Assembly (NCBI GenBank): GCA_028709785.1
Contig: JAQUTK010000023.1
Coordinates: forward strand, 1 to 58,687
Source: Bacteroidales bacterium
GTDB taxonomy: Bacteria > Bacteroidota > Bacteroidia > Bacteroidales > JAQUTK01
Direction of reading: 5' to 3'
DNA length: 58,687 nucleotides
In this document: positions 1 through 58,687 of the stretch, in pieces
Layout of the letters: every line of letters starts with the position of its first letter
How positions within the stretch are numbered: the stretch's first letter is position 1
Notes under the pieces: model-generated
Databases searched by the model: none
What the model was told of the DNA's origin: nothing
The model's input: the letters and a program-made list of their open reading frames with translations, nothing else
Position numbers and translations under genes: made by a program

Positions 1-143
1 CTGGACACGACTTGATTGAAGTTTACCTGAGGTTCCATCTGATTTGTTGATTATGAATACAACAAAGGTAATAAAACCTGATATTTTCATGCGCTTGGAC
101 GTCTAAGACGTCATGGGTGTTTCATAGTTTTTATATTTAATAG

Positions 144-168
144 TCTAGCCCGGAGTTTCCGGGCTAGA
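144..168 (-). terminator. Hairpin terminator after the BspA-like gene
   Basis: An 11-bp perfect stem (TCTAGCCCGGA paired with TCCGGGCTAGA) with a 3-nt loop lies a few bases beyond the stop of the minus-strand LRR gene. The minus-strand sequence after it is A/T-rich. A short unrelated palindrome (GACGTC-TAA-GACGTC, 98-112) lies beyond it, and I see no gene between 1 and 143. Confidence 0.7.
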
Positions 169-176
169 TACTAGTT

Positions 177-1730
177 TTATAATGCGATCTTAAACGTCTT
201 TCCGGCTGCCTTGATCAGATAAACCTGTCCACGAGGAACAGCGATCCGGATACTGCTTTCGGTAGCCTGTGTGGTTTGTACTAAGGTTCCCGACTCGGTA
301 TAAACCTGGATCGGTTGTCCGGCTTCTGCTCCTTCAACAACGATTGCCTCTGCCTCTGTATAGATCTGGATCTTGTCGGATTGAATCTGAGGGTTGGAGG
401 TTATATCTTCTTCCAGAATCGTTGTAAAGCTGCTCCAGCCTTCTGCAGCCTGATAAGCCGGACCGGATCCTTTTGGCACAAAAAGAATACAGTTCGTTGT
501 ATCAATTGCTAGTAAGGCATTAATTCCCACAATTTGAGGGGTTGCATTATTATTGTGGATTTCCTTTAGTCCGTTACAACCAGCCAATGCATTATCAGCT
601 ATCGAAGTAAGCCCATCAGGAATCGTGAAAGATATTAATCCGCTACAATACTCAAATGCACGAGAACCCATCGAAGTGATACTATTGGGGATAGTAAAGG
701 AGGTAAATCCACGACAGCCCATAAATGCACGATCACCAATCGAAGTGACACTATTGGGAATTGTGATGGATGTTAATCCGCTACAACTCTCAAATGTCAC
801 ATCATCAATTGATGTGATGCCATCAGGGATAATGAAAGAAGTTAAACCGCTACAATGAGCAAATGCACCACGACCGATCGAAGTGACACTATTAGGGATC
901 GTGATGGAAGTTAATGCGGAACAATTATAAAAGGCACCACTACCTATTGATGTGAGACCACCCGGCAATGTGATGGAAGTTATACGACTACAGCCAGCAA
1001 ATGCACTAGCACCTATCGAAGTGATACTATTCGGGAGAGTAACAGAAGTTAATCCACTACAATACCAAAAAACACAATCTTTAATCGAAGTAACACCTTG
1101 GGGAATTGTGATGGATGTCAATTTATCACAAGCCAGAAATGCATACGTACCAATCGAGGTGACACTATCAGGAATGGAAAAAGAAGTTAATCCGCTACAA
1201 TAACAAAATGCATAATCGCCAATTGAAGTGACACTATTGGGAATCGTGAGTGATCTCAAAGCACTGCAATAAGAAAATGCACGGGAACCAATTGCTGTGA
1301 CCCCATTCGGAATATTGACAGAAGTTAATGATAAACAATAATAAAATGCACGGGAACCAATCAAATTTATACTATCAGGGAGAGTAATGGAAGTTAATCG
1401 GTAGCAATTATAAAAGGTATAATCGCCAATCTGATCGTCAATTGTGGTTATGTCACCATAATACGCTTCACCCCCACTCACAATTGTTGCTTTCTCTAAG
1501 TCTAGTATTCCGAGAAGTGGAAGTTTTGTTCTGATAAACAGGATATCTGTTCCATTGAGATCGCCGGTCAACGTGAGACTGGTAATCAGATCTTTCTCTT
1601 CACTTCCAATATAGGAAGAAAGAGTACCCGGAGTCTCCACATGGATGGTTCGTGTCTGTGCTTGCAAGCCAAATCCCAGTAATAAGCATGTTAGTACCAG
1701 GAAGGATCTGAGTGTCATTTGTCTTTTCAT
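177..1730 (-). CDS. BspA-like leucine-rich-repeat surface protein
   Basis: This 517-residue secreted protein opens with a signal peptide (about residues 1-25, ending near LQAQ). From about residue 105 to 390 it has a dozen LRR_5/BspA-type repeats of about 23 residues with the core SVTSIGDRAFxxCSGLTSxTIPN. Residues 440-517 form a short beta-rich tail (QPIQVYTESGTLVQ, then GQVYLIKAAGKTFKIAL) that resembles the C-terminal sorting-like domains of Bacteroidales surface proteins. BspA-like proteins of oral and gut Bacteroidales bind host matrix proteins or other cells; a binding role here is inferred from the family only. The start is an ATG followed at once by a typical signal sequence. A second BspA-like protein lies about 5 kb away at 6177-7382. 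Very similar repeats could allow recombination between copies. No enzymatic motif was seen. Confidence 0.88.
   Translation of the reverse strand: MKRQMTLRSFLVLTCLLLGFGLQAQTRTIHVETPGTLSSYIGSEEKDLITSLTLTGDLNGTDILFIRTKLPLLGILDLEKATIVSGGEAYYGDITTIDDQIGDYTFYNCYRLTSITLPDSINLIGSRAFYYCLSLTSVNIPNGVTAIGSRAFSYCSALRSLTIPNSVTSIGDYAFCYCSGLTSFSIPDSVTSIGTYAFLACDKLTSITIPQGVTSIKDCVFWYCSGLTSVTLPNSITSIGASAFAGCSRITSITLPGGLTSIGSGAFYNCSALTSITIPNSVTSIGRGAFAHCSGLTSFIIPDGITSIDDVTFESCSGLTSITIPNSVTSIGDRAFMGCRGFTSFTIPNSITSMGSRAFEYCSGLISFTIPDGLTSIADNALAGCNGLKEIHNNNATPQIVGINALLAIDTTNCILFVPKGSGPAYQAAEGWSSFTTILEEDITSNPQIQSDKIQIYTEAEAIVVEGAEAGQPIQVYTESGTLVQTTQATESSIRIAVPRGQVYLIKAAGKTFKIAL
577..1425 (-). repeat. 69-bp tandem coding repeats (LRR_5 units)
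   Basis: About twelve diverged direct repeats with a 69-bp period encode the 23-residue LRR units. Conserved blocks recur at each period, such as ATCGAAGTGACACTATT followed by GGGAAT. They are coding repeats, not a CRISPR array: there are no unique spacers and the reading frame stays open throughout. Confidence 0.85.
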
Positions 1731-1797
1731 AGGTTATTGTCTTTTGTTGTAAACGTTCCTAATACACATCAACCGTTTTTCGTATTTATTCCATATG

Positions 1798-1805
1798 CAA
1801 ATATA
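1798..1805 (-). promoter_or_regulatory. -7 element for the BspA-like gene
   Basis: The minus strand reads TATATTTG, an exact match to the Bacteroidetes -7 consensus TAnnTTTG, about 65 bp upstream of the gene starting at 1730. No clear -33 TTTG was found at the usual spacing. It lies in the 312-bp divergent intergenic region 1731-2042, which otherwise holds only A/T-rich sequence and the plus-strand promoter. Confidence 0.5.
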
Positions 1806-1873
1806 CACATCTATTTAATAAAACCATAAAATGCGACGGATTGTTATTTTATTTATTTTAGAGCTAAAATAAA

Positions 1874-1903
1874 TTTGTAACTAAAATACTATGTTTATAT
1901 TTG
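1874..1903 (+). promoter_or_regulatory. Bacteroidetes-type promoter for the 1042-aa protein
   Basis: TTTG at 1874-1877 and TATATTTG at 1896-1903 are separated by 18 bp, close to the usual spacing of the Bacteroidetes -33/-7 pair. Transcription from here would leave a leader of about 130 nt before the ATG at 2043. Confidence 0.6.
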
Positions 1904-2042
1904 CATGTCGTTCTTAATGATACTTGTGATAATCGTAACGAATACTCCATCAAGCTTCTTAGAATGGATCTACTCCTACTGATTTCGCTGTCTGGTACCT
2001 TTTTATGAAAAACTTATCTTTCCAAATATAATACTTCTAAGA

Positions 2043-5000
2043 ATGAAAAACGATTATCATCTCCTCTCCAGAATCTTACTTAGTGTAATTTTCTCGATGA
2101 TCATAAGCAATGTATCTGCTTATGATCCGAAACGAATTGTCAGGCCTTGTCCTACCGGAACGACGGATCCACTCCCTGAAGGGTGGGCTTTCAGGGATAT
2201 TGGAAACATTACTCCGGCTACTGACTGGTGCTACAATGCGGCAAAGGGTCAGTTTTATCTGAAGGCTTATGGAGAAGAGACGTATGGCTCTACTCCTGAC
2301 GAATGTGGCTTCCTTTATTTCCAGACGGATGAAGACAAACAGGTCGTTGCTCGTATTATGGATGCCGAAGTGGTTCTTAATACAGCGGCCAAGGGTTTTA
2401 TTATGGTTCGGGGTGGATTGGCAGATACGGATCCTATGGTCCTCGTCGAACTCTTACCCCGCAATAATGGCGAAGCATGTCTTACCTGGCGCCTCAAAAA
2501 AGCCGGTGCGGATGGGTCAACAGGGTATCAGTGTGTTGCAACCGGAACAGAGGGTAGCACTTTTACGCCGCCAAGCTGTTACCCGCGTTGGTTAAAGTTT
2601 ATTCGTCAGGGATTATATACCACCGCTTTTCACAAGGATGACGTTGAGGGTGCTGCATGGGTAAAAATAGATGCAGTGAAGAAACTTGAACTGCAAGGAA
2701 AGGCATATATGGGTATCGGCTCTTGTTCGGTATTGCTCAATGGTAACTATGGGGGTGATCGAACGAGACCGGGTATTTTTATTTTCGACAATATAGCTGT
2801 GGAGGATATTGAAGTTCCTTACGAATTACTCTATCCGGAAGCTGTGGAGACTTCTTTTGCTGAAAATCTGAAACCGGGGAAACAGAAAGATATTGATATC
2901 ACTTCGGTATTTGGTCATGCACTTGGCGAGTATTTCACCATTGATGTTGAGGCAGTGGATCCATCGATAGCCGAAGTGTATTTCTGGGAAAAGCCGGTAA
3001 AAGATCCGACTGACGGAGAAGATTATCGAAAGTTTATACACATCAAAGGTCTTCGTCAAGGTGTTACTTCTATAAAAATGACTTGTACGATCAATGGATA
3101 TACGATGACTACCGACTATGCTCTCAATGTTTCAGATGGTAGGACTTTGGCTAAAACGGCCAACACTTCTGCTCCTTACGGATGGGATCTTGTCAATATG
3201 ATCGTTCCCGTGGATCCAAACCTGGAGTATGGTCAGGAATTTGTGACTAAAAACCTTAGTATCAGTAAGAAGTTTCCCGTATTTATAGGTAGTTGGGAAT
3301 ATGACTGGGGCGGAACTGGAGTTGGCAATTATTCAAAGATCCCGGGTAATAATCCGCCTACAACCGTCACTTCTTCTGAAATGTATGTTGCCGGTGCTGA
3401 AATGTATACGTTCCGTGATGAAAGAGTCGCTTATACGAAAGCAGCCGGATATGCTAAAGATACAATCCGCTCAGATAATGGCGGATCGGCTATTGACCTT
3501 GCTTTCGTTACAAAAAACTCAACTGCTGATTCAAACTCCTTCACGAGTGGCAAACAAGATCTGTTGTTTTCCGTTTCAAAAGATGCGAGCGGTGCTGTCG
3601 CTTGGGATGAATGTAAAGGTTTCTGGACGGAACGGATCAATTACACGGATAGAGCGACAGGACTTCCGGTACGCGGCTTACCTTATATTACCAATATCCA
3701 GGCGGGCGACTGGGTTAGTTATACGGTGTATGCGCCTCGCTCGGGATATTATATTATAACTCCGGTTGCTGCTTGTAAATCGGCAAACAAATCCTTGAGG
3801 GTGGATGTCAATGGAATCATGCAGGTTCCTGAGCTTGCTATAACGAAGGGGCTTAATGGCTATGACTGGAAAAAAGGAGGCTCCGAACTTATTTTACTGG
3901 CTCAGGGAAAGAACCTGTTGAAGATTGTTGCCAATGCTGCTGAATTTAACTTGCTGGGCTTCAAAATACTTTTCAAACTTCCAAGTAAGGAACCCTATTC
4001 CGGACTTGCCTACGACGAGAGTAAATACTTCCAACCGGATGAGAAGGTCGATACGACTCTTCTGGCAGAGGATGAGCTTGTTACTTATGATTCAATCAAG
4101 CGTATTTATTCGACTTCTACTGAAGAGGAAAAGTTACTGATGGATTCTGTCTTGTTGAATTATCCGAGAATTAAAGTGTATAATACGGAGACCATACTAT
4201 CCAGATATCGCAGTGAGCTGGATAGCATGCAGATTCCTTTTGCTACTGAACAGGAAAAAGCAGCGGCTTTGGATACGATCAAGAGAAAACTGACGAACTC
4301 GATTGACTCCGTATCCTTTCTTACGACTCAACAGACAAACATGAAACATATTGATGTGACAAGTTATCTGTTCAAAAAAGGATATGATCCGACAAAACCG
4401 ATAGAGATCTCAATGAAAATTGACTCTATTGCCAATGCCGGGAGGGGCACGTATATGGGTATCATGCTACGCACATTATTGAAAGGCAAGGTAGCACCCA
4501 ACTCTCCTTGTGTCTCTTATGGTATTGGTTCGTATGAGGGCGGTCGCTTGAGCTATCGCTGGGGATATAACTACGACTACAAGAAGATGGATAACGCAAA
4601 CATTGCTCAGGATGTGTATCTGAAGATTCGTCTGAACTACTATGCTCCTGATTATCTGACTGCTTATTACTCGTACGATAATCTCTTCTGGTGGGATTTT
4701 CTTGCTGATCCTTTAAAGATTAGTTTTCTTTCTGATACCGGAGTGGATGATGATATTGCGATTGGTTTATATCTTACCGGAGGATCTTTCGCTAGTGATG
4801 CTTGTCTGGCTCTTGGAAAAGCCCGAGATTTTGTCATCAAGCAATATGATCGTGTAGATCAGTTTGAGAACTATTACTCACAGGAAGATATGAATAATAT
4901 GCCACTGACGATGAATACAACGACAGTGACGAAAGGCACTCCTGTTGAGATCTCTTATAATGTGATCAAGCCCGGACGGGTTTCTATGAAAGTATATGAT

Positions 5001-5171
5001 GTGTATGGTGTATTGAAAGAGACTGTCATGGATGAATATCAGCCTTTCAACAAGGAAGCTGTTGTAAAGACCTACACGTTCCGGAATCTGACGCAGACCG
5101 GTGTTTATCTATTGAGATTGGAAGGACCTGATAACGAACAGTATGTTCGTTTCAGATACACAGCTGAATAA
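2043..5171 (+). CDS. Large secreted multidomain protein with T9SS-like C-terminal domain
   Basis: This is a 1042-residue exported protein of unknown function. Residues 1-26 form a signal peptide. Residues 30-260 and about 770-900 look like two beta-sandwich, laminin-G/DUF1349-like regions. The middle contains a segment similar to carbohydrate-binding CBM6/35 modules: AGDWVSYTVYAPRSGYY near residue 560, then GKNLLKIV and FNLLGFKILF. The last 85 residues (TPVEISYNVIKPGRVSMKVYD ... TGVYLLRLEG) resemble the Por/T9SS sorting domain. No catalytic motif was recognised, so it may bind or decorate glycans at the surface; that role is inferred. It stands alone between its own promoter and a strong terminator. 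Confidence is high that the gene is real and secreted, low for a specific role. Confidence 0.8.
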   Translation: MKNDYHLLSRILLSVIFSMIISNVSAYDPKRIVRPCPTGTTDPLPEGWAFRDIGNITPATDWCYNAAKGQFYLKAYGEETYGSTPDECGFLYFQTDEDKQVVARIMDAEVVLNTAAKGFIMVRGGLADTDPMVLVELLPRNNGEACLTWRLKKAGADGSTGYQCVATGTEGSTFTPPSCYPRWLKFIRQGLYTTAFHKDDVEGAAWVKIDAVKKLELQGKAYMGIGSCSVLLNGNYGGDRTRPGIFIFDNIAVEDIEVPYELLYPEAVETSFAENLKPGKQKDIDITSVFGHALGEYFTIDVEAVDPSIAEVYFWEKPVKDPTDGEDYRKFIHIKGLRQGVTSIKMTCTINGYTMTTDYALNVSDGRTLAKTANTSAPYGWDLVNMIVPVDPNLEYGQEFVTKNLSISKKFPVFIGSWEYDWGGTGVGNYSKIPGNNPPTTVTSSEMYVAGAEMYTFRDERVAYTKAAGYAKDTIRSDNGGSAIDLAFVTKNSTADSNSFTSGKQDLLFSVSKDASGAVAWDECKGFWTERINYTDRATGLPVRGLPYITNIQAGDWVSYTVYAPRSGYYIITPVAACKSANKSLRVDVNGIMQVPELAITKGLNGYDWKKGGSELILLAQGKNLLKIVANAAEFNLLGFKILFKLPSKEPYSGLAYDESKYFQPDEKVDTTLLAEDELVTYDSIKRIYSTSTEEEKLLMDSVLLNYPRIKVYNTETILSRYRSELDSMQIPFATEQEKAAALDTIKRKLTNSIDSVSFLTTQQTNMKHIDVTSYLFKKGYDPTKPIEISMKIDSIANAGRGTYMGIMLRTLLKGKVAPNSPCVSYGIGSYEGGRLSYRWGYNYDYKKMDNANIAQDVYLKIRLNYYAPDYLTAYYSYDNLFWWDFLADPLKISFLSDTGVDDDIAIGLYLTGGSFASDACLALGKARDFVIKQYDRVDQFENYYSQEDMNNMPLTMNTTTVTKGTPVEISYNVIKPGRVSMKVYDVYGVLKETVMDEYQPFNKEAVVKTYTFRNLTQTGVYLLRLEGPDNEQYVRFRYTAE

Positions 5172-5195
5172 GTTTTTGTTAATGATTCGTTTCGA

Positions 5196-5230
5196 AAGAG
5201 TCGGGAGGTATTTCCTCCCGGCTCTTCTTA
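5196..5230 (+). terminator. Strong intrinsic terminator
   Basis: A 13-bp stem (5196-5208 with 5214-5226, one G-U pair, core CGGGAGG/CCTCCCG) and a 5-nt loop are followed by a T-rich tract (CTTCTTATTTT). It lies 25 bp after the stop of the 1042-residue gene and faces the convergent lipoprotein gene. Confidence 0.85.
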
Positions 5231-5291
5231 TTTTGGTGCATCCCGACAGTCAGTCGGAATATCGAGTTTGAAATATCCGGATTGTATCGGA

Positions 5292-6119
5292 TTACTTGTA
5301 TGTGACTGTTACCTGATCATCTACTTCCAGAGCGGAGGGCACTTTTCCTGCTTTTAACCAGACCTCAGATAGGTTGGGATTCCTATAAGACCACAAAATA
5401 TTGAGTTTTCCGCACTTACTTAAGTCCAGCGTACCGGTCAGGTTATTGTTTGTACAATCCAAAAGAGTCAACTCAGGACATTTGCTTGCATCTATCGTAG
5501 TAAGATGATTATCACGGCAACTGACACCTTCCAATTTCGGGTAGTGCGAAAGATCAATACTACTGATATTATTGTACGAACAATCCAAATGTTTCAAGTT
5601 AGCGCATCCACTGTAATTTAAGGTTTCCAGGTTATTAGTTGCACATTCAAATATGATCAGATTTACACATTGACTGACATCTAAGGTCGTGATTTTATTC
5701 CCATTACAGTCAAGATTTGTCAACGTGGTGCATCCATTGACTTTTAAAGAGGTAATTTTATTCAAAGCGCACCTCAAATATGTAAGTGATTTACATTTAC
5801 TGATATCCAGCGTTGTCAGGTCGTTATAAGTAACATTGAGATTAGAAAGATTATAAAAAACTTCAATGCCTTTGAGGGAATGAATAAATTTATGTTCGAT
5901 ATCCATCTGAGTGACACTGTCCGCTTCTAACGCGGATACTTTGCCATCTTTGTTCGAATCATAGTTTTCGAGACAATATTGTTTGAACGTGATGTCATCC
6001 ATCTGATCACGTACATCCACTACCACTTTGGGCTCATTGTCATTGTCGTCGCTACAGGCGATAAATCCTGTACATAGTATTGCCATCAACAGGACAGAAA
6101 AAAGGTGATTTGTTTTCAT
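5292..6119 (-). CDS. EF-hand plus leucine-rich-repeat lipoprotein
   Basis: This 275-residue lipoprotein has a lipobox ending GFIAC, with Cys22 as the lipidation site, followed by an acidic SDDNDNE stretch that suggests surface exposure in Bacteroidales. Residues 54-65 (DSNKDGKVSALE) fit the EF-hand calcium loop DxNxDGxxSxxE. Residues 85-260 hold about eight LRRs with a 21-residue period (LxCxxNxITxLDxSxC), a repeat type distinct from the BspA repeats of its neighbours. Bacteroidetes EF-hand/LRR lipoproteins of this kind are generally annotated as hypothetical; binding of a protein partner is only an inference. It lies 57 bp downstream of the 401-residue BspA-like gene on the same strand and may be cotranscribed with it. 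Confidence 0.82.
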   Translation of the reverse strand: MKTNHLFSVLLMAILCTGFIACSDDNDNEPKVVVDVRDQMDDITFKQYCLENYDSNKDGKVSALEADSVTQMDIEHKFIHSLKGIEVFYNLSNLNVTYNDLTTLDISKCKSLTYLRCALNKITSLKVNGCTTLTNLDCNGNKITTLDVSQCVNLIIFECATNNLETLNYSGCANLKHLDCSYNNISSIDLSHYPKLEGVSCRDNHLTTIDASKCPELTLLDCTNNNLTGTLDLSKCGKLNILWSYRNPNLSEVWLKAGKVPSALEVDDQVTVTYK

Positions 6120-6176
6120 TGATACTAAACTTATGAGATTTGAATTATTTGTTGTTGTTTGATCGGATGCTTGTGT

Positions 6177-7382
6177 TTATTCTTCTATGATATTTTTGAA
6201 CTCATTCCAGTAGTGTGCATTTTGATAGGCTTCTTTACTGCCTTTCGGAACATACAACTGACAGCGGTATTTGTCCACTCTGAAATCTTTGAAGGCTGAT
6301 GTTGTCACTTCCGGAGGGGTTGGCATCTTCAGATGCAATTCCTTCAATGAAGGACTATCAAGAATGCATTCTATCACATTACTTCCTGCCGACGAACAGG
6401 TTAGTGAAGTCATTTGTTTCCATTCAGATACAACATAGGGATTTACTTTGACAACCGTAGAAGGAAGGATGTACGTTGTTGTTTTAGCAAAAGGGAAAGC
6501 GACCAGCATGGTGGTATCTTTAGAGAACAGCACGCCATCGACTTCTGATAAAGCAGGATGATCCTTCGCTACAATATATCGTTTTAAAGAGCGACATCCC
6601 GTGAAAGAAGATCCGACCCCAATGGATGTGACACTGTTGGGTATCGTCACAGAAGTAAGAGCAGAGCAATCATTAAACGCTAACGCTCCTATCGAAGACA
6701 CACTCTCCGGGATAGTTACCGAACGGAGATTGGGGCAACTATAAAAAGCAAATCTACCGATGAATGTTACATCGTCGGGAATGTGATAGTTCGCCGTCTT
6801 TGCATTGGGAAAGTAGATCAGTTCTTTCTTGCCCTTATCATTCTTGAATAAGACACCTTTGTCTGATGAAAAGGTTGTATTTCCTTTCGCTACCTCAAAC
6901 CGTTCCAATCGGGGACAATGAGTAAAAGCAAGCATACCGATTGACGTGAGACTCGCGGGTATAGTTACCCGTTTGAGATTGGTACATCTCATAAACACAC
7001 CATCTCCGATCTCTGTTACTTTGGGAGGGATCACGATGGAAGTAAGAGTACTACAATTACTGAAAGCAAAATAGTCGATTGACGTAATGTTTGCGGAGAT
7101 AACTACGGAAGTAATGCTGTCGCAACGAGCGAAAGCGCTATCTCCGATCTTAGTCACAGCATAGGTTTTACCTTTATACGTGACGCTGTCCGGAATGATT
7201 ACCTCTCCGGAGATCGACGGAGCTTTTGTTCCGGCATCGGCATCGAGATCGACTCTGATAAATACTGATAAGGAGTTGTTGTCAGGATTGAGATAGTATC
7301 TCAGATTGTTTACCCAGAAGTCTTCTGCCTGTACGGCTAATGTCGTACAAAAAAGGAAAAAGATGCCCAACAACTGTTTCAT
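6177..7382 (-). CDS. BspA-like LRR protein (secreted)
   Basis: The chosen ATG at 7382 gives a 401-residue protein with a clean signal peptide (MKQLLGIFFLFCTTLAVQA). A GTG seven codons upstream would spoil it. LRR_5/BspA repeats (for example SVTSIGVGSSFTGCRSLKR) span about residues 70-330. They are interrupted twice by a non-LRR insert (FEVAKGNTTFSSDKGVLFKND and a similar later copy), a pattern common in BspA-like proteins. The end (YVPKGSKEAYQNAHYWNEFKNI) matches the cap that often closes these proteins, and the sorting-like tail found in the 177-1730 protein is absent. Export is clear; adhesion is inferred from the family. It is probably the first gene of a unit with the EF-hand/LRR lipoprotein. 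Confidence 0.82.
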   Translation of the reverse strand: MKQLLGIFFLFCTTLAVQAEDFWVNNLRYYLNPDNNSLSVFIRVDLDADAGTKAPSISGEVIIPDSVTYKGKTYAVTKIGDSAFARCDSITSVVISANITSIDYFAFSNCSTLTSIVIPPKVTEIGDGVFMRCTNLKRVTIPASLTSIGMLAFTHCPRLERFEVAKGNTTFSSDKGVLFKNDKGKKELIYFPNAKTANYHIPDDVTFIGRFAFYSCPNLRSVTIPESVSSIGALAFNDCSALTSVTIPNSVTSIGVGSSFTGCRSLKRYIVAKDHPALSEVDGVLFSKDTTMLVAFPFAKTTTYILPSTVVKVNPYVVSEWKQMTSLTCSSAGSNVIECILDSPSLKELHLKMPTPPEVTTSAFKDFRVDKYRCQLYVPKGSKEAYQNAHYWNEFKNIIEE

Positions 7383-7403
7383 GTGAATAAAAGAATTATT
7401 CAC
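7383..7403 (-). other. Perfect hairpin abutting the start codon
   Basis: GTGAATAA and TTATTCAC form an 8-bp perfect stem with a 5-nt loop directly in front of the chosen ATG at 7382. In mRNA it would cover the ribosome-binding region, so it could damp translation of the LRR gene. It could also be chance in an A/T-rich leader. Confidence 0.4.
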
Positions 7404-7497
7404 AAACGTAACGAATTAATTTAAAACTATTCGCAATGATAGAGGGAAATATTTCTTTTTATTGACAGGAAATTTTAGATGATTAGCTAAACAGCGT

Positions 7498-8298
7498 CTA
7501 TTCTTCCTTTTCAATCGCCTGCACAACAAGTCCGGCGATGGTCATGCCAAACATGGCAGGCATGTAAGAGGTGGTGCCATTGATTCTGGCTTTCTGACTG
7601 CTCCAGTCATGATTGAGGAGGTCGGGATCGCCGGCTCCTTCGATAGCTTCGGGAAAGAGAGAGTTGTCTATTTCACTCAATTCATCGACACCTTTGTTGG
7701 TGAGCAGTTCCTCGCTGTACACACACAGAAAAGGTTTGCTGACGCCGCCTTGTTTTCTCACTCTTGTGCGCAGGGCAGCTCCCAGCGGACATCCTTTGAC
7801 TTTCCAAAACTCTGCGACACGGATGCGTGTCGGATCCATCTTCAGAGCGGCTCCCATGGAAGAAAAGAAGGTGGCATGAGTACTAGTGGCTTGCTGGATG
7901 AGATAGACTTTGTTGGCGAGACTGTCGATGGCATCGATGATAAAGTCGTAGCTATCGAGGGAAAAGGATTCGTGGGTCTCCGGACTGTATATACGTTGCA
8001 GGGCTGTGATCTCTGCTTGGGGATTGATCTCGAGAAGGCGTTCTTTCAGCACCTCGGTCTTGACCTGACCAATGGTTCGGGTGGTGGCCATGAGCTGACG
8101 ATTGACATTGGTGACACTGACTCTGTCGGAATCAACAATGGTGAGGCTACCGATACCTGAACGGATCAGACTCTCGGCACACCAGCTGCCCACGCCACCG
8201 ATGCCAAAGATGATGACGCGTTTGGAGGCTGCTTTCTCCATGAAACTTTTACCGAGAAGGAGTTCGGTGCGCTGAAAGATTGCTTTTTCTATTCCCAT
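7498..8298 (-). CDS. tcdA: tRNA threonylcarbamoyladenosine dehydratase
   Basis: This cytoplasmic E1-like enzyme of the ThiF/MoeB/HesA superfamily cyclises N6-threonylcarbamoyladenosine-37 of tRNAs to ct6A using ATP. The nucleotide-binding loop GIGGVGSWCAESL is near residue 30, followed by the acidic strand end LTIVDSD and the conserved NVNRQ. The length (266 residues) and the ending VVQAIEKEE fit YgdL/TcdA proteins. An open frame extends 31 codons further upstream, but the ATG at 8298 (MGIEKAIFQRTELLLG) matches the family N-terminus. A -7 box at 8325-8332 lies inside that extension, so the short start is preferred. The gene stands alone, just downstream (on its strand) of an IS110 element. 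Confidence 0.9.
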   Translation of the reverse strand: MGIEKAIFQRTELLLGKSFMEKAASKRVIIFGIGGVGSWCAESLIRSGIGSLTIVDSDRVSVTNVNRQLMATTRTIGQVKTEVLKERLLEINPQAEITALQRIYSPETHESFSLDSYDFIIDAIDSLANKVYLIQQATSTHATFFSSMGAALKMDPTRIRVAEFWKVKGCPLGAALRTRVRKQGGVSKPFLCVYSEELLTNKGVDELSEIDNSLFPEAIEGAGDPDLLNHDWSSQKARINGTTSYMPAMFGMTIAGLVVQAIEKEE

Positions 8299-8324
8299 TG
8301 ATCGTGTCTGAATGATATTCAGTG

Positions 8325-8332
8325 CAAAGGTA
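8325..8332 (-). promoter_or_regulatory. -7 element for tcdA
   Basis: The minus strand reads TACCTTTG, an exact TAnnTTTG match, 27 bp upstream of the ATG at 8298. It helps decide the start: transcripts from here would miss the upstream in-frame codon at 8391. Confidence 0.6.
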
Positions 8333-8682
8333 GAGAAAAATACCGTATCCCAAACGGGCATGCTTTCATTATAAACAGGTAAATCGTACATAGGGATCGA
8401 AATATCACTTATATTTCCTCTATAATCTTATTTCTCATTCATGTATATACATCTATATCGTGCCATTTCGTCTAGTCCGAAGTACATGTCTTCCTATCTA
8501 TCTCTTTTTTGAGAGACAGAGTATACCTGATAATAGTACGAAATTTCCTCTTCAAGTTATTAACTTAGGCTCCCTTCCTTGACGAATACCAGCCTTGTGC
8601 CAGTTTGCAAAATCGGGGTCTTACCTCCACAAATATAAGGGCTTGCACTCGTATTCGCATAGATACACTTCGTGGGTGTTTT
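8333..8682. other. Gene-free stretch between tcdA and the IS110 transposase
   Basis: About 350 bp hold no convincing gene. Visible features are a 12-bp palindrome ATGTATATACAT (8441-8452), a small hairpin near 8500-8518, and complementary heptamers CGAATAC (8583-8589) and GTATTCG (8651-8657) that could close a long-range stem. Part of this is probably the non-coding right end of the IS110 element. In this family such regions encode a structured guide (bridge) RNA; assigning it here is inference. Confidence 0.45.
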
Positions 8683-9801
8683 CTAAACTCCCCATGCTTT
8701 ATACGGTTCTCTTTTTGTGAGAACATTCCATATAATGACCAATAGTTTTCTAGCAATAGCGACCAATGCTTTTTGTGAAGACATTCTTTTTCTGAGTTGG
8801 TCAAACTTCATCCCCAACCGGGATAATTTATTTCGACTCACTCCCCATGCGCATTGCACGAGTATGATCCGCAGAAACTTGTTTCCATGCATGATTTTAC
8901 GAGATTTGATTTTTCCCGCACTTTCTTCATTACGTGGTCTGAGCCCTGCCCAGCCAACTAAGGAGGAGGATGTTCTGAAAGAGGACAAGATATGGCCTAA
9001 CTCGGATAAGATGGTCATTGCACTCAGCTGTTTGATACCCGGAATGGTCACGAGTAGTTCGATCGCATCCATATAGCTTTCATCACAGATACGAGCCATG
9101 TTGATCAGACAATCCTTTTGATGTCTTTCATACATCTCCAGTTCTTCCAGATGGAGCTTGAGCATATCTATATCGACCTGCCCGAAGACTCCATTCAGCG
9201 ATTCACGTATGACATCCTTTCCATATTTGTTTTTGGTTCGTGTATGTGCGCATTCCACCAACTCCTCCGCAGTTGTCTTTCCACAGATAATGGATCTGAG
9301 CACCTTACGCATGCCTTGAGAGCCAATATCTGAGATGTAGTTGCTGAATCGGATGTTGCAACGTTGCAGCTGCATGTCAATCGTTTGTTCACAGATGACG
9401 ATTTTCTTGTTCAATCGGGAATAACAACGTTCATACTGACGAAGCTCCTGAATGCCCTGCTCGGGCACATAACTGCCGCAAACCAATCCCTTCATCAGCA
9501 CAGTGGCAATCCATAAAGCATCCTTGACATCCGTTTTACGTCCGGGAAGCTGTTTGATGAACAAGGGGTTAACCAACTTCATATCAAAATGATTGACCAG
9601 GATCCTCCAGATGGGAATCCAATAAATACTCGTACTTTCCATGGCAACATAACGGACATGAGAATCGAGAAGGGCTTCTTTCAATAAAAGCAAGTCCGAG
9701 GTTAAAGTACTAAATTTGTGCTCTTTTTTAAAGCCAAATTCATCAATTATACACATAAAGACACTATCTTTGTGTACATCAAGACCGCAGTATCGTTTCA
9801 T
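8683..9801 (-). mobile_element. IS110-family insertion sequence (minimum extent)
   Basis: The coordinates mark only the transposase, because the true ends could not be fixed from the sequence. I found no terminal inverted repeats and no target duplication, which is normal for IS110. Non-coding flanks of up to about 350 bp downstream and 150 bp upstream of the transposase probably include the element ends. The transposase frame is intact, so the copy may be active. Confidence 0.75.
8683..9801 (-). CDS. IS110-family DEDD recombinase (transposase)
   Basis: This is a full-length 372-residue IS110 recombinase. The N-terminal RuvC-like DEDD domain shows Asp8 (GLDVHKD), Glu55 (VAMEST), Asp91 and Asp94 (KTDVKDA). 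The C-terminal Tnp_20 domain starts near residue 248 (LLVTIPGIKQLSAMTIL) and has WAGLRPRNEESAGK, with Ser294 at the place of the family's catalytic serine. A coiled-coil-like linker (residues 125-235) joins the domains. IS110 enzymes insert circular intermediates at specific targets under guidance of an element-encoded bridge RNA (established for family members). No frameshift or internal stop was seen. The gene lies between tcdA and a beta-lactamase-fold gene, so the insertion does not obviously break a coding sequence. Confidence 0.93.
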   Translation of the reverse strand: MKRYCGLDVHKDSVFMCIIDEFGFKKEHKFSTLTSDLLLLKEALLDSHVRYVAMESTSIYWIPIWRILVNHFDMKLVNPLFIKQLPGRKTDVKDALWIATVLMKGLVCGSYVPEQGIQELRQYERCYSRLNKKIVICEQTIDMQLQRCNIRFSNYISDIGSQGMRKVLRSIICGKTTAEELVECAHTRTKNKYGKDVIRESLNGVFGQVDIDMLKLHLEELEMYERHQKDCLINMARICDESYMDAIELLVTIPGIKQLSAMTILSELGHILSSFRTSSSLVGWAGLRPRNEESAGKIKSRKIMHGNKFLRIILVQCAWGVSRNKLSRLGMKFDQLRKRMSSQKALVAIARKLLVIIWNVLTKREPYKAWGV

Positions 9802-9958
9802 AGGCGTCGATTTAGATGTTTCCTATAAAGGTACAATGATAAATTGAACTTCGAGTTCGTAGGTACTGATTTGGAAGATACGCGGTCTTGATCTTGCCGC
9901 CTTTTGATAACTAAACCTCTTTTTTTATTAGGCACGCTTATAAATCGCTATTTTTATC

Positions 9959-9966
9959 TAAGTTTG
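9959..9966 (+). promoter_or_regulatory. -7 element for the beta-lactamase-fold gene
   Basis: TAAGTTTG matches TAnnTTTG and ends 21 bp before the ATG at 9988. No clear -33 element is present; the IS110 end may lie not far upstream. Between 9802 and 9958 I see only A/T-rich sequence and a degenerate TACCTTTA on the minus strand that could serve the transposase. Confidence 0.5.
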
Positions 9967-9987
9967 TGTCAATAAACTCTGAAAGCG

Positions 9988-11241
9988 ATGAAAACAACAA
10001 CACTTATTTTTTCCTTGTTTGCGGCAATCCTGACAGGTAACAGTTGTTGTCTGGCAGATGAGCTCAAAGATATAACGACCAATGATACGGTAAAGCAAGA
10101 GTTACAGAGTCTGGTGGAGGCGGAACTTTCATCGTACAAGGCGAAAGTACCTACCTATCCGGGGGGACTTGCTCTGAAAGTGATTACCGGCGATGCCTCC
10201 TATTTTGCTACCGCGGGATTGGCTGCGGGAGTGAACGAGAACATTCACTTCCGGGCTGCGAGTAATACGAAAACAATTACTTCCGCGGCGATCCTCTTGC
10301 TGTATGAACGCGGCAAACTGAAGCTGACGGACTGTCTCACAGACACGATACCGGGCACGACAATGACCTATCTGCCGCGCACGCCGGAATATGATATTGC
10401 TAACAACGATAAGATCACCATCCTGGATCTGCTGCGTCATCGCGCGGGTGTGTTTGATGTGTCGAATGATGCTATTCCCGATACCATACCGGCAGATGTG
10501 CCTTACAAAGGAAAAAACTATCTGGGATATGTGATGGAGAGTGATTCACTGCACACGTTTACTTTCGACGAACTGATCGGGGTGAATGCGGCAACGGGTC
10601 TCTCCTATTTCGCACCGGGCACGGGATATCATTATTCGAATACGGGCTACTCGATACTGGGGAAGATCATCGAACGGGTGTCGCAGGTGTCGTATCAGAA
10701 GTTTGTGACAGACAATATCCTTACTGCCATGGGTATGTATGGTTCTTCGATGCCTGTGCTGGGCACAGACAGAGCGATGCCACAGCCTTTTGTGCCGGGA
10801 TATGTCATGTATGAGGGAAAGATAACGGATGTGTCTGCTTCCAATATATCAGCCAACGTGGCAGAAGGTACACTGATTACCACACCCCTCGAACTGGCTT
10901 CTTTCCTGCGCCGACTACTCAAAGGAGAAGGTCCGCTGTCTCTTCAAACCATAAATGAGATCATGATGAATTATGTTCCAACTAACAATGTGGACGCAGG
11001 AGGCTACGGATGCGGTCTTTCCTATACCAATAACCTGGGTTATGGACATACCGGTGCCCATGAAGGATATCTCTCACTGATGGCATATGATCCGGACCAT
11101 GATATCTCTATTGTCTTGTTTACCAATGTATGGAATCTGAACGACGGGATGGAGAGTCTCTTTTATCAGTTGAACAATATGCTCGAAAGTACTGCCTTCA
11201 AGGCTAAGACCATCCTCTTGAAATCAAAAACGAAGATTTGA
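9988..11241 (+). CDS. Serine beta-lactamase-fold hydrolase (class C/DD-peptidase type)
   Basis: This exported 417-residue protein belongs to the beta-lactamase/PBP4*-like family. It carries the three motifs of that fold: SNTK (Ser92 nucleophile, Lys95), YSN (Tyr216-Asn218) and HTG (His354-Gly356, in place of KTG). The HTG form is common in D-aminopeptidases, esterases and DD-carboxypeptidase-like members rather than in true resistance enzymes. The N-terminus is a hydrophobic signal sequence with a Cys pair near residues 20-21; the lipobox is imperfect, so lipidation is uncertain. A role in peptide or peptidoglycan turnover in the periplasm is plausible, but the substrate cannot be read from the sequence. 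The gene is monocistronic between its own -7 box and a long bidirectional hairpin. Confidence 0.85.
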   Translation: MKTTTLIFSLFAAILTGNSCCLADELKDITTNDTVKQELQSLVEAELSSYKAKVPTYPGGLALKVITGDASYFATAGLAAGVNENIHFRAASNTKTITSAAILLLYERGKLKLTDCLTDTIPGTTMTYLPRTPEYDIANNDKITILDLLRHRAGVFDVSNDAIPDTIPADVPYKGKNYLGYVMESDSLHTFTFDELIGVNAATGLSYFAPGTGYHYSNTGYSILGKIIERVSQVSYQKFVTDNILTAMGMYGSSMPVLGTDRAMPQPFVPGYVMYEGKITDVSASNISANVAEGTLITTPLELASFLRRLLKGEGPLSLQTINEIMMNYVPTNNVDAGGYGCGLSYTNNLGYGHTGAHEGYLSLMAYDPDHDISIVLFTNVWNLNDGMESLFYQLNNMLESTAFKAKTILLKSKTKI

Positions 11242-11292
11242 GTCGGTTTGATCAGACAGATACCTATCCGAGGACAGAAACAACCTGAAGAG

Positions 11293-11363
11293 TTTTTTTT
11301 TTCATACGGACGCGTTCTCCGTTTCACAGTTGTGAAACGGAGAACGCGTCCGTATGAAAAAAA
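11293..11363. terminator. Bidirectional terminator with a 33-bp perfect stem
   Basis: A 26-bp perfect inverted repeat (11303-11328 with 11331-11356, centred on CACAGTTGTG) is extended by a T10 run on the left and an A7 run on the right. That gives about 33 paired bases. It lies between the convergent beta-lactamase-fold gene and uvrA and provides a U-tract on either strand. Confidence 0.85.
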
Positions 11364-11435
11364 TAAAACATACTGATCCTTTCGGCAATGGATAGGGATC
11401 GCTTTCCAAAGCGTTCAGGTTGCTTTTGCAACGCT

Positions 11436-14246
11436 TTATTTGAGCTCTTGTTTGAGGAACTGTGAGGTGTAGCTTTTTTTGTTTTTGGCCACCTCTTCAG
11501 GAGTACCACAACAGATGACCTGACCACCTCCCCGACCGCCTTCCATACCTAAGTCAATGACATGATCTGCGGTCTTGATGACATCCATGTTGTGCTCGAT
11601 CACGATGACGGTGTTACCCTTATCCACCAGTTTGTTGAGCACCTGCAGCAACACCCGTATATCATCGAAATGCAATCCTGTGGTCGGTTCGTCAAGGATA
11701 TACAAGGTCTTACCTGTATCCTTCTTGGCCAGTTCGGCGGCCAGCTTGATCCGTTGGCTTTCCCCACCGGAGAGGGTGGTCGATGACTGTCCGAGACGGA
11801 TATAGCCCAATCCCACATTTTGTATCATCCGGATCTTTCGGATAATGTCGGGGATGGATTCAAAAAACTCAACCGCTTTGTTGATATTCATATCCAGCAC
11901 GTCAGCAATGGATTTTCCTTTGTAACGCACTTCCAATGTCTCCCGGTTGTAGCGCTTGCCCATGCAGACTTCACACGGCACCATCACATCGGGAAGAAAA
12001 TTCATCTCAATCGTCTTGTAGCCATTGCCTCCACAGACTTCACAACGACCTCCGGAGACATTGAAAGAGAAACGGCCGGCCTTGTAACCGCGCATCTTCG
12101 ACTCAGGAAGCTCCACAAAGAGTTTGCGGATATCGGTGAAGACTTCGGTGTACGTAGCCGGATTGGAACGGGGTGAACGACCGATCGGTGACTGATCTAC
12201 ATTGACCACTTTATCAATCAGATCAATTCCTTCTATCTTTTTATAGGGCAACGGCATCTGCAACGAGCGATAGAAGTGCTTGCTAAGGAGGGGCTGCAAG
12301 GTGGCATTGATCAGTGTAGACTTGCCACTGCCTGATACTCCGGTGACGCAGATCAGTTTGCCCAAGGGGAAGGAGACATCTATATTCTTCAGATTATTGC
12401 CTGTGCAACCTTTGATGGTCAGCATCTTGCCTGTATCCGAACGACGCACGGGGATCTCTATCTTCAGTTTGTTACTGAGATAAGAAGAGGTGAGCGTGTC
12501 AACTTTCATCAGTTCGGCGGGAGTCCCTGCAAAGACGATCTCCCCTCCCAGTCTGCCGGCACGGGGACCGAGGTCAATGACATAGTCGGCAGCCATCATC
12601 ATGTCGCGGTCATGCTCCACGACAATCACCGAGTTACCTTCATCACGGAGTGTCTTGAGCGACTGGATCAGCCGCATGTTATCACGCTGATGAAGTCCGA
12701 TGCTCGGCTCATCAAGGATATACATCACATTGACCAGTCGGGCACCAATCTGTGTCGCCAGACGGATACGCTGGCTCTCTCCTCCCGAAAGTGAGACGGA
12801 TGTCCGCCCCAGGGTCAGATAGTCCAATCCGACTTCAAGGAGAAACTCCAGACGGGAATCAATCTCTTTGAGTATCTCTGTGGCAATCTGTTTCTGCTTG
12901 TCCGAGAGATGGTTCGGAAGATCGCAAAGCCACTCTTTCAGCGTCGAGAGATCCATCTCATTCAGATCGGCGATATTCTTTTCATTCAGATGGAAATGCA
13001 AGGCCTCTTTGCTGAGTCGTTTGCCTTCGCACTCCGGACAGGCGATGTCTGAATAGAACTGGTCTTTCCATTTCTTATCGCTGTAATCGGATTTTCCTTC
13101 CAGATGGTTTTCTATGTAATGGATCACCCCTTTGTAATGCGAACGAACGGGTGAGATAATTGTGCTGGTTTCATTGGAGATATAATCGCCTCCGTAAAGC
13201 AACAGGTCTATCGCCTCCTCAGGAAGTTCCTCGAGCGGGGTATAGATGGTTGATTTGTATTTGCGCATCACCGCGTCAAACTCGCGCGACATCGGTGACT
13301 CTTTGATCTTTCCATACGGCGCAAGAGCTCCGGTGACCAGACTCAGTTTCCGGTCGGGTATCACCTTGTCGAGGTCAATCCGGGCAAGGGTGCCGATACC
13401 ATTGCACTCCGGACAAGCACCGTGGGGTGAATTGAAGGAGAAGTTGTGCGGAGAGGGCTCTGGATAAGAGATGCCGGAAGTCGGACACATCAGGGAACGG
13501 CTGAAATAGCGCACTTCACCCGAAGCACGTTCGATCACCATGACCATTCCATTGCCGAGCTTCATGGCTGTCTGGATACTGCCTCTAAGTCGTTTATCTT
13601 CCTTGTCGGATACCGCCAGTTTGTCCACCACAACCTCTACACTATGCAGTTTGTAGCGATCCAGCTTCATCGAACGGGCAATTTCTTTCAGTTCGCCGTC
13701 CACCCGGACCGTGATATAACCTTTCTTGCGGATGCTCTCGAAGAGCTCCTTGTAATGTCCTTTGCGGTTGCGTATCAGTGACGAGAGGAGATAGATCTGC
13801 TTGCCTTCATACTCGTTGAGGATCAGATTGAGAATCTGCTCTTCGGTATATTTCACCATCTTCTCTCCGGAAACATACGAATAGGCTTCTCCTACCCGCG
13901 CGTAGAGCAGACGGAGATAGTCATAGACTTCGGTAATGGTGCCGACGGTTGATCGCGGGTTCTTGTTGACTGTCTTCTGTTCGATGGAGATCACCGGACT
14001 CAGTCCGCTGATCTTGTCCACATCGGGACGTTCCATGCTTCCGAGGAAGTTGCGGGCATAGGAAGAGAAAGTCTCTATATACCGGCGCTGACCTTCCGCA
14101 TAGATCGTATCAAAGGCGAGCGACGACTTGCCGCTGCCACTCAGACCGGTGATCACCACCAGTTTGTTGCGCGGTATCTCCACATCAATATTCTTCAGAT
14201 TGTGTACCCTTGCTCCAAGTACAATCAGTGTATCTTTTTCTTCCAT
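11436..14246 (-). CDS. uvrA: Excinuclease ABC subunit A
   Basis: UvrA is the damage-sensing ATPase of nucleotide excision repair; it dimerises and loads UvrB at DNA lesions. The 936-residue protein has both ABC modules. The first Walker A is at about residues 34-41 (GLSGSGKS) and the second is GVSGSGKST near residue 640, with two ABC signatures ([12 protein letters not shown] and [12 protein letters not shown]). Zinc-binding cysteine sets are [17 protein letters not shown] and the conserved [18 protein letters not shown] finger. Length and N-terminus fit the family, so the ATG at 14246 is well supported. It starts 10 bp after the lytic transglycosylase gene and is probably cotranscribed with it. 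Some Bacteroidetes carry two uvrA paralogues, so this may not be the only copy. Confidence 0.96.
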
Positions 14247-14256
14247 ATGCTTCTGA

Positions 14257-15240
14257 TCAGTTGATCACCCATTCTTTACGGTACGGAGTTATATCATCCG
14301 GATTGTAATACAGACTCTCCTTTTCCGGAATCAACAGCTGATAGCTCTTGCCTTTCTTATTGTCCAGCATCCTGTCGCGGAGCCAGAGATTAAACTCCTT
14401 GAGTTGCGCATAACTGATTTCGTGTTCCTTGGCAAACGCAGCAAGGTCGGCAATGGAACTATCCACCGCTACTGTCTCACACTGAATAGGTGGATAGAGA
14501 TTGGATGCTTTGAGCACAAAGCCAAAACGGATGGGTGAAGTAAATACCTCCTTGATAGCCAGCAGACGAAAGATGTAACGGGAAGTCTCTTCGTTGAGCC
14601 AGAGATCAAAGGCATGACTCTGCATCTGCTTCTCCAGTTCGGTGGAAATGCGACCTTGTCCGGCATTATAGGAAGCAGCTACGGTAATCCAGTCTCCATA
14701 CTTGCGGTAGGCCTGTTTGAGGTAACTACAAGCGGCAACAGTAGCTTTCTCTATGTTGTATCGTTCATCGACGTTGTCATTGACTTCCAAACCGAATTGT
14801 TTGGCTGTCTCAGGCAGCAGTTGCCAGAACCCGGCGGCATTGGAGGCAGATAAGGCACGTATATTGAGACTGCTCTCTATAGCCATGAGGTATTTGAAAT
14901 CTTCGGGCACCCCGTTGTCTTTGAGGATCGGATCGACGATGGGGAAATAGCGGTTGGCTCGTTTGATGGTCATCAGTGTCGTCGCATGCATATAGGTAAA
15001 GGCCATCTGTTCGCGATCCATGCGTTCGCGCATATCGTAGCGCGTAAGATCGATCTTTTCATCTGCAAAGGTGACGGATTGCGGGGTAGCCAGAGCGCTT
15101 ACAGCATACGGAACAAGACTCTCTTTCTTTTTTTCAATCGCCATGTCGGAGTTGGATACCAGTGACAGATAGAGGAACAGACCAGAACAGAGGAACAGAG
15201 CCAGAGAAATAGCGGACGTTATCTTACTTATGATACTCAT
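14257..15240 (-). CDS. Membrane-anchored lytic transglycosylase (SLT domain)
   Basis: This 327-residue, GH23-like MltD/Slt-type enzyme should cleave the MurNAc-GlcNAc glycan backbone of peptidoglycan. One membrane segment spans residues 8-28 and acts as signal anchor. The SLT domain covers about residues 100-250, with catalytic Glu122 in AIESSLN, the GFWQLLPETAKQFGL motif and the VAASYNAGQGRI motif. No LysM repeats follow, but the tail (residues 255-327, DLAAFAKEHEISYAQLKEFN ... YQLLIPEKES) may be a degenerate LysM-like module. It is the first gene of a likely operon with uvrA. Its promoter region is shared with, and mirror-symmetric to, that of the divergent SAH-hydrolase-like gene. Confidence 0.88.
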   Translation of the reverse strand: MSIISKITSAISLALFLCSGLFLYLSLVSNSDMAIEKKKESLVPYAVSALATPQSVTFADEKIDLTRYDMRERMDREQMAFTYMHATTLMTIKRANRYFPIVDPILKDNGVPEDFKYLMAIESSLNIRALSASNAAGFWQLLPETAKQFGLEVNDNVDERYNIEKATVAACSYLKQAYRKYGDWITVAASYNAGQGRISTELEKQMQSHAFDLWLNEETSRYIFRLLAIKEVFTSPIRFGFVLKASNLYPPIQCETVAVDSSIADLAAFAKEHEISYAQLKEFNLWLRDRMLDNKKGKSYQLLIPEKESLYYNPDDITPYRKEWVIN

Positions 15241-15265
15241 TATTGCGCGTAATTTTTTTTGAACC

Positions 15266-15339
15266 TACAAAGTAACTATTATTTTTCCAATCGGAGTGCA
15301 TTTCAAAAGCATAATTGAGAATAATATAGTTACTTTGTA
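15266..15339. promoter_or_regulatory. Mirror-symmetric divergent promoter region
   Basis: Positions 15266-15283 (TACAAAGTAACTATTATT) and 15320-15339 (AATAATATAGTTACTTTGTA) form an inverted repeat differing by one 2-nt insertion, 36 bp apart. Each arm carries an outward-facing TACTTTG, a variant of the Bacteroidetes -7 box, so the arms appear to drive the transglycosylase/uvrA genes leftward and the SAH-hydrolase-like gene rightward. Confidence 0.6.
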
Positions 15340-15386
15340 TTTGCATTGGTCTATCTCATTTCCAATGTTTGTTTAATACTGTAATA

Positions 15387-16448
15387 ATGAAAGATTTCTC
15401 TCGTTTTGATGCCATGATTACTCCTTTTTATCTGCCGGAAGAGTATCCAGCCTGTCACAATCAGGCGGAAGCATGGGCAGCGACAGTTCCACTCAAAGGT
15501 CTCTCCGTGCTGGATGCCACGCCGGTGTATCGTAACACACTGGTCAAATACAGAGCGCTCATCGCAGCGGGTGCTACCCTTTCGGTGGGCCTTTCTCCGG
15601 TGATGGCGCACGACAAACAGATCGTGCGGATGCTCGACGAACTGGGAGTTCCCGTAGTAGACGCGACCGAAAAGAAACAGGCCTTTGATCTGATCCTGGA
15701 CTGCGCGGCTTCTTTTTCGACGTGGGAAGCACGGCTGGGGTACGCCGAACTGACACGCTCGGGGGAGAAAGAGTATGCAGCCGTCAGCAAACCGGTGTTT
15801 ATGGCGGACAGCAGTCGAATCAAACGGATAGAGACGGTGCTAGGCACCGGGGAAAGCTACTTCCGTGCGATGGCTGAACTGGGATATTCACAATGGAAGG
15901 ACAAACGAATCGTGGTGTTTGGCAGTGGAAAAGTGGGCAGCGGACTGATCTGGTATGCCGCCCTCAAAGGAGCTGTGGTAACAGTTGTAACTGACCCGCA
16001 AACCGTTTCAGAAGGGTTGAGTTCTTCTATTACAAAGCTTATTGACCGGAACGATCGAGAGGCGATCAGCAAAGCGGTGGCTCAGGCTGATGCCGTCGTA
16101 TCGGCTACCGGTGTCAAAGAGGCACTGGCGGAAAGTTGTGCGCCGGAGGTCTTTGTCCGGTCACATGCCTTGCTGGCAAACATGGGCGTACATGATGAGT
16201 TTGGTCCGGGGGTGCCCAACGAACGGGTATTACGCAACAAAGCGACGTTGAACTTTATGCTCGACGAACCGACTCATCTGAAATATATTGATGCCACGTT
16301 TGCGCTGCACAACGCGGGAGCACTCTATCTCTTGCAGCATCATTTGCCGGCGGGACTGATCACTCCTCCTCCGGAGTTGGAAGAGGAGATTCTGTCTGTG
16401 ACAAGGGAACGGGGAAGCATCGCTTCCGAATTGGAGCTGATGGTCTGA
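15387..16448 (+). CDS. Divergent S-adenosylhomocysteine hydrolase-like NAD-binding protein
   Basis: This 353-residue cytoplasmic protein has the overall layout of S-adenosylhomocysteine hydrolase but is about 80-130 residues shorter. The Rossmann segment KRIVVFGSGKVGSGLIWYAALKGA (near residue 175) matches the NAD-binding strand and loop of that family. Upstream, DLILDCAA and VFMADSSRIKRIE ... LGTGES echo its MILDDGG and NDSVTKxK ... GCRES blocks. The N-terminal catalytic signature of true hydrolases (CLHMT with its His) is replaced by VLDATPVYRNT, so the usual chemistry is doubtful. Alternatives are another NAD-dependent dehydrogenase of the Ado/formate-dehydrogenase fold or a regulatory protein. 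The ATG at 15387 is preferred over an in-frame TTG six codons upstream. It is divergent from the transglycosylase/uvrA operon and shares a symmetric promoter region. Confidence 0.75.
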   Translation: MKDFSRFDAMITPFYLPEEYPACHNQAEAWAATVPLKGLSVLDATPVYRNTLVKYRALIAAGATLSVGLSPVMAHDKQIVRMLDELGVPVVDATEKKQAFDLILDCAASFSTWEARLGYAELTRSGEKEYAAVSKPVFMADSSRIKRIETVLGTGESYFRAMAELGYSQWKDKRIVVFGSGKVGSGLIWYAALKGAVVTVVTDPQTVSEGLSSSITKLIDRNDREAISKAVAQADAVVSATGVKEALAESCAPEVFVRSHALLANMGVHDEFGPGVPNERVLRNKATLNFMLDEPTHLKYIDATFALHNAGALYLLQHHLPAGLITPPPELEEEILSVTRERGSIASELELMV

Positions 16449-16481
16449 ACCGCCTCCTGCCCGAAGCAATGCACCGCCTGC

Positions 16482-17645
16482 TCAGAGAACACGCTCTATG
16501 AGCAACTCTCCTTTCGCATTAAGCACGCGAAGCTTTAGTTCGTTTCCTTTCTTCTGAAGGATCATGACAGTGGCATTGTCCAACGAAGGTCCTCCTCCGA
16601 TCACAACAGGGAAGGAATTGCCCAGCTTACTGCCAGCTTCATGAAAAGCAAACTTGTGCAAGTGTGCGTTGACTGAGAGATTAAACTTCTTTGAATTCAA
16701 GAGATCTCCCCACAGTTCCAGACAAGGATTGTACTCATCGGAAGAGCCATAGATAGGTATGTGGTGAATCAAGATCCGCTTGTCTGCTTTCTTAAATGCT
16801 TTTGTCTTGAATTCCTTTTTCAGAAAGTCAACCTGATCGAGGCGCAAACCTGAGAAATCGTTTAATCCGTAATAGACAGGGGTACTGTCCGGTTTGTCTT
16901 CGCCACAGTCGAGCTGCACGAAACGGGTGTCTCCCCAACTGAAGGCGCTGTAGGTCTTGTCTCCCACATAGTCCATCAGCGAGCGTAATCCGATCGAATA
17001 AGCGTTACGGATCTCATGGTTGCCACGCAGGAAGAAGATCGGTGTATGGTCTGCTCCTACCGCTTCGGTCAGTTCGGTGAGGAAAGCAACGGCGTTATTC
17101 TCATCCGACGGATCGTCAATGCAATCGCCATTGAAAAAGACAAAGTCGTAATCAATGCCGTTCAACTGATTGCGCAGCGTCGTGAGTGTCTCTTTTCGCT
17201 TGTGAAGATCGTTGAAGACAACGGCTGTAAAGTCTGTCGTCTTCTCGGATGGCAATGTAAAGGTAGAGAAGGTTGATTGTGCCGTTTCTCCAAATGTCTT
17301 GCTATAGGCCTGATAAGAAGTGATCTCCCGCGAACAGATGCGGTAGTAATAGGTCTGCTCCGGTTTCAAATCATGCAGACGGATCTTATGCAGGGTGTTG
17401 TTGGAAATGACTTGTCCGTCCACAATCGTATGCACTTTGGTCAGTTGGGTCGTATCGGTACCATATTCCACCCAACTGTACACAGGCACATTGGTGAGCC
17501 AGGTAACGGTAATACCATTTCCGGTTGGGTTTTGAAGATAAGGTTTCGTTCGAAAGATCGTTGCTGATGAAGCTGCAGAGAGCGAAGTAGTCAGCAGCAA
17601 AAAGAGGAAGATCTGCGCGAGATTGGAACTTGTCTTTGTTTTCAT
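16482..17645 (-). CDS. Secreted calcineurin-like metallophosphoesterase with FnIII-like N-terminus
   Basis: This 387-residue exported protein has a signal peptide (to about residue 27). A purple-acid-phosphatase-type fibronectin-like domain follows (TKPYLQNPTGNGITVTWLTN ... LKPEQTYYYRI, residues 30-115). A metallophosphoesterase domain then carries the metal ligands VFNDLH, FNGDCIDD, RGNHE, ILIHH and VNAHLHKF. The architecture fits periplasmic phosphatases or phosphodiesterases of Bacteroidetes; the substrate is unknown. It ends close to, and convergent with, the SAH-hydrolase-like gene (33-bp gap). A weak -7-like TACCTTCG lies at 17672-17679. Its 5' side is insulated from the next gene by a hairpin at 17725-17767. 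Confidence 0.87.
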   Translation of the reverse strand: MKTKTSSNLAQIFLFLLLTTSLSAASSATIFRTKPYLQNPTGNGITVTWLTNVPVYSWVEYGTDTTQLTKVHTIVDGQVISNNTLHKIRLHDLKPEQTYYYRICSREITSYQAYSKTFGETAQSTFSTFTLPSEKTTDFTAVVFNDLHKRKETLTTLRNQLNGIDYDFVFFNGDCIDDPSDENNAVAFLTELTEAVGADHTPIFFLRGNHEIRNAYSIGLRSLMDYVGDKTYSAFSWGDTRFVQLDCGEDKPDSTPVYYGLNDFSGLRLDQVDFLKKEFKTKAFKKADKRILIHHIPIYGSSDEYNPCLELWGDLLNSKKFNLSVNAHLHKFAFHEAGSKLGNSFPVVIGGGPSLDNATVMILQKKGNELKLRVLNAKGELLIERVL

Positions 17646-17724
17646 TTGAAGTTTATATTAGATTTCTGCCCCGAAGGTAGGCAATTATTCAGAGTCGATC
17701 TTTGCGATCAGACTCTTTAACATT

Positions 17725-17767
17725 AAAAAGAGAAAGTCCGGACTTACTCATCTGTAAATCCGGACTT
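17725..17767 (-). terminator. Terminator of the phosphomutase/thioredoxin-lipoprotein operon
   Basis: AAGTCCGGA (17734-17742) pairs with TCCGGACTT (17759-17767) in a 9-bp perfect stem. On the minus strand it is followed by TTCTCTTTTT. It lies 20 bp after the stop of the thioredoxin-like lipoprotein gene. Confidence 0.75.
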
Positions 17768-17787
17768 CCCGTCTATCTTTTGTTACG

Positions 17788-18849
17788 TTATTTGATCAGC
17801 TCAGCCAACTTGGCAATCAAAGCCTCTCCGCGGAGATTCTTTTCGATAATCACACCCTGTGGATCGATAAGCACAGTGTGAGGAATACCGCGTACCATAT
17901 ACAATGTGGAACCTGCATTCTTCCATCCGTTCAGATCAGACATCTGCGGCCAGGTAATATTGAGATCTTTGATAGCCTTCACCCAGGCATCCTTGTTGGT
18001 ATCGAGAGATACACCCACAATTTCCAGTCCCTTCTTGCTATACAACTTGTAGGCATTTACCAGCGTTGGCATTTCACCCACACAAGGTCCGCACCAGGAA
18101 GCCCAGAAGTCAACCAGCACATACTTTCCTTTGCCGGCGAAATCAGATAGTTTGACAGCCGCATCAGCAGGAGTCTTCAGTTCAAAATCAATAAAGTTCT
18201 TGCCTACTGCCACTTTCTTGTTGCCTTCAATAAACTCTTTGACATTCACTATTGTCTTCGTTGTCGCATATTGAGCAGGCACCTTCAGCACCAGAGAATC
18301 GAGTTCATCCAAAGAAAAAATCGAACGGGTAGCGATGCTGCCAAATACGGTCATTCCAAAGAGATTATCGATATTATCATTCACAGCCTGTTTCAGACTT
18401 TCGTTGACCTTGTTGTAAGCAGCCATTCGTGTACTATCCGGACCGTTACTATAGACAATGGAATACAGCGAATCGATCTTCGCATTAAGAGCAAATGAAA
18501 GATCATTCAGAGGAGTGCCCTGAATAGAATCCTTTTTACCCAGGGCGATCTTAATGGTACCGCTCTCCAGGAAGAAGCCTCTCATTGGATTAGTACCCTC
18601 AATCATCGGTAACTCCAGAAGGGCGTTCACAGAAGAATCGGCTACACCTTTAAAGGTAAAAGCTCCTTTCAGAAGGAAAGTAGAATCAACTCTCTCCATA
18701 GTTCCTGCAACCTCTTTCTGCAAATAGATCACACTACTATCGGGATACTGGTCGGAAGAAATAGTACCTGAGATTGTGTACGCATTCTTATCCACGCACG
18801 CTGTCATAGCCAGCGCAGCCAACGAAACAAGACAAACTGTTTTTTTCAT
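17788..18849 (-). CDS. TlpA/ResA-like thioredoxin lipoprotein with DUF4369 domain
   Basis: This 353-residue envelope protein has a lipobox ending AMTAC, with Cys18 as the modified residue. Residues 25-115 resemble the DUF4369 beta domain (YTISGTISS ... VIYLQK), followed by a helical linker (120-215). An AhpC/TlpA-type thioredoxin fold carries the redox motif WASWCGPC, with Cys253 and Cys256. Such proteins act as periplasmic thiol-disulphide reductases, for example in cytochrome maturation or general redox repair; the partner is not evident here. It begins 12 bp after the phosphohexomutase gene and ends before a clear terminator, so the two form an operon without obvious functional linkage. 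Confidence 0.9.
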   Translation of the reverse strand: MKKTVCLVSLAALAMTACVDKNAYTISGTISSDQYPDSSVIYLQKEVAGTMERVDSTFLLKGAFTFKGVADSSVNALLELPMIEGTNPMRGFFLESGTIKIALGKKDSIQGTPLNDLSFALNAKIDSLYSIVYSNGPDSTRMAAYNKVNESLKQAVNDNIDNLFGMTVFGSIATRSIFSLDELDSLVLKVPAQYATTKTIVNVKEFIEGNKKVAVGKNFIDFELKTPADAAVKLSDFAGKGKYVLVDFWASWCGPCVGEMPTLVNAYKLYSKKGLEIVGVSLDTNKDAWVKAIKDLNITWPQMSDLNGWKNAGSTLYMVRGIPHTVLIDPQGVIIEKNLRGEALIAKLAELIK

Positions 18850-18861
18850 ACTACTATATTT

Positions 18862-20610
18862 TCAAATGTTAAGGGAATCCTTCACAGCCTGTATCCTGCT
18901 TTTTGAAGCAGCGACTACATTGTCATATTCTTCTCTGGAAGAAAGCTTGTCTTTCAGTTCGATGTAAAACTTAATCTTCGGCTCTGTTCCGGAAGGGCGA
19001 ACGGATACTTTTGTTCCGTCTTCGGTAAAATATTGAATCACATCCGAGGTCGTCGGCATATCCATGATACTCTTCTCTCCTGATTCTACGTCGGTATCGT
19101 ACAAAGTCTTGTAGTCTTTGATAACAGAAACTCTTGAACCGGCAATCTCTTTCGGAGCATTGGCATGAAATCCCTGCATCATACGGGCAATCTCCTCGGC
19201 TCCCGACTTACCTTTCTTCACCACGGAGATACCACATTCCATCGAATAACCATATTCCACATAGATATCAAGCAGCAAGTCAAAAAGAGTCTTTCCCATT
19301 CCTTTGGCCCATGCGGTAACCTCAGCCATGAGTGCACAAGCAGAAACAGCATCCTTGTCGCGTACAAAATCCTGTGCGAGGAAGCCATAACTCTCTTCTC
19401 CACCACCGATATATTGTTTGATTCCTTCGTTTTCACGAATAACCGCAGCAATCCATTTGAATCCGGTGTAACAGTCAAAGCACTCCACTCCCTGCTTGTC
19501 GGCGATCTTCTTAATCAGTTCGGTGGTCACAATGGTCTTTACGATATACTCCTTACCGGTCAGACGTCCAAGTTCGGAGTTCCTTCTCAGGATATAATAG
19601 ATAAAGATGGAAGCAATCTGATTACCGTTCAGCAGCACAAACTCTCCGGCGGAATTCTTGACAGCGACACCCATACGGTCTGCGTCAGGATCGGAAGCGA
19701 GCACCAGATCAGCGTCAGTGGCAATCGCTTTCTTCACGGCAAGCTCCAAAGCCGCAGGTTCTTCGGGATTAGGAGAGACAACCGTCGGGAAATTGCCGGA
19801 AACCACATCCTGCTCTTCCACATGGATGACATTCTTAAATCCTATTTTCTGAAGGATGGCAGGGATCAGACGAACACCGGTGCCATGGATCGGAGTGTAC
19901 ACGATCTTCAGATCATTCTGAGCAGCGATACTGTCGGGAGACAAAGAGATCGTGGTAATCTTATCCAGATAGATCGAATCGATCTCCTCTCCAATGATTG
20001 TGATCAGTTTCTTGTTACCCTTAAATTTGATATCGGCAGCGGTACGCACCGAATTAACTTCCGATATAATATTCTTGTCATGTGGAGAAACAACCTGTGC
20101 ACCGTCTTCCCAATAGCATTTGTAGCCATTATACTCTTTGGGATTGTGGGAAGCGGTCAGAATGATACCACTCTGAGCCTTCAGTTCGCGGATGGCAAAT
20201 GAAACTTCCGGCGTCGGACGGAGATCGTCAAAAAGATAGGCGCGAATACCATTGGCAGAAAAGATATCGGCTGAGATCTCAGCAAACTTGCGGCTGTTGT
20301 TACGGCAGTCGTATCCGATGACTACTTTTATCTCGTCCAACTTTGCAAATTCCTTCTTCAGGTAATTGGAAAGCCCCTGGGTGGCAGCACCCATAGTATA
20401 TATATTCATTTTATTGGAGCCTACACCCATGATTCCACGGAGTCCTCCTGTGCCAAATTCAAGATCTTTGTAGAATGCTTCTATGAGTTCGGTCTTATCT
20501 TCCGCGTCCAGCATCCTCTGTACTTCCTTTCTGGTTTCCTCGTCGTATTCAGCCGACAACCAGTTCTTCGCTTTGTTTATTACTTCTATCAGTAGTGACT
20601 CTTGTTCCAT
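18862..20610 (-). CDS. Phosphoglucomutase/phosphomannomutase (phospho-sugar mutase)
   Basis: This 582-residue cytoplasmic enzyme interconverts hexose 1- and 6-phosphates through a phosphoserine intermediate. The active-site loop is ILTASHNPKEYNGYK (phosphoserine near residue 142). The metal-binding loop is SDPDADRMG, the sugar-binding loop GGGEESYGF, and the phosphate-binding loop VRPSGTEPKIKFY is near the C-terminus. Length and order match the long PGM/PMM type of Bacteroidetes and Firmicutes. It supplies glucose-1-P or mannose-1-P for glycan synthesis or feeds storage sugars into glycolysis; which substrate dominates cannot be told. It heads a two-gene operon with the thioredoxin lipoprotein, with a TATATTTG -7 element 31 bp upstream. 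Confidence 0.94.
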   Translation of the reverse strand: MEQESLLIEVINKAKNWLSAEYDEETRKEVQRMLDAEDKTELIEAFYKDLEFGTGGLRGIMGVGSNKMNIYTMGAATQGLSNYLKKEFAKLDEIKVVIGYDCRNNSRKFAEISADIFSANGIRAYLFDDLRPTPEVSFAIRELKAQSGIILTASHNPKEYNGYKCYWEDGAQVVSPHDKNIISEVNSVRTAADIKFKGNKKLITIIGEEIDSIYLDKITTISLSPDSIAAQNDLKIVYTPIHGTGVRLIPAILQKIGFKNVIHVEEQDVVSGNFPTVVSPNPEEPAALELAVKKAIATDADLVLASDPDADRMGVAVKNSAGEFVLLNGNQIASIFIYYILRRNSELGRLTGKEYIVKTIVTTELIKKIADKQGVECFDCYTGFKWIAAVIRENEGIKQYIGGGEESYGFLAQDFVRDKDAVSACALMAEVTAWAKGMGKTLFDLLLDIYVEYGYSMECGISVVKKGKSGAEEIARMMQGFHANAPKEIAGSRVSVIKDYKTLYDTDVESGEKSIMDMPTTSDVIQYFTEDGTKVSVRPSGTEPKIKFYIELKDKLSSREEYDNVVAASKSRIQAVKDSLNI

Positions 20611-20640
20611 AATTCATTAATCTTATACAATTTGAAGGCG

Positions 20641-20648
20641 CAAATATA
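20641..20648 (-). promoter_or_regulatory. -7 element for the phosphohexomutase operon
   Basis: The minus strand reads TATATTTG, an exact TAnnTTTG match, 30 bp upstream of the ATG at 20610. Confidence 0.6.
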
Positions 20649-20704
20649 CGAATTAATAATTATCTGACCATTCTTTTTAATGTTTCTTCTGAAACCTCTT
20701 CGGT

Positions 20705-22351
20705 TCACTTCATTTCCTTGACTTTCAGTCTTTCTCCATTCTCTTTAACGATTGATCTGTAATATCTTTCGTCGTAGCCCGGCTGATCAGGCGAAGCGGT
20801 ATGTCCATCGGGTGTGAGCAGGAAGCGTCCGTTTTCAACTTTCTTGATGTTGCCGTCTATATAGCGTACAAGCAAAAACTCACTTAGCTTCTTCCAGCGA
20901 TCAAATGCGTATTGCGCTTTCATAAGCGTCTGTTCGGTAATATATTGTGAACATTGAACTTTATCTTTTTTATAGAGCATTTCGGCATATTGATCGGTCA
21001 CTTCAATATCCTGATTGAAGAATGACTCCAATTCTTTCATGACCGGATGAATATCCTGAATCATCGCCGAATAGCGTGAATAGGCCATGTTGGCCACCAT
21101 ATTATTGACCCAGAAGAAAGATTGCGGCGAATAGCTGGTCAGCGATCCGTTGCCCGATGCGTAACAGTATGGCACCTGCTTCGAGCCACAATAGATCGGT
21201 GTATATACAGAGGTAGCAGCATCATCAACACCAAACCAAAGCACGCCTCCGATCGGATCAGGCATCCAGTTTCTCATTTGCGCTACAAAAGAAAATCCGG
21301 TTTGCTGCGTGGCAATGGCGCGTTCATTGAGATATTCAACGCTGTCCACCTTATAAGTCAGCGGACGCCAACGGTAAGGTAAAGCAAATGGTCCGGCTCC
21401 CGGATCCTTGGTCATATCAAATTCTGTGCCTTCAAAATGATCGCGCATCATATCCTTGAGATTCTGTGCGGAAAGTTTGGAGTCCGGCTTGACATACAAA
21501 GGCATCGGCTCTTTGGTTTCACCTTTTATATAAGAAAGGTAACTCTCCATGGAAGGTTGATAACGGCGGAAGAAGCTCCATACACGGGCTTCACAGGCAC
21601 GCAGATTCTCGTAAGTAATCGGACAATAGGCATCTGTAAAACTAAAATCTTTGTTCAGACCGTTGAAATAGTTTTTTTCCCGGGCAAATGAGATCACATC
21701 GGGAGCATAGATGCAATTATCCTTATCATTCAACGGGAACGTATGAATACGTGACTGGTTGGCATGCGCAGCGATGCAATCATCGGGGATCCGGACAGCG
21801 ACCCACACGGCACCTTTCACATCGGGACCTTTGCCGATCATCTCCATGATCCATATTTCATCGGGATCTGCGATGGAAAAAGACTCTCCGGAACTGTAGT
21901 AGCCATGCTCAGAAACAAGCGTGGTCATCACTTGAATGGCTTCGCGGGCAGATCGTGATCGTTGGAGCGCGATATAGATCAGACTGCCATAATCAATGCC
22001 TCCCTTCGGATTGACCAACTCGGGACGACCTCCGAAAGTAGTCTCAGAGATGGTTACCTGATGCTCGTTCATATTTCCCAATACGGAATAGGTCTCTTCT
22101 GCCTGAGGTATTTTGCCCAAAAACTTACCGGTGTCCCATTCGCGAATATCCAGCATGGTATTCTTTGGCCATTTAGCAGCCGGATAGGAATAGAGCTCAC
22201 CATATAATGTGTGCGAATCGGCTGCATAGGTAATCATCGTCGAACCATCAACAGAAGCACCCTTTCCTACCAGTAAACTGGTGCATGCCTCTGATTCTGC
22301 AACAGCGCAAAATGCGACTATTGCTGTAAATAGTACTGTTCTTAGTTTCAT
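20705..22351 (-). CDS. C69-family dipeptidase (secreted)
   Basis: This Ntn-hydrolase-type cysteine dipeptidase of peptidase family C69 has 548 residues from the chosen ATG. Signal peptide residues 1-22 end at ESEA, and cleavage would expose Cys23 in ACTSLLVGKGASVDGSTM, the N-terminal nucleophile of the family. Other conserved stretches are YAADSH, GGIDYGSLIYIALQRS and the ISDPDEIW-like SIADPDEIWIMEMIG. The frame runs 39 codons further upstream, but the ATG at 22351 gives the proper signal peptide and has a -7 box 33 bp upstream. The enzyme likely hydrolyses dipeptides in the periplasm. It is divergent from the DUF4890-like gene. Confidence 0.9.
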   Translation of the reverse strand: MKLRTVLFTAIVAFCAVAESEACTSLLVGKGASVDGSTMITYAADSHTLYGELYSYPAAKWPKNTMLDIREWDTGKFLGKIPQAEETYSVLGNMNEHQVTISETTFGGRPELVNPKGGIDYGSLIYIALQRSRSAREAIQVMTTLVSEHGYYSSGESFSIADPDEIWIMEMIGKGPDVKGAVWVAVRIPDDCIAAHANQSRIHTFPLNDKDNCIYAPDVISFAREKNYFNGLNKDFSFTDAYCPITYENLRACEARVWSFFRRYQPSMESYLSYIKGETKEPMPLYVKPDSKLSAQNLKDMMRDHFEGTEFDMTKDPGAGPFALPYRWRPLTYKVDSVEYLNERAIATQQTGFSFVAQMRNWMPDPIGGVLWFGVDDAATSVYTPIYCGSKQVPYCYASGNGSLTSYSPQSFFWVNNMVANMAYSRYSAMIQDIHPVMKELESFFNQDIEVTDQYAEMLYKKDKVQCSQYITEQTLMKAQYAFDRWKKLSEFLLVRYIDGNIKKVENGRFLLTPDGHTASPDQPGYDERYYRSIVKENGERLKVKEMK

Positions 22352-22382
22352 CGTATCAAGTTCTTTTCTAATCATAAAGACG

Positions 22383-22390
22383 CAAAAGTA
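22383..22390 (-). promoter_or_regulatory. -7 element for the C69 dipeptidase
   Basis: The minus strand reads TACTTTTG, matching TAnnTTTG, 32 bp upstream of the ATG at 22351. It supports the shorter start of the dipeptidase. Confidence 0.55.
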
Positions 22391-22557
22391 CAAAAAAGAG
22401 GCAATAAATCGGGAAACGGGGAAAATATAGAGAGGTTCTCTTTTTAAAAAAAATGCTAAACAATGCAAATCGAATCATTCCGATTAAACCTTTTCGCAAA
22501 AATCAGATCAAAGAGGAAACAATAAAAACGAATTATTCAATTCTAAAATCTATCGGT

Positions 22558-23019
22558 ATGAAAAAATCAATTTTAATGATGGCAACTGCTCTACTGTTTT
22601 CAGTTGCATCAGTGTGTGCTCAGAACCAGGCTCCTCAAGGTCAACAAGGTCAACAAGGACAAAGAATGTCTCCTTCAGAAAGAAATAAAGCGCGCGTCGA
22701 AACAATGGCGAAAGAATTGTCTTTGACAGCTGACCAGAAAACAAAGGTAACTGCATTGTTTGCAAAGAACAGCGCTGAAATGCAAAAGTCTCGTGAGTCT
22801 ATGAGAAATATGTCTCGCGAGGAAATGATGAAAGCAATGACTGCTTCTCAGGATAAGACAAATGCTGAAATGAAGAAAATCCTGAAAGCTGATCAATACA
22901 AGAAGTATATTGAGAACCAGAAGAAAGAACTGAAAGACAGAGCCGCCAGAAGAGGCCAGGGCATGCCGGGCCAAGGTCGTCAGGGAGGTCAAAGACCGCA
23001 AAGAAACAATGCTCAGTAA
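22558..23019 (+). CDS. Small secreted DUF4890-like protein
   Basis: The ATG at 22558 gives 153 residues with a clear signal peptide (MKKSILMMATALLFSVASVCAQ); a 35-codon upstream extension is not secretory and is rejected. The mature part is hydrophilic. It has a Gln/Gly-rich stretch (APQGQQGQQGQ), a helical core (residues 40-125: SLTADQKTKVTALFAKNSAEM ... ILKADQYKKYIENQKKEL) and an Arg/Gly/Gln-rich tail. The core pattern of an LTxxQ-like motif followed by helices resembles CpxP/Spy- and DUF4890-type periplasmic proteins, which in other bacteria act as stress chaperones; that function is inference. It stands alone with its own terminator. Confidence 0.8.
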   Translation: MKKSILMMATALLFSVASVCAQNQAPQGQQGQQGQRMSPSERNKARVETMAKELSLTADQKTKVTALFAKNSAEMQKSRESMRNMSREEMMKAMTASQDKTNAEMKKILKADQYKKYIENQKKELKDRAARRGQGMPGQGRQGGQRPQRNNAQ

Positions 23020-23080
23020 ATAATGTATCATTCCCGTTCCGGTTTCTTTTTATAGTCAAAAAGATTACTTTTTCATTCCA

Positions 23081-23118
23081 AAGCCCTTCACTTATTTTTC
23101 ACAGTGGAGGGCTTTTCC
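23081..23118 (+). terminator. Terminator after the DUF4890-like gene
   Basis: AAGCCCTTCACT pairs with AGTGGAGGGCTT (one G-U) in a 12-bp stem with a 10-nt loop, followed by TTTTCCTTT. The remaining bases to 23258 are A/T-rich, without a recognisable promoter consensus. Confidence 0.75.
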
Positions 23119-23258
23119 TTTAAATAGTGTTCATAAACGCGGTGAATGTCGTTAATTTTTGGATAATCCTCCATAGATTTAAAAAAAGATTTGGGCGGTG
23201 GCGGAATTATGCCTAATATTGCAGGCGATATTAAATCAAATACTATCGAATACGTCTT

Positions 23259-23987
23259 ATGAAACATTTAATTCCACTGTTTATTCTCTTACTGGCTCTT
23301 GGTTCGTGTACGAACGAAGAAGGGCTTGGCGGCAGTTCTACAATCGAGGGATATGTCTATTCTGTCTATGTCTATGATGATCTTAAAAAAGACACTTTCC
23401 CTGCCTGCATGGAAGATGTACAGATCCTTTACAGTGACTTGACAGAACTCGACCGGGCAAAGACAGGTCCGACAGGAAAATATAAGTTTGAATATCTTCG
23501 TGAAGGCAAATATTCGCTGTGCACCTATTCTAAAATGCCGGCAAATGATTACAACAAACCGGTGATGACATCCATGAAGGTAAGCGGAAATGATCATACA
23601 TACAAAGCAGACACCCTCTACATACAAGATGGCAAAAGCATTGGGATGACCTATCTTACCGGCACAATCATGATACGTTATTACAACAAATCGACCAATG
23701 ATCTCATCAGAGAAATACCGGCATTTGACCAGGCCCGCGTATATATTGAAAACAAAGCGGATGCCTCCTCCCTGCAGGATGCACGCACCAATGCGGATGG
23801 CCAGTTCTTCTTCTCCCGTTTGCAACCGGGTGAGTATAGAATATCCATTCCCAACGAACGGATGGATGAAACGGTAGCATCAGTCAGCTTTGACATAACG
23901 ATCTCTGAAGATCTAAAGATTACTTTTGACGGCACATTGATGGATGGACATGATATAGGTACTGTACCTGTTCGCGTCAATGTCTGA
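23259..23987 (+). CDS. Lipoprotein with carboxypeptidase-regulatory-like domains
   Basis: This 242-residue lipoprotein has a lipobox ending LALGSC, with Cys17 as the lipidation site. Two beta-sandwich segments resembling carboxypeptidase regulatory/Cna-B-like domains follow: residues 25-125 (STIEGYVYSVYVYDD ... GKYKFEYLREGKYSLCTYS) and 130-242 (GTIMIRYYNKS ... NADGQFFFSRLQPGEYRISIP). It has no catalytic residues. It lies 29 bp before a small secreted protein gene and heads the cluster that contains the VTC and DUF4956 proteins, so it may be an envelope component of that system. The role is unknown. Confidence 0.78.
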   Translation: MKHLIPLFILLLALGSCTNEEGLGGSSTIEGYVYSVYVYDDLKKDTFPACMEDVQILYSDLTELDRAKTGPTGKYKFEYLREGKYSLCTYSKMPANDYNKPVMTSMKVSGNDHTYKADTLYIQDGKSIGMTYLTGTIMIRYYNKSTNDLIREIPAFDQARVYIENKADASSLQDARTNADGQFFFSRLQPGEYRISIPNERMDETVASVSFDITISEDLKITFDGTLMDGHDIGTVPVRVNV

Positions 23988-24016
23988 CAACAATTGATAA
24001 CAAAAAACCTGGAATT

Positions 24017-24418
24017 ATGAAAACAAGAAACGTAATCACCGCCCTGCTTCTGGTAGCACTTCTGGCTCCGGCGTCTGCTATTGCCCAAAAGAAAGAAAAA
24101 GATGGCAAGAAACTTCGTGAAGAAAAAGAATGGGTGACTGAAAGAGGCAAGAAAGTTCTCGATCATATGACTAAATACAACGCGAAAGGCGATAAGGTCG
24201 AAGAAATCGAGTATGCCACTTATGGTCAGAAAGAACGCATTACCTATGAGTATAACGCAGAAGGCAGATTGATCAAGGAATCTTACTTCGATGACCGCGA
24301 TAAGCTCGAAAAGTATATTGTGCCGGAATATGATTCAAGAGGTGTAAAAACAAAAGAAACGACATTTTTGCCCAATAACAAGGTTAAGTCTGTCAAAGAA
24401 TTCGAATATATATATTGA
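24017..24418 (+). CDS. Small secreted protein with YD-like segment
   Basis: This 133-residue exported protein has a signal peptide (MKTRNVITALLLVALLAPASAIAQ). The mature part is charged (KKEKDGKKLREEKEWVTERGKK). It contains short strands like those in RHS/YD-like and MORN-like repeats (YNAKGDKVEEIEYATYG, YNAEGRLIKESYFDDRDKLEKY, YDSRGVKTKE), about three units of 22-25 residues. Its stop codon overlaps the start of the VTC gene (TGATG), so the two are translationally coupled. Function is unknown; coupling suggests it works with the VTC protein at the envelope. Confidence 0.75.
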   Translation: MKTRNVITALLLVALLAPASAIAQKKEKDGKKLREEKEWVTERGKKVLDHMTKYNAKGDKVEEIEYATYGQKERITYEYNAEGRLIKESYFDDRDKLEKYIVPEYDSRGVKTKETTFLPNNKVKSVKEFEYIY

Positions 24419-25224
24419 TGTACTCTCAAGAAATTATCCGTACATTAGAAACCTTTGACCCGATCTCCTTGCAAGAGATGAGTGCTGTTCAGTTGATGAA
24501 CAGAGTCGATACAAAGTTTATCATACCCGTCAAAGATCTCGCCGCCTACCTGAAGTTATCTCAAAAAGATTACTTTTGCCAGGACATCAACGGGGTCAGA
24601 GCTGCAAAGTATGACACGATTTACTTTGACACCAAAGGTCTGGAAATGTATACCGATCATCAAAATGGTCGAAAGAAGCGTCTGAAAATACGCAAACGCT
24701 GCTATACAGAATCACAGTTATCTTTTTTGGAAATCAAGAAGAAGAACAACAAAGGGCGTACCAACAAGGTACGTATCCGTGCTTTCTTTGAGCCTGGTTT
24801 CTCAACCAATGAGTGTCCTCCATTTATTGAGTCAAACACTAAGTATAAATCGGAAGATCTGATTGCTCAGATAAATGTCACATTTTTTCGGATTACACTG
24901 GTCAACAAAGGAATGACAGAGCGTTTGACCATTGACTATGATATCAAATTTAAGAATCTAGTGTACAACACTGAAGGAGGAGTTCCGGAGATGTGTATTG
25001 TAGAGATCAAGCAAAACGGATATCGGCCCTCTCCTTTCAAGACGTTACTCAATGAGCATCATATCAAAAAGCAGAACATAAGCAAGTATTGCTTAGGTAC
25101 TGTATTGACAAATCCTGTTGCGAAGTACAACTCTTTCAAGAGAAAGATTATGCAAATCGCACGAACTGTAAATACAAATATTCACACAATCTCCAATCAT
25201 ATTATTACAAACCAAAATGGATAA
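24418..25224 (+). CDS. VTC-domain protein (polyphosphate-polymerase-like)
   Basis: This 268-residue cytoplasmic protein belongs to the VTC family, named for the catalytic domain of the yeast Vtc4 polyphosphate polymerase (a tunnel-fold/TTM enzyme). Basic and acidic strand motifs match that tunnel: MNRVDTKFIIP near residue 28, YDTIYFDT, RKKRLKIRKRCY near residue 84, LEIKKKNNKGRTNK, LTIDYDIKF and IVEIKQNG near residue 200. Bacterial VTC proteins often pair with DUF4956 membrane proteins; here that gene overlaps by 8 bp. The ATG at 24418 is used rather than a TTG one codon upstream. Making or binding polyphosphate or another polyanion at the membrane is plausible but unproven for bacterial members. 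Confidence 0.85.
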   Translation: MYSQEIIRTLETFDPISLQEMSAVQLMNRVDTKFIIPVKDLAAYLKLSQKDYFCQDINGVRAAKYDTIYFDTKGLEMYTDHQNGRKKRLKIRKRCYTESQLSFLEIKKKNNKGRTNKVRIRAFFEPGFSTNECPPFIESNTKYKSEDLIAQINVTFFRITLVNKGMTERLTIDYDIKFKNLVYNTEGGVPEMCIVEIKQNGYRPSPFKTLLNEHHIKKQNISKYCLGTVLTNPVAKYNSFKRKIMQIARTVNTNIHTISNHIITNQNG

Positions 25225-25885
25225 CACAGATTTCTCTTTGTTTGGTGCTCAAATCTCTGCTACGTACGGAGTATCAGCACTTTTATGGCGATTCCTTATG
25301 AACTTTCTGGTCACAGGAATCATTATCAGATTATTTTACTATGCAAAAAGCAAGCGCCGTGATTATTTCTTCACCTTTGTGCTGATCAGTCTCACCGTCT
25401 TTTTGTTGATTTACTTGTTGGACAGCGTCAAGCTGCAGATAGGAATGGCACTTGGTCTTTTTGCTATCTTTGGTATTATCAGGTATCGTACCGAAAGTAT
25501 TCCTATTCGCGAAATGACCTATCTGTTTGTCGTTATTGGAATCTCTGTGATCAATGGTCTGAGTAATACGGACAATATGGATGTGCTCGTTGTCACAAAC
25601 ATCTTGTTTATCCTGGTGATCTGGCTTATGGAAAGCAGTCGTTTCCTTAAACACACTTCCTGCAAACTGGTCACTTATGATAAGATCGACCTGATCAAAC
25701 CGGAAAAGGAAAAAGAGTTGCTTGCTGACCTGGAAGAACGTACCGGATTGAAAATACAGAAAGTAGAAGTCGGACATATTGATTTTCTGAAAGACATCGC
25801 TTTTGTAAAAATCTATTATTCTCCACTTTATCAGGAAGAAAATACAATTGACGAGATCAGAAGAGCAAAAGAGTATACAGAATAA
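25217..25885 (+). CDS. DUF4956 membrane protein
   Basis: This 222-residue inner-membrane protein has about four hydrophobic segments in residues 20-140 (FLMNFLVTGIIIRLFYYA, FFTFVLISLTVFLLIYLL, MTYLFVVIGISVINGL, VVTNILFILVIWLM). A conserved cytoplasmic motif GLFAIFGIIRYRTESIPIREM lies between two of them. A soluble C-terminal domain (150-222) follows, with a DLEERTGLKIQKVEVG pattern. It overlaps the VTC gene by 8 bp, a typical pairing of DUF4956 with VTC proteins. It may serve as membrane anchor or channel for the VTC enzyme, as membrane subunits do in the yeast VTC complex; this is an inference. Confidence 0.87.
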   Translation: MDNTDFSLFGAQISATYGVSALLWRFLMNFLVTGIIIRLFYYAKSKRRDYFFTFVLISLTVFLLIYLLDSVKLQIGMALGLFAIFGIIRYRTESIPIREMTYLFVVIGISVINGLSNTDNMDVLVVTNILFILVIWLMESSRFLKHTSCKLVTYDKIDLIKPEKEKELLADLEERTGLKIQKVEVGHIDFLKDIAFVKIYYSPLYQEENTIDEIRRAKEYTE

Positions 25886-25894
25886 GAGCCAAAC

Positions 25895-26587
25895 ATGCAC
25901 CAATCAGCCAGACTTTTCATCCTCATGCTGCTCCTGGTATCTCTCATACCGGGGCAGATGATTGCACAGGAAACCAAAGATTGCAACGCAATGCTCGGAG
26001 CTGAAGTCTCAAAGAAATTCAACAAGTCTTTAGATATATCACTCAGCGAAGAGATCCGTTCCAAAAATTTCCTGGAAGAGGTGGATCGTTTATCTACCGG
26101 CGTGGGGATTGCTTACAATCACCCGCGTTTTAAAGATCTGAAAGTAGGTGCAGGCTACGAACTTCTCTCCTATTTCAAAGAGAATCTGATTGATGAAAAC
26201 AGACATCGTTTCTCTGCGTATGTTCAGTATAAATATTCCTACGGATATTTTGATTTCTCCCTTCGCTCCCGTTTCCAGTCAACCTACCGGGATGAGAGCA
26301 TGGGAAATTACAAGGTTAATCCTAAAAATAAATTAAGAAACCGTCTGAATGTAGCGTATAACATATACGGTACTCCATACACTCCTTATACTTCATTTGA
26401 ATTGACCAATACCCTCGGTTTGGTCAATGGAGACTATTTTGACAGATACCGGATACGTTTGGGATGCGAATATCGCCTGAATAAAAAGAGTTCCATCGAT
26501 TTTTTCACCCGCTATTCAAAAGATATCAATCAAAAAGAGGGAGCAGAGATTCTTTCCTTCGGACTTTCTTACCAATTTAAGTTATAA
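25895..26587 (+). CDS. DUF2490-like outer-membrane beta-barrel protein
   Basis: This 230-residue exported protein has a signal peptide (to about residue 25, MIAQE). Alternating amphipathic strands follow throughout (LDISLSEEIRSKNF, LSTGVGIAYNHPRF, LKVGAGYELLSYF, HRFSAYVQYKYSYGYFDFSLRSRFQST). It ends in a terminal barrel strand (AEILSFGLSYQFKL) with an aromatic near the end, as expected for an outer-membrane barrel. The pattern agrees with DUF2490 proteins. It starts 9 bp after the DUF4956 gene and ends before a terminator, so it closes the first transcription unit of the VTC cluster and may offer the outer-membrane part of the same system. Confidence 0.82.
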   Translation: MHQSARLFILMLLLVSLIPGQMIAQETKDCNAMLGAEVSKKFNKSLDISLSEEIRSKNFLEEVDRLSTGVGIAYNHPRFKDLKVGAGYELLSYFKENLIDENRHRFSAYVQYKYSYGYFDFSLRSRFQSTYRDESMGNYKVNPKNKLRNRLNVAYNIYGTPYTPYTSFELTNTLGLVNGDYFDRYRIRLGCEYRLNKKSSIDFFTRYSKDINQKEGAEILSFGLSYQFKL

Positions 26588-26614
26588 GGGTCATTTATTA
26601 AGGTGATTTATATA

Positions 26615-26650
26615 AAAGTTCTTTTCACTGCGGTGGAGAGAACTTTTTTT
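26615..26650 (+). terminator. Terminator inside the VTC cluster
   Basis: AAAGTTCT and AGAACTTT flank an inner CAC/GTG pairing around a TGCG loop, with small internal mismatches, followed by a T-run. It ends the unit 23259-26587 just before a new promoter. Confidence 0.7.
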
Positions 26651-26651
26651 A

Positions 26652-26659
26652 TATATTTG
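26652..26659 (+). promoter_or_regulatory. -7 element for the DUF6057/TolB-like unit
   Basis: TATATTTG is an exact TAnnTTTG match, 29 bp upstream of the ATG at 26688 and directly downstream of the terminator, so the last two genes of the cluster can be expressed on their own. Confidence 0.6.
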
Positions 26660-26687
26660 CACCGATATATACACAAAGCCCTTAAAA

Positions 26688-28511
26688 ATGAATAACAGAA
26701 CGCTGGATATACTTAAATTAGTGCTCTCTACGGTATTCTACCTTGCACTTCCCTCTTTTTATTACGTAAACTTTCGTTACCACTTCGTTGCATCTGAAGA
26801 ATATCAGATGTTTACCACAGACTTTAATCATCTGAAAGAGGCGCTTTCCTATCCCGGCGGTTTGATGGGATACATCGGCGAATTTCTGACCGCCTGCTTT
26901 CACTTCCTGGCGGGTGGTCCGCTGATCACAGGTCTTTCTATTGCCCTCTGTGGCATATTGCTGGAAATCTTGTTTTCCAAGGTACAGAAGAAACACAGTT
27001 TCTTTCTCGTGCCACTCCTTATTGCCTTGCAAATGGCGATTATGCATCTGAACATATTAGTCAACATCTCTTCCACAGCGATGTTGGCTTTTACACTTGG
27101 CTTGGCATTAGGATATGTTTCCATAAAGAAAGAGATGATACGCTGGACAGCCGGTATTCTGATGCTCCTCCTCGCCTACTGGTTGGCAAGCTCATCGGCC
27201 ATTATCCTGTTCACCGTTTTTCTAGTCTGGGAGCTCTTTCAAAGTAAGAATCCGAAGCGATTCATTTTTCTTGGCATATCGGTCCTCATCGTCATTTCAT
27301 TTCCATTGATTGCTCGGATACTCTTGCGCGACAATCACCCGATGACGCTGAGCGTAGCCTATTGGAGTGAGGTTTTTGCCTATGATAAAGTCCTGAAGCC
27401 ATCCTACTTTTTCCCGGTTTGGTTTGCTCCGGCCACCGTGCTCTGCTTCCTTTTTGTATACTATCGTAACCTTGCTAAAAAGATGGCAGTGCTGACCAAG
27501 AAAGGCACCGTTTATCTGCTCATCCTGATCCAGTTTGCCGCGTTCGGCATCTTACTGAAGAAAGGTTTGGACAAGTATGCAATGTACAAAGAGGATGAGG
27601 TCTTCATGAAAGCAGATTACATGGTTAAGAACGAAGAGTGGGAAGAGATTATCCGGATGACCCGCGACGAACTCACCTTATCGCCGATGAACTATCCCTA
27701 TATCAATCTGGCGTTGGCCAAAACCGGAAAGATGTCCACCCTCCTGATGCAATATCCGAACAACAGTACGGATATGATGCTGATTCCTTTCATGCAGGAT
27801 TATCTTTCGGCTAAGATACTCAATCAGATCTTTTATCAGATCGGCGATATCACCAATGCGTTGCACATGGCCTTTGAAGGAGGTGTTTCGACACCGGGAG
27901 CCGCTAACATCATCCTGATGAAAAGGGAGATTGAATGTCGCCTCATCCTGGGAGATTATGTGCTGGCCCAAAAAGAGCTGACAAGAATGGCCCGGACTCC
28001 CTTTCACGGCGCATGGAGCAGAAAGATGCTTCATCTGATCGAAACAAATCCGCAGGCGATCGACGAACTGCCATGGGTTGCTTCCAAGCGAAAGCTACTG
28101 TCCAAGAAAAACACAATCATGAACTTTCAGAACATTGTCCAGGTCTGCCTCCCGTTGCTGGATGCCAATCCCGCCAACTCGGCTGCCTTTCAATATATCA
28201 CCGCCTCCTTCCTGCTGGAGAGTAAATTACAGTATTTTGCCAATATTTATGGTGAGTATTACCCGAATGTGACCGCGGACAAAGTGCCCCCCCTGCACCA
28301 ACAGGTATTAGCCGCCTATCTGGATGCCACGAAGGCACCGGCACAAATGTGGGAAATGGCGCCGATCAGCATGGAAACAAAGCAGGCCTTTGTTGATTTC
28401 CGAAACACTTTCATGAAATACAAACAAGAAAACAGAAGTCTGGACAGTGATTTCGCACGGAAGTTCCAGGGTACTTACTGGCTCTATTATTTGAATAATA
28501 TAAAGAAATGA
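26688..28511 (+). CDS. Membrane protein with C-terminal helical repeats (DUF6057-like)
   Basis: This 607-residue inner-membrane protein has roughly eight to ten hydrophobic helices in residues 10-295 (for example ILKLVLSTVFYLALPSFYY, GPLITGLSIALCGILLEILF, WTAGILMLLLAYWLASSSAIILF, LLILIQFAAFGILL). A soluble half (300-607) is made of TPR/Sel1-like helical hairpins (EEWEEIIRMTRDELTLSP, NIILMKREIECRLILGDYVLAQKEL). It resembles the DUF6057 family of Bacteroidetes. The function is unknown; a scaffold or transporter role is possible. The stop overlaps the start of the next gene by 4 bp (ATGA), so it is coupled to the CxxCH lipoprotein. Confidence 0.75.
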   Translation: MNNRTLDILKLVLSTVFYLALPSFYYVNFRYHFVASEEYQMFTTDFNHLKEALSYPGGLMGYIGEFLTACFHFLAGGPLITGLSIALCGILLEILFSKVQKKHSFFLVPLLIALQMAIMHLNILVNISSTAMLAFTLGLALGYVSIKKEMIRWTAGILMLLLAYWLASSSAIILFTVFLVWELFQSKNPKRFIFLGISVLIVISFPLIARILLRDNHPMTLSVAYWSEVFAYDKVLKPSYFFPVWFAPATVLCFLFVYYRNLAKKMAVLTKKGTVYLLILIQFAAFGILLKKGLDKYAMYKEDEVFMKADYMVKNEEWEEIIRMTRDELTLSPMNYPYINLALAKTGKMSTLLMQYPNNSTDMMLIPFMQDYLSAKILNQIFYQIGDITNALHMAFEGGVSTPGAANIILMKREIECRLILGDYVLAQKELTRMARTPFHGAWSRKMLHLIETNPQAIDELPWVASKRKLLSKKNTIMNFQNIVQVCLPLLDANPANSAAFQYITASFLLESKLQYFANIYGEYYPNVTADKVPPLHQQVLAAYLDATKAPAQMWEMAPISMETKQAFVDFRNTFMKYKQENRSLDSDFARKFQGTYWLYYLNNIKK

Positions 28512-29965
28512 GAAAAATATTTTACCTCTTATGTACTATCTGTCTGCTCTCCGCTTGTGAGAATGGCAAGATTACAACATTTGAAACAGCAACTGTTTCC
28601 CCGGCAATCTTTCCCGATTATGCCGACGTGACTATTCCGGTTAATATTGCCCCCCTTAATTTCAAGTTTACCGGGCCGTGCGACGCTATTCAGGTCTGCA
28701 TCAAGGGGAAGACAGACGAGATTATCTGCAATGGAGCGTATAAGATCTCCATTCCTTCCGGCAAGTGGCGTTCGCTGCTGGAAAAGAATGCCGGCTCAGC
28801 TCTGGAAGTTTCCGTCCTTGTCCGGAAAGAGGGAAAATGGACGAAATATCTTCCTTTTGCCTGGCATGTAGCAGCCGACAAGATCGATTCTTATCTGACC
28901 TACCGCCTCATTGATCCGGGGTATGAGTTATGGAACAAGATGGGCATTTATCAACGTAATCTGGAAGACTTTGACGAGACTCCTATTTACGAGAATACGA
29001 TGAACAATCTTTCCTGTATCAACTGTCACTCATTCTGCAATCAGGATCCGAAAACCTTCTGTTTCCACATGCGTGCACAAAACACCGGTACCTATATCAC
29101 CCGCAATGGCAAGACGGAGAAGCTGAACATGAAAGTAGATAAACTGTATAGTGCTTCCCGCTACCTCAGCTGGCATCCTTCAGGCAAATACATCGCCTTT
29201 TCCATCAATGAGACCAACCAGTTCTTTCACAGTACGGATAAAAACAGGGTGGAAGTATATGACAAGAAGTCGGAAGTGGTCATCTATGATGTGGAAAACC
29301 ACACCTACATTACAAACCCCTGTCTGATGCGGTCGGATGCGTTTGAAACCTTCCCGGCCTTCTCTATGGATGGGAAAACACTCTATTTCTGTTCGGCAGA
29401 CAGTGTCCTGATGCCGAACCAGTTTGCCGAAGCGAAATACAGTATCTGCAAGACGGACTTCAATCCCGATAACGGAACCGTCAGCGGAAAGATCGACACC
29501 GTTTTCTCTGCCCGTCGCACAGGCAAAAGTGCCACCTTGCCACGCTTCTCACCCGATGGTAAGTATCTGCTCTTCTCAATCGCAGACTACGGACAGTTTC
29601 ATATCTGGCACAAGGAAGCGGATCTGTACCTGATCAATCTGAAGACAAACAAGTTATTCAAACCGGAAAATGTCAATTCGAATGACGTGGAGAGCTATCA
29701 CTCCTGGAGCAGCAACAGCCGTTGGATCGTATTCAGCACACGACGGGTCGATGGATTGCACACCGTTCCCTTCTTCACCTACATGGACAAAGAGGGCAAG
29801 ACCTACAAACCGTTTATGCTTCCGCAAAAAGACGCGGACTTCTATGATAACTTCTTCATGTACTACAACATACCGGAGATGGTCAAAGGAAAGGTTGATC
29901 CGGACATCTATCAGATGGATGACATCGTGAAGAACGGCAAAGAAGTAAAGGTCGGCATCAAATAA
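28508..29965 (+). CDS. TolB-like beta-propeller lipoprotein with CxxCH motif
   Basis: This 485-residue lipoprotein has a lipobox ending LLSAC, with Cys17. A beta-rich N-terminal region (25-125) is followed by a short segment holding CINCH (Cys170, Cys173, His174), the CxxCH signature for covalent haem c attachment, with two more cysteines nearby (SFCNQ, TFCFH). Residues 215-440 contain TolB/PD40-type propeller blades (ASRYLSWHPSGKYIAFSIN, AFSMDGKTLYFCSAD, RFSPDGKYLLFSIADYG, HSWSSNSRWIVFSTRR). The pairing of a propeller and a haem motif suggests an envelope electron-transfer or sensing protein, but one CxxCH can also bind another metal. It overlaps the DUF6057-like gene by 4 bp and is followed by a strong bidirectional terminator. 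Confidence 0.82.
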   Translation: MRKIFYLLCTICLLSACENGKITTFETATVSPAIFPDYADVTIPVNIAPLNFKFTGPCDAIQVCIKGKTDEIICNGAYKISIPSGKWRSLLEKNAGSALEVSVLVRKEGKWTKYLPFAWHVAADKIDSYLTYRLIDPGYELWNKMGIYQRNLEDFDETPIYENTMNNLSCINCHSFCNQDPKTFCFHMRAQNTGTYITRNGKTEKLNMKVDKLYSASRYLSWHPSGKYIAFSINETNQFFHSTDKNRVEVYDKKSEVVIYDVENHTYITNPCLMRSDAFETFPAFSMDGKTLYFCSADSVLMPNQFAEAKYSICKTDFNPDNGTVSGKIDTVFSARRTGKSATLPRFSPDGKYLLFSIADYGQFHIWHKEADLYLINLKTNKLFKPENVNSNDVESYHSWSSNSRWIVFSTRRVDGLHTVPFFTYMDKEGKTYKPFMLPQKDADFYDNFFMYYNIPEMVKGKVDPDIYQMDDIVKNGKEVKVGIK

Positions 29966-29972
29966 GATCCGT

Positions 29973-30034
29973 ATGTTTTACAAAAAAGAAGCGTATGTTC
30001 CGGGCGGAACATACGCTTCTTTTTTATAAAACAT
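29973..30034. terminator. Bidirectional terminator between convergent units
   Basis: A 20-bp perfect stem (29982-30001 with 30006-30025, AAAAAAGAAGCG.../...CGCTTCTTTTTT, loop GGGC) extends by 8 more pairs after one C-A mismatch (29973-29980 with 30027-30034). It has U-tracts in both directions and separates the TolB-like gene from the uronate operon. Confidence 0.85.
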
Positions 30035-30049
30035 CTAAATGATTTTTCG

Positions 30050-30721
30050 TCAGAGTTGCAGCGAACGAATGATCTCCAATGCCTCTTTACATTTGTCCGT
30101 AACGGCAGACCAGTTCTTTGCTTTCACTACATCTGAAGGAAAGAGATTGGAACCCATACCCACACAAGAAACACCTGCTTTAAACCATGCCTCCAGATTC
30201 TCTTTGGTTGGTTCGACACCGCCCGTCACCATCACTGCAGTCCACGGCATCGGCGCTTTGATGTTCTTGACAAAAGAAGGACCGCCCACATTACCTGCCG
30301 GGAATACCTTTACCACATAGGCACCGCACTCCTGAGCCTGACCAATCTCAGACACCGATCCGCAACCGGGGATATACGGAATCGAACGGCGGTTGCACAC
30401 CTTGAAGATATCCGGGTTCAGCAACGGACCCACCACAAAGTTGGCTCCCAGCTGCAGATAAAGCGCAGCCGTTGGCGCATCAATCACCGAACCAATGCCC
30501 AGCACCAACTCCGGACAAGCCGTAGCCGACCATTTCACCAGTTCGCCAAACACCTCATGTGCAAAGTCCCCGCGGTTGGTAAACTCAAACGCGCGCACTC
30601 CCCCGTCGTAGCAAGCTTTGATCACATTCTTTGCCACTTCCAGATCTTTGTGATAAAACACAGGAACCATCCCTGTCGAGATCATTGCCTGTTCAGTTTG
30701 TATCTTTGTAAATCGTGCCAT
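30050..30721 (-). CDS. eda: KDPG/KHG aldolase
   Basis: This class I aldolase of the KDPG/KHG family (223 residues) splits 2-keto-3-deoxy-6-phosphogluconate into pyruvate and glyceraldehyde-3-phosphate. Family landmarks are the N-terminal FEFTNRGD with the catalytic Glu, [35 protein letters not shown] and [10 protein letters not shown], whose Lys forms the Schiff base. The [14 protein letters not shown] phosphate-binding segment and GMGSNLF near the end complete the barrel. It is the last gene of the five-gene uronate operon, 11 bp after the KDG kinase, and completes the route to central metabolism. Confidence 0.93.
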
Positions 30722-30732
30722 ATCGTATGCTA

Positions 30733-31776
30733 TTAACGGGATACACGGCCTGAGCCGTCCCCTTTCATTAAATTTTCCACCTCAGCTACCGTCACCAGGT
30801 TGAAGTCACCATAGATCGTATGTTTCAAACAAGATGCAGCCACTGCAAACTCCAGCGCTTTCTGATCATCTGTCGGATACGTGATCAATCCATAGATCAA
30901 ACCACCCATAAAAGAGTCTCCACCCCCTACACGATCCACGATATGCGTGATATCGTAGCGTTTGGACTGGAACAGTCTTTCTCCATTATACAACACGCCA
31001 CCCCATGTATTGTGGTTTGCGTTGATCGAACCGCGCAAGGTGATAATCGTCTTCTTCGCACGGGGGAAACGCTTCGTCAGCTGCGTACATACCGATTCAA
31101 ACTCGGCCGCATCCACATGACCATCCGTCTTCGCCACATCAAAACCTTCCGGTTTGATGCCAAAGACCATCTCTGCATCCTCCTCATTACCCAATATCAC
31201 ATCGCATCCCTCGACCAGCGCAGGCATCACTTCCGAAGCCTTCTTGCCATATTTCCACAAGTTCTTGCGATAGTTCAGATCACAGGAAACAGTCACACCC
31301 ATCTTGTTAGCCACTTTGATCGCCTCCAGACAAGCATCGGCCGCACCCTGAGACAGAGCCGGAGTGATACCAGTCCAATGAAACCACTCAGCGTCTTTAA
31401 ACACCTCTTTCCAGTTGATCATACCCGGCTGAATATCCGCGATCGAAGAGTTTGCGCGGTCATACACCACTTTGGATGCACGAGCCACCGCACCCGTTTC
31501 CAGGAAATAAATCCCCAGACGGTCGCCACCATATATGATCTCGTTCGTACCCACATTGTGCTTCCGCAGATCCATTACACAAGCCTGCGCAATATCATTT
31601 TTCGGAAGGCGTGTCACAAACTCTGTCATCAATCCATAATTGGCCAAAGAAACAGCCACATTTGCTTCACCCCCACCGAAAGTCGCTGTAAATTCCGTCG
31701 CCTGACAGAATCGCAGATAGTCCGGAGTTGCCAGACGAAGCATGATCTCACCAAATGTTACAATCTTTTTCGACAT
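30733..31776 (-). CDS. kdgK: 2-keto-3-deoxygluconate kinase (PfkB family)
   Basis: This 347-residue ribokinase-family sugar kinase is predicted to phosphorylate 2-keto-3-deoxygluconate to KDPG. The N-terminal GEIMLRL and [15 protein letters not shown] motifs form the substrate lid. The C-terminal [17 protein letters not shown] holds the anion hole and the catalytic base Asp. The KDG assignment rests on its place between kduD and the KDPG aldolase and on the usual size of the family; sequence alone would only say PfkB carbohydrate kinase. There is a 43-bp gap from kduD and an 11-bp gap to eda. Confidence 0.92.
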
Positions 31777-31819
31777 ACTCTTTTACTAATTAACCTTTAC
31801 CTGTATATTTCTTACCTAT

Positions 31820-32599
31820 TTATTGTGGTTGTTTGCCAATATAGGCGAGGATACCACCATCCACATACAACACATGACCATTAACAAAGTCTGACGCTTC
31901 AGAAGCCAGGAAGATAGCCGGACCTTCGAGATCTTCGGTAGTACCCCAACGTGCAGCAGGCGTCTTCGCGATGATAAACGAATTGAACGGATGTCCCGGT
32001 GTACGAAGCGGAGCCGTCTGCGGAGTCGCGATATAACCCGGTCCGATGCCATTACACTGAATGTTATACTCTCCATATTCCGAAGCGATGTTGCGGGTAA
32101 GCATCTTCAGACCACCTTTGGCAGCCGCATAGGCAGAAACCGTTTCGCGACCCAGTTCGCTCATCATCGAACAGATATTGATAATCTTTCCGGCCCCTTT
32201 CTTTATCATACTTGGAAGGACTGCCTTAGCCACGATAAACGGAGCATTCAGATCCACGTCAATCACCTGACGAAACTCAGCAGCAGTCATCTCGATCATT
32301 GGGATCCGTTTGATGATACCTGCGTTATTGACAAGGATATCAATCACACCCACCTCTTTTTCTATCTTTGCAACCATCTCATTCACCTGATTTTCATTGG
32401 TCACGTCGCACACATATCCGTGTGCTTTGATCCCCTGTGCGGCATACGAAGCTATCCCGTTGTCCACCATCTCTTGTTTGAGGTCATTAAACACAATGGT
32501 AGCTCCTGCCCTTGCATACGCGGAAGCAATAGCAAAACCGATACCATAAGAAGCACCAGTTACAAGTGCCACTTTACCTTCTAATGAGAAATTAACCAT
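31820..32599 (-). CDS. kduD: 2-dehydro-3-deoxy-D-gluconate 5-dehydrogenase
   Basis: This 259-residue short-chain dehydrogenase reduces 3-deoxy-D-glycero-2,5-hexodiulosonate to 2-keto-3-deoxygluconate. The cofactor loop is TGASYGIGFAIA, followed by the NAG motif (VNNAGIIKRIP), a Ser (ICSMMSELG) and the YAAAK catalytic pair (SAYAAAKGGLKML). The block GPGYIATPQTAPLRTPGHPFNSFI is typical of KduD and gluconate 5-dehydrogenases and favours this call over a generic SDR. It follows kduI by 21 bp in the same operon. Confidence 0.93.
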   Translation of the reverse strand: MVNFSLEGKVALVTGASYGIGFAIASAYARAGATIVFNDLKQEMVDNGIASYAAQGIKAHGYVCDVTNENQVNEMVAKIEKEVGVIDILVNNAGIIKRIPMIEMTAAEFRQVIDVDLNAPFIVAKAVLPSMIKKGAGKIINICSMMSELGRETVSAYAAAKGGLKMLTRNIASEYGEYNIQCNGIGPGYIATPQTAPLRTPGHPFNSFIIAKTPAARWGTTEDLEGPAIFLASEASDFVNGHVLYVDGGILAYIGKQPQ

Positions 32600-32620
32600 A
32601 TTCGTATCGTTTATAAGTTG

Positions 32621-33463
32621 TTATTTCAAATCTGTTATTTTGGAAAAGTCCTGATCTCCGTAGTCCAGATTCTCGCCACCCATTCCCCAAATAAAGGTAT
32701 AGTTGCTGGTAGCGGCTGCAGAATGGATCGACCATTCCGGAGAAAGCACTGCCTGATCGCCCTTCATCCAGATGTGACGCGTCTCATCCGGTTCGCCCAT
32801 AAAGTGGCAGACAGCCTGATCCTGGGGTACCTCGAAATAGAAGTAAGCTTCCATACGACGCGAATGCACATGCGCAGGCATCGTATTCCACACACTTCCG
32901 GGAGCCAGTTCGGTCATACCCATCTGGAGCTGACAGGTAGGCAACACCTGATTGACAATCATCTTATTGATGTTACGATGGTTGGACATCTCCAACGCAC
33001 CCATCTCTACGGTGACAGCCTCTTTTTTCGTTACCTTCTTATCCGGATAGTTACGGTGTGCCGGCGTAGAATTAAAATAGAACTTGGCTGGATTGGCAGC
33101 ATCTTTACTCTCAAAAGTAACGATACGATCACCTGAACCAAGATAAAGAGCCTCTTTATATTCCAGTTCAAACTGAGCATCACCGGCTTTTACCACACCG
33201 GGACCACCCACATTAAAGAGTCCCATCTCACGGCGGAATAAGAAAGACGGAGCCTTGAGCGGATCAATTGTTTCCAGCGTGATCACTTCACGCAGCGGCA
33301 TGATACCACCTACCACCATTCGATCATACATCGAATAGACCATATTTACTTCATCGGCAACAAACACTTTTTCAATCAAAAAGTCGTTGCGCAGACGTGC
33401 TGTGTCATAACTTTTCGCATCGGAAGGATGCGCTGCGTAACGCAGTTCGTAATTTGTTTTCAT
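32621..33463 (-). CDS. kduI: 5-keto-4-deoxyuronate isomerase
   Basis: This 280-residue cupin-type isomerase converts 5-keto-4-deoxyuronate, the product that arises from unsaturated uronates released by polysaccharide lyases, to 3-deoxy-D-glycero-2,5-hexodiulosonate. Zinc ligands are visible in PAHVHSRRMEAYFYF (His, His, Glu) and SPEWSIHSAA (His), within the conserved WNTMPAHVHSRR and DETRHIWM blocks. Length and N-terminus (MKTNYELRYAAHPSDAKSYD) are typical of KduI. It lies between the transporter and kduD. Confidence 0.96.
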   Translation of the reverse strand: MKTNYELRYAAHPSDAKSYDTARLRNDFLIEKVFVADEVNMVYSMYDRMVVGGIMPLREVITLETIDPLKAPSFLFRREMGLFNVGGPGVVKAGDAQFELEYKEALYLGSGDRIVTFESKDAANPAKFYFNSTPAHRNYPDKKVTKKEAVTVEMGALEMSNHRNINKMIVNQVLPTCQLQMGMTELAPGSVWNTMPAHVHSRRMEAYFYFEVPQDQAVCHFMGEPDETRHIWMKGDQAVLSPEWSIHSAAATSNYTFIWGMGGENLDYGDQDFSKITDLK

Positions 33464-33491
33464 ATCATTTATCTGTAAATCATTCCACTCA

Positions 33492-35057
33492 TTATAAATC
33501 CTTGATAGGTTTGAACTTCGGCACCAGAAGCTTCATCACCGACCATGCAATGATATAAGCCAGGGCACAGAAGATAAACACCAACATGTAAGCCGTGTAC
33601 ATCTGCGAGTTAACAATCTCACTCTGCAAACGAGCCAGTTCGGAGAAATTAGCCGGGTCAATCGCTTCAAGAGCCGTCTTCACCGATTCCGGCAGTTTGC
33701 TCAACTCCTGCTTACCCAGATTGACAGCCATTCCATGATCATTGACCAGTTTCATGGATACTATGGTGTCGAGATACGCAGCCATAGAGCCACCTGCACT
33801 CCGTACCTGCTCAAAAGTCTGCTCGATACCCGAACTGCGGAAAGTAGAGAACACCAGTCCGGCCCCTTTATTGATCAGCACGGATCCCAGACCACCGGCT
33901 GCTCCACCGATACCGATCACGGTAGCAATCGCTTTCTTCGGAAACATATCGCCTACTGTCGAGAAGATATTTGCCGACCATGCCTGATGCGCCGAACCGG
34001 CAATACCGATGATGACGATAGGCACCCAATAAGAGATATATCCTAATGGCTGAGCCAGCAACACAAACAGAGGGAAAAGCGCGATAATCAACATCGCCGT
34101 CATACGCCCTTTATACGGATTCATTCCCCTGTCGATGAAATAGGTCGGAAACTTACCACCGAAGATCGAACCAAACACCGTGATCGTGTACAACACAGCG
34201 ATAGGCATCGATATCTCTATCCCTTTCATGTTATATTGCGCCAACAGATAAGCCGGAGTCCAGAAAAGGAAAAACCACCATACACCATCTGTCATAAACT
34301 TTCCAAAAGCAAACGCCCAGGTCTGCCGATAGCAGAAACACTTCAGGAAAGAGACCTTTTCTTTCGGTGTGGATGCTTTTAATGCAGCTTCCTCTTTGGC
34401 TGTTTCTTCCGCGGTATTATCTTGTAGAATATATTCCAACTCTGCCTTATTTACCTTTTTATTACGTGTCGGGATCTCATACAAAAACAACCAGGCTATC
34501 ATCCACAAGAAACCCAGCGCACCGATAAGGATAAACGCGCATTCCCATCCCAGATGTACGGCGATCCATGGCACGAGGATAGGTGCAAGTATGGCACCCA
34601 CATTGGCTCCGGAGTTAAATATGCCGGTGGCAAAGGCACGATCGCGTTTCGGAAAGTATTCCGCTGTCGTCTTGATGGCTGCTGGAAAGTTTCCCGCCTC
34701 TCCCAATGCGAGTAACACACGGGCGGTACTGAAGCCCAACACCTTACCCGGCACTAACGGGGCAAGTGCATGCGCACAAGCGGCAGCAGACCAAACGGCA
34801 ATAGACCAGGCATATCCTGCCTTAGTGCCCATCCAGTCGATAAAACGTCCCGCAAAAAGCATGGAGATCGCATACGCACCGGAGAAAATGGATACGATTG
34901 TACCATAATCATCATCTGTCCAACCAAACTCTTTTGCCAAATCACCCTGCAACAAACTCAGCACCTGACGGTCCATGTAATTAATTGTTGTCGCAAAAAA
35001 CAGTAACGCGCAGATGGTCCATCGATACTGCGTCATCTTTTCATTCAATTCCTTCAT
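33492..35057 (-). CDS. MFS hexuronate-type transporter (ExuT-like)
   Basis: This 521-residue inner-membrane carrier of the major facilitator superfamily belongs to the anion:cation symporter branch that includes ExuT and glucarate transporters. It has twelve predicted helices, with the signature NYMDRQVLSLLQGDLAKEFGW in helix 1 and loop, then RFIDWMGTKAGYAWSIAVWS and LGEAGNFPAAIKTTAEYFPKRDRAFATG. An acidic loop follows in the middle (ILQDNTAEETAKEEAALK). It is the first gene of the uronate operon and so likely imports an unsaturated or keto-uronate, possibly galacturonate or glucuronate; the exact substrate is inferred. The loop between helices 11 and 12 is longer than in most members. Confidence 0.9.
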   Translation of the reverse strand: MKELNEKMTQYRWTICALLFFATTINYMDRQVLSLLQGDLAKEFGWTDDDYGTIVSIFSGAYAISMLFAGRFIDWMGTKAGYAWSIAVWSAAACAHALAPLVPGKVLGFSTARVLLALGEAGNFPAAIKTTAEYFPKRDRAFATGIFNSGANVGAILAPILVPWIAVHLGWECAFILIGALGFLWMIAWLFLYEIPTRNKKVNKAELEYILQDNTAEETAKEEAALKASTPKEKVSFLKCFCYRQTWAFAFGKFMTDGVWWFFLFWTPAYLLAQYNMKGIEISMPIAVLYTITVFGSIFGGKFPTYFIDRGMNPYKGRMTAMLIIALFPLFVLLAQPLGYISYWVPIVIIGIAGSAHQAWSANIFSTVGDMFPKKAIATVIGIGGAAGGLGSVLINKGAGLVFSTFRSSGIEQTFEQVRSAGGSMAAYLDTIVSMKLVNDHGMAVNLGKQELSKLPESVKTALEAIDPANFSELARLQSEIVNSQMYTAYMLVFIFCALAYIIAWSVMKLLVPKFKPIKDL

Positions 35058-35129
35058 CAGATATTAATTTAAGTACATTATTATCACCGGAGAATACGTA
35101 TCAGATTCAAGTCTAACTCAATCGAAATG

Positions 35130-35163
35130 CAAATATAACTATATTTTCAAGTAACCCGCCAAA
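35130..35163 (-). promoter_or_regulatory. Promoter of the uronate operon
   Basis: On the minus strand TATATTTG (35130-35137) matches the -7 consensus and TTTG (35160-35163) the -33, with 22 bp between. It lies 73 bp upstream of the transporter gene. The 241-bp divergent gap 35058-35298 shows no further clear operator; no regulator gene is in the operon. Confidence 0.6.
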
Positions 35164-35298
35164 ATTAAACTCCATTTTAATCACATTGGTGTAAACTTTA
35201 CACATTACTTTCTTTATCAGTCAAAAGGAGAGGTTGGTTTTTATTCGAAATATTTGTTTTATCTTTAACTGCTGATTCAACTAACTTTGATTTTGATT

Positions 35299-37125
35299 AT
35301 GAGAAAAACAATCCTTCTTTCGGCTGTGGCTATGCTGCTTCACGTTACTTTTGCATCCTCCAGAGTAGTTCAACTCTCTGACTATGGGCTGATTCCCAAC
35401 ACGGACAAAAACCTCTCGGCTGCTTTTCGCGAGGCTATCGGTACAATCCGATCCGAAAGTAAGAAGAACGAGAAGATCGTCCTTCAACTCACGCCGGGCA
35501 GTTACCATTTTTATCCCGAAGGCTCTACTGTACGCGAATATTACATCTCTAACCACGATCAGGATAATCCCAAAAACGTGGCGATCGCTTTGGAAGATTT
35601 CAACAACCTGACGCTCGACGGACAAGGCGCCGAACTGATCTTTCACGGTCGGATGTTGCCGATCTCGCTGCTTCGATCCAAAAATACCGTGATAAAGAAT
35701 CTGAGCATCGACTTTGTCAAACCGCATATCACACAGGTTCAGGTGCTGAAGAATGACCCGCAGGAAGGGATCACTTTCAAAGTGGCTCCCTGGGCTTCTA
35801 CCCGTATTGATTCGAAAGGCTATCTGGAAGCATACGGCGAAGGATGGGCCATACGCCCTTTCATGGGTATCGCCTTTGAAGAGGGAACCAAACACATTGT
35901 CTATCGCACGAGCGACATCTCCACACCGACGCATGGCGTGAAGGAAGTGGCACCGCAAACCTATCTGGCTCCGGAATGGAAAGACGCCCGACTGATTGCC
36001 GGTACGGTAGTCGCCCTGCGTGCCGGCGAGCGTCCGACACCGGGATTCTTTCTTTCGCACAACAAGAATACGACGATCAGCAACGTAAAAGTGCATTACT
36101 GCGAAGGGATTGGACTGCTGGCTCAACTCTGCGAAAACATCACATTGGATGGCTTCAGCGTCTGTCTGAAAGGCGACACTGATCCCCGTTATTTCACCTC
36201 TCAGGGTGATGCAACGCAATTCTCGGGTTGTAAAGGGAAGATCATTTCCATCAATGGTTTGTATGAAGGAATGATGGACGATGCGATCAATATTCATGGC
36301 ACCTATCTGAAGGTCATCAAACGGGTGGACGACAAGACGCTTATCGGTCGCTATATGCATGATCAGTCGTGGGGATTTGAATGGGGACGTCCCGGCGACA
36401 AGGTGCAATTTATTAATTCCAAGACCATGGAACTGTTTGAAGGAAAGAACACCATCACAGCCATCCGTCCGGTGGACAAACCGCAGATCGCAGGTGCCCG
36501 CGAATATGAGATCACCTTCAGCAAAGCTGTCGATCCTGCTATCAGCGAAGCAGGAAGCTTTGGCATTGAAAATCTGGAATGGACGCCTGAAGTGCTCTTT
36601 GCTCATAACACTATTCGCAACAACCGCGCAAGAGGCGCTTTGTTCAGTACCCCGAAGAAGACCATCGTGGAAGATAACCTCTTTGATCACATCTCCGGAT
36701 CAGCGATCCTGCTTTGCGGTGACTGCAACGGCTGGTATGAAACGGGTGCTTGCCGCAATGTCATTATCCGCAATAACAAGTTCATCAACGGACTCACCAA
36801 TATGTTTCAGTTTACGGAGGCAATCATCTCCATCTATCCGGTTATCCCCGATCTGAAGAATCAGAAACAGTATTTTCACGGGGGTAAAGAAGGAGGTGTG
36901 ACGATTGAGAACAATCTCTTTGACAGTTTTGATGTGCCGCTGGTCTATGCCAAGTCGCTCGACGGACTGACCTTCCGCAACAACACGATCCGTAAGAACA
37001 ACTCCTACAAAGCGTTCCACAATAACAACAAACGCTTCTTCATCCATCATGTGAAAAACGTGAAGATCGAGAAGAATGATTTTGAAGGAGGCTTCAATCC
37101 AAGCAAAGATATCCGGGAGGAATAA
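35299..37125 (+). CDS. GH110 alpha-1,3-galactosidase
   Basis: This secreted right-handed beta-helix glycosidase (608 residues from the ATG at 35299) resembles glycoside hydrolase family 110, the Bacteroides enzymes that remove terminal alpha-1,3-galactose, for example from blood-group B or linear alpha-Gal epitopes. A signal peptide covers residues 1-20. VVQLSDYGLIPNTDKNLSAAFREAI opens the helix, and beta-helix rungs recur (NLTLDGQGAEL, NTVIKNLSIDFV, NTTISNVKVHYCEG, NVIIRNNKFING). The acidic block GMMDDAINIHGTYLKV and YFTSQGDATQF are likely active-site parts. The in-frame TTG four codons upstream is ignored. It is divergent from the uronate operon. Whether it acts on B antigen or only linear epitopes (subfamily A or B) cannot be judged here. 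Confidence 0.9.
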   Translation: MRKTILLSAVAMLLHVTFASSRVVQLSDYGLIPNTDKNLSAAFREAIGTIRSESKKNEKIVLQLTPGSYHFYPEGSTVREYYISNHDQDNPKNVAIALEDFNNLTLDGQGAELIFHGRMLPISLLRSKNTVIKNLSIDFVKPHITQVQVLKNDPQEGITFKVAPWASTRIDSKGYLEAYGEGWAIRPFMGIAFEEGTKHIVYRTSDISTPTHGVKEVAPQTYLAPEWKDARLIAGTVVALRAGERPTPGFFLSHNKNTTISNVKVHYCEGIGLLAQLCENITLDGFSVCLKGDTDPRYFTSQGDATQFSGCKGKIISINGLYEGMMDDAINIHGTYLKVIKRVDDKTLIGRYMHDQSWGFEWGRPGDKVQFINSKTMELFEGKNTITAIRPVDKPQIAGAREYEITFSKAVDPAISEAGSFGIENLEWTPEVLFAHNTIRNNRARGALFSTPKKTIVEDNLFDHISGSAILLCGDCNGWYETGACRNVIIRNNKFINGLTNMFQFTEAIISIYPVIPDLKNQKQYFHGGKEGGVTIENNLFDSFDVPLVYAKSLDGLTFRNNTIRKNNSYKAFHNNNKRFFIHHVKNVKIEKNDFEGGFNPSKDIREE

Positions 37126-37148
37126 AAGCTCCCATCTCCAAAAAAGTC

Positions 37149-37283
37149 CGTCATTGCGGGCATCACCATCAACGAGCCGGCACTCTGAATCTCAGAGCTG
37201 CCGGCTCGCTTTCCCTAAGCCGTGAGCATCGCCATTAACCAGTCGGCACACCGAGGGCCGTCATTGCGGGCTTGACCCGCAAT
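37149..37283. repeat. Degenerate REP-like intergenic repeats
   Basis: The motif CCGTCATTGCGGGC occurs twice (near 37149 and 37258). The second copy continues into the palindrome ATTGCGGG-CTTGA-CCCGCAAT (37263-37283, 8-bp stem). A 24-bp segment GCATCACCATCAACGAGCCG... at 37160-37183 recurs with four mismatches at 37226-37249. This patchwork in a gene-free gap resembles repetitive extragenic palindromes. Confidence 0.6.
37174..37207 (+). terminator. GC-rich hairpin after the GH110 gene
   Basis: GAGCCGGCA-CTCTGA pairs with TCAGAG-CTGCCGGCTC (15 pairs, one bulge, 3-nt loop). A T-rich stretch (CGCTTTCCC) follows but is short, so it may be a terminator or part of the REP-like patchwork. Confidence 0.5.
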
Positions 37284-37382
37284 CTCCGATCACGATCTCA
37301 TCGGATAAGTTTTGCCGTCTTTCAGAAACAAAGGTGTTCTTTATCAGGTCGTAAAATCAAGCCTTCCCCGACGCATTCTTCG

Positions 37383-37466
37383 TTCTCAAGCACGGAATGA
37401 TCGTTCTGTGGCACGGAACAGCTATTCTGTGGCACGGAATAACTATTCTGTGGCACAGAATAAGAA
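37383..37466. repeat. Four 21-bp tandem iterons with a palindromic core
   Basis: Units begin at 37383, 37404, 37425 and 37446. The core TTCTGTGGCACGGAA is a near palindrome and in the last copy (TTCTGTGGCACAGAA) is perfect around its centre; the first copy is degenerate. The exact 21-bp period puts the palindromes on one face of the helix (two turns), as in arrays for a dimeric DNA-binding protein. It lies in the 504-bp gene-free gap before the DUF4861 gene. An open frame across it is only the repeat being read through. Confidence 0.7.
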
Positions 37467-37570
37467 AATTATCCTTACTGCTGCGTTTTATCTTCCCGTC
37501 CCGACCATTTAAGCCCCCTGATAAAAAAGAGTTTTTTCCTTGATTGCATCCCTACGTTCTATTTCTTTCT

Positions 37571-37578
37571 TACCTTTG
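37571..37578 (+). promoter_or_regulatory. -7 element for the DUF4861 gene
   Basis: TACCTTTG matches TAnnTTTG, 51 bp upstream of the ATG at 37630 and about 105 bp downstream of the iteron array. No clear -33 element was found. Confidence 0.55.
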
Positions 37579-37629
37579 TAACCGTTCCGATTCTTCAGAA
37601 AACTCAGTACCCATCTCAAAAAGTGACCC

Positions 37630-38904
37630 ATGAAAAAGAAACAGTTCGTTGTGGTTCTATTCCTTTTACTCTCCCCGTTTATCTATTCGCAGGGAGTGAC
37701 TATCAGCAAGATAGAGTTGAGTAATTCCTTACAAATGGAGCGAACGGATGAGTCTTTTGTCATCACCCGAAGCGATCTGAAAGCAGTTCGCTCAACACTC
37801 GTACCCATCGTCATCGCTCCAAACGGGGATACTATCCCCTCGCAACTGGATGATATGGATGGCGATAAGAGATGGGACGAACTGGCGTTCGCCTATACGT
37901 TGAAAAGCCGTGAGTCTGTTAAGCTGACGGTGAAATGGATCGCCGCAAACACCTATCCGGTGTTTCCTGTTCGCACCAACATCCGGTACGGAAAGATGAC
38001 CTCACCGGGCCACATCGAAGAACTCACATCCGATTATCGTACCAACAAAGATATCTCGTGGTCAAAGAACTATCCCTATCAAATGGATGGTATCGCCTGG
38101 GAGAACGACAAAATGGGTTTCCGCCACTATTTTGACGGACGAAATAACCGGGACGTGTTTGGCAAATGCATCGCCACGATGGCTCTTGACACGGTAGGGA
38201 TCGGAAAGAACGGAGCTCCGGCCAACACCTATCAGGTAGAGGCAACATGGGGAAGAGACATTCTGAACGTCGGTTCCTCTTTCGGGTTGGGCGGTCTGGC
38301 CATTGCCTCTGAGGATACCATCATCCAGCTGGGCAATGTAAAAAAGGGAATTGAAGACAATGTGGATTCCACAATATATCGTTTGATTACAGAGGGGCCT
38401 GTCCGCTCTGTCTTTCAACTGGATCACAGAGGATGGAATGTCAACAACCGGAAGATAAACCTTTCGCAGAAAATTACTATCTGGGCAGGCAAACGCAATT
38501 ACGAAGACTTAGTACGCATTGAACATCTTCCAGCCGGTTTCAATTTAATCACAGGGATCGTGCGGCTGCAAAACAAAATGCCTCTCGTTCACAGAGAGAG
38601 CAAATCCTATCACTTGATGCTCACGCACGACAAACAGACGATTGCTCCGCTCAAACAGATGGGAATGGCACTGGTTATTCCATCTTCCAACTTTGTAACC
38701 GCCTTCGACACACCCAACAAAGGGACAGGTATTTTGTCCACCTGGTGTACCAAACTCGTGGCAACCAACAGCAAGATTAACTTTGATGTCTATGCGACCT
38801 GGGAACAGGAAGAGAGTCGCTTTGCCGACAGGGATTATTTTATCAGTTATATCCAGTCGGAAGTGGATAAAAAGAGCCATCCGGTCAAAGTAATCTTAAA
38901 GTGA
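37630..38904 (+). CDS. Secreted DUF4861 family protein
   Basis: This 424-residue exported protein has a signal peptide (MKKKQFVVVLFLLLSPFIYSQG). The mature part fits DUF4861. It opens with a short beta domain (LVPIVIAPNGDTIPSQLDDMDGDKRWDELAFAYTL), and a large beta-sandwich carries YPYQMDGIAWENDKMGFRHYFDGRNNRDVFGK and a DxxGxGKNGAP-like motif. DUF4861 genes often sit in polysaccharide-utilisation regions that handle uronate-containing glycans (family knowledge); a sugar-binding or hydrolase role is inferred from that and from the nearby uronate operon. No catalytic pair is certain. It is transcribed alone behind a gap with unusual repeats. Confidence 0.82.
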   Translation: MKKKQFVVVLFLLLSPFIYSQGVTISKIELSNSLQMERTDESFVITRSDLKAVRSTLVPIVIAPNGDTIPSQLDDMDGDKRWDELAFAYTLKSRESVKLTVKWIAANTYPVFPVRTNIRYGKMTSPGHIEELTSDYRTNKDISWSKNYPYQMDGIAWENDKMGFRHYFDGRNNRDVFGKCIATMALDTVGIGKNGAPANTYQVEATWGRDILNVGSSFGLGGLAIASEDTIIQLGNVKKGIEDNVDSTIYRLITEGPVRSVFQLDHRGWNVNNRKINLSQKITIWAGKRNYEDLVRIEHLPAGFNLITGIVRLQNKMPLVHRESKSYHLMLTHDKQTIAPLKQMGMALVIPSSNFVTAFDTPNKGTGILSTWCTKLVATNSKINFDVYATWEQEESRFADRDYFISYIQSEVDKKSHPVKVILK

Positions 38905-39224
38905 GCCGCTGGTTCCATTCATACTTTCTGCCCCACTCCATCTCAATCAACTTTTCCAACGATTCGTCCGGAAAGAGTTATCTTTTTGACCCTCTTTTCG
39001 AGCAATGGTCAGATTTGTTGCCTCTTTCAAACGCCATCCAAACCACAAGCCCATCATCTGTTTCTTTATGACCTGCAAACAGTAAAAAAACGAAGTTTGA
39101 TAGCTTTTTTTAGATACAAAACAAAAATGTCCATTAAGGGAGCTCTTCAAAAACAGATAAAGCAATACAAATCAAGCAGTTGATATTTTTATCAACAGTG
39201 AAAATGTCCACCACTAAATTACAC
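38905..39224. other. Gene-free stretch before the T9SS-substrate pair
   Basis: About 320 bp hold no convincing gene. Short open frames on both strands lack a family signature or signal sequence. The sequence is A/T-rich towards its right end, where it leads into the A11 tract and promoter. No strong hairpin was seen after the DUF4861 gene. Confidence 0.5.
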
Positions 39225-39249
39225 AAAAAAAAAAATGTGATTACATTTG
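39225..39249 (+). promoter_or_regulatory. Promoter with an 11-A homopolymer tract
   Basis: TACATTTG (39242-39249) matches TAnnTTTG. A run of eleven A (39225-39235) lies immediately upstream, in the spacer where -33/-7 distance is set. No TTTG was found at the normal -33 place, so the promoter may need the A-tract or an activator. Confidence 0.55.
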
Positions 39250-39305
39250 CAAATAGAATTTTATGTTATTGATTTGTGATATTAGAAACAATGTTTAAAA
39301 ACAAA

Positions 39306-39800
39306 ATGCGTATGAAAAACTTAATGATTGGATTCTTTATCCTTTGGTTTTATGCGACAGGAGTATCCGCGCAAAAAGTGATTGCATCGGCCGGAGGGTC
39401 TGCTTCTTCCTCTTCGGGAGCGAGCATGAGCTGGACACTGGGTGAAACCTGTATCGGTACGGCAAAGAGTGCAACGGGAAGCAGTATGGTGATTGGATTT
39501 CAACAACCAATGGCAGTTAAGAATGGTGTTGTAACTTCCGTCGTTCAGGAGAAGAAAAGTTTGGTATCCGTCACTCCCAATCCGGTAGTGAAACAAGTAC
39601 AGATCACTTTTTCCCAAGAACCGGAGAAAGGGACAATCCTTGTTATCTATGACGGTCAAGGTCGTATTATCCGCAAACAGATGGCTGCAATGGATCAGTC
39701 CTTGAATCTGAGCGCCCTCTCTCCGGGCATATATTACCTGATCCTCTCAAATGGAGGTCAACGGATTGAAACTATTAAACTAATAAAAATTGAGAAATGA
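39306..39800 (+). CDS. Small secreted protein with T9SS type A-like sorting domain
   Basis: The ATG at 39306 gives 164 residues with a signal peptide (MRMKNLMIGFFILWFYATGVSAQ); in-frame GTG and ATG codons upstream are less suitable. The first part (IASAGGSASSSSGASMSWTLGETCIGTAKSATGSSMVIGFQQP) is a short module common in Bacteroidetes secreted proteins. The rest (VTPNPVVKQVQITFSQ ... VIYDGQGRIIRKQ ... LSPGIYYLILSNGGQRIETIKLIKIEK) is a textbook T9SS C-terminal sorting domain with PNP, DxxGR and GIYYL-like landmarks. It is therefore expected to be exported through the Por/Gld system and fixed to the surface. Its last base pairs overlap the next gene (ATGA). Confidence 0.82.
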   Translation: MRMKNLMIGFFILWFYATGVSAQKVIASAGGSASSSSGASMSWTLGETCIGTAKSATGSSMVIGFQQPMAVKNGVVTSVVQEKKSLVSVTPNPVVKQVQITFSQEPEKGTILVIYDGQGRIIRKQMAAMDQSLNLSALSPGIYYLILSNGGQRIETIKLIKIEK

Positions 39801-40675
39801 TGAAAAAGATAACATTACTATTGATTGCTTTGCTTGCAACAGTGGCTGTAAGCGCACAGGTACCTTCCGCCTTTAACTTTCAAGCAGTGCTGAGGGATGT
39901 AAAAGGCGATGTTTTGAAGAATGCTGATGTTTGGCTTTCTGTTTCATTATTGGAGGATAATGCTACTACCCTGTATTACCAAGAGAGTATTTATACTCAA
40001 TCAGATAGTATGGGCGTAATTAGTATCTCTATTAATAACGGTACGTATGGTACTTCTATAAATGATGCCATTGTTCGTACAAAAGGATCACTCTGGATGG
40101 AACTGATTGCATCTTATGAATACGGGAAAGATGAAGATGGAGATGGAGAGATGGAACATTTTCAGGGTATTATTAGATTCCCTTCCCAGCAGTTGGTTTC
40201 AGTACCATATTCCATGATGTCCGGAAACGTGATGCTTACTTCTCCGAATGGGAACAAATATACACTGAAGGTGGATGACGATGGTAATCTATCTACTTCC
40301 TTAATTAATGGCGTAGATTCGACCAGCAACATAATTCCTTCCCGGGAATATATCGTTATGGATGATTTTGGACTAGATTCAAAAGTAACGATTCACAAAT
40401 TCAAAGGTGTCATCCGTACGCAGCAAGAGTATGAAACGCTGTTGGGCAAAGTACCTAATTCAAAAGTTGATTTCACCAAATACTCATTAGTGCTATTTGT
40501 TGAATCAGTAGTTTTGAAAGATTTCTATCTGGAAAAGATCTCTGAGACGCAATACAAATTCAAAAGGGTACCCACTTCTGGAGGTGTAGTCGATGATGTT
40601 GCCTACGGTCTGTTAATTCCCAAAATAGACGAAAGTGTGACTATTGATTTCACAGTGGAATGGCCGCCTAGATGA
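39797..40675 (+). CDS. Secreted partner protein of unknown function
   Basis: This 292-residue exported protein has a signal peptide (MMKKITLLLIALLATVAVSAQ). The mature N-terminus (VPSAFNFQAVLRDVKGDVLKNADVWLSVSLL ... YYQESIYTQSDSMGVISISINNGT) is a beta-rich domain seen at the start of many Bacteroidetes surface proteins, often before collagen- or fibre-like parts. Here a shorter C-terminal region follows (TLKVDDDGNLSTSLINGVDST ... DFTVEWPPR) that I do not recognise. It has no sorting domain of its own. It overlaps the T9SS-tailed gene by 4 bp, so the two are probably made together and may form a surface complex. A clear terminator follows. Confidence 0.75.
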   Translation: MMKKITLLLIALLATVAVSAQVPSAFNFQAVLRDVKGDVLKNADVWLSVSLLEDNATTLYYQESIYTQSDSMGVISISINNGTYGTSINDAIVRTKGSLWMELIASYEYGKDEDGDGEMEHFQGIIRFPSQQLVSVPYSMMSGNVMLTSPNGNKYTLKVDDDGNLSTSLINGVDSTSNIIPSREYIVMDDFGLDSKVTIHKFKGVIRTQQEYETLLGKVPNSKVDFTKYSLVLFVESVVLKDFYLEKISETQYKFKRVPTSGGVVDDVAYGLLIPKIDESVTIDFTVEWPPR

Positions 40676-40684
40676 TAAAAAAAA

Positions 40685-40725
40685 GGTGTGCCGTTCCCGA
40701 AGGAAGGCACACCCTGTTTCTATTT
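40685..40725 (+). terminator. Terminator after the T9SS-substrate pair
   Basis: GGTGTGCC (40685-40692) pairs with GGCACACC (40706-40713), with an inner TTCC/GGAA pairing (one bulged G), followed by a T-rich run (TGTTTCTATTTCTTTTC). It also faces the convergent 666-residue protein gene. Confidence 0.8.
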
Positions 40726-40735
40726 CTTTTCTTAC

Positions 40736-42736
40736 TTACTTTTTCTGAAAGAAACCTGCGGCACGATCCGGCACCAACATCTGCCACAAGGAAGTTGTGA
40801 CCCATCCCGGCGCGAAGATGTCATTGTAATATCCTTTGCCATTCTTACCATAATCCCAGTTCGTGTGTTGTATTACTTCCGGATGGTAGCCCACCTTGCC
40901 TACCCCATGCATATTATCGGGATAAGGCAAGAGTTGTTCGTGCATAGAGGTACGGATGACGGTGGAAAGCATGGCAAAACGTGGTTCGTCGCTCGTCTTC
41001 GAAAGCCATTCAAAGACAGACAAAAGGTCAAACACATACGCATCCACATGGTTGTTTTCAACCGATACATTTCCCCAACCACGTGTTTTGAATCCCATAT
41101 CTCCGAGCATCTGTCCCCATGAAAATGGAACATCCCACAGATAATACCAGCTGGCTGCAAAGTAAGCAGACTGACGGGCAAGGGCGGTATAGTGTTTGAG
41201 TTGCTCTCCTTTGGAGTTCAGCGCAAGGTAATAAAAGGCTGTGGCAGCATAATAAGAAGCCTCTTTATCCTCACAGTTGGCATCGAGCGTCGATGAGAAA
41301 TAATCAGACTTAGCGACAATCTCTTTTTCGAGATAGACAGCAGCCTTTTCTGCTGCTTTCATATATTTCTTGTCTTTAAAATAAGAAGCGGCCATAGTCA
41401 ATGTAGGAATCGCCGTTGCGGTACTTCCACCGGTACTGTCGACGATACTTTTATCAGCCTTAAACTTTCTCGGGAAGCTATGATCCTTGTTTTGCAAGGT
41501 GACCAGATTGTCCATCAACGTGCGGATCTTCTGCTCCCACTCGGGGAACTTCTTTCCTTTGTCTCTTTCATACTTTAAAAACAGCAACATGGCATACGCT
41601 CCCTCTGCCTGACGACGAATGCTATACACATCTGTCTCGCCGGTTGGAGTCCAGTATTCACGCATAAAACCTTCCTTATTAAAGCCGTTTGCCAGATAAC
41701 TGTTGAAGATATCTTCACTCATGTGCGTGTACTTGTAATCCTGAAGCTGTTCGCCATACTCCAGACAGTTGAAGGCATTGAGCAATATTCTTCCGACAAA
41801 GCCCACTTCAAAACGGGGCACTACCTCACACTTCTCCACCGAGAGACCTTCTCCGGAGAAGCCACTGAGTTTGTCTGTCTTCAGGTAACTGGATACATAA
41901 AACTGAGCCAAAAGATGCTTCACTTCATCATTTGTCATCTTGTTTTCTACAAAAGAGGGATTGTAGGTATCAAAACTATACTGCCAGCTCTTCTGAATAA
42001 ATGTCGCAAAATCAGAGGCTTTTCCTTTGGTGATCTCCCATGTGTACATACGGGTTGCCCCTTTTTGCAGGAAAAGGAAGTTGCGCACCTCGGGCGACAA
42101 GGTCAGTTTGCGGGTATAGGCATAGGGAGCTTCCCAAGCCGGCATACCGAAACGGAGTTCGGAGTTGGTGCCTTGCTTGCCAAAGCCTACATAACCGACA
42201 TGCGACTCATTGGACAACAACTGTTCGCCGGTGCTGTGGGTAGTCAGTGCGTCGATCTCCCATTTCCCTTTGCGGGTCACGGTAAAGTAGTCACCTTTGC
42301 CCGTTTCATATACTGCGGAAAGCGGAGTACTGAGTCGGTCTTCGCGAACCGTCCACGAGTCTGACACGGTAAAGTTGGGAGCTTGCTTCGGCGAACGTAG
42401 ATTCTTCTTGTACCAGAATCCGGGGAGATAAAACTCATTGGCCGCATGATTGGACCCTTCAATCACATAACTGTTTGAGAGGTTAAACCAAATATCTTCG
42501 GTCGCTGCTACCGTCACTCTGTACTCAATCTTATCGCCGTTGGTTGTGGCACGGGCGATGACCTCGACGGGAATCTCTTTCTCTGGTTTGAGGATACCGT
42601 TCTCTCCCGCGGTAAGCTGATAAGTCTTCGCTCCGTTGCCGGGTTTCTTTAATGTAATCTGTGTATTAAACTGTGCATGGATCATACACATGGAGAGGCT
42701 CCACAGCAAGGCTGCTGAACAAATTTTCTGTATCAT
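40736..42736 (-). CDS. Secreted alpha/alpha-barrel-like protein (possible glycosidase or lyase)
   Basis: This 666-residue exported protein (ATG at 42736 chosen because it begins the signal peptide MIQKICSAALLWSLSMCMIHAQ) is of uncertain function. Residues 25-260 are beta-sandwich-like, and residues 270-660 show helix pairs typical of (alpha/alpha)6 toroids (RRQAEGAYAMLLFLKYERDK, WEQKIRTLMDNLVTLQNKDHSFPRKF, TATAIPTLTMAASYFKDKKYMKAAEKAAVYLEKEI). This order is seen in several glycoside hydrolase and polysaccharide lyase families, but I cannot name one, and no catalytic residues are assigned. It lies 48 bp after the MgtC-like gene on the same strand and might be at the tail of the efflux operon, although its function fits better with the carbohydrate genes nearby. 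Confidence 0.72.
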   Translation of the reverse strand: MIQKICSAALLWSLSMCMIHAQFNTQITLKKPGNGAKTYQLTAGENGILKPEKEIPVEVIARATTNGDKIEYRVTVAATEDIWFNLSNSYVIEGSNHAANEFYLPGFWYKKNLRSPKQAPNFTVSDSWTVREDRLSTPLSAVYETGKGDYFTVTRKGKWEIDALTTHSTGEQLLSNESHVGYVGFGKQGTNSELRFGMPAWEAPYAYTRKLTLSPEVRNFLFLQKGATRMYTWEITKGKASDFATFIQKSWQYSFDTYNPSFVENKMTNDEVKHLLAQFYVSSYLKTDKLSGFSGEGLSVEKCEVVPRFEVGFVGRILLNAFNCLEYGEQLQDYKYTHMSEDIFNSYLANGFNKEGFMREYWTPTGETDVYSIRRQAEGAYAMLLFLKYERDKGKKFPEWEQKIRTLMDNLVTLQNKDHSFPRKFKADKSIVDSTGGSTATAIPTLTMAASYFKDKKYMKAAEKAAVYLEKEIVAKSDYFSSTLDANCEDKEASYYAATAFYYLALNSKGEQLKHYTALARQSAYFAASWYYLWDVPFSWGQMLGDMGFKTRGWGNVSVENNHVDAYVFDLLSVFEWLSKTSDEPRFAMLSTVIRTSMHEQLLPYPDNMHGVGKVGYHPEVIQHTNWDYGKNGKGYYNDIFAPGWVTTSLWQMLVPDRAAGFFQKK

Positions 42737-42784
42737 GGTTCTGTTCTCTATTTTTATTTTGCGGGACAAAGATAGCCCTTTTCG

Positions 42785-43498
42785 TTAAATGTCAGTCTGT
42801 TTCCTTCCAATAATCTCCCATTTCACCTGCATCACATACGTTTTTGTGTTCAATAAGTCGGATAGTTCCTCGAGAAGACGGTCTTCTCTTTTGGATGCAA
42901 AGATCTCTGCTCTCACTGAAGTGGTGGAAATCAATTGTTCCTGTGCGCTTGCCAATGTACGCATCATGAGGCGATTACTCTTTTCCACGTAGGAAAGTAT
43001 CTCCTCGCGAACCTCTACATCATGACCGTTCTCACAGATCACTGAGAAGAAATAGTCATATTGATCCTCTTTTGATTTGGTAAATGGAAGTTGATTGAGA
43101 TACAACACCACAGGACGCAAGATGAGATGAACAGCCACAATGGCAAGTGTCAGAGCCATCGCCTCGCGCCAGAGTCCCAAGCCGGAGAAGGCTCCTACAG
43201 CCGCCGAGCACCAGATGGTGGCTGCGGTATTTAGTCCGGATACGGTAAATCCGTCTTTGATGATGACACCGGCTCCGAGAAAACCGATACCCGTAACAAT
43301 CTGACTGGCAATACGAGTCGGATCGCCATGATCACCCGCCATCTCTAGACCGAACATGATATAGGCCGCCGCACCCAGAGAGACCAGCGTATTGGTGCGC
43401 AAACCGGCGCTTTTCTGTCTCCACTGACGCTCCAAACCGATGATTGCTCCCTGCAACAGTGCTAAAGCGAGTCTAAAGACAAATGTTTCCAGTGCCAT
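42785..43498 (-). CDS. MgtC/SapB family membrane protein
   Basis: This 237-residue membrane protein has about four helices in residues 1-125 and the MgtC signature IGLERQWRQKSAGLRTNTLVSLGAAAY, with the conserved ARIASQ-like TRIASQIVTGIGFLGAGVIIKDG and GLNTAATIWCSAAVGAFSGLG. The C-terminal ACT-like region (150-237) is soluble. MgtC proteins in pathogens help growth under low magnesium and acid and regulate the F1Fo ATPase; the role in Bacteroidales is unknown. It begins 12 bp after the TolC-like gene, so it is likely cotranscribed with the efflux system, which may mean a shared cation- or envelope-stress signal. Confidence 0.9.
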   Translation of the reverse strand: MALETFVFRLALALLQGAIIGLERQWRQKSAGLRTNTLVSLGAAAYIMFGLEMAGDHGDPTRIASQIVTGIGFLGAGVIIKDGFTVSGLNTAATIWCSAAVGAFSGLGLWREAMALTLAIVAVHLILRPVVLYLNQLPFTKSKEDQYDYFFSVICENGHDVEVREEILSYVEKSNRLMMRTLASAQEQLISTTSVRAEIFASKREDRLLEELSDLLNTKTYVMQVKWEIIGRKQTDI

Positions 43499-43510
43499 AC
43501 TCGTAAGTTA

Positions 43511-44863
43511 TTAATTTGTATTCTTGCTCTCTCCCAGCTCTTCACCCTGTGGAAAAGCAACTTTAATGATTGTACCACTGATCTGTAACAACGAAATCTC
43601 ACAGAGTTTCGTATTATATTCTGCAATGGATTGCCGTTCCTCAGCCTCAATCAGACTGTTTTGTGCTTCTCTGAGTTCGATACCCGAAAGATCGCCCAAT
43701 TTGTAGCGGTCTATGGCAATGCTGTAATTTTCCATGGCTGCTACCAGATTCTCCTTTTCCAATGTCCACAGATTCAGGTTATTCCGATAGGCCATCCAGG
43801 AGTTACTCATATCGGCACGGAGCGCCAGTTCCATCTCTTTGATCCTGAGTTGATCATTCTCGATCTCTATCCGCGCGTTCTTTTGTTCGCGCTTCCTGTT
43901 CATTCCGTCAAAGAGGGTGTATCCCAAAGTCACTCCGTAATTGAGTCCCAGCCGTTGCTGACGCTCGGTGGTTCCGCTGCCGTAGGTATTGTCGGTATAT
44001 CCATAGCCTGCGTTCATCCTCAGGTAAGGGTAATTGACACTCTTCACCTTTCTGTATTCCTGCTCGGAGAGCTTCTTATTCTTCTGAACGATGAGCAGCG
44101 AGGTATTGGAAGTGACCGCACTGTTCCATAGCTGTTCTTTTTCCAATGCTACATTGAGCGTGATCGATGTATCTCTCACCCCAACCTCAGCATCGGGTTC
44201 ATCCAGACCCATCAGTTCGCGGAGCCTCACCCGAGAGGTGTGCACCACTTCCAGTTGGGTGATATACTTACTGCTGTCGGCATTAAAATCGACCTTCGCC
44301 TGTTGCAGATCCAGTCGCGACATCGAACCAATGGTATAACGTTCCTCGACGATCCGCAGACGTTCGCGCGACAAGTCCAGCGACGAACGGAGGTTCTTGA
44401 GCCTGGTGGTCTGTCGGATCTGATTGTAATATTCCGAAGAGAGAGAGGAAATAAACGCTTCAATGGTCAAACGGGTATTGAGCGCACCCATCTGTTTCAA
44501 TTCCTTCAATTTCGCATAGTCAGCCTGAATGCCAAATCCATCAAAGACGGTCCAGTTCATATTCAATCCGACATCGGCCGTGGCATTACTGACACCGTTC
44601 ACGCTGGCTTTGGTACCGTTCGTGTAGTCATACTTGTTATCATACACGTTTCCTCCATACCCTGCTTCCACCCCGAGCGTAGGTAAGTAACCGGCATTGC
44701 CGGGTGTTACATTATTATCAGCGATACGTTCCTGATTGCGCACGATACGTATGGAATAGTTTTGTTCCAGTCCGGTGGCAATGCACTCTTCCAGACTCAT
44801 CTCTTTTTGTCCGAAAGATGCCATCGAACAAGCTATACACGCAATTAATATCCCTTTTTTCAT
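43511..44863 (-). CDS. TolC-family outer-membrane efflux channel
   Basis: This 450-residue outer-membrane protein has a short signal peptide (MKKGILIACIACSMASFGQ) and two homologous halves of long coiled helices and beta strands typical of the OEP/TolC family. Landmarks are LEECIATGLEQNYSIRIVRNQ near residue 25, VEAGYGGNVYDN, the helix RLRIVEERYTIGSMSRLDLQQAKVDF and, in the second half, MENYSIAIDRYKLGDLSGIELREAQNSL. It is the exit duct of the tripartite pump. Its ATG overlaps the stop of the RND gene by 4 bp, so it is coupled to the pump. Confidence 0.93.
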   Translation of the reverse strand: MKKGILIACIACSMASFGQKEMSLEECIATGLEQNYSIRIVRNQERIADNNVTPGNAGYLPTLGVEAGYGGNVYDNKYDYTNGTKASVNGVSNATADVGLNMNWTVFDGFGIQADYAKLKELKQMGALNTRLTIEAFISSLSSEYYNQIRQTTRLKNLRSSLDLSRERLRIVEERYTIGSMSRLDLQQAKVDFNADSSKYITQLEVVHTSRVRLRELMGLDEPDAEVGVRDTSITLNVALEKEQLWNSAVTSNTSLLIVQKNKKLSEQEYRKVKSVNYPYLRMNAGYGYTDNTYGSGTTERQQRLGLNYGVTLGYTLFDGMNRKREQKNARIEIENDQLRIKEMELALRADMSNSWMAYRNNLNLWTLEKENLVAAMENYSIAIDRYKLGDLSGIELREAQNSLIEAEERQSIAEYNTKLCEISLLQISGTIIKVAFPQGEELGESKNTN

Positions 44864-47800
44864 TTTTTATTTTTCCGCTCTGTTGCAATTAGACTATACA
44901 TAGCCGGTACGATAAGAAGAGTCAGAAGTGTAGAAACGATCATTCCTCCGACTACTCCCACACCCATGGCTATTCGGCTTTGAGCTCCCTCTCCTGAAGC
45001 AAATACCAGAGGCAGAAGACCAAGCAAAGTAGAGATACTGGTCATCAGGATAGGTCTCAGACGCTGTACGGCAGCAGTTCGTATGGCTTCTGCCATGGAA
45101 GATCCTGCATCCTGACGCTGATTGGCAAACTCCACAATCAGAATACCATTCTTGGCCACCAAACCGATGAGCATGATCAGACCTATCTGACTGAATATGT
45201 TCATGGTAATGCCCTCCATACTCATAAAGAACAACGCTCCGGAGAGTGCGAGTGGCACTGTGATGAGGATGATCAATGGATCTTTAAAACTCTCAAACTG
45301 GGCTGAAAGCACCAGGTATATCATCACCAACGCCAGTACCATGGCAAACATCAGACTGTCTGAACTCTCTCTAAACTCCTTGCTTTCACCGGAAAGAGCT
45401 GTACGGAACGTGCCGTCCAATGTCTCTTTGGCAATACGGTCCATCTCATCAAGTCCGTCGCCAATGGTGTATCCTTTGTTCAAACCACTGGATATGGTGG
45501 CTGCGATAAACCGGTTATACCCATACAACTGAGGGGGAGCCACATTTTCTTCCAGCTTCACCACATTATCCAGCTGTATCATCGAACCGTTATCGCTACG
45601 CACATAGATAGAGCGCAGATCCATCGGTTGATTACGTTGCTGGCGATTGATTTCACCCAATATCTGATATTGCTTTCCATTCAAATAGAAATAGCCCATA
45701 CGCTGACCGCTGAGCGCATACTGTAACGTCTGCGCAATATTTCGCGTGCTGACGCCCAGCAATGTTGCTTTATCACGGTCAATCTCCACACGCGTCTCGG
45801 GTTTTGTAAATTTCAGATTGACATCGGCCATCTGAAACACTGGACTCTCATTGACCTTATCCATAAAGGCAGGGATGTACTGTTGTAGTTTCTCCAATGT
45901 GGTTGCCTGAAGCACATACTGAATCGGCATACCACCACGTTGTCCACCAAAGGTCGATTGCTGTTGCACAAAGGCACGTGCTTTCGTCTCTTTCCGTACT
46001 GCAAGTGAGAGTTCGTCTGCAATCTCAGACTGACTTCTTTTCCGCTCTTTGATATCTTTCAGGAAGATGTTGATGAAGGCAAAAGAACTTGACGACCGCG
46101 CCATCACATCTCTTTTCTCCATGACAAGAGAATCGACTAGCCATTTTACATCTTCAGCATAATCACGCATGAATTCAAAAGTCGCTCCTTCGGGACCTGT
46201 CATACGCACGGAGATATTCGAGCGGTCTTCCATCGGAGAGAGTTCGGCAGGAATCTTCTTCCAATAATAAAAGATGGAACCAAACAGTACAATAATGATA
46301 GGAACAGCCATCCACTTATATCTAAGAAAACCATTCAGTATCCTCGCATACCCATTGTTCATCCCATCAAAGAAAGGATCTGTTTGTTTGATCAGCCAAC
46401 TCTTCTTCTCCCTATGTTTGAGCATTTTGGTTGCCATCATCGGTGAAAAAGTTAATGCCACAAATGCCGATATACCCACCGAACCGGCAATCACTATCGC
46501 AAACTCTTTGAAGAGTCGTCCCGTCATACCCTGCATAAACACAATCGGAAGGAAGACCGCAATAAGCGTAACCGTTGTGGAAACCACAGCAAAGAAGATC
46601 TCTTTCGATCCTTCTTTTCCCGCTTCTTTGGGTGCCATACCCCGTTCGATCCGGACATAGATATTCTCCGTGACCACTATCGCATCATCGACAACCAGTC
46701 CGATAGAAAGCACGACAGCCAGCATGGTCAGCACATTGATGGAAAATCCCGCCACATACATCACAAAAAAAGCTCCGATAAGCGAGATAGGGATTACAAC
46801 CACAGGAATCAGTGTCGCACGTACATCCCGCAAGAAAGCAAAGATGATCAGTACCACGAGTATAAAAGCAACATAAATCGTTTCCTCCACTTCGTCAATT
46901 GAAGCTCTGACAAAACGTGTATTATCAAATGACATCTCCACCGTCACATCCTCCGGCAGATCCTTTTTCATCTGTTCAATACGTATATAAGCCTCATTGG
47001 CAATATCAATATGATTGGCACCGGGCTGCGGAATCAACACATTCACCACCATCGGTTCGCCGTTTTTAGTCAGCAAGCTTCGCAAGTCTTCGGGCGATAC
47101 TTCGGCATAACCTACATCGCTGAAGCGGACAATATTATTCTTGTCCTGTTTGATGATCAGGTCGTTAAACTCTTTGGCTGTGTGCAGCAAACCGAGGGTA
47201 CGAATGGAAAGTACCATCGTATTTCCCTCAATACTGCCGGAAGGCAACTCGACATTTTCTTTGTCGACTGCATTCTTCACATCCAGAGGAGTCACCCCAT
47301 AGCCGGCCATCTTGATAGGGTCGAGCCACAGACGCATTGAATAACGTTTGTTACCCCATATCTCGACCGAACTCACATTCTGAATGGTCTGCAACCGCTC
47401 TTTTACAGTCAGTTCGGCGATCTCACTCAGTTCCATCAGCGACCGTTTGTTGCTTCGCACGGCAATCTGCATGATCGGTGTAGCATCGGCATCGGCTTTG
47501 GAAACCGTTGGCGGATCACAATCTCGGGGCAAGTAGCGCTGTGCACGCGACACCTTATCACGCACATCATTGGCAGCCGTCTCCATGTCCACGGAAAGTT
47601 CAAATTCGACAGTGATACGGCTCATGCCCTGACTACTCACACTGCTCAGCGAACGAATGCCCGGGATACCATTGATATTCTGTTCCAGAGGCTCGGTGAT
47701 CTGATTCATAATCACATCGGCATTGGCCCCCGGATAACTCACATTGACGGTGATGATGGGCTGATCCACACTCGGATATTCACGCACACCCAGATAGGTG

Positions 47801-47889
47801 TAGCCGATCACACCGAAAAGAAGAATAATCAGCATCATCACGGTGGATAGCACCGGACGATTGATACTGGTTTCTGATAATGTCGCCAT
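44860..47889 (-). CDS. RND multidrug efflux pump (AcrB/MexB-type)
   Basis: This 1009-residue inner-membrane proton-driven pump of the HAE1 branch carries the signature MLIILLFGVIGYTYLGVREYPSVDQPIITV at the N-terminus. The porter domains contain EPLEQNINGIPGIRSLSS. The proton-relay pair in TM4 is GLVVDDAIVVTENIYVRIE, followed by the second transmembrane block SAQFESFKDPLIILITVPLALSGAL and FANQRQDAGSSMAEAI near the end. Length and the drug-type hydrophobic character separate it from heavy-metal (CusA) pumps, whose TM4 motif differs. It is cotranscribed with the adaptor (3-bp gap) and the TolC channel (4-bp overlap). Substrates are not evident; no adjacent TetR/MarR regulator is present. Confidence 0.95.
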   Translation of the reverse strand: MATLSETSINRPVLSTVMMLIILLFGVIGYTYLGVREYPSVDQPIITVNVSYPGANADVIMNQITEPLEQNINGIPGIRSLSSVSSQGMSRITVEFELSVDMETAANDVRDKVSRAQRYLPRDCDPPTVSKADADATPIMQIAVRSNKRSLMELSEIAELTVKERLQTIQNVSSVEIWGNKRYSMRLWLDPIKMAGYGVTPLDVKNAVDKENVELPSGSIEGNTMVLSIRTLGLLHTAKEFNDLIIKQDKNNIVRFSDVGYAEVSPEDLRSLLTKNGEPMVVNVLIPQPGANHIDIANEAYIRIEQMKKDLPEDVTVEMSFDNTRFVRASIDEVEETIYVAFILVVLIIFAFLRDVRATLIPVVVIPISLIGAFFVMYVAGFSINVLTMLAVVLSIGLVVDDAIVVTENIYVRIERGMAPKEAGKEGSKEIFFAVVSTTVTLIAVFLPIVFMQGMTGRLFKEFAIVIAGSVGISAFVALTFSPMMATKMLKHREKKSWLIKQTDPFFDGMNNGYARILNGFLRYKWMAVPIIIVLFGSIFYYWKKIPAELSPMEDRSNISVRMTGPEGATFEFMRDYAEDVKWLVDSLVMEKRDVMARSSSSFAFINIFLKDIKERKRSQSEIADELSLAVRKETKARAFVQQQSTFGGQRGGMPIQYVLQATTLEKLQQYIPAFMDKVNESPVFQMADVNLKFTKPETRVEIDRDKATLLGVSTRNIAQTLQYALSGQRMGYFYLNGKQYQILGEINRQQRNQPMDLRSIYVRSDNGSMIQLDNVVKLEENVAPPQLYGYNRFIAATISSGLNKGYTIGDGLDEMDRIAKETLDGTFRTALSGESKEFRESSDSLMFAMVLALVMIYLVLSAQFESFKDPLIILITVPLALSGALFFMSMEGITMNIFSQIGLIMLIGLVAKNGILIVEFANQRQDAGSSMAEAIRTAAVQRLRPILMTSISTLLGLLPLVFASGEGAQSRIAMGVGVVGGMIVSTLLTLLIVPAMYSLIATERKNKK

Positions 47890-47892
47890 CCG

Positions 47893-48996
47893 TTATTCTC
47901 CTGTATTAAGACGATCGATAGTCACTTTTGTTCCTGTACGAAGCTGCATCACTCCCGATACAATGACCGTATCACCTGCCTGTACTCCGCTGAGTGCTTG
48001 CAAATGACTGGCTGTGCGTATTCCTGTCGTGATTTCAACCGGCTGAGCTATGCCACTCTTATACAGATAGATCATATTCTTTCCCATTTCCGGAATGACT
48101 GCCTCACTCGGCACGGCAAGCGCATCTTCTATTTCTCGTTTCGTAATCTCAACGGAAGTATATCTGCCGGGCATAATCTTTTCGCCTACGTTCGGATAAC
48201 GGGCACGCACCTTCAATGTGCGGGTATTCATATCGACCTTACTCTCCACCGCATAGACAGAAGCCTGATAGTCGCGTACGGTACCATCTTCACCTTGTAG
48301 TCGGAAGAGAATCTTTGTGCCACTCTTGACATCAGAAGAATAGCTCTCGGGAATGGAAAAGTCTATCTTAAGCGGAGCAATACGGGTCAACTTCGTGATG
48401 ATTGTTGAGGGCGAGGCAAAAGCTCCTTCACTCACATTTCTCAATCCGATGATACCATCAAACGGGGCGCGAAGTTCGGTCTGCGAGATATTTGCTTTTA
48501 CCAGTTCGATGTCTGCCTTCAGTTTTTCATTCTCTGTGCTGACCTGTTCAAAAGCCTCCTGACTTACCGCATCTCTCGCCAACAATGTTTTCTGTCGGTA
48601 AAGACGGTCTTCGGCGAGTGGAATCCCCGCCTCCAGTTTCTTCAACTGAGCTTGTAGTGGTTTGTCATTGATCTTAGCAAGAAGTTCGCCCTTCTTCACA
48701 TGCGTACCTTCCTTGAAATAGATGTCTGTCACCTTGCCTGATGATTCAAAAGAGAGATCAACCTCCTCATCGGGAATAATATTGCCTGTGCTGACGATCT
48801 TATCAGAGAGCGTCTGATATTTCAATACAATGGCATTAATATTCAAGATCTTATCTTTTGTTCCTTTCCCCGGGAAAGGAGCTCCGGCAGTCGTTTCTTT
48901 ACCTGAAACATTCTTTTTCAGATTGGGATAAAAGATCATTCCGACAATCAGCACTACGATGAGGATGATAGCACCCCACTTAATTTGTTTATTCAT
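47893..48996 (-). CDS. RND efflux periplasmic adaptor (membrane fusion protein)
   Basis: From the ATG at 48996 the protein has 367 residues with one N-terminal membrane segment (IKWGAIILIVVLIVGMIFYPN). The order of domains is that of AcrA/MexA proteins: a beta-barrel and lipoyl part (TGNIIPDEEVDLSFESSGKVTDIYFKEGTHVKKGELLAKIND), an alpha-hairpin (LKKLEAGIPLAEDRLYRQKTLLARD ... ENEKLKADIELVKANISQTELRAPFDGIIGLRNVSEGAF) and a C-terminal membrane-proximal domain. It bridges the pump and the TolC channel. The frame extends 26 codons further upstream, but the segment before the chosen ATG is not typical. It is the first gene of the operon; no terminator lies between it and the pump. Confidence 0.9.
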   Translation of the reverse strand: MNKQIKWGAIILIVVLIVGMIFYPNLKKNVSGKETTAGAPFPGKGTKDKILNINAIVLKYQTLSDKIVSTGNIIPDEEVDLSFESSGKVTDIYFKEGTHVKKGELLAKINDKPLQAQLKKLEAGIPLAEDRLYRQKTLLARDAVSQEAFEQVSTENEKLKADIELVKANISQTELRAPFDGIIGLRNVSEGAFASPSTIITKLTRIAPLKIDFSIPESYSSDVKSGTKILFRLQGEDGTVRDYQASVYAVESKVDMNTRTLKVRARYPNVGEKIMPGRYTSVEITKREIEDALAVPSEAVIPEMGKNMIYLYKSGIAQPVEITTGIRTASHLQALSGVQAGDTVIVSGVMQLRTGTKVTIDRLNTGE

Positions 48997-49185
48997 ACAA
49001 GGTATTTCTTTTTCTTTTCTTAGAAGAAGCCCAAAGGTATGAAAATAATGCACTTTCTGAATACTGTTAGGCAAAATATTAAGATACCTTTGCTATTCAA
49101 ATCCCTTTTCTAACAGATAACCTCATTTCAACACGCTAATTCAATGCATATGAGTGCAAAACTGGACCTCCTGAAAGAAAATGAG

Positions 49186-49229
49186 AATCCCCACACAAGG
49201 ATGTACGCAGACATCTTTGTGTGGGGATT
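49186..49229 (-). terminator. 19-bp stem terminator of the alpha-galactosidase gene
   Basis: Positions 49186-49204 pair with 49211-49229 over 19 bp (one G-U pair, loop ACGCAG), with the core CCCCACACA/TGTGTGGGG. On the minus strand it is followed by CTCATTTTCTTT. It lies 21 bp after the stop at 49251. The rest of 48997-49185 is A/T-rich with no clear promoter. Confidence 0.8.
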
Positions 49230-49250
49230 TCCTTTATTATCATAAAAGCC

Positions 49251-51434
49251 TTATTCGACCATCTTCAGTTCAAATACCGCGCTTTGAGCCTGCTCAGACA
49301 ACGAATTCTCAATACCTTTGTTCATCAGTTCCTCGCCTGTAAGGATCTTTTGATCTACAGAAAAGCGAGATGCCGTTCCTTTGGGAAGATTGACCTCTTT
49401 GACACTGTATTTCTTAGAAGCATCCAGTCCGTTCAGTTTGACAACAGGGACATTGCCATTCTCCTGCTGATAGAAATAGACAACTGCCTTTTTCTTATCC
49501 GGAGCTACATAGCTGAGAGCAGCCATTGGAGTCTCGTACGGAGAGACTAATCGGTACAAATCGCCATTCATTACAAGTGCGCGAATGCTCTCTTTGTACA
49601 GACGAACCCCTTCTGCCAGTTGCGCCCGTTCCTCGGGAGTTGTTTTGTCCAAAGCCATATCAAGGCCAAGAGCACCACTCAACGCCACATCAATAGCCAA
49701 TTTAAGAGAACGGTTGCCCATACGGGTAACATGCGCTGAGATCGTGTTTGCAGGGAAAAAGTGACCAAATCCCCATTGAATTTTTATTCTTCTCAACGGA
49801 TCGGTATTATCACTCGGCCAGAAGGAGTGAAAATAGTGCAGCGAACCAAAGTCAACTCGTCCCGAACCACCAGAGCAAAGCATCGCCATGACATTAGGGA
49901 AGCCAGTGGCAAACTTATCCATCAGTCGGTAAAGTGAATTATTATATTCAATCAACAAGTGACTCTGCTCCTCCGGAGAAAGATAAGAAGAACCGGGCTG
50001 GGTAACGTATCTGTTGCAATCCCATTTCACATACGAAATGCCCGGATTGGGACGAAGCGTATTATCAATGACCTCCCACTCAAACTTTTGCACTTCCGGT
50101 CTGGTTAAATCCAAGGTTTCCTGATTCCTTCCTAATATCGGTTCGCGCTTTTGCTGTGTGATAATCCAATCGGGATGCTTATTATACAGTTCACTTTTGG
50201 GATTGACCATTTCCGGTTCCAACCAGATACCGAAACCTATCTTACGTTTCTTTGCTTCTTTTGCCAGATAAGAGAGTCCGCTCGGAAGTTTCTTCGTAGA
50301 AACTTGCCAGTCACCTAATCCCTGTCTGTCGTCATCACGAGAATATTCACCATTGCCAAACCAACCATCATCCAACAAGAATAACTCTGCTCCCACCTGC
50401 TTTGCACCATCAAACAGTCCGGTAATTCGTTTTTCATCGAAGGTAAAATAGGTAGCCTCCCAGTTATTCAGGAGAACTGGTCTGTTCTTTTGAGGATCGC
50501 GAACGGAGTATTTCATAGCCCAATGGTGGAACTGACGACTTGTCTCGCCCTTTCCTTTCTTACTGTATGTCCACAAGATGGCAGGCGTGGTAAATGTTTC
50601 TCCACGATCCAGATAATACTGCGCACCGATAGGGTTGATACCTGTCAAAACACGAAGGTTCTTATCCCAGTCCACTTCAAAGGCTAATTGAAAACTTCCG
50701 GGCCATTTTAAAGAAGCCGCAAAAACTTCTCCTTCATTTTCACGGGCAGCTTGACCTACGGACAGGATAAAAGAAGGAATACGCATTTGGGTGGCTCTGA
50801 TTCCCAGTTTGGAATCCAGCACTTTTATTCCTTCGCTCAATCGTTCTTCCGAAAGAATTGCTTCACGCGAATAATCGCCGATAAACTGGGTAACCCAATA
50901 CTGGGAGGATTGAAAGCGTGGAGAAGCCGAAGCATAGCGATAGAGAACTACCTTGCCCTCACCTTCCTCATGACGGATCGAATTCCAGATCTCCATCATA
51001 CTCGTTGACTTATACGATTTGATGAAGATATCCACAAAGAATGGATAAGCAGGATCCTTTAAAGATATGGTTGTCAATTGAATATCATCAGAAACAGCCT
51101 CTTGCTTGTGACTTACATAACGAAGTTCGGTCGATGTATTTCCATCCGTATGAGTTGCCTGAATAGCCGGCTCGGTGATAACCCCATTGCCATAAGGTGG
51201 TAAAAACTCGGACTCACGCGACGGCATTCCGGTTGGAGCAGATACCTCTTTATCCTTTGCGCCAAAACCCAATTGGTAGAGGCGATCATCACTACCAACC
51301 ATCAGACTTAACTTTAAGTCACCTGACTCCACATTAATGACTTGCTTTGCAACCGATTGGTTTTGTGCTTGACCTTGCGTATGAATCGACATGCAAAAGC
51401 TGAGAAGGATTAATAAACAAATTCGATTTTTCAT
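49251..51434 (-). CDS. GH36 alpha-galactosidase (secreted)
   Basis: This 727-residue family GH36 alpha-galactosidase hydrolyses terminal alpha-linked galactose, for example from raffinose-type sugars, galactomannan or host glycans. The ATG at 51434 opens a signal peptide (MKNRICLLILLSFCMSIHTQGQAQ); the 42 upstream in-frame codons are rejected. The beta-sandwich N-terminal part is followed by the catalytic barrel: DDGWFGNGEYSRDDDRQGLGDW, GIWLEPEMVNPKSELY, the nucleophile motif YVKWDCNR (Asp472), MLCSGGSGRVDFG and SDNTDPLRRIKIQWG with the acid/base Asp. Family members in PULs are often extracellular or periplasmic; the signal fits. It is transcribed alone. Together with the GH110 gene it gives the window two alpha-galactosidases of different linkage specificity. 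Confidence 0.95.
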   Translation of the reverse strand: MKNRICLLILLSFCMSIHTQGQAQNQSVAKQVINVESGDLKLSLMVGSDDRLYQLGFGAKDKEVSAPTGMPSRESEFLPPYGNGVITEPAIQATHTDGNTSTELRYVSHKQEAVSDDIQLTTISLKDPAYPFFVDIFIKSYKSTSMMEIWNSIRHEEGEGKVVLYRYASASPRFQSSQYWVTQFIGDYSREAILSEERLSEGIKVLDSKLGIRATQMRIPSFILSVGQAARENEGEVFAASLKWPGSFQLAFEVDWDKNLRVLTGINPIGAQYYLDRGETFTTPAILWTYSKKGKGETSRQFHHWAMKYSVRDPQKNRPVLLNNWEATYFTFDEKRITGLFDGAKQVGAELFLLDDGWFGNGEYSRDDDRQGLGDWQVSTKKLPSGLSYLAKEAKKRKIGFGIWLEPEMVNPKSELYNKHPDWIITQQKREPILGRNQETLDLTRPEVQKFEWEVIDNTLRPNPGISYVKWDCNRYVTQPGSSYLSPEEQSHLLIEYNNSLYRLMDKFATGFPNVMAMLCSGGSGRVDFGSLHYFHSFWPSDNTDPLRRIKIQWGFGHFFPANTISAHVTRMGNRSLKLAIDVALSGALGLDMALDKTTPEERAQLAEGVRLYKESIRALVMNGDLYRLVSPYETPMAALSYVAPDKKKAVVYFYQQENGNVPVVKLNGLDASKKYSVKEVNLPKGTASRFSVDQKILTGEELMNKGIENSLSEQAQSAVFELKMVE

Positions 51435-51560
51435 GAGTAATACTTTATTTAAGCACAATATTAACACTAATAATTTAGTCAATAAATGAATCCGGGAGAC
51501 TTTTTGGAGCTCGCTTCTTTTATTTAACAAATATCGAGATAACACTCTGAAATACTTCAT

Positions 51561-51568
51561 TATATTTG
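51561..51568 (+). promoter_or_regulatory. -7 element for the Cys-rich protein gene
   Basis: TATATTTG is an exact TAnnTTTG match, 26 bp upstream of the ATG at 51595. A frame extending nine codons upstream of that ATG starts within this box, so the ATG is preferred. Confidence 0.6.
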
Positions 51569-51594
51569 TGGTTTATTTTCAAACCAAACACATC

Positions 51595-52077
51595 ATGGAA
51601 ACTAAACAAAATGACAAGGAGTGTTGTCCAATGTTTGATCCAGAACCTTGGGATGACACTGTTTTTGACTGGGATCACAAGCTCTTTATCCGCGACAAAG
51701 TCTGCACACTGTTTTACATGCCAATGAACTTTGGCAAGGTAATCACCAGAATGGTAAACAAACTTGAACTTTGTGGAGCGACAACACCGGGTTTTCTCTG
51801 TCTGTCGGATCATACTTCCAAATGGAACATGGATCTCTATCTTGCCGTGGACAAAGAGGTGCCGGGTGCTGATAACTGTACATTGAGCGGGAAGTATTAC
51901 TGCAAGGTGTATGAAGGAAACTTCAACAAAACCGGAGAATGGTGTAAAGACTACGAATCCGTAGCGAAAGGCAAAGGGTATGAAATCAAGAAAATGTACA
52001 TGTGGTACACCACCTGCCCCAAGTGTGCCAAGAAGTATGGCAAGAACTATGTCGTAATTGTCGGACAGATTGCCTGA
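51595..52077 (+). CDS. Conserved cytoplasmic Cys-rich protein, function unknown
   Basis: This 160-residue protein has no signal peptide or membrane segment. It contains several conserved-looking blocks: DKECCPMFDPEPWDD at the start, LFIRDKVCTLFYMPMNFGKV, LCLSDHTSKWNMDLYLAVDKEVPGADNCTLSGKYYCKVYEGNF and YMWYTTCPKCAKKYGKNYVVIVG. The CPKCAKKYG end (CxxC) and other cysteines could bind a metal or act in redox chemistry. I recall similar proteins annotated only as hypothetical or hydrolase in many bacteria, so the function remains open. It stands alone upstream of the palindrome and small His/Cys protein. Confidence 0.72.
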   Translation: METKQNDKECCPMFDPEPWDDTVFDWDHKLFIRDKVCTLFYMPMNFGKVITRMVNKLELCGATTPGFLCLSDHTSKWNMDLYLAVDKEVPGADNCTLSGKYYCKVYEGNFNKTGEWCKDYESVAKGKGYEIKKMYMWYTTCPKCAKKYGKNYVVIVGQIA

Positions 52078-52093
52078 TCATGTGTTAAACTAT

Positions 52094-52107
52094 TCTGTCC
52101 GGACAGA
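52094..52107. promoter_or_regulatory. Operator-like palindrome TCTGTCCGGACAGA
   Basis: A perfect 14-bp palindrome lies 18 bp upstream of a -7 box (52126-52133), that is, over the -33 region of the next gene. A half-site GGACAGA occurs again at 52063-52069, at the end of the preceding gene. The place fits a repressor or activator dimer, perhaps metal-responsive given the neighbours; this is inference. Confidence 0.5.
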
Positions 52108-52125
52108 TAGCTTACAAATTCTTAC

Positions 52126-52133
52126 TACTTTTG
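52126..52133 (+). promoter_or_regulatory. -7 element for the His/Cys-rich protein
   Basis: TACTTTTG matches TAnnTTTG. It ends 5 bp before the ATG at 52139, so the mRNA would start at or only a few bases before the start codon (leaderless or nearly so). Confidence 0.6.
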
Positions 52134-52138
52134 CAACT

Positions 52139-52447
52139 ATGAAATTGCATCTGAGAAGGCAAGTAATCTTTGCATGGTTATTGTTTCTTGCAATAGCTCC
52201 AATCGGTATTGTAAAGAGTTTCCACTTTCATGAGCATGAGTCGGCGACTTCAGGGCATGATTGTGACAACTCGTCTTGCTCTTGCTTTATCTGTCATTTT
52301 CAGTTACTTCCTTTTGTGGAGTCTTCCACATTTGATCTCTCGTTTGATGAGAATTTCACGTCTTTAGATACAGATATTTCTGTCTGCAAGGTTTTCAAAA
52401 CCGCACCTTGCTCCTATTCTTTACGAGCTCCTCCCTGCTTATTTTAA
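52139..52447 (+). CDS. Small membrane-anchored His/Cys-rich protein
   Basis: From the ATG at 52139 the protein has 102 residues. An N-terminal hydrophobic segment (VIFAWLLFLAIAPIGIV) is followed by SFHFHEHESATSGHDCDNSSCSCFICHFQ, with five His and four Cys within about 30 residues, a likely metal-binding patch on the periplasmic side. The rest is Ser/Phe-rich and ends APCSYSLRAPPCLF. A 27-codon upstream extension of the frame is rejected because the -7 box lies inside it. It is directly upstream of a TonB-dependent receptor, a layout known for metal or porphyrin uptake; it may bind the transported ligand or a metal. I know no named family with confidence. Confidence 0.65.
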   Translation: MKLHLRRQVIFAWLLFLAIAPIGIVKSFHFHEHESATSGHDCDNSSCSCFICHFQLLPFVESSTFDLSFDENFTSLDTDISVCKVFKTAPCSYSLRAPPCLF

Positions 52448-52519
52448 ATTGTTGACTGATATGCCCCTCTGCAGGGGGTATTCAACTTCATTGTGTACAT
52501 TTTAAAATAAGAAATAATA

Positions 52520-54820
52520 ATGAGCAAATACATGTTTTTTATTTCCTGTTTATTCTGTGCCCTATTACCATGTATAGGAGCAGAATTACCAGGAAAGCCC
52601 ACCGATGCTATCATCTGTGGACATATTACGGACGCTGAAACAAAAATCGACTTGGCTTACGTTAACGTAGTTATAAAAGGAACCACTATTGGAACCACAT
52701 CCGATGCTTCAGGGCATTTCTTCCTAAAAAACGTTCCTGAGGGTCATTGGATTATTGAATTCAAGTCAATGGGGTATCGAACACAAACTGAAAACGCATC
52801 TGTCACGAATAATAGCAGAGTGGAAATGAATGTCGCATTGCCACCGGATCTGATTCAGCTGGATGAAATTGTGGTGAGCAGTAACAGAGAGGAGACAAAC
52901 AAACGATTGGCACCCTCTTTAGTAAACATCCTGGATACTAAATTGTTTGAGGAGACAAACTCAACCTGTTTGGCACAAGGGCTGAGTTTTCAATCGGGAT
53001 TACGGGTAGAAGATAATTGTCACACCTGTGGTTCCGAACAAGTAAGGATTAATGGTTTGGATGGCTCCTACTCTCAGATATTGATAGACTCGCGTCCTAT
53101 CGTCAGCTCACTTGCCGGCGTATATGGTCTGGAACAGATTCCTCAAAATATGATCGAACGCGTGGAAGTCGCTAAAGGCGGTGGTTCAGCATTGTATGGA
53201 TCCTCTGCCATAGCTGGGACTATCAATGTAATCACAAAAGTTCCTACACGAAACTCTGCTGATATTTCGCACGATATAACGACCATAGGAGGTACAAATG
53301 CCCTGGATAATAACACCGGCATGAACATATCCCTGGTAACCGAAGATCATAAAGCCGGATTACTTCTTTTCGGACAAAGCAGATATCGCGATGGATATGA
53401 CAGGGATGGTGATGGATTTACCGAATTGCCGGAGATGAATAACAAAACAATCGGTCTTCATTCGTTCATGAAGACAAGTAATTATTCAAAGTTATCCGTG
53501 GAGTATCATAATACCACTGACTACAGACGAGGTGGAGATCATCTGAATCTACCACCTCACGAAGCCGACGTAGCAGAGGAAGCAGAACACTCAATAAATG
53601 GCGGAGGTGTGAACTTTGACTTATTCACTCCAGATGAAAAACAGAAAGTGAGTCTCTATTCTTCCGTACAAAACACACGGCGTAAGAGTTATTCGGGTGC
53701 AGGTCAAGATACAAGAGGATATGGTAATACGAACGATCTTACCTATGTGGCAGGAGCTCAATATTCCTATAACTGGGATAAGCTTTTGTTTATGCCCGCA
53801 CAGTTTACCGGAGGAACGGAGTATATGTATGACAAGCTACACGATAAGATACTGGGGTATAACCGGGATATTTTTCAGACTGTGCACACAGAGAGTGCTT
53901 TTATTCAGAATGAGTGGAAAGACGAGATATGGGGATTGTTGTTTGGTGGTCGATTGGATAAACATAACCTGATTGATCATGCGATCTTCAGTCCCCGCAT
54001 GACTTTGAGATATAATCCGGAAAAGGATGTAAACTTCCGTCTCAGCTATTCGACAGGCTTTCGGGCTCCTCAGATATATGACGAGGATCTGCATATCACG
54101 GCGGTTGGTGGCGAAATTGCCATTATTCATTCTGCTCAGGATCTAAAGCCTGAGACCTCCCAGAGCTTAAGCGCATCAATAGATCTTTATCACACTTTTG
54201 GATCTTATCCCGCAAACATGTGTATTGAGGGATTCTATACAAATCTGGATGATGTCTTTGTGTTGAGCGATATTGGTACCGATAATGGAGGTACAATCTT
54301 GAAAGAGCGGGCAAATGGATCTGGGGCGAAAGTGATGGGTATCACGATGGATGGTGAGATTTCCTTCACTTCATTACTGCAAATACAAGTAGGGGCAACG
54401 TTTCAGAAAAGCAGATATGATGAAATGGAAAACTGGAGTTCCTCTGAGGACCTTAACACGAAGAAGATGCTTCGGACACCTGATTTCTACGGATATTTCA
54501 CAACGATTGTAACTCCGGTAAAAAGAGTTGCAATATCACTTTCAGGCACCTACACAGGAAGCATGCTGGTGCCTCACGCCGCAGGATACATCCCGAAAGA
54601 TATAAATGTGACAACACCGGATTTTTTTGATCTGAATGCCAGACTAAGTTACACGTTCCCGCTCTTTGAGGAGATATCTCTTCAGCTGAATGCAGGTGTA
54701 AAGAACATCTTCGATGCCTATCAATCGGATGAGGACAAAGGGAAAGATCGTGATTCTGATTTTGCATACGGTCCGACTTTACCCAGAAGTTTCTTTATTG
54801 GCGGGAAAATTGTCTTTTAA
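52520..54820 (+). CDS. TonB-dependent outer-membrane receptor
   Basis: This 766-residue receptor has a signal peptide (to about residue 22), then a carboxypeptidase-regulatory-like N-terminal extension (GHITDAETKIDLAYVNVVIKGTTIGTTSDASGHFFLKNVPEGHWIIEFKSMGYRTQ), typical of Bacteroidetes receptors. The TonB box region and plug domain follow (LDEIVVSSNREE ... QVRINGLDGSYSQILIDSRPIVSSLAGVYGLEQIPQNMIERVEVAKGGGSALYGSSAIAGTINVITK), then a 22-strand-like barrel to the end (FFIGGKIVF). The plug has a CxxC-like pair (DNCHTCGSEQ). This plug type is common in receptors for siderophores, haem or metals rather than SusC-type glycans, and no SusD partner is present. It follows the His/Cys protein by 72 bp; metal uptake is inferred. 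Confidence 0.9.
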   Translation: MSKYMFFISCLFCALLPCIGAELPGKPTDAIICGHITDAETKIDLAYVNVVIKGTTIGTTSDASGHFFLKNVPEGHWIIEFKSMGYRTQTENASVTNNSRVEMNVALPPDLIQLDEIVVSSNREETNKRLAPSLVNILDTKLFEETNSTCLAQGLSFQSGLRVEDNCHTCGSEQVRINGLDGSYSQILIDSRPIVSSLAGVYGLEQIPQNMIERVEVAKGGGSALYGSSAIAGTINVITKVPTRNSADISHDITTIGGTNALDNNTGMNISLVTEDHKAGLLLFGQSRYRDGYDRDGDGFTELPEMNNKTIGLHSFMKTSNYSKLSVEYHNTTDYRRGGDHLNLPPHEADVAEEAEHSINGGGVNFDLFTPDEKQKVSLYSSVQNTRRKSYSGAGQDTRGYGNTNDLTYVAGAQYSYNWDKLLFMPAQFTGGTEYMYDKLHDKILGYNRDIFQTVHTESAFIQNEWKDEIWGLLFGGRLDKHNLIDHAIFSPRMTLRYNPEKDVNFRLSYSTGFRAPQIYDEDLHITAVGGEIAIIHSAQDLKPETSQSLSASIDLYHTFGSYPANMCIEGFYTNLDDVFVLSDIGTDNGGTILKERANGSGAKVMGITMDGEISFTSLLQIQVGATFQKSRYDEMENWSSSEDLNTKKMLRTPDFYGYFTTIVTPVKRVAISLSGTYTGSMLVPHAAGYIPKDINVTTPDFFDLNARLSYTFPLFEEISLQLNAGVKNIFDAYQSDEDKGKDRDSDFAYGPTLPRSFFIGGKIVF

Positions 54821-54829
54821 GACCGACTG

Positions 54830-54887
54830 AATACAGAAACGGTTTACACCTGTTTGATAAATATAAGATATAAACCGTTTCTGTATT
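54830..54887. terminator. Bidirectional terminator with a 17-bp stem
   Basis: AATACAGAAACGGTTTA (54830-54846) pairs perfectly with TAAACCGTTTCTGTATT (54871-54887), loop 24 nt. It lies between the convergent receptor and SDR genes. U-tracts are short, so efficiency on each strand is uncertain. Confidence 0.7.
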
Positions 54888-54898
54888 AAGTAACTTTC

Positions 54899-55630
54899 TC
54901 ACTTGTTCTTGATAGCCATCCGCTCCCAAAGCCACGAAGGGATGAGCTTCCAGAAGAAGACCATTATCGCATACCGGTAATCAATCACTGCGACCCGTTT
55001 CTTGTGGGTGATGGCGCTGATGATTTGAGCTGCTACACGGTCTGCCTGCATCAGCATTGGGTAGTTTCTGTCTTTAAGCAGGGCGGTCTCGACAAAGCCG
55101 GGGCGGATATCTGTGAAGGTGATATTGAGTTGTTCCATACGCGAGAGCTGTGCAAGAGCATCTATGTAGGTGTTTTGAAAACGTTTCGTTGCTGAATACG
55201 CTGCGGCACTGCCCATTCCTTTGGTTCCGGCTATCGAACTGATAACGGCCAGATGCCCTCCTCCGTTGATCTTGAAGTAGTTGAACGCTGTGGTGACCAT
55301 CCGTATAAAACCTTCCACATTGGTGCGTGCTGTATTTATTTCTACCTCCGGGGTTAAGTTCGGATTCTGAGATCCTATCCCCGAACTGAGCAGAAACAGA
55401 TCCATGCCGCCCAGTTGGCCGATCAATGCGAGCAGTTTGTCTGCGGCATCTTCCTGCGTCACATCCAACGACTGAATCTTAATCTGATCAGGAGCTGTCG
55501 CCTGAAACTTTTCCAACGCTTCCTGCCGTCTGCCTGATACGCCTACCTGCCAGCCCATTTTCACATATTCTTTTGCCACTTCGTATCCGATACCGGAGGT
55601 GGCTCCTACGATTATTACCCGTTTTGCCAT
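54899..55630 (-). CDS. Short-chain dehydrogenase/reductase
   Basis: This 243-residue classical SDR has the cofactor loop IIVGATSGIGYEVAKEYVKMG (NADP preference suggested by the following VGVSGRRQEAL), the LLSSGIGS segment in the NNAG position, ISSIAGTKG with the catalytic Ser, and the YSATKRFQNTY Tyr/Lys pair. An extra hydrophobic C-terminus (YRYAIMVFFWKLIPSWLWERMAIKN) may attach the enzyme to the membrane, as in some lipid-active SDRs. The substrate is unknown. It is divergent from the small remnant gene at 55827, and a -7 box lies at 55692-55699. Confidence 0.88.
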   Translation of the reverse strand: MAKRVIIVGATSGIGYEVAKEYVKMGWQVGVSGRRQEALEKFQATAPDQIKIQSLDVTQEDAADKLLALIGQLGGMDLFLLSSGIGSQNPNLTPEVEINTARTNVEGFIRMVTTAFNYFKINGGGHLAVISSIAGTKGMGSAAAYSATKRFQNTYIDALAQLSRMEQLNITFTDIRPGFVETALLKDRNYPMLMQADRVAAQIISAITHKKRVAVIDYRYAIMVFFWKLIPSWLWERMAIKNK

Positions 55631-55691
55631 ATTCTGAATGATTGTCAGCTTTCTGTAGGCTGACTTGATTGCCTACTGTTTATATTGAGTC

Positions 55692-55699
55692 CAAAGATA
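55692..55699 (-). promoter_or_regulatory. -7 element for the SDR gene
   Basis: The minus strand reads TATCTTTG, an exact TAnnTTTG match, 61 bp upstream of the ATG at 55630. Confidence 0.55.
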
Positions 55700-55803
55700 A
55701 TCTCTTTCGGTTAATTATGCGATGTACGACTACTGTTTATGTCAAATTTGTTGCATGCACTGCGTAAAAACAATAAATATGCAGAGCCGCTTCATTTATT
55801 TAT

Positions 55804-55811
55804 TATCTTTG
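55804..55811 (+). promoter_or_regulatory. -7 element for the small-protein remnant
   Basis: TATCTTTG matches TAnnTTTG and ends 15 bp before the ATG at 55827. The motif is intact although the gene it serves seems truncated. Confidence 0.5.
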
Positions 55812-55826
55812 CCTAAAATTAATTGA

Positions 55827-56015
55827 ATGAGACTGTTAGCCCTCATATTATCTATTTATGTTTTGATACTCAGTGTGATTCCGTGTCCGGACATACCGGA
55901 GGATCATGCTGCGTTTAATATCGAACAGACACATCAGACACAACAGTCAACGGGTTCTCATGCGGAACATATTATTTCGTTCAAAATAAAATGCCTAGTA
56001 CTGTTGTTGATTTAA
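55827..56015 (+). pseudogene. Probable truncated DUF6660-like small protein
   Basis: The open frame encodes 62 residues: a hydrophobic N-terminus (MRLLALILSIYVLILSVIPCP) and a His/Gln-rich stretch (DIPEDHAAFNIEQTHQTQQSTGSHAEH). From memory, small Bacteroidetes proteins of this type, found beside metal genes, continue into a Cys-rich end (CSPFCxCxxC-like). Here the frame runs instead into IISFKIKCLVLLLI and stops, so the tail appears lost by frameshift or deletion; I could not find it in another frame just downstream. It may still be a short functional protein. The neighbourhood (P-type ATPase, ynfA remnant) supports a metal link. Confidence 0.45.
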
Positions 56016-56170
56016 TGCAGCATTTCATCATTGGTAAATTTATTACATACTGCTGTGTGAACTATTGGATCAGTAAGAACATATTTTCGAAGATTTTCCA
56101 AAGTAAGTGAATACACTTTTTATGGTCTCCAAGGCTAAAATAATAGAAGGTTACCGGAATCTCTTTTTTT

Positions 56171-56500
56171 TTAGGTATGTGGAGCAAAGTATATTATGCA
56201 AACACCTAACAATGCAATTGTAGCACCTATTAAATCATATTTGTCGGGTGAAAAGTTATCGAATTTCATCGCCCATAGTAAAGATATTACAATGAAAAAG
56301 CCTCCGTATGTGGCATACACTCTGGCAAAATTAGCTGTTTGCCAAGTTGCAACAACTCCATAAGATATGAGAATGATTCCACCTAATACACCGTACTATA
56401 TTGGTTTTTCTCTTTTCAACCAAAGCCAAACTAGATAACCGCCACCTATTTCGCAAAATCCTGCAAGGATAAATATCCCTATTGTTTTTATTACTGACAT
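56171..56500 (-). pseudogene. ynfA/UPF0060-family membrane protein gene with in-frame amber stop
   Basis: Reading the minus strand from the ATG at 56500 gives a 109-codon frame that fits the small four-helix UPF0060/YnfA family in length and sequence. It starts [20 protein letters not shown] and continues with [14 protein letters not shown]. After the break it carries YGVLGGIILISYGVVATWQ, NFARVYATYGGFFIVISLLW and the end GVCIIYFAPHT. Codon 35 (56396-56398) is TAG; many homologues have Trp there, so a single TGG-to-TAG change explains it. All other codons are open. The gene follows the P-type ATPase on the same strand with a 49-bp gap, so it was likely cotranscribed. The family is linked to efflux of cations or biocides, weakly characterised. 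It could also be a sequencing error. Confidence 0.82.
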
Positions 56501-56549
56501 GATTTAATTATTGTTAATTATTTTACAATAATTGCCCTCTATGGCGTTT

Positions 56550-58637
56550 TCATTTTCTAAGTATTCTAATAGCATTAAATACAGCAATTAAAGCAACGCC
56601 CATATCTCCAAACACAGCTTCCCACATGGTTGCAACACCGAATACACCCAGAACAATGAAAATTAGTTTTACACCCATAGCAAAGTAAATATTTTGCCAA
56701 ACAATGTTTCTGGTTGTTTTTGCAACATCAATGGATAGGGCAACTTTTGACGGTGAGTCTGTCATCAGTACCACATCGGCAGTTTCGATAGCGGCATCGG
56801 ATCCAAGTGCTCCCATGGCTATTCCCACATCGGCACGGGCAATCACAGGAGCATCATTTATTCCATCTCCAACAAAGGCAACTTTGCCTCCTTTATTTTC
56901 TTTGATTAACTGTTCTATGTGTTTGACTTTATCTTCGGGGAGTAGTTCGTAGAAGTATTTGTCTATATTCAATTTCTTTGCAAAGGCTGCTGCAGCAAAC
57001 TGGTTGTCGCCGGTGAGCATGACCGTTTGAATATTCTTTGCTTTAAGACTTTCGATCGCTTGAATAGCATCGTCTTTCAAGCTATCGGAAATAATGATAT
57101 AGCCGGCGTAAACATGATCAATTGTCACATGCACAACTGTTCCATCAACCTGACAAACCGAATGCTCGACGTTTTCTTTGTGCAACATTTTATCATTGCC
57201 TGCAAGTATCGTTTTACCGTCAACGATTGCTTTAATACCATGTCCCGAAATTTCTTCAGTTTTTGTAATTCTTGCAATATCAATCTTACCTTGATACGCA
57301 ACAGTAATTGACTGTGCTACCGGATGATTTGAATTGGCTTCAGCATAAGCAGCATATTCCAAAATTTCGTCTTTGGAAAAGCCGTTGGAAGTAACCACTT
57401 CCGAAACTTTAAATTCTCCTTTTGTAAGTGTTCCTGTTTTATCGAAAACTACGGTTTTTACCTGTGTGAGTGCATCAAGAAAGTTGGATCCTTTGACCAG
57501 AATACCCTTTCTTGAAGCCATGCCAATACCCCCAAAGTAGCCCAGTGGAATGCTAATAACCAAAGCGCACGGACAGGAGACAACCAACACAACCAATGCA
57601 CGATAAATCCAATCGCTGAAGGTTTGCCCGGCAAATAAAAGTGGCGGCAAAACGGCGAGCAATAAAGCACCAATGACAACTATGGGCGTATAATACCTCG
57701 CAAAAGTTGTAATGAACTTCTCCGTTTCAGCTTTTTGTGAGGTGGCGTTTTCGACTAATTCAAGAATTTTTGAGACAGACGATTCGCCAAATAACTTATT
57801 GACTTTTATAGTCAGCAAACCGGATTGATTAATCATGCCTGCCATAACTTCATCTTTTACGTTTACTTTTCGAGGTACACTTTCGCCTGTTAATGCTGCG
57901 GTGTCAACGAACGAAGTTCCGTCGAGTATTATTCCGTCAAGTGGAACTTTCTCTCCCGGCTTAACGATGATAGTATCGCCGATATTGACTTCTTCGGGAG
58001 AAACCCGGACGACTTCCAGACCTGATTTCAGGTTGGCGTAATCAGGCTTAATTTCCAGGAGTGATTTGATCGATTTACGTGAACGACCTACTGCAATGTC
58101 CTGAAACAGTTCGCCAGTTACATAAAACAACATTACTGCCACTGCTTCGGGCATTTGATGAATAGCAAAAGCTCCAAGCGTGGCTATAGCCATTAAAAAC
58201 TGTTCATCAAAAAATTGTCCTCTAATGATATTTTTTACAGCTGAAGCTATCACTTTCCAACCCACAATAAGGTAGGCGGTAACATATACAGCATATTCAG
58301 CGAGTTGAAACGGGGTATTGTGTAGTTTTTCTTCAAATATTATCCCGATAACCAGTAAGACTAAGGCAGAGACGGCCTTAATTATTGTTCCTTTGTTTTC
58401 TGCAAGTTCGCTTACTGAAACCGTTGCTTTTTCTTTATCAAATTCCTGTACTTCAACATCCGGTTCAATTGTTTTAATGCTTGCTTTGACTTTTTCGATA
58501 TTGTCTGTGTCGATAGTCATGGTGGCATTTGCAAAATTTACAGATACTGATTTCACTTCTTCCAGTTTTGATAGACTGCTTTCTATCTTAGATGCACATG
58601 ATGCACAATCTAAATTGTTTAGCTTATATTTTTTCAT
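56550..58637 (-). CDS. Heavy-metal P1B-type ATPase (Zn/Cd/Pb/Co exporter)
   Basis: This 695-residue inner-membrane metal pump has a heavy-metal-associated domain at the N-terminus (LDCASCASKIE, Cys11 and Cys14). Eight helices follow, with the metal-site motif CPC (Cys355-Pro356-Cys357, in VVSCPCALVISIPLG). The phosphorylated Asp399 is in DKTGTLTKG, the nucleotide motif is SNHPVAQSI and the hinge GDGINDAPVIARADVGIAMG. In helix 8 the order and the lack of copper-type residues (no M-x-x-S after the hinge) favour the Zn/Cd/Pb group (ZntA/CadA) over Cu pumps. The ATG at 58637 starts the HMA domain directly. It is 49 bp upstream of the ynfA-like gene. Local base composition looks more A/T-rich than the carbohydrate genes; horizontal gain is possible. 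Confidence 0.93.
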   Translation of the reverse strand: MKKYKLNNLDCASCASKIESSLSKLEEVKSVSVNFANATMTIDTDNIEKVKASIKTIEPDVEVQEFDKEKATVSVSELAENKGTIIKAVSALVLLVIGIIFEEKLHNTPFQLAEYAVYVTAYLIVGWKVIASAVKNIIRGQFFDEQFLMAIATLGAFAIHQMPEAVAVMLFYVTGELFQDIAVGRSRKSIKSLLEIKPDYANLKSGLEVVRVSPEEVNIGDTIIVKPGEKVPLDGIILDGTSFVDTAALTGESVPRKVNVKDEVMAGMINQSGLLTIKVNKLFGESSVSKILELVENATSQKAETEKFITTFARYYTPIVVIGALLLAVLPPLLFAGQTFSDWIYRALVVLVVSCPCALVISIPLGYFGGIGMASRKGILVKGSNFLDALTQVKTVVFDKTGTLTKGEFKVSEVVTSNGFSKDEILEYAAYAEANSNHPVAQSITVAYQGKIDIARITKTEEISGHGIKAIVDGKTILAGNDKMLHKENVEHSVCQVDGTVVHVTIDHVYAGYIIISDSLKDDAIQAIESLKAKNIQTVMLTGDNQFAAAAFAKKLNIDKYFYELLPEDKVKHIEQLIKENKGGKVAFVGDGINDAPVIARADVGIAMGALGSDAAIETADVVLMTDSPSKVALSIDVAKTTRNIVWQNIYFAMGVKLIFIVLGVFGVATMWEAVFGDMGVALIAVFNAIRILRK

Positions 58638-58687
58638 ATCTAATTTATATTTAGTCTTATATTATAATAAATCCGACTAAAATCATA

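Follow-up and report, generated by a model that had tools for sequence, protein, structure and literature searches.

A VTC/DUF4956 gene module with predicted outer-membrane partners in Bacteroidales, and a separate DUF6057-propeller pair beside it

The closest described systems to the locus reported here are the yeast VTC complex, the genes that accompany pel in Gram-positive bacteria, and NELoc-2 of Clostridium perfringens. In the available part of the source, Gram-positive pel genes are accompanied by CotH, a poly-phosphate polymerase, DUF4956 and DUF4832 (PMC7112168). Deletion of the DUF4956 or CotH homologue of Streptococcus intermedius alters the Pel level and aggregation, and after deletion of the VTC homologue (SIR_1593) aggregation and Pel remain, with no change noted in the accessible text (PMC12345266). 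The pairing of VTC with DUF4956 is known; new here are the outer-membrane partners joined to that pairing. We found no description of the Bacteroidales module, and no paper on DUF6057, in the literature searched, which consisted mostly of open-access journal papers.

Two gene modules on one strand

In the window (the whole stretch of DNA analysed, 58,687 nt of Bacteroidales bacterium contig JAQUTK010000023.1), seven open reading frames run on the forward strand from position 23259 to 29965. The original prediction of seven genes in one direction was borne out, with all seven at the expected places, and Pfam supported the families it had named (VTC, DUF4956, DUF2490, DUF6057 and the propeller, here of PD40 type); it also matched domains of the transthyretin (TTR)/CarboxypepD type. 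These genes form two separate units rather than a single seven-gene set.

Module A (23259-26587) begins with a gene for a TTR-fold lipoprotein (23259..23987) that carries two transthyretin/CarboxypepD-reg-like beta-sandwich stretches (PF17210 and PF13620, E 5e-10 to 7e-10). The next gene (24017..24418) encodes a small exported protein with a weak RHS/YD-repeat likeness below the Pfam cut-off, and is followed by that for the VTC-family tunnel enzyme (24418..25224, counted from its ATG; the program-made list of reading frames starts it earlier, at a TTG at 24415). The module continues with a DUF4956 inner-membrane protein (25217..25885; Pfam E 8.5e-60) containing four transmembrane-like stretches, and closes with a DUF2490 protein (25895..26587; Pfam E 1.1e-20) that is predicted to be an outer-membrane barrel. 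DUF2490 is listed as a putative porin family, TC 1.B.81, in the available part of PMC4827864, and an iron table gives BT3498-BT3499 of Bacteroides thetaiotaomicron (DUF4956, DUF2490) at -7.6 fold, 0.175 (PMC10434189), an entry from which we conclude nothing. The DUF4956 protein carries an invariant RYRT motif, which positive-inside reasoning would place on the cytoplasmic face.

Module B (26688-29965) consists of a DUF6057 membrane protein gene (26688..28511; Pfam E 1.6e-104), whose product has TPR-like helices at its C-terminus, and a PD40 propeller lipoprotein gene (28508..29965; Pfam E 1.9e-14). A Foldseek search with the DUF6057 protein gave no match at E <= 0.001; its top rows were TPR and other helical proteins and also included an OST chain at E 0.29 and one chain of complex I at E 0.36. 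Since Foldseek gave no such match, a second look with VIA is the one source of the lead that the N-terminal half may be GT-C-like. The CxxCH claimed for the propeller lipoprotein is present as CINCH at residues 170-174; CxNCH is kept in 22 of 22 propeller sequences, as are H187, R189 and H223, and at the motif level the protein has the CxxCH of a c-type cytochrome. Identity with TolB of the Tol-Pal system was ruled out (TIGR02800, 34.1 bits against a cut-off of 343.15). The two lipoproteins claimed for the cluster, the products of genes 1 and 7, show lipobox-like N-termini with Cys17 when judged by eye.

Gaps between successive genes are 29, -1, -8, 9, 100 and -4 bp, so that the overlapping or near-overlapping ends described earlier hold for genes 1-5 and for genes 6-7, but not across the 100 bp between the modules. 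A terminator-like hairpin of 15 pairs (four of them G-C) with a T-rich tail lies in this gap (26614..26647, forward strand); hairpins of this class number 5 in the region against 6.7 expected from shuffles, showing no enrichment, and taken alone the hairpin is weak evidence for a terminator. It is followed by a possible promoter element for module B, TATATTTG (26652..26659, forward strand), a weak candidate of the Bacteroidetes -7 type and one of 7 such matches in 7.7 kb, counted on the forward strand only. Scans of the whole window for tRNAs and for Rfam families returned no matches.

Gene neighbourhoods across Bacteroidales

Partners were counted within 3 kb of 80 VTC loci in 149 Bacteroidales genomes. 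DUF4956 lies beside VTC at 78 of the 80 loci, DUF2490 at 33, and, upstream of VTC, the TTR lipoprotein at 26 and the small exported protein at 22; partners were searched by family or by single protein, and a counted absence may be a missed homology. Because the complete five-gene module A occurs at 17 of the 80 loci, genes 1, 2 and 5 are frequent but inconstant partners of VTC. The 53 loci with the VTC type of the source genome include 33 with DUF2490 and 26 with the TTR lipoprotein, whereas neither partner occurs at any of the 25 loci of the other type. The core of module A is common to many Bacteroidales. CotH lies within 2.5 kb of VTC, on either strand, at no fewer than 11 of the 80 loci. 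A SusC-like family (cluster c2) was named from length and sequence, and one SusD was verified by Pfam. Loci were scanned with the pattern [IM][RK][ED]MTYLF, and since this pattern itself selects MTYLF, the conservation of MTYLF is uninformative; RYRT and the VTC sites discussed below lie outside it.

Genes 1-5 co-locate in relatives, and genes 6-7 join them only inside the source genus. DUF6057 is found near VTC at 2 of the 80 loci, both in that genus, and elsewhere mostly accompanies the propeller (29 of 40 DUF6057 matches in the 149 genomes); five split DUF6057 matches and one split VTC match were merged before counting, and the propeller counts use 35 of 42 rows, seven weak ones (E 8e-18 or weaker) being left out. 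Module B is an independent pair that has been set downstream of module A in the source genus. The original prediction had treated all seven genes as one machine whose families would co-occur. The VTC/DUF4956/DUF2490 set does recur, and its products are predicted to reach from the cytoplasm through the inner membrane to the outer membrane, as claimed; DUF6057 and the propeller fall outside it, and the single machine was not upheld. It might still be argued that the two module B proteins are late additions acting on the VTC product, given that the modules are adjacent and on the same strand in both genus genomes examined (G000 and G023). We regard this as very improbable: in addition to the 2 of 80 loci, the source genome holds four paralogous copies of the module B pair, three of them distant from VTC, and the gap and hairpin separate the modules. 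On the hairpin, the gap and the neighbourhood counts together, we rejected a single operon of seven genes.

The VTC protein and its predicted activity

The VTC protein matches PF09359 at 88.7 bits against a cut-off of 23 (E 5.6e-25); this is its only domain, with no SPX match in Pfam and no transmembrane-like stretch. A profile was required to relate it to the PDB, since a single-sequence phmmer search gave nothing at E <= 1. The predicted model has a tunnel fold nearest Vtc4, the VIA scores for 3g3t (14.5) and ygiF (14.0) being separated by a narrow gap at the lower end. The basic tunnel residues, on which the original prediction had staked its reading in advance, are present; together with the site-1 Glu and the catalytic Lys they are retained in 79-80 of the 80 VTC sequences. 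R92, R94 and E196 correspond to R264, R266 and E426 of Vtc4, the positions altered in the R264A/R266A/E426N variant used in PMC9911596. These retained polymerase residues and the predicted tunnel make polyphosphate synthesis the likely activity, and we predict that the protein is a cytosolic polyphosphate polymerase.

Tunnel folds also serve hydrolases, and the protein could instead be a periphery-linked triphosphatase or polyphosphatase that degrades polyphosphate. Of the three positions in the acidic patch, D31 is indeed hydrolase-like, an acid where Vtc4 has Thr198, but the other two are basic (R29 and K198), so that by alignment the hydrolase patch appears absent save for this position. 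Moreover, the equivalent of the Vtc4 catalytic Lys-458 is kept, and the hydrolase AtTTM3 is reported to be little affected by mutation of the same Lys in the available part of the source (PMC4641920). Hydrolysis therefore seems quite improbable.

Neither PPK1 nor PPK2 was found in the source genome. Across the 149 genomes PPK1 occurs in 45 of 74 with VTC and in 49 of the 75 that lack it (Fisher p 0.61); the presence of one is unrelated to that of the other, with no anticorrelation, and VTC as a general replacement of PPK1 was ruled out. The missing kinases would suit a PPK-independent cytosolic store of polyphosphate in which DUF4956 is an anchor or sensor, nothing is exported and the outer-membrane genes are mere neighbours, as would the fact that DUF2490 and the lipoprotein are each present at fewer than half of the VTC loci. 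The restriction of these two to the source-type VTC loci argues against such a store, as does the presence of PPK1 in 33 of 52 genomes bearing that type, and we consider it improbable.

A stronger contender, though in our judgement still unlikely, is that VTC and DUF4956 are phosphate- or nucleotide-handling accessories that tune or modify a surface polysaccharide, the VTC product being short or a signal and staying unexported. The Streptococcus data favour it, with Pel altered by loss of the DUF4956 or CotH homologue and no such report for VTC in the accessible text, and so does the make-up of Gram-positive pel loci. Among the best 80 of at least 585 confirmed loci, which are those nearest the query and on which HMMs built from the same loci were run, the carbohydrate-binding Cthe_2159 protein (PF14262) occurs at 30, and LytTR and LytS relatives at 12 and 10. 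Against it, Pfam finds no polysaccharide synthase among genes 1-7, and a pure signal has no obvious need of the full polymerase-type tunnel that nearly every sequence keeps.

A proposed export route and known systems

Returning to polyphosphate synthesis, we tentatively propose, as close to an even call, that the module A VTC protein uses ATP to build polyphosphate, or a closely similar polyanion, which would be fed through DUF4956 into the periplasm. The Streptococcus deletions, the inconstancy of DUF2490 and of the full five-gene set at VTC loci, the acidic D31, the narrow VIA gap and the unrelated distribution of PPK1 count against this reading. This draws on the observed gene order, co-location and residue conservation and on a predicted fold; from these we infer a polyanion role for the cluster, and the transport steps likewise. 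The cytosolic tunnel would elongate the chain, and DUF4956, proposed as an inner-membrane exporter or channel by analogy with the Vtc1/3/4 membrane channel of yeast, would receive and translocate it. At the outer membrane the product may then be carried or held by the barrel protein DUF2490 and by the TTR lipoprotein, whose place a Cthe_2159 lipoprotein sometimes takes in relatives. The full trans-envelope path, from VTC through DUF4956 to DUF2490, leaving a lipoprotein-held polyphosphate coat on the surface of Bacteroidales, some of which lack any PPK, is a far more speculative and on balance doubtful extension. If true, it would mean a bacterial VTC-type polyphosphate route that serves export instead of storage, and a surface polyanion in a common order, made in some species without PPK. 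DUF4956 and DUF2490 would then each have a function, and the role of bacterial VTC proteins could be put to a direct test in bacteria that are amenable to genetics.

Module A resembles the Gram-positive Pel accessory set in that VTC adjoins DUF4956. It differs in having a lipoprotein, a small exported protein and an outer-membrane barrel, in the lack of CotH and DUF4832 from genes 1-7 by Pfam, and in that no pel genes were recognised among the genes scanned here. In NELoc-2 of C. perfringens, VTC-domain genes stand beside CotH, as at the at least 11 loci counted above; the partners there are annotated differently and, in the available part of the source, include none of the outer membrane (PMC2879425). 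Compared with the yeast Vtc1/Vtc3/Vtc4 complex, the module A protein has no SPX match or transmembrane-like stretch, it is paired with DUF4956, genes for outer-membrane proteins and lipoproteins accompany it, and its activity is a prediction. It shares with that complex the predicted tunnel fold, the basic tunnel residues, the Vtc4 site-1 Glu and catalytic Lys, and a membrane partner, which in module A is encoded by the adjoining gene.

Layout of the seven genes

All seven open reading frames lie on the plus strand, with the coordinates and families originally predicted, as the ORF list and a family scan bear out. The predicted close packing stands within module A (genes 1−5, 23259−26587: TTR lipoprotein, small exported protein, VTC, DUF4956 and DUF2490; gaps of 29, −1, −8 and 9 bp) and within module B (genes 6−7, 26688−29965: DUF6057 membrane protein and CxNCH propeller lipoprotein; gap of −4 bp), but not between genes 5 and 6, which are 100 bp apart. 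This gap holds a terminator-like hairpin of 15 pairs (26614−26647) and a possible Bacteroidetes −7 element. Because terminator-like sites are not enriched in the region (5 versus 6.7 in shuffles), the hairpin alone is indecisive, and the split into two modules was decided by the comparative data.

About 240 bp upstream of module A, on the same strand, lies a gene for a Spy-like small exported protein (22558−23019; PRK10455 likeness below cut-off). The window also encodes a BspA-type LRR protein (6177−7403), a beta-lactamase-fold protein (9988−11241; PF00144, which covers esterases too), a minus-strand set recognized by eye as sugar-acid catabolism (30050−35057; aldolase, sugar kinase, dehydrogenase, isomerase and MFS transporter), beyond it a DUF4861 protein (37630−38904), and an RND transporter (ACR_tran; 44860−47889).

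Conservation across Bacteroidales

We searched for the seven families in 149 genomes of the order Bacteroidales, including the window's own, and found VTC in 74, DUF4956 in 79, DUF2490 in 59, the small exported protein in 34, the TTR lipoprotein in 31, DUF6057 in 21 and the propeller in 19. Within 3 kb of VTC and on the same strand, DUF4956 occurs at 78 of 80 VTC loci, DUF2490 at 33 (31 downstream), the TTR lipoprotein at 26 and the small exported protein at 22 (both always upstream); 17 loci carry the complete module A. Module A is real, and its VTC/DUF4956 core is conserved.

The expected co-occurrence does not extend to DUF6057, which lies within 3 kb of VTC at only two of the 80 loci, both from the window's genus (genomes G000, the window's own, and G023). 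The same two are the only ones among 40 DUF6057 matches with VTC within 10 kb, and the proposal of a single seven-gene machine is not upheld. Module B is an independent two-gene unit beside module A: DUF6057 lies within 1 kb of 29 of 35 propeller matches, and 29 of 40 DUF6057 matches have a propeller partner. The window's genome carries four such paralogous pairs, one each on contigs C18, C23, C53 and C60 (26688−29965 in the window, and loci L050−L052). SusC-like genes occur at 11 of 20 further module B loci fetched, and glycoside hydrolases at four (20 flanking proteins scanned). Module B is a dispersed module, with DUF6057 a possible GT-C membrane enzyme and the propeller a possible heme lipoprotein.

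The score of the neighbouring DUF4956 separates the 80 VTC loci into types. All the DUF2490 (33), TTR lipoprotein (26) and small exported protein (22) neighbours fall among the 53 window-type loci; none of the three was found at the 25 loci with a weak DUF4956 partner (L002−L013 and others with low-scoring DUF4956). At least 5 of these 25 have CotH within 2.5 kb. The window's genome has eleven CotH-family matches; those listed lie on C15, C21, C30 and C53, with none on the window's contig.

A second sample, retrieved via DUF4956, comprised the 80 loci closest to the window's DUF4956 (the best 80 of 585 confirmed). VTC is present at 79, DUF2490 at 73, the small exported protein at 47, a Cthe_2159 protein at 30, the TTR lipoprotein at 24 (both of the latter at 4), LytTR and LytS relatives at 12 and 10, and DUF6057 at one (L070). 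VTC, DUF4956 and DUF2490 occur together at 71, and all five module A genes at 19. The two samples overlap (L070 was taken as G023:C38, L086 as G078:C1). The Cthe_2159-type protein (PF14262) occurs without the TTR lipoprotein at 26 of its 30 loci (L071, L086, L107−L119 and others).

Predicted polymerase, membrane partner and possible polymer

The VTC protein is predicted to be a polyphosphate polymerase, and it passes the tests for such an enzyme that can be made on its sequence and predicted structure. Neither PPK1 nor PPK2 was found in the window's genome (99.83% complete), so that VTC is the only candidate polymerase of the three families searched. A general role as PPK1 substitute is rejected, as PPK1 is similarly frequent in genomes with VTC (45 of 74) and without it (49 of 75). 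Since many species carry both, a separate envelope-directed job fits better than replacement.

In most window-type loci DUF4956 directly follows VTC, with junctions that overlap in 32 of 63 cases and are within 20 bp in 48. DUF4956 has four TM-like stretches and an RYRT motif in which R89 is kept in 78 of 79 sequences and R91 in all 79; by the positive-inside rule, this motif would lie on the cytoplasmic side, toward the VTC tunnel. In yeast, according to PMC9911596, the chain leaves the Vtc4 tunnel via a basic belt into a Lys/Arg-lined channel, and mutating these residues abolished the vacuolar polyphosphate store. DUF4956 would be the counterpart of that membrane channel, taking the chain from the VTC tunnel.

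We give a shade under even chances to a VTC-type polyphosphate polymerase that feeds its chain through DUF4956 to the periplasm, with outer-membrane partners added. Secretion across the whole envelope, via DUF4956 and then DUF2490, to a surface coat held by the lipoproteins is attractive but unproven, and we consider it unlikely. Both estimates were lowered slightly because the VIA comparison of the predicted VTC model has a narrow lower edge (3g3t 14.5 versus ygiF 14.0) and because of the low count of the five-gene set. PMC4827864 places DUF2490 among the putative outer-membrane porins, as a family whose function is not established; that it accompanies fewer than half of the VTC loci across the order counts against the main reading. 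The polymer could also be another polyanion.

A role linked to polysaccharide is favoured by mutants of S. intermedius: in PMC12345266, loss of the DUF4956 homologue raised Pel and lowered aggregation, loss of the CotH homologue lowered both, and the VTC homologue mutant retained both, with no change noted there. The pairing of VTC with DUF4956 is already known, and the composition of module A is a new form of it.
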